From positions 1-8,229 of the forward strand of contig QANA01000052.1 in assembly GCA_003149735.1 (NCBI GenBank): a stretch of 8,229 bases of DNA, given 5' to 3'. The notes beneath the pieces are model-generated. The model saw nothing but the letters and a program-made list of their open reading frames with translations, was not told the origin of the DNA and ran no database searches. Made by a program: the position numbers and the translations under genes. Below are positions 1 through 8,229 of this stretch, piece by piece (within the stretch, counting starts at the first letter, position 1; every line of letters starts with the position of its first letter). Origin of the DNA: Clostridiales bacterium. GTDB taxonomy: Bacteria > Bacillota_A > Clostridia > Christensenellales > Christensenellaceae.

Positions 1-1281
1 ATGGATATTGACTTTGATTCGCTCATTGCCAATACCTCCAATGAGACGCTGCTCTCCATGCACAAATACTTTGCTTCCCAGCCGGGCACCAAGCAAAACG
101 AATACACCGGCATGTTCAAGGGCAAAAACCTCATCGTCATCACGGCAGAGGCATTCTCCCACTACGTCATCGACCCGGTGCGCACGCCTACGCTGTATCG
201 CCTGGCGACCAAGGGAATTCACTTTACCAACTACTACCAGCCGGCCTGGGGCGTCAGCACTTCGGACGGCGAATATTCCCACCTGCTGGGTCTGGTGCCC
301 AAAGCAGGCCTCAACAGCATGAAGGCCAGTGCCGAGAACAACCTCTACTTTACGCTGGGGAATCAGACTTCCCGCCTCGGTTACCTCACACTGGCTTATC
401 ATAACAACTCCAATACCTACTACGGGCGCAACCTGACGCACCCCAACCTTGGATACTCCAAATTCATCGCCATGGGCAGTGGTCTGGAAGGGGTCGAGAA
501 AGTATGGCCCCGCTCCGACCTGCAGCTGATGCAGAACTCGGTGCAGGATTATATCAACAGCGACCAGCCCTTCAGCATTTATTACATGACGGTGAGCGGC
601 CATGCCGAATATACCTGGGCGGGCAACATGATGGCTTACCGCAATAAGGATACCGTGGCCGATCTGCCCCTTTCCGAGCCCTGCCAGGCTTATCTGGCCT
701 GCAACATGGAGCTGGAATACGCCATGAAATACCTGGTGGAGCAGCTGGAAGCCGCCGGCAAGGCAGATGACACCGTCATCGTGCTCACGGCAGACCATTA
801 TCCCTACGGCCTGGAAACCGAATCCTCCGACAAGACGGAGAAATACAAGCACATCAACGAGCTGGCCGGGCATACCATCGACACCAACGCCGAGCTGCAT
901 AAAAATGCGCTCATCATCTGGAGCGGATGCCTGGAGGATCAGGAGCCCATCGAAGTGACGGATCCCTGCTACAGCCTGGATATTCTGCCCACCGTTTCCA
1001 ACCTTTTCGGGCTGGAATACGATTCCCGCCTGCTGGTCGGGCGCGACGTCTTCTCGGATGCCGCACCGCTGGTGCTCTTCCGCAACTACAGCTGGATCAC
1101 CGATAAGGGCTATTACAACGCCTCCACCCATGAATTCCAGGTGGCAAGCGGCGTAAGCTTTGCCAGCGAGGAGGAGCAGGAGAACTACATCAAGAATATT
1201 TCCAACATCGTCAAGAACAAGGTCACCTACTCCAAATATATTCTGGAAGAGGATTACTACGACCTGCTCTTTGGCAATTGA
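1..1281 (+). CDS. LTA synthase / phosphoglycerol transferase family protein, 5'-partial (sulfatase-fold domain)
   Basis: This is the extracellular catalytic half of a lipoteichoic-acid-synthase-type enzyme, which moves glycerol phosphate from phosphatidylglycerol to a growing polymer or other acceptor and releases diacylglycerol. The alkaline-phosphatase/sulfatase fold is visible: Glu50 in 'ITAEAFS' and Thr87 in 'GVSTSDGE' fit the metal-binding Glu and the nucleophilic Thr of LtaS. His201 in 'VSGHAEY' fits a substrate-site His, and Asp265-His266 in 'TADHYPYG' fit the metal-binding Asp-His pair. The family is usually about 600-650 residues with several N-terminal membrane helices. None are present here and the frame is open at base 1, so the gene almost certainly begins upstream and the first ATG is an edge effect. 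A diacylglycerol-kinase-family gene follows 26 bp downstream, which fits recycling of the lipid by-product. The polymer made (LTA or another phosphoglycerol-decorated glycan) cannot be told from this domain. Confidence 0.88.
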   Translation: MDIDFDSLIANTSNETLLSMHKYFASQPGTKQNEYTGMFKGKNLIVITAEAFSHYVIDPVRTPTLYRLATKGIHFTNYYQPAWGVSTSDGEYSHLLGLVPKAGLNSMKASAENNLYFTLGNQTSRLGYLTLAYHNNSNTYYGRNLTHPNLGYSKFIAMGSGLEGVEKVWPRSDLQLMQNSVQDYINSDQPFSIYYMTVSGHAEYTWAGNMMAYRNKDTVADLPLSEPCQAYLACNMELEYAMKYLVEQLEAAGKADDTVIVLTADHYPYGLETESSDKTEKYKHINELAGHTIDTNAELHKNALIIWSGCLEDQEPIEVTDPCYSLDILPTVSNLFGLEYDSRLLVGRDVFSDAAPLVLFRNYSWITDKGYYNASTHEFQVASGVSFASEEEQENYIKNISNIVKNKVTYSKYILEEDYYDLLFGN

Positions 1282-1307
1282 GCTTGTTTTGCAGAAAGGG
1301 AACGCCC

Positions 1308-2198
1308 ATGGGCAAGAAACTCATGCTGATCATCAACCCCATATCCGGCAAACTGAAAGGCCTCTCCAATCGGGAAGCGCTTTGCGGGCATCTGGGCAAA
1401 ACTTATGAAGTCGACACCTACCTGACGGAAAAACGGGGAGACGGCACCGCACTGACCTTGGCACATTTGCAGGATTACGACGTGGTCGGCGGCTGCGGCG
1501 GCGACGGCACGCTCAATGAAATCATGACTGCCCTTTATACATTGCCGCCCGAGCAGAGAAAACCGCTGCTGGTCATCCCCGCCGGCACCACCAATCTGCT
1601 GGGAGATACGCTGCTGTTGCCCCACGATGTCGTAGCAGCAGCGGATAAAGCAGCGTGCGGAAGTGCACAGCCCTTTGATTTGGGCATGATGGGCGAGCAT
1701 TGCTTTGGCAGCGTCGTTTCTTTCGGCGCTTTTACCGATTCCTCCTATGCCACGCCGCAAAAGCTGAAGAACCGTTTTGGCTACGGCGCCTATGTGCTGG
1801 GCGGCGCCCGGAGCATTTTCCACCTGAAAAACTATCCCATGACCGTCACCGTAAACGGCGAGCAATTTTCCGACGAGTTTATTTTCGGCGGCATTTCCAA
1901 CTGTGTGGCCGTCGGCGGCATTATCAAATTCCAGGAGGGTGTGGTGCAGGTGGATGACGGGTTGTATGAAGTGGTGCTGATACGCCGCCTGAAAACGCCC
2001 GCTGCGCTGGCACGGGTAGTCAAGGCAGTGCGCAAGCGCCGCTACGACGACTGCCCCGAGATTTTCTATTGTCAGACGTCTTCCATTCGCCTGCAGGCGG
2101 ATCATCCGCTCCCCTGGACGATCGACGGCGAATACAAAGGCGATTTCGCCGAAGCGGATATCCGGATTCTGCCTCAGTCGCTGGAACTGATTCGCTGA
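1308..2198 (+). CDS. Diacylglycerol/lipid kinase family protein (YegS/DgkB-like)
   Basis: This is a 296-residue soluble lipid kinase of the DAGK-catalytic/LCB5 family, which phosphorylates diacylglycerol or a related lipid with ATP at the membrane surface. The N-terminal 'INPISGK' (residues 9-15) opens the nucleotide-binding domain. The signature 'GGDGTLNE' lies at residues 64-71 and 'IPAGTTN' at 90-96, the latter corresponding to the usual P-x-G-T-x-N motif. The length matches bacterial members. I chose ATG 1308 because AAAGGGA lies 7 nt upstream; an in-frame TTG at 1278 overlaps the previous stop and has no better ribosome site. It is probably cotranscribed with the phosphoglycerol transferase 26 bp upstream and closed by a terminator just downstream. 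The likely role is to turn the diacylglycerol released by that enzyme into phosphatidic acid. Substrate assignment is inference from family and context. Confidence 0.9.
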   Translation: MGKKLMLIINPISGKLKGLSNREALCGHLGKTYEVDTYLTEKRGDGTALTLAHLQDYDVVGGCGGDGTLNEIMTALYTLPPEQRKPLLVIPAGTTNLLGDTLLLPHDVVAAADKAACGSAQPFDLGMMGEHCFGSVVSFGAFTDSSYATPQKLKNRFGYGAYVLGGARSIFHLKNYPMTVTVNGEQFSDEFIFGGISNCVAVGGIIKFQEGVVQVDDGLYEVVLIRRLKTPAALARVVKAVRKRRYDDCPEIFYCQTSSIRLQADHPLPWTIDGEYKGDFAEADIRILPQSLELIR

Positions 2199-2216
2199 AA
2201 TAAAATGAATCAATGT

Positions 2217-2253
2217 AAAAAAAGAGTATGCCGATGCATGCTCTTTTCTTTTT
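2217..2253 (+). terminator. Intrinsic terminator after the lipid kinase gene
   Basis: A stem of about 12 bp (AAAAGAGTATGC with GCATGCTCTTTT, one G-U pair) closes a CGAT loop (2232-2235) and is followed by a T-rich tract (2244-2253, one C). It lies 19 bp after the kinase stop and ends the two-gene unit. Confidence 0.87.
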
Positions 2254-2261
2254 ACCGCGTT

Positions 2262-2272
2262 TATAGTATGAT
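2262..2272 (+). promoter_or_regulatory. Possible promoter -10 region for the RNHCP leader
   Basis: Just after the terminator an AT-rich run holds overlapping -10-like hexamers, TATAGT (2262-2267) and TATGAT (2267-2272). No good -35 is seen: TTTTCT, 17 bp upstream of the second, is weak. A promoter is expected here because the preceding unit is terminated, but the exact site is uncertain. Confidence 0.35.
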
Positions 2273-2490
2273 AGTTGCGGATTGTCTGTGCAGAGCCGCT
2301 TTGCGGCATTCCCTCTGCCGCAGTCAATGCGCAATTCAGAAATTAAGGAGAAACCAGAATATGGCATTACCATTTTCGGCAAACAGCGTTTCTTCGGTGT
2401 CTGTGATTACCCGGGAGGTTTTCGCAGACTGATTGAATGCAGAAAACCTCCCAGGCCGGCGAGAAATCACGACTTTCAGGAGGAATTTTC
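2273..2490 (+). promoter_or_regulatory. Structured leader of the RNHCP gene with a possible translational switch
   Basis: This stretch lies between the terminator and the RNHCP start. Near its 5' end are two overlapping small hairpins that exclude each other: GCAGAG 2290-2295 with CTCTGC 2313-2318, and GCGGCA 2303-2308 with TGCCGC 2316-2321. Further on, arm L (GGGAGGTTTTC, 2413-2423) pairs perfectly over 11 bp with arm R (GAAAACCTCCC, 2442-2452). R can instead pair with the Shine-Dalgarno region S (2479-2490): GGAGG with CCTCC and TTTTC with GAAAA, around a 2-nt AA bulge. L thus mimics the ribosome site. No T-tract follows the L:R hairpin, so it is not an ordinary terminator. A short open frame ends inside its loop. 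The pairings are seen in the sequence; the switching role is inferred. Confidence 0.55.
2361..2432 (+). CDS. Possible 23-residue leader peptide
   Basis: A short frame (ATG 2361, TGA 2430-2432) has AAGGAG at 2345-2350, 10 nt from the start, which is slightly long spacing. The product is rich in Ser and Val and has no run of a single regulatory amino acid. Its last codons read through arm L of the L:R hairpin and its stop lies in the hairpin loop, so a translating ribosome would cover L. This placement is the main reason to list it; by size alone it could be chance. I see no similarity to a known peptide. Confidence 0.35.
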   Translation: MALPFSANSVSSVSVITREVFAD

Positions 2491-2931
2491 ATGCATATAC
2501 CGAATCAAACGGATTCTATCCAATCGACGTTTATCTGCCGCAGCTGCGGCAAAAAAGTATCGGCGCAGGGCGCAGGCACCAGAAACCGCAATCACTGCCC
2601 CTACTGCCTTTGCAGCCTTCATCTGGATCAAACGCCGGGCGACCGCAATGCGGCCTGTGGGGGCATCATGGAACCTATCGGCGTCTGGGTACGCCGGAGC
2701 GGCGAGTGGGCGCTGATCCACCGCTGCCGGCGCTGCGGCATCCTGCACTCCAATCGCATTGCCGCCGACGATAACCCGGCGCTGCTGCTGTCGCTGGCTG
2801 CACGGCCGCTGGCACAGCCGCCGTTTCCCCTCGGCTGCCTGGAGCAGCTGCTCCGCGCGCAGGTGCAACCCAACCTGCAAAACGGCACCGAGGATGCCAA
2901 ACCATCTACCGGAAAGGTACAGAAAAACTGA
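2491..2931 (+). CDS. RNHCP domain-containing protein
   Basis: This 146-residue protein has the RNHCP zinc-ribbon-type domain of Bacillota, whose function is not established. The name-giving motif is at residues 33-37 ('RNHCPYCL'). Possible metal ligands are C16-x2-C19, C36-x2-C39 and C79-x2-C82, with C41 and C56 extra. 'PGDRNAACGGIMEPIGVW' (49-66) and 'HRCRRCG...NRIAADDNP' (77-96) also match the pattern I know for the family. The tail from about residue 110 is less conserved and Gln-rich. The start is ATG 2491, with AGGAGGA (2478-2484) 6 nt upstream. An in-frame ATG at 2437 lies inside the upstream hairpin and lacks a ribosome site. A terminator follows the stop. The leader suggests control of translation. 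The paired cysteines suggest zinc binding and perhaps nucleic-acid or ribosome contact, but that is inference. Confidence 0.88.
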   Translation: MHIPNQTDSIQSTFICRSCGKKVSAQGAGTRNRNHCPYCLCSLHLDQTPGDRNAACGGIMEPIGVWVRRSGEWALIHRCRRCGILHSNRIAADDNPALLLSLAARPLAQPPFPLGCLEQLLRAQVQPNLQNGTEDAKPSTGKVQKN

Positions 2932-2942
2932 CGATACGGAAC

Positions 2943-2985
2943 AAAAAAACTGCCGGAATGCATATCCCGGCAGTTTCTGCTTTTT
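2943..2985. terminator. Bidirectional intrinsic terminator between convergent genes
   Basis: A perfect 10-bp stem (AAACTGCCGG 2947-2956 with CCGGCAGTTT 2967-2976) has a 10-nt loop. On the plus strand it is followed, after CTGC, by TTTTT (2981-2985). Read on the minus strand it is followed directly by seven T residues (2943-2949), so it serves the RNHCP gene and, more strongly, the convergent gene ending at 3001. Confidence 0.88.
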
Positions 2986-3000
2986 CCTCAACCCTTCAGG

Positions 3001-3417
3001 CTAAAATTCATAGCGCGCTCCGTGCGAAAACAACACCCCATGGGTCAGCCGTACGCGCAGTATGACAGTATTTTCATCTGCCAAATTCACATGGCCGTTG
3101 CCCAGCCACGCTTTAAATACGGCCGTTAGCTTTTGCGCGATCCAATCGTTCTCCTCTTTACCGAAGAAGCCCAGATTCTCCCCTCTGCCCTGTGCGGTAA
3201 ACCACTCCCCGGCAATGGCAATCAGCGGATTTTCCCCGATGTGTTTCATTTTATTGGATCGTGCATCCGTAATGATATAAAATGCGCCGCCTTCATAATA
3301 GGCATTCACGTTTCTCACATAAGGGATGCCCCCTTGCGCAGTCGCCAAGGCAATTAACGTATCCTTCCCAAAGCGCTCTTCCAAGATTGCTTCCACTTCC
3401 CGATTTTTTTCATCCAT
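3001..3417 (-). CDS. Pyridoxamine 5'-phosphate oxidase family (FMN-binding split barrel) protein
   Basis: This 138-residue protein resembles the small PPOX/general-stress-protein-26 type flavoproteins, which bind FMN or related cofactors as dimers; most have no defined substrate. After an N-terminal helix (about 1-18), strands run 'TLIALATAQGGIPYVRNVNAYYEGGAFYIITD' (20-51). Then comes a polar stretch with Arg53, Ser54, Lys56 and Lys58 followed by 'IGENPLIAIAGEW' (60-72), the usual phosphate-contacting and 'NP' region of the fold. The frame is open further upstream to 3531, but I chose ATG 3417: a GGGAG ribosome site lies 9 nt away, the family starts near here, and a -10-like TATACT lies about 54 bp upstream inside the longer version. 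The gene ends 15 bp from the bidirectional terminator. True PNPOx activity is not implied. Confidence 0.82.
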   Translation of the reverse strand: MDEKNREVEAILEERFGKDTLIALATAQGGIPYVRNVNAYYEGGAFYIITDARSNKMKHIGENPLIAIAGEWFTAQGRGENLGFFGKEENDWIAQKLTAVFKAWLGNGHVNLADENTVILRVRLTHGVLFSHGARYEF

Positions 3418-3470
3418 ATGCTCATTCTCCCTGCCCATTTCTGATTGCACGGTTTGCTTTTCCTGCATAA

Positions 3471-3476
3471 AGTATA
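3471..3476 (-). promoter_or_regulatory. Possible -10 element for the PPOX-family gene
   Basis: TATACT on the minus strand lies in an AT-rich patch about 54 bp before the chosen start, giving a leader of about 45 nt. The -35 position (TGCAAA, 3494-3499, 17-bp spacing) is poor. No terminator is evident between the upstream lipoprotein gene and this point, so readthrough from that gene is also possible. Confidence 0.4.
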
Positions 3477-3558
3477 TCAATAAAGCGGGATGCTTTGCAC
3501 CGCCTCCGGCCAGAATTTTTCCAATAAACACGGGCGCTTGCTCTCCCTTTGCAATACA

Positions 3559-4227
3559 TCAGGGAGCAGTACAGCCCAAATACTGCAGAAATTCCGGGCC
3601 GAATGCTTCCTCCTGCCATGTCTGCCCCCCAAAAGGCACCTCCTGCCTGCCAAACAACATGGCCAGCAGAGCTGCCAGCTGCGGCGCATCGGTATGTTCC
3701 CCATAGACGACCACCTTTTCCCGGTGCAGTTCTTGCTCCCCCGCCAACAGCTGCGGCAGCGCATAGCTCTGCCCGCTGCCGCACAGCAGTACGACATAGA
3801 CAGCCTGTCCCTCAAAACGGTCGGGCTGCTGTGCGTCCAACCAGCTTTCGGCCGCCGCATTGAGCAGCATGGCTTCCTCCCCTTCCGGCGAAATATGCCC
3901 GCTATACTGCAGGCTGCCCAACCGCAAAGGCTCCTGCACCTCCAGCGCCTGCCCACAGGCAGCGGCTTGCTGCTCCAGCAGATCCGCCGCCGCCCGCAGC
4001 AGCTGCATTGCCTGCTCCGCTTCCTGCTCCTGCCAGGGCCGGGAATCTGTTTCGACAAACAGGCAAAACAAACTGACTTCCCCTTGCATAACCCGGCAGC
4101 TGCCCCTGCTCTCCGCCTGCCCTGCCTTTTGCGCTGCCGAATAGACGGCATTTCCCTCCTGCTTCCCGCAGGAAGGAATCCACGAACATGCAGCCAGAAC
4201 GGCCAGAAATACTATAAAAACTCGCAT
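3559..4227 (-). CDS. Putative lipoprotein of unknown function
   Basis: I do not recognise this 222-residue protein. The N-terminus has Arg2, a short hydrophobic stretch (3-13) and 'LAAC' (11-14), a good lipobox with Cys14 as the lipidated residue; Cys20 after Pro-Ser is a less likely site. The rest is soluble and rich in Gln, Ala, Leu and Glu, with an Ala/Gln/Leu-rich, probably helical region at about 65-90. No catalytic motif is seen. The start is fixed by AAGGAGG about 6 nt upstream of ATG 4227, although the frame stays open to 4467. It is probably anchored on the outer face of the membrane. The gene lies downstream of the creatininase-family gene, but a strong terminator separates them, so it needs its own promoter; I found only a weak TATGCT (4247-4252) that sits too close to the ribosome site. 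The opposite-strand frame here is Pro/His/Arg-rich and looks like a shadow. Confidence 0.72.
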   Translation of the reverse strand: MRVFIVFLAVLAACSWIPSCGKQEGNAVYSAAQKAGQAESRGSCRVMQGEVSLFCLFVETDSRPWQEQEAEQAMQLLRAAADLLEQQAAACGQALEVQEPLRLGSLQYSGHISPEGEEAMLLNAAAESWLDAQQPDRFEGQAVYVVLLCGSGQSYALPQLLAGEQELHREKVVVYGEHTDAPQLAALLAMLFGRQEVPFGGQTWQEEAFGPEFLQYLGCTAP

Positions 4228-4380
4228 TGCGCACCTCCTTTTGCTCAGCATATCATGCCGGCCGCAGGCAGGACAGCCCTTCCCGCCCCTTTCGGCAAAA
4301 GTAGTGCACAAACCGCTTTTTTCGTGCTTTTCTCCGCTGCCGCCCACAGGCAAGCGCGCAGCAGACCTCTGCCCATGCGC

Positions 4381-4415
4381 AAAAAAAAGCATGTGCAGCA
4401 TATCTCTGCACATGC
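4381..4415 (-). terminator. Intrinsic terminator of the creatininase-family gene
   Basis: Read on the minus strand, a perfect 10-bp stem (GCATGTGCAG with CTGCACATGC, 4389-4398 and 4406-4415, 7-nt loop) is followed directly by eight T residues (4381-4388). It begins 8 bp after the stop codon. Confidence 0.92.
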
Positions 4416-4423
4416 CTTGCCTT

Positions 4424-5185
4424 TTATTTGCGGATTGCCGTGGAAGTATAATCCCAGCCGCAGGCATCCAGCTGTTCCAGCGCCTGCGCCACGCAATCTA
4501 CCAACACCTGTTCCATCTGCGCTCCCTTTTGGGCAGTGGCCCTGGTAGGATCCCCGGTTGCAGCAGTATCTGTCAATTCCGCAAAATCCCACTTGATTTC
4601 GATATGTTCGGGCAGGCGATCGGGCACCACACCCCTCGCCAGCTGCGGTTCACACCACTGCGGAAACAAATGGTAGGCAATGGAGCTTTCCCCCTCACCC
4701 GCATGGCCAAGGCCGCCCCAGACTTCAAAGGTATCCGGCGGCAGCAGCTCGCCCGCCGTCACCCACCAGGCAGGCAGCGCTGCAATGCGCGCCTCGGGAT
4801 ACTTCTCCTTAATCTTGCGGGAAGCAATCTCCATAGGGGCAATATTGCCGTCGTGCCCGTTCATGAGGAAGATATGCCGGATCCCGTTGCGCAGGCAGGA
4901 TTCCAGAATATCATAAATCACTGCGGTAATCGTATCATACGAAAGCGTCAGCGAACAGGGAAACGCATCGTAGTGAGCGCTGTAGCCTACCGTTACCGGC
5001 GGCAGCACCAGCAATCCCCTGACCCGCTGCGCCACTTTGCAGCTGAGCATGTAGGAGACAAGGGTATCCGTCCCCGAAGCCAAATGCTGCCCGTGGGCTT
5101 CACAGGAACCTATCGCCAGAATGGCCTTATCATAGCCGCCTTCCGCCACCTGATGGGCAGTCAGTTTCATTAATTCATGTTGCAT
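4424..5185 (-). CDS. Creatininase family protein (metal-dependent amidohydrolase)
   Basis: This is a 253-residue member of the creatininase / creatinine amidohydrolase family, cytoplasmic enzymes with a binuclear metal centre that open cyclic or formyl amides. Family motifs appear in order: 'GSCEAHGQH...GTDT' (26-41), giving Glu29, His31 and Asp40 with creatininase spacing; 'NGHDGN' (109-114) with His111; and 'GLGHAGEGES' (158-167) with Glu164 and Glu166. True creatininase has Glu two residues after the motif His; here that place is Gly113, as in the broader NGHGGN subfamilies (formamide deformylase, mycofactocin and similar), so creatinine is unlikely to be the substrate. The start is ATG 5185, with GGAGGAGG just upstream; the frame extends to 5251 through the promoter. 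It has its own promoter and terminator, so it appears monocistronic, and it diverges from the riboswitch-controlled gene. Confidence 0.87.
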   Translation of the reverse strand: MQHELMKLTAHQVAEGGYDKAILAIGSCEAHGQHLASGTDTLVSYMLSCKVAQRVRGLLVLPPVTVGYSAHYDAFPCSLTLSYDTITAVIYDILESCLRNGIRHIFLMNGHDGNIAPMEIASRKIKEKYPEARIAALPAWWVTAGELLPPDTFEVWGGLGHAGEGESSIAYHLFPQWCEPQLARGVVPDRLPEHIEIKWDFAELTDTAATGDPTRATAQKGAQMEQVLVDCVAQALEQLDACGWDYTSTAIRK

Positions 5186-5221
5186 AAAAAATACCTCCTC
5201 CAATTCCTCTTCACCAATCCG

Positions 5222-5250
5222 ATTATAGCACGTCTGCCCTGTTCGTACCA
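5222..5250 (-). promoter_or_regulatory. Promoter of the creatininase-family gene
   Basis: On the minus strand a perfect TATAAT (5222-5227) is preceded by TGC, giving an extended -10. The -35 match 17 bp away (TGGTAC, 5245-5250) is weak, as is common with extended -10 promoters. The leader would be about 30 nt, ending in a strong ribosome site. Confidence 0.72.
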
Positions 5251-5289
5251 TCGCTCTATCAAGAATTCCCGCGCAGGCGAAAAAAGTGC

Positions 5290-5318
5290 TTGCATTTTTG
5301 CATATCGGCCGCTATAAT
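5290..5318 (+). promoter_or_regulatory. Promoter of the riboswitch leader
   Basis: TTGCAT and a perfect TATAAT are separated by 17 bp (about 5290-5295 and 5313-5318). Transcription would start near 5325, just before the first paired element of the riboswitch. It is divergent from the creatininase-family promoter, with about 40 bp between their -35 regions. Confidence 0.82.
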
Positions 5319-5335
5319 AAAGCAAAATTGATATG

Positions 5336-5519
5336 TTCGGCAGAAGACGGCTCTAGACATCCGCAAGGCAGCGGAGGCCGAAGAAGCAAGGTGGGTGCGG
5401 CTCCATTCCCCGCTCACAGAAACTGACAGGCAAAAAGAAGGTCGTCTGACGAAACTCTGGAGAGAATGCGCCTTTGCGCATCGCCTACGTGGCTACAACC
5501 AACTGGCAAAAGGACAGAG
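5336..5519 (+). ncRNA. Glycine-riboswitch-type leader: aptamer 1 plus a degenerate second aptamer
   Basis: Hallmarks of tandem glycine riboswitches occur in the right order: CCGAAGAAGCAAGG (5378-5391), ACAGGCAAAAAGAA (5426-5439), the linker GACGAAACTCTGGAGAGA (5448-5465) and GGCAAAAGGACAGAG (5505-5519). A leader-linker helix can form (TTCG 5336-5339 with CGAA 5450-5453). In aptamer 1, P1 is AGACGGCT 5345-5352 with GGTCGTCT 5440-5447. A hairpin, TCCGC with GCGGA, lies at 5360-5375, and a longer imperfect one (GTGG/GCGG with CCGC/TCAC) at 5391-5417. In aptamer 2, P1 is CTCTG 5455-5459 with CAGAG 5515-5519, and a perfect hairpin lies at 5466-5481. The segment that should hold the CGAAGGAGCAA core and the long hairpin is cut down to about 20 nt (5482-5502). 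The expected P2 pairing (GAGAG with CTCTC) is absent in both. Glycine is the expected ligand by family, but not certain. Confidence 0.82.
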
Positions 5520-5577
5520 CGCACAGCATGGTTTTCCCCTGTCGGGGGAGTACATTTGCTGGCGCTCTGCCCTTTTT
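5508..5577 (+). terminator. Riboswitch expression platform: terminator overlapping the last P1 stem
   Basis: CAGAGCGC (5515-5522) and CAGCA (5524-5528) pair with TGCTG (5557-5561) and GCGCTCTG (5562-5569), with one bulged A. An inner hairpin (CCCC 5536-5539 with GGGG 5544-5547) fills the loop. The base extends with AAAAGG to CCTTTT across an A-C mismatch and runs into TTTTT (5573-5577). The strand CAGAG is also the 3' half of the second aptamer's P1, so the two structures exclude each other. Stabilising P1 should prevent termination, making this an ON switch. Confidence 0.85.
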
Positions 5578-5617
5578 CATGCCGGAAAATAAAATAAGAC
5601 TTCCGCAGGAAACAGGC

Positions 5618-5645
5618 AGACCCATATCACAGGGATGGTCTTTTT
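5618..5645 (+). terminator. Possible second, weaker hairpin with T-tract before the start codon
   Basis: AGACC and AT (5618-5625, one bulged C) pair with AT and GGTCT (5635-5641), followed by TTTTT (5641-5645). It lies between the main riboswitch terminator and the GGAGG ribosome site (5651-5655). The stem is only 7 bp, so it may be a weak terminator, a pause site or chance. Confidence 0.35.
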
Positions 5646-5662
5646 CTGACGGAGGTTTTTTT

Positions 5663-6997
5663 ATGAGAATGTTATTGGTAGGTGCAGGCGCAGTCGGCGA
5701 GAGCATTCTGCGCATTTTGAAACAGCGAGACCCCGAAGCCCGGTGGCTGGAATTTGTGCTGGTCGGCGATTATCATGAGGACCGCGCCCGTGAAGTGGCA
5801 GCGTATTTGCAGGAGCCGGGCGCGCCCGTCCGTTTCGCACCCGTATTTGTGGATGCCAAAGATGAGCAGGGATTGATTGCGCTGATTCGCAGCCATCGCA
5901 TCGACTTCGTCATGGATGCGGCCGACCCTTACGTCAGCAATCACATCTTTGACGCAGCCTTTGCCGCCGGCGCCCGCTACGGCAATATGGGCACCTGGTC
6001 TGTCCCCAAAGAGCACCCCGCCTTCGGCCTTGGCATCGAAAACAGCTATGATCAGCCCATGACCCGCTATAATTTCGACCGCCATCAGGCATGGCAGCAG
6101 GCGGGCCTGCTGGCCTGCATCTGCATGGGCATCGATCCGGGCGTGGTCAACGTATTTGCCAAATACGCGGCGACGCAGCTGCTGGATACGCTGCGCGAAG
6201 TGCATATCAAGGATGGCGGCAACCTGACCGTGCCCGGCGCTTCGGAAGATACGCCCGTTTTCGGTTTCAATGTCTGGACGGTTTTGGATGAAGTGATGAA
6301 CCCCAATGTGGAATACGATGCCTCCCGCGGCGGCTTATGGGTGGAGGATGCTTTTGCCGGCGAAGAGGAATTCCCCATGCCCGAAGGGATCGGCAACAAC
6401 CGCCTGGTCAAAGTGGAACATGAAGAGACGGTGACGCTGCCCCGCTACCTAAAGCAATACGGCCTGCAGCGGGCCACTTTTAAAATTGCGCTGGATCCCG
6501 CCCTCATCCATGCCCTCAAGGTCATTGACGCCCTGGGCCTGCGCAGCCTGAAGCCGGTACAGGTGGATGGAGTACAAGTGATTCCCCGGGACGTAGTGGC
6601 CGCCTGCGCGCCCCAGCCCAAGGATATCGGCGCCGAAATGCAGGGCGCCATGTGTGTGGGGGCACATTGCCTCGGCACCCGGGGCGGCCGGGAACGGGAG
6701 CTGTTCCTCTACCAGATCTTCAGCCAGGAAACAGCGCTGGCCGACTGGGGTATGCAGGCGGTGGTGGCGCAGACCGGCTTTGGTGCGGCGCTGGCGATCG
6801 AGTGCATCGGCCGCGGCCTGTGGCAGGGGGCAGGTGTCTACTCGCCCGAATTCTTTGACCCGCAGCCCTATCTGCAGCTGATGGAGGAGGCCGGCTTCCC
6901 CTACGGCATTGCGGAGCGGCAGGATGGGCAGTGGCATATTCTGCGCCCCTGCTGCCTCACCCCGCAGACAGAAGCGCCCTCCGGCCGCCCGGCATAA
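5663..6997 (+). CDS. Saccharopine dehydrogenase family protein
   Basis: This 444-residue NAD(P)-dependent oxidoreductase belongs to the broad saccharopine dehydrogenase / LYS9-like family, which also includes carboxynorspermidine dehydrogenases. 'GAGAVG' (7-12) begins the Rossmann fold. 'DFVMDAADPYVSNHIFDAAFAAGARYGNMG' follows at about 86-115, matching the family's 'passive observer to acceptor' loop region. 'GIDPGVVNVFAKYA' (156-169) is the family's most typical motif and opens the catalytic/dimerisation domain. The C-terminal 15 residues are Pro-rich and probably disordered. ATG 5663 is chosen because GGAGG lies 7 nt upstream and the Rossmann fold starts at once; the frame stays open to TTG 5474, but that part is the riboswitch and terminator. 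Transcription should depend on the glycine-riboswitch-type leader, so the enzyme may work on an amino acid derivative linked to that ligand. The exact reaction cannot be named. Confidence 0.87.
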   Translation: MRMLLVGAGAVGESILRILKQRDPEARWLEFVLVGDYHEDRAREVAAYLQEPGAPVRFAPVFVDAKDEQGLIALIRSHRIDFVMDAADPYVSNHIFDAAFAAGARYGNMGTWSVPKEHPAFGLGIENSYDQPMTRYNFDRHQAWQQAGLLACICMGIDPGVVNVFAKYAATQLLDTLREVHIKDGGNLTVPGASEDTPVFGFNVWTVLDEVMNPNVEYDASRGGLWVEDAFAGEEEFPMPEGIGNNRLVKVEHEETVTLPRYLKQYGLQRATFKIALDPALIHALKVIDALGLRSLKPVQVDGVQVIPRDVVAACAPQPKDIGAEMQGAMCVGAHCLGTRGGRERELFLYQIFSQETALADWGMQAVVAQTGFGAALAIECIGRGLWQGAGVYSPEFFDPQPYLQLMEEAGFPYGIAERQDGQWHILRPCCLTPQTEAPSGRPA

Positions 6998-7027
6998 TGG
7001 GCAAACTCAGTTTCCGACATTTACAAC

Positions 7028-7058
7028 AAAAGCGGACGCCTCCCCGGCGCCCACTTTT
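7028..7058. terminator. Weak bidirectional terminator between convergent genes
   Basis: AAAAGCGGACGCC (7028-7040) pairs with GGCGCCCACTTTT (7046-7058) around a TCCCC loop, with two mismatches. Four T residues end the stem on each strand. It is the only candidate in the 72-bp gap between the two convergent genes. Confidence 0.6.
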
Positions 7059-7069
7059 ATTGATTTGCT

Positions 7070-8227
7070 TCAGATATGCCGATACGACTGCTCGATATAG
7101 CCCTGCAGCAGCTGCCGGAAAAGCTCGCTTTCCGGATCCAGCCCGCAGACCTCCCGCAGCACCGCTTCCACGCCCTTGCGTTCTTTCAAAATTGCCAGGC
7201 GGATGCTTTCCTCATCTTGAAAGCTGAAATAATTGACCGCACAGTACAGCACCGGTGCAAAGGCCTCCAGCGAAATGCCGTAGCCATGGCACAGCTCTGC
7301 CGCGCCGATGATGCGCTCATGCCGCCCCAGTTTGCGCATGGGGGAACGCGCCAATCGGGCGAGCGGGTCGGCCAGTGCCGCATTTTTATAGCACTGCAGG
7401 CGGCCGGCGAAATATTCGTCGATTTCCTGCTCGTCAAAGCCGTATTTCAGGCGCACCATTTCCCCGGCCGCATCCCATACTGCAAAAAGCACATCCTGAA
7501 TTTCATCGTCGGCCACTGCTTCCAGCGTAGTGGCATAGCCTTTTTTACTGCCCAGATAGGCCAGCACCGCATGGCCGATATTATTGAGATACAGTTTGTG
7601 GTAGTAATAGCGGTTGACATCGTCTGCCAGCTCGAAATATTCCGTATGCAGCACCAGCTGCGTATCCGCCAGTTCGCGGCGGGTAAGAATGGGCGGAATA
7701 AACTCCTCACTCACCCCATCGATGCGGCCATCCTCCCGCACCACCTTTTTGGAGATGCGCTCGATGGATGCATGGGAGACGCTCAGCCAGGCGGGCAGGC
7801 TGCCCAACTGACGGCGCAGTTCGCCCTCCACCAGTTCCCTGAGGCCACTGCCGTTTTCAAAAAGCAGAATTGCCAGCCGCTTTTGCCCGCTGCGCCTGCG
7901 CACCCAGCCCGCAATCGAGGCGGCTGCGGCAGCAAGGTTGGCAGCACCCACCGCCGTCACAATAAAATCCGCTTCAGCGGCAAATTCCGCCGTCTGCGCA
8001 TCCTCTACCCGCGCGGCGCAAATGCCGCGAATCTCCTGTTTTTTTATCTGGTCGCCGGAAACGGCGGTATACAAGTCGTACCCTCCGCGGCGGTTGATAT
8101 CCGAAATCACAGCATCGTCGATCTCCGCATAGCGGAAATCAAAGCCCAGCTGCGTAAAAATATAGCCGCTCACCGATTTGCCGATGGCGCCCGCGCCCAG
8201 TGCCAGACATTTCCCCTTCTGCTGCAT
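7070..8227 (-). CDS. Mannitol-1-phosphate 5-dehydrogenase / mannitol dehydrogenase family protein
   Basis: This 385-residue protein matches the mannitol dehydrogenase family in length and order; E. coli MtlD is close to 382. 'LGAGAIGKS' (10-18) is the N-terminal NAD-binding loop. 'FIVTAVG' (88-94) and 'LLFENGSG' (121-128) match conserved strands of the Rossmann domain. 'KLYLNNIGHAVLAYLG' (211-226) holds the K-x4-N-x2-H catalytic signature as Lys211, Asn216 and His219. 'MRKLGRHERIIGAA' then matches the C-terminal all-helical domain. The family reduces sugar phosphates such as fructose-6-phosphate to mannitol-1-phosphate. No PTS or mannitol regulator gene is in view, so the true sugar substrate is open (tagaturonate, fructuronate and altronate enzymes share the family). 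The start at ATG 8227 leaves only 2 bases upstream, so no ribosome site is visible, but its distance to the GAG loop suits the family. Confidence 0.85.
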   Translation of the reverse strand: MQQKGKCLALGAGAIGKSVSGYIFTQLGFDFRYAEIDDAVISDINRRGGYDLYTAVSGDQIKKQEIRGICAARVEDAQTAEFAAEADFIVTAVGAANLAAAAASIAGWVRRRSGQKRLAILLFENGSGLRELVEGELRRQLGSLPAWLSVSHASIERISKKVVREDGRIDGVSEEFIPPILTRRELADTQLVLHTEYFELADDVNRYYYHKLYLNNIGHAVLAYLGSKKGYATTLEAVADDEIQDVLFAVWDAAGEMVRLKYGFDEQEIDEYFAGRLQCYKNAALADPLARLARSPMRKLGRHERIIGAAELCHGYGISLEAFAPVLYCAVNYFSFQDEESIRLAILKERKGVEAVLREVCGLDPESELFRQLLQGYIEQSYRHI

Positions 8228-8229
8228 GA

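Follow-up and report, generated by a model that had tools for sequence, protein, structure and literature searches.

The leader of the saccharopine-dehydrogenase-like gene in the window, by which we mean the whole 8,229-nt stretch of DNA analysed, is an intact, true member of RF03166 (glycine-GGAnGA), a variant family already known among the glycine riboswitches, and the copy is ordinary for that family. In the reading that we regard as quite likely, aptamer 1 holds the sole complete core and carries an altered pocket, the 3′ aptamer is a ghost, and the element works as an ON switch for the dehydrogenase gene. The interest of the case lies in the ligand question of RF03166 rather than in the window copy.

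Identity of the element

The window was compared with all Rfam families at E values up to 1. Positions 5337–5521 of the forward strand matched RF03166 with 155.2 bits (E = 1e-34; gathering score, 110 bits) over model positions 1–177 of 177, bearing out the earlier note, which had placed a glycine-riboswitch relative at 5336–5519. RF03166 was the only family reported, a lower overlapping match from the same clan being omitted by the tool, and its two signatures are present, namely CUGAC at 5423–5427 in the aptamer 1 core and CCAACUGG at 5499–5506 in aptamer 2. The Rfam model ends at the ghost P1 and contains neither the terminator nor the pseudoknot described below (Table 1).

Table 1. Features of the riboswitch and its surroundings in the window
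Feature	Position	Strand	Details and basis
Possible promoter	5290..5318	+	TTGCAT, 17 nt, TATAAT; read directly in the sequence
Glycine-GGAnGA riboswitch, both aptamers	5337..5521	+	RF03166 full-length match
Leader-linker helix	5337..5452	+	5337–5339/5450–5452; model pairs, 96.6% of cells paired
Aptamer 1	5346..5446	+	P1 5346–5353/5439–5446, P2 hairpin 5358–5376, P3a 5377–5386/5423–5431, P3b 5390–5418; model, alignment
Altered P3a pocket	5383..5427	+	RF03166 and RF00504 model alignments
Candidate pseudoknot	5403..5531	+	P3b loop CCAU 5403–5406 with AUGG 5528–5531, the latter in the 5′ arm of the terminator; a 4-bp pairing of little strength on its own; family-level support
Ghost aptamer 2	5455..5519	+	P1 5455–5459/5515–5519, P2 hairpin 5464–5482, P3 stub 5483–5492/5499–5507; model, alignment helices 6–9
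Intrinsic terminator	5510..5577	+	−39.7 kcal/mol, then TTTTT; fold
Saccharopine-dehydrogenase-like enzyme, 444 aa	5663..6997	+	PF03435 and PF16653

An exact pattern derived from the ghost core was run on 84,980 species genomes and returned 54 stretches, 48 of which are RF03166 above the gathering score (112.3 to 175.2 bits); since the pattern is exact, looser members were missed, and viral contigs gave no match to it. The same departures from the canonical switch recur in the 48 homologous leaders, and thus the window copy is not a decayed canonical switch, an outcome that had been named in advance as a possible refutation. Because the altered pocket and the ghost aptamer are features of RF03166, they are not peculiar to the window copy; its P3b and terminator are GC-rich, and nothing sets it apart from the family.

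Secondary structure and the P2 hairpins

To examine the structure, 39 of the 49 loci were aligned, the 10 with long insertions (L007, L012, L019, L020, L021, L042, L043, L051, L052, and L054) being set aside. In these 39 aligned homologues, standard pairs filled 86.6% of pair cells, compared with 73.7% after shuffling and 29.5 to 45.4% after sliding, and 32 of the 51 pairs showed changes on both sides. Covariation was seen in the leader-linker helix (2/3 pairs with both-side changes), P1, P2, P3b, and the ghost P2. The leader-linker helix, both P1 stems and both short hairpins, which had been claimed from the sequence alone, are therefore confirmed by the RF03166 model and by the homologue alignment.

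The P2 stems had also been described as broken, on the premise that GAGAG normally pairs with CUCUC. This premise did not hold: in the canonical RF00504 model, GAGAG pairs with nothing, CUCUC forms the 3′ side of P3a, and the short hairpin is P2. The window has both P2 hairpins, and they covary in the class to which it belongs, with both-side changes in 5/5 pairs of the aptamer 1 P2 and in 4/5 pairs of the ghost P2 (39 aligned homologues). Normal P2 hairpins in both aptamers had been set beforehand as the observation that decides the matter, and thus the P2 part of the earlier note is refuted; given the RF00504 model pairs and the P2 covariation, we reject the broken stems as a misreading. The strands that had been singled out are nonetheless changed. 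For CTAGAC facing ACTGAC in aptamer 1, the core strands are indeed altered, but the change sits in P3a next to a normal P2 hairpin; for GAGAG facing CCAAC in aptamer 2, the named strands have changed, but they are not P2, and the ghost P2 hairpin is intact.

The altered pocket of aptamer 1

As described in PMC13104608, P3a is made up of three G-C pairs and a purine-U pair, together with a bulged U that is crucial for glycine binding. Aptamer 1 of the window departs from this arrangement in the RF00504 alignment. Its P3a has the pairs G5383-C5427, A5385-U5424, and G5386-C5423; A5426 takes the position of the bulged U of the canonical switch, and A5384 opposite G5425 replaces the canonical third G-C pair. 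The resulting A/A/G/A pocket state is found in 40 of the 49 loci, with both P3a positions altered together and in the same way. Two P3a pairs drawn by the RF03166 model are standard in 0/39 and 1/39 relatives, and two poor pairs occur in the P3b of the window in the RF03166 alignment. Judged by these alignments, the pocket of aptamer 1 is altered in a manner that would fit a changed ligand choice.

The window RNA and the canonical tandem switch (RF00504) share the leader-linker helix, the P1-P2-P3 plan, the 3′ core AGGCAAAAGGACAGAG, a terminator sharing P1, and, as a candidate in the window, a P3b-loop pseudoknot. In contrast to RF00504, the window has the bulged U and one P3a G-C pair of aptamer 1 changed and lacks P3b in aptamer 2, and the genes concerned lie outside glycine metabolism. 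With RF03166 itself, the window has in common its full length, the altered aptamer 1 core, and the truncated aptamer 2.

The ghost aptamer

The ghost aptamer 2 of the window has no P3b. Its P1 (5 pairs) is 100% paired, and the P3 stub is paired in 39/39 aligned homologues, with GCC 5483–5485 joined to GGC 5505–5507 and enclosing invariant inner G-C pairs. At the first pair of the stub, 26 of the 39 have GC, 7 GU, and 6 AU, and in none is it broken, which favours this pairing over the local GCC-TACGT-GGC hairpin. Thus, the cut-down aptamer 2 of the earlier note stands in that the long hairpin is missing, but what remains is more than the local hairpin. The suggestion of a singlet-like switch whose 3′ aptamer is a ghost is supported as well, as a feature of RF03166. 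These data support a ghost aptamer kept as a scaffold and as a helix for switching.

Singlet glycine riboswitches with ghost aptamers are described in the available part of PMC6944388. The type-1 singlet with a 3′ ghost likewise has one complete aptamer followed by a ghost that keeps P1; unlike that ghost as it is presented there, the ghost of the window keeps P2 and the P3 stub too, and whereas type-1 singlets bind glycine, the pocket of the window is altered. At L031 (4954–5153), an additional hairpin sits on the P3 stub of the ghost at the position of P3b, as would be expected of a shortened full aptamer; it may perhaps represent a truncation intermediate.

Terminator and direction of switching

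The terminator was found by folding and is not listed by a simple consensus scan of the window, which also missed the possible promoter because its first hexamer matches only 3/6. The ghost P1 has its 3′ strand inside the 5′ arm of the terminator, and thus P1 and terminator are mutually exclusive. In 46 of the 49 loci, the window included, the terminator 5′ arm begins within AAAAGGACAGAG, which comprises the P1 3′ strand of the ghost plus the bases immediately preceding it. Such a terminator is absent at L010, L016, and L044, where the start codon lies about 37 nt after the aptamer and control is perhaps translational.

Because only one of these two helices can form at a time, a ligand stabilising the aptamers should permit transcription. 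Under this scheme, ligand binding to aptamer 1 would stabilise the aptamer dimer and the ghost P1; the strand GACAGAG would be retained in the ghost P1, so that the terminator, which needs it, could not form; and the dehydrogenase gene would be transcribed, making the element an ON switch. The P3b loop of aptamer 1 probably also grips the terminator 5′ arm, as in the pseudoknot of canonical tandem ON switches. A second, weaker hairpin (−8.0 kcal/mol, then TTTTT) lies at 5611–5648 of the window, just 5′ of the ribosome-binding site and start codon.

The P3b-loop pseudoknot

The loop of P3b in aptamer 1, commonly ACAUCUU, complements a stretch, often AGAUG, a few bases past the ghost P1. We compared this loop-leader pairing with permutations, in which kinship was corrected by thinning only. 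With all 49 loci, 0 of 5,000 permutations reached the true value for bases 0–14 by either the helix or the energy score; after thinning to 29 and 21 loci, 6 and 13 permutations reached the helix score and 1 and 1 the energy score. At 10 loci with <75% identity, no pairing signal was left (1,966 and 1,856 of 5,000 permutations; z = 0.3), and the control stretch at 18–36 gave no pairing signal at any thinning level. Of 13 additional true members examined, 12 entered a held-out test, with core strings set by hand for 6; L106 was left out because it is broken at a contig joint, its contig jumping from the aptamer into the gene end. These 12 later-found loci gave p values of 0.0066 and 0.0019, and the 9 without close kin gave 0.0148 and 0.0033; the control was null. 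Striking pairings are those of L015 (8 bp), L174 (8 bp), and L052 (7 bp), and pairing is poor in one clade with the loop GGAUCGG and in L009, L131, and L181. These sequence comparisons support the presence of the pseudoknot in RF03166 at the family level. For the window copy it is predicted by family likeness, the scoring routine having chosen another 4-bp match over CCAU/AUGG.

The available part of PMC13104608 describes a P3b-loop pseudoknot in canonical tandem ON switches, after Torgerson et al. 2020, and gives it as common among ON switches but lacking from OFF switches. We therefore reject the idea that the pairing is new in kind, and, as far as that source goes, what is added here is only its presence in RF03166. 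In our canonical set, long-P3b tandem switches (49 rows) gave z = 6.3 for bases 0–12 (control, 0.5) and short-P3b ones (11 rows) gave z = 0.5 (control, −2.0), in 60 rows among which three loci stand twice and a few rows are plainly mis-cut, 15 of 75 loci being unparsed. The pseudoknot shows which stretch of RNA a construct for functional tests must include.

Regulated genes

A start motif of the dehydrogenase lies within 400 nt downstream of the aptamer in 43 of the 49 loci. The nearest solved chain to the window enzyme is 4rl6 (136.6 bits). The 6 loci without the motif (L008, L009, L014, L026, L028, and L038) have a cation-diffusion-facilitator-like gene instead; the L009 copy was searched with Pfam and NCBIfam (PF01545, 103.4 bits; an SseB-like gene comes next), and the other five were judged by resemblance of their translations. 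We checked 28 of the 48 genomes, picked to include the 6 of the efflux type. The dehydrogenase was found in 22/22 chosen genomes of its own type, the best match adjoining the aptamer with 57 to 72% identity, and in 0/6 of the efflux-type genomes. Among the 12 usable further members, the gene downstream is this dehydrogenase in 11 and a different protein with the NADP-binding domain in L182.

An amino acid permease (PF13520) closely follows the dehydrogenase in L053, and the downstream gene is permease-like by its N terminus in L049 and in L181, which is cut off. In the window, a creatininase-family protein (4424–5185) and a mannitol-dehydrogenase-family protein (7070–8227) are encoded on the minus strand, with no link to the switch seen for either.

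Ligand specificity

RF03166 seems to be an orphan family, and we take it to be a variant of Weinberg et al. 2017. No ligand name for RF03166 was found in open-access full texts, a scope outside which most subscription papers lie, the defining one included; PMC12452182, in the portion available, names the family and gives no ligand. As excerpted, the review PMC9481103 cites Weinberg et al. 2017 for core-mutated glycine riboswitch variants that reject glycine, and the same work is cited for variant glycine riboswitches in the accessible part of PMC6944388.

Sorted by the bases equivalent to A5384/G5425/A5426, the 49 loci comprise 40 with A/G/A, 1 with C/G/A, 6 with A/A/U, and 2 with C/A/G. It is conceivable, but on balance unlikely, that RF03166 is not of one specificity and that these pocket types mark different ligands, the window being of the commonest type. 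All 6 A/A/U loci precede the cation-efflux-like gene and none the dehydrogenase, which their genomes lack. These 6 loci, however, form one lineage, a sample of 114 relatives yielded only the same 6, and A/A/U also occurs in aptamer 2 of L112 (at about 1667, minus strand), an otherwise canonical-looking tandem switch; thus, the idea of a second ligand is weakened. Moreover, the C/A/G loci precede the dehydrogenase just as the A/G/A loci do, and the Pfam basis for the efflux association consists of the L009 efflux gene and its SseB-like neighbour. We are a little more doubtful still of the narrower version, in which the P3a pocket tells apart at least two non-glycine specificities, one tied to the dehydrogenase and the other, A/A/U, to efflux. 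The L112 switch itself precedes an unrelated membrane-protein-like gene of 339 aa.

An ordinary, somewhat degenerate glycine riboswitch that still senses glycine is improbable. It would agree with the architecture, the ON-type terminator, and the pseudoknot, all of which are as in canonical tandem switches, and with the closeness of the families, canonical aptamers exceeding 110 bits on RF03166 (a sample of 398 held 11 genomes over the cut-off, 10 of them without the variant signatures). But RF03166 and not RF00504 was reported for the window, the joint P3a change recurs across the 40 loci, none of the 49 loci has a glycine-cleavage gene downstream, several of the same genomes hold separate canonical RF00504 copies, and core-mutated variants reject glycine in the excerpted review (PMC9481103). 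The window switch, as far as its sequence tells, probably no longer senses glycine.

Another reading that we considered, and hold to be very improbable, is that carboxy(nor)spermidine is a product or substrate of the encoded enzyme and that the switch senses a polyamine metabolite. The only NCBIfam match of the dehydrogenase is carboxynorspermidine synthase, at 129.6 bits far below the cut-off of 800; the carboxyspermidine dehydrogenase chain 8deb gives 113.3 bits to the window enzyme; and a PotD-like gene lies 231 nt past the dehydrogenase in L003. The partner decarboxylase nspC, however, was over its cut-off in 0/28 genomes, and a single match narrowly missing it (408.5 of 409.05 bits, G007) adjoins a different paralogue of 27% identity, so that the enzyme is unlikely to act on carboxyspermidine. 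A functionless decayed copy, to which the two poor P3b pairs might point, is rejected with next to no doubt, since the window score is mid-range among the 48 relatives and terminator and gene are intact.

For the preferred reading, an RF03166 switch whose altered aptamer 1 pocket would respond to something other than glycine, the ligand hunt is narrowed by the near one-to-one tie to the dehydrogenase, by the unlikely spermidine route, by the two pocket positions, and by the pocket type before the other gene. A pure guess for the window type would be a secondary-amine amino acid, for example an N-substituted glycine that the enzyme could split.

Occurrence in genome samples and the gathering score

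Matches to RF03166 over the cut-off were found in 10/397 genomes (family of the Coprococcus comes genome), 11/398 (phylum sample), and 6/114, 11/118, and 11/119 (further samples), and, at a stricter limit of 1e-26, in 3/117, 1/197, and 2/118 genomes, all counts including the starting genomes. Both variant signatures are absent from the 10 non-seed over-cut-off loci of the phylum sample, of which 9 show CTCTCAGG and one neither. L109 to L116, L118, and L121 are canonical-looking tandem switches that score 110 to 125 bits on RF03166. Thus, the gathering score admits canonical tandem switches, and automatic annotation will mislabel some of them; the RF03166 threshold is also singled out in the accessible part of PMC12452182.
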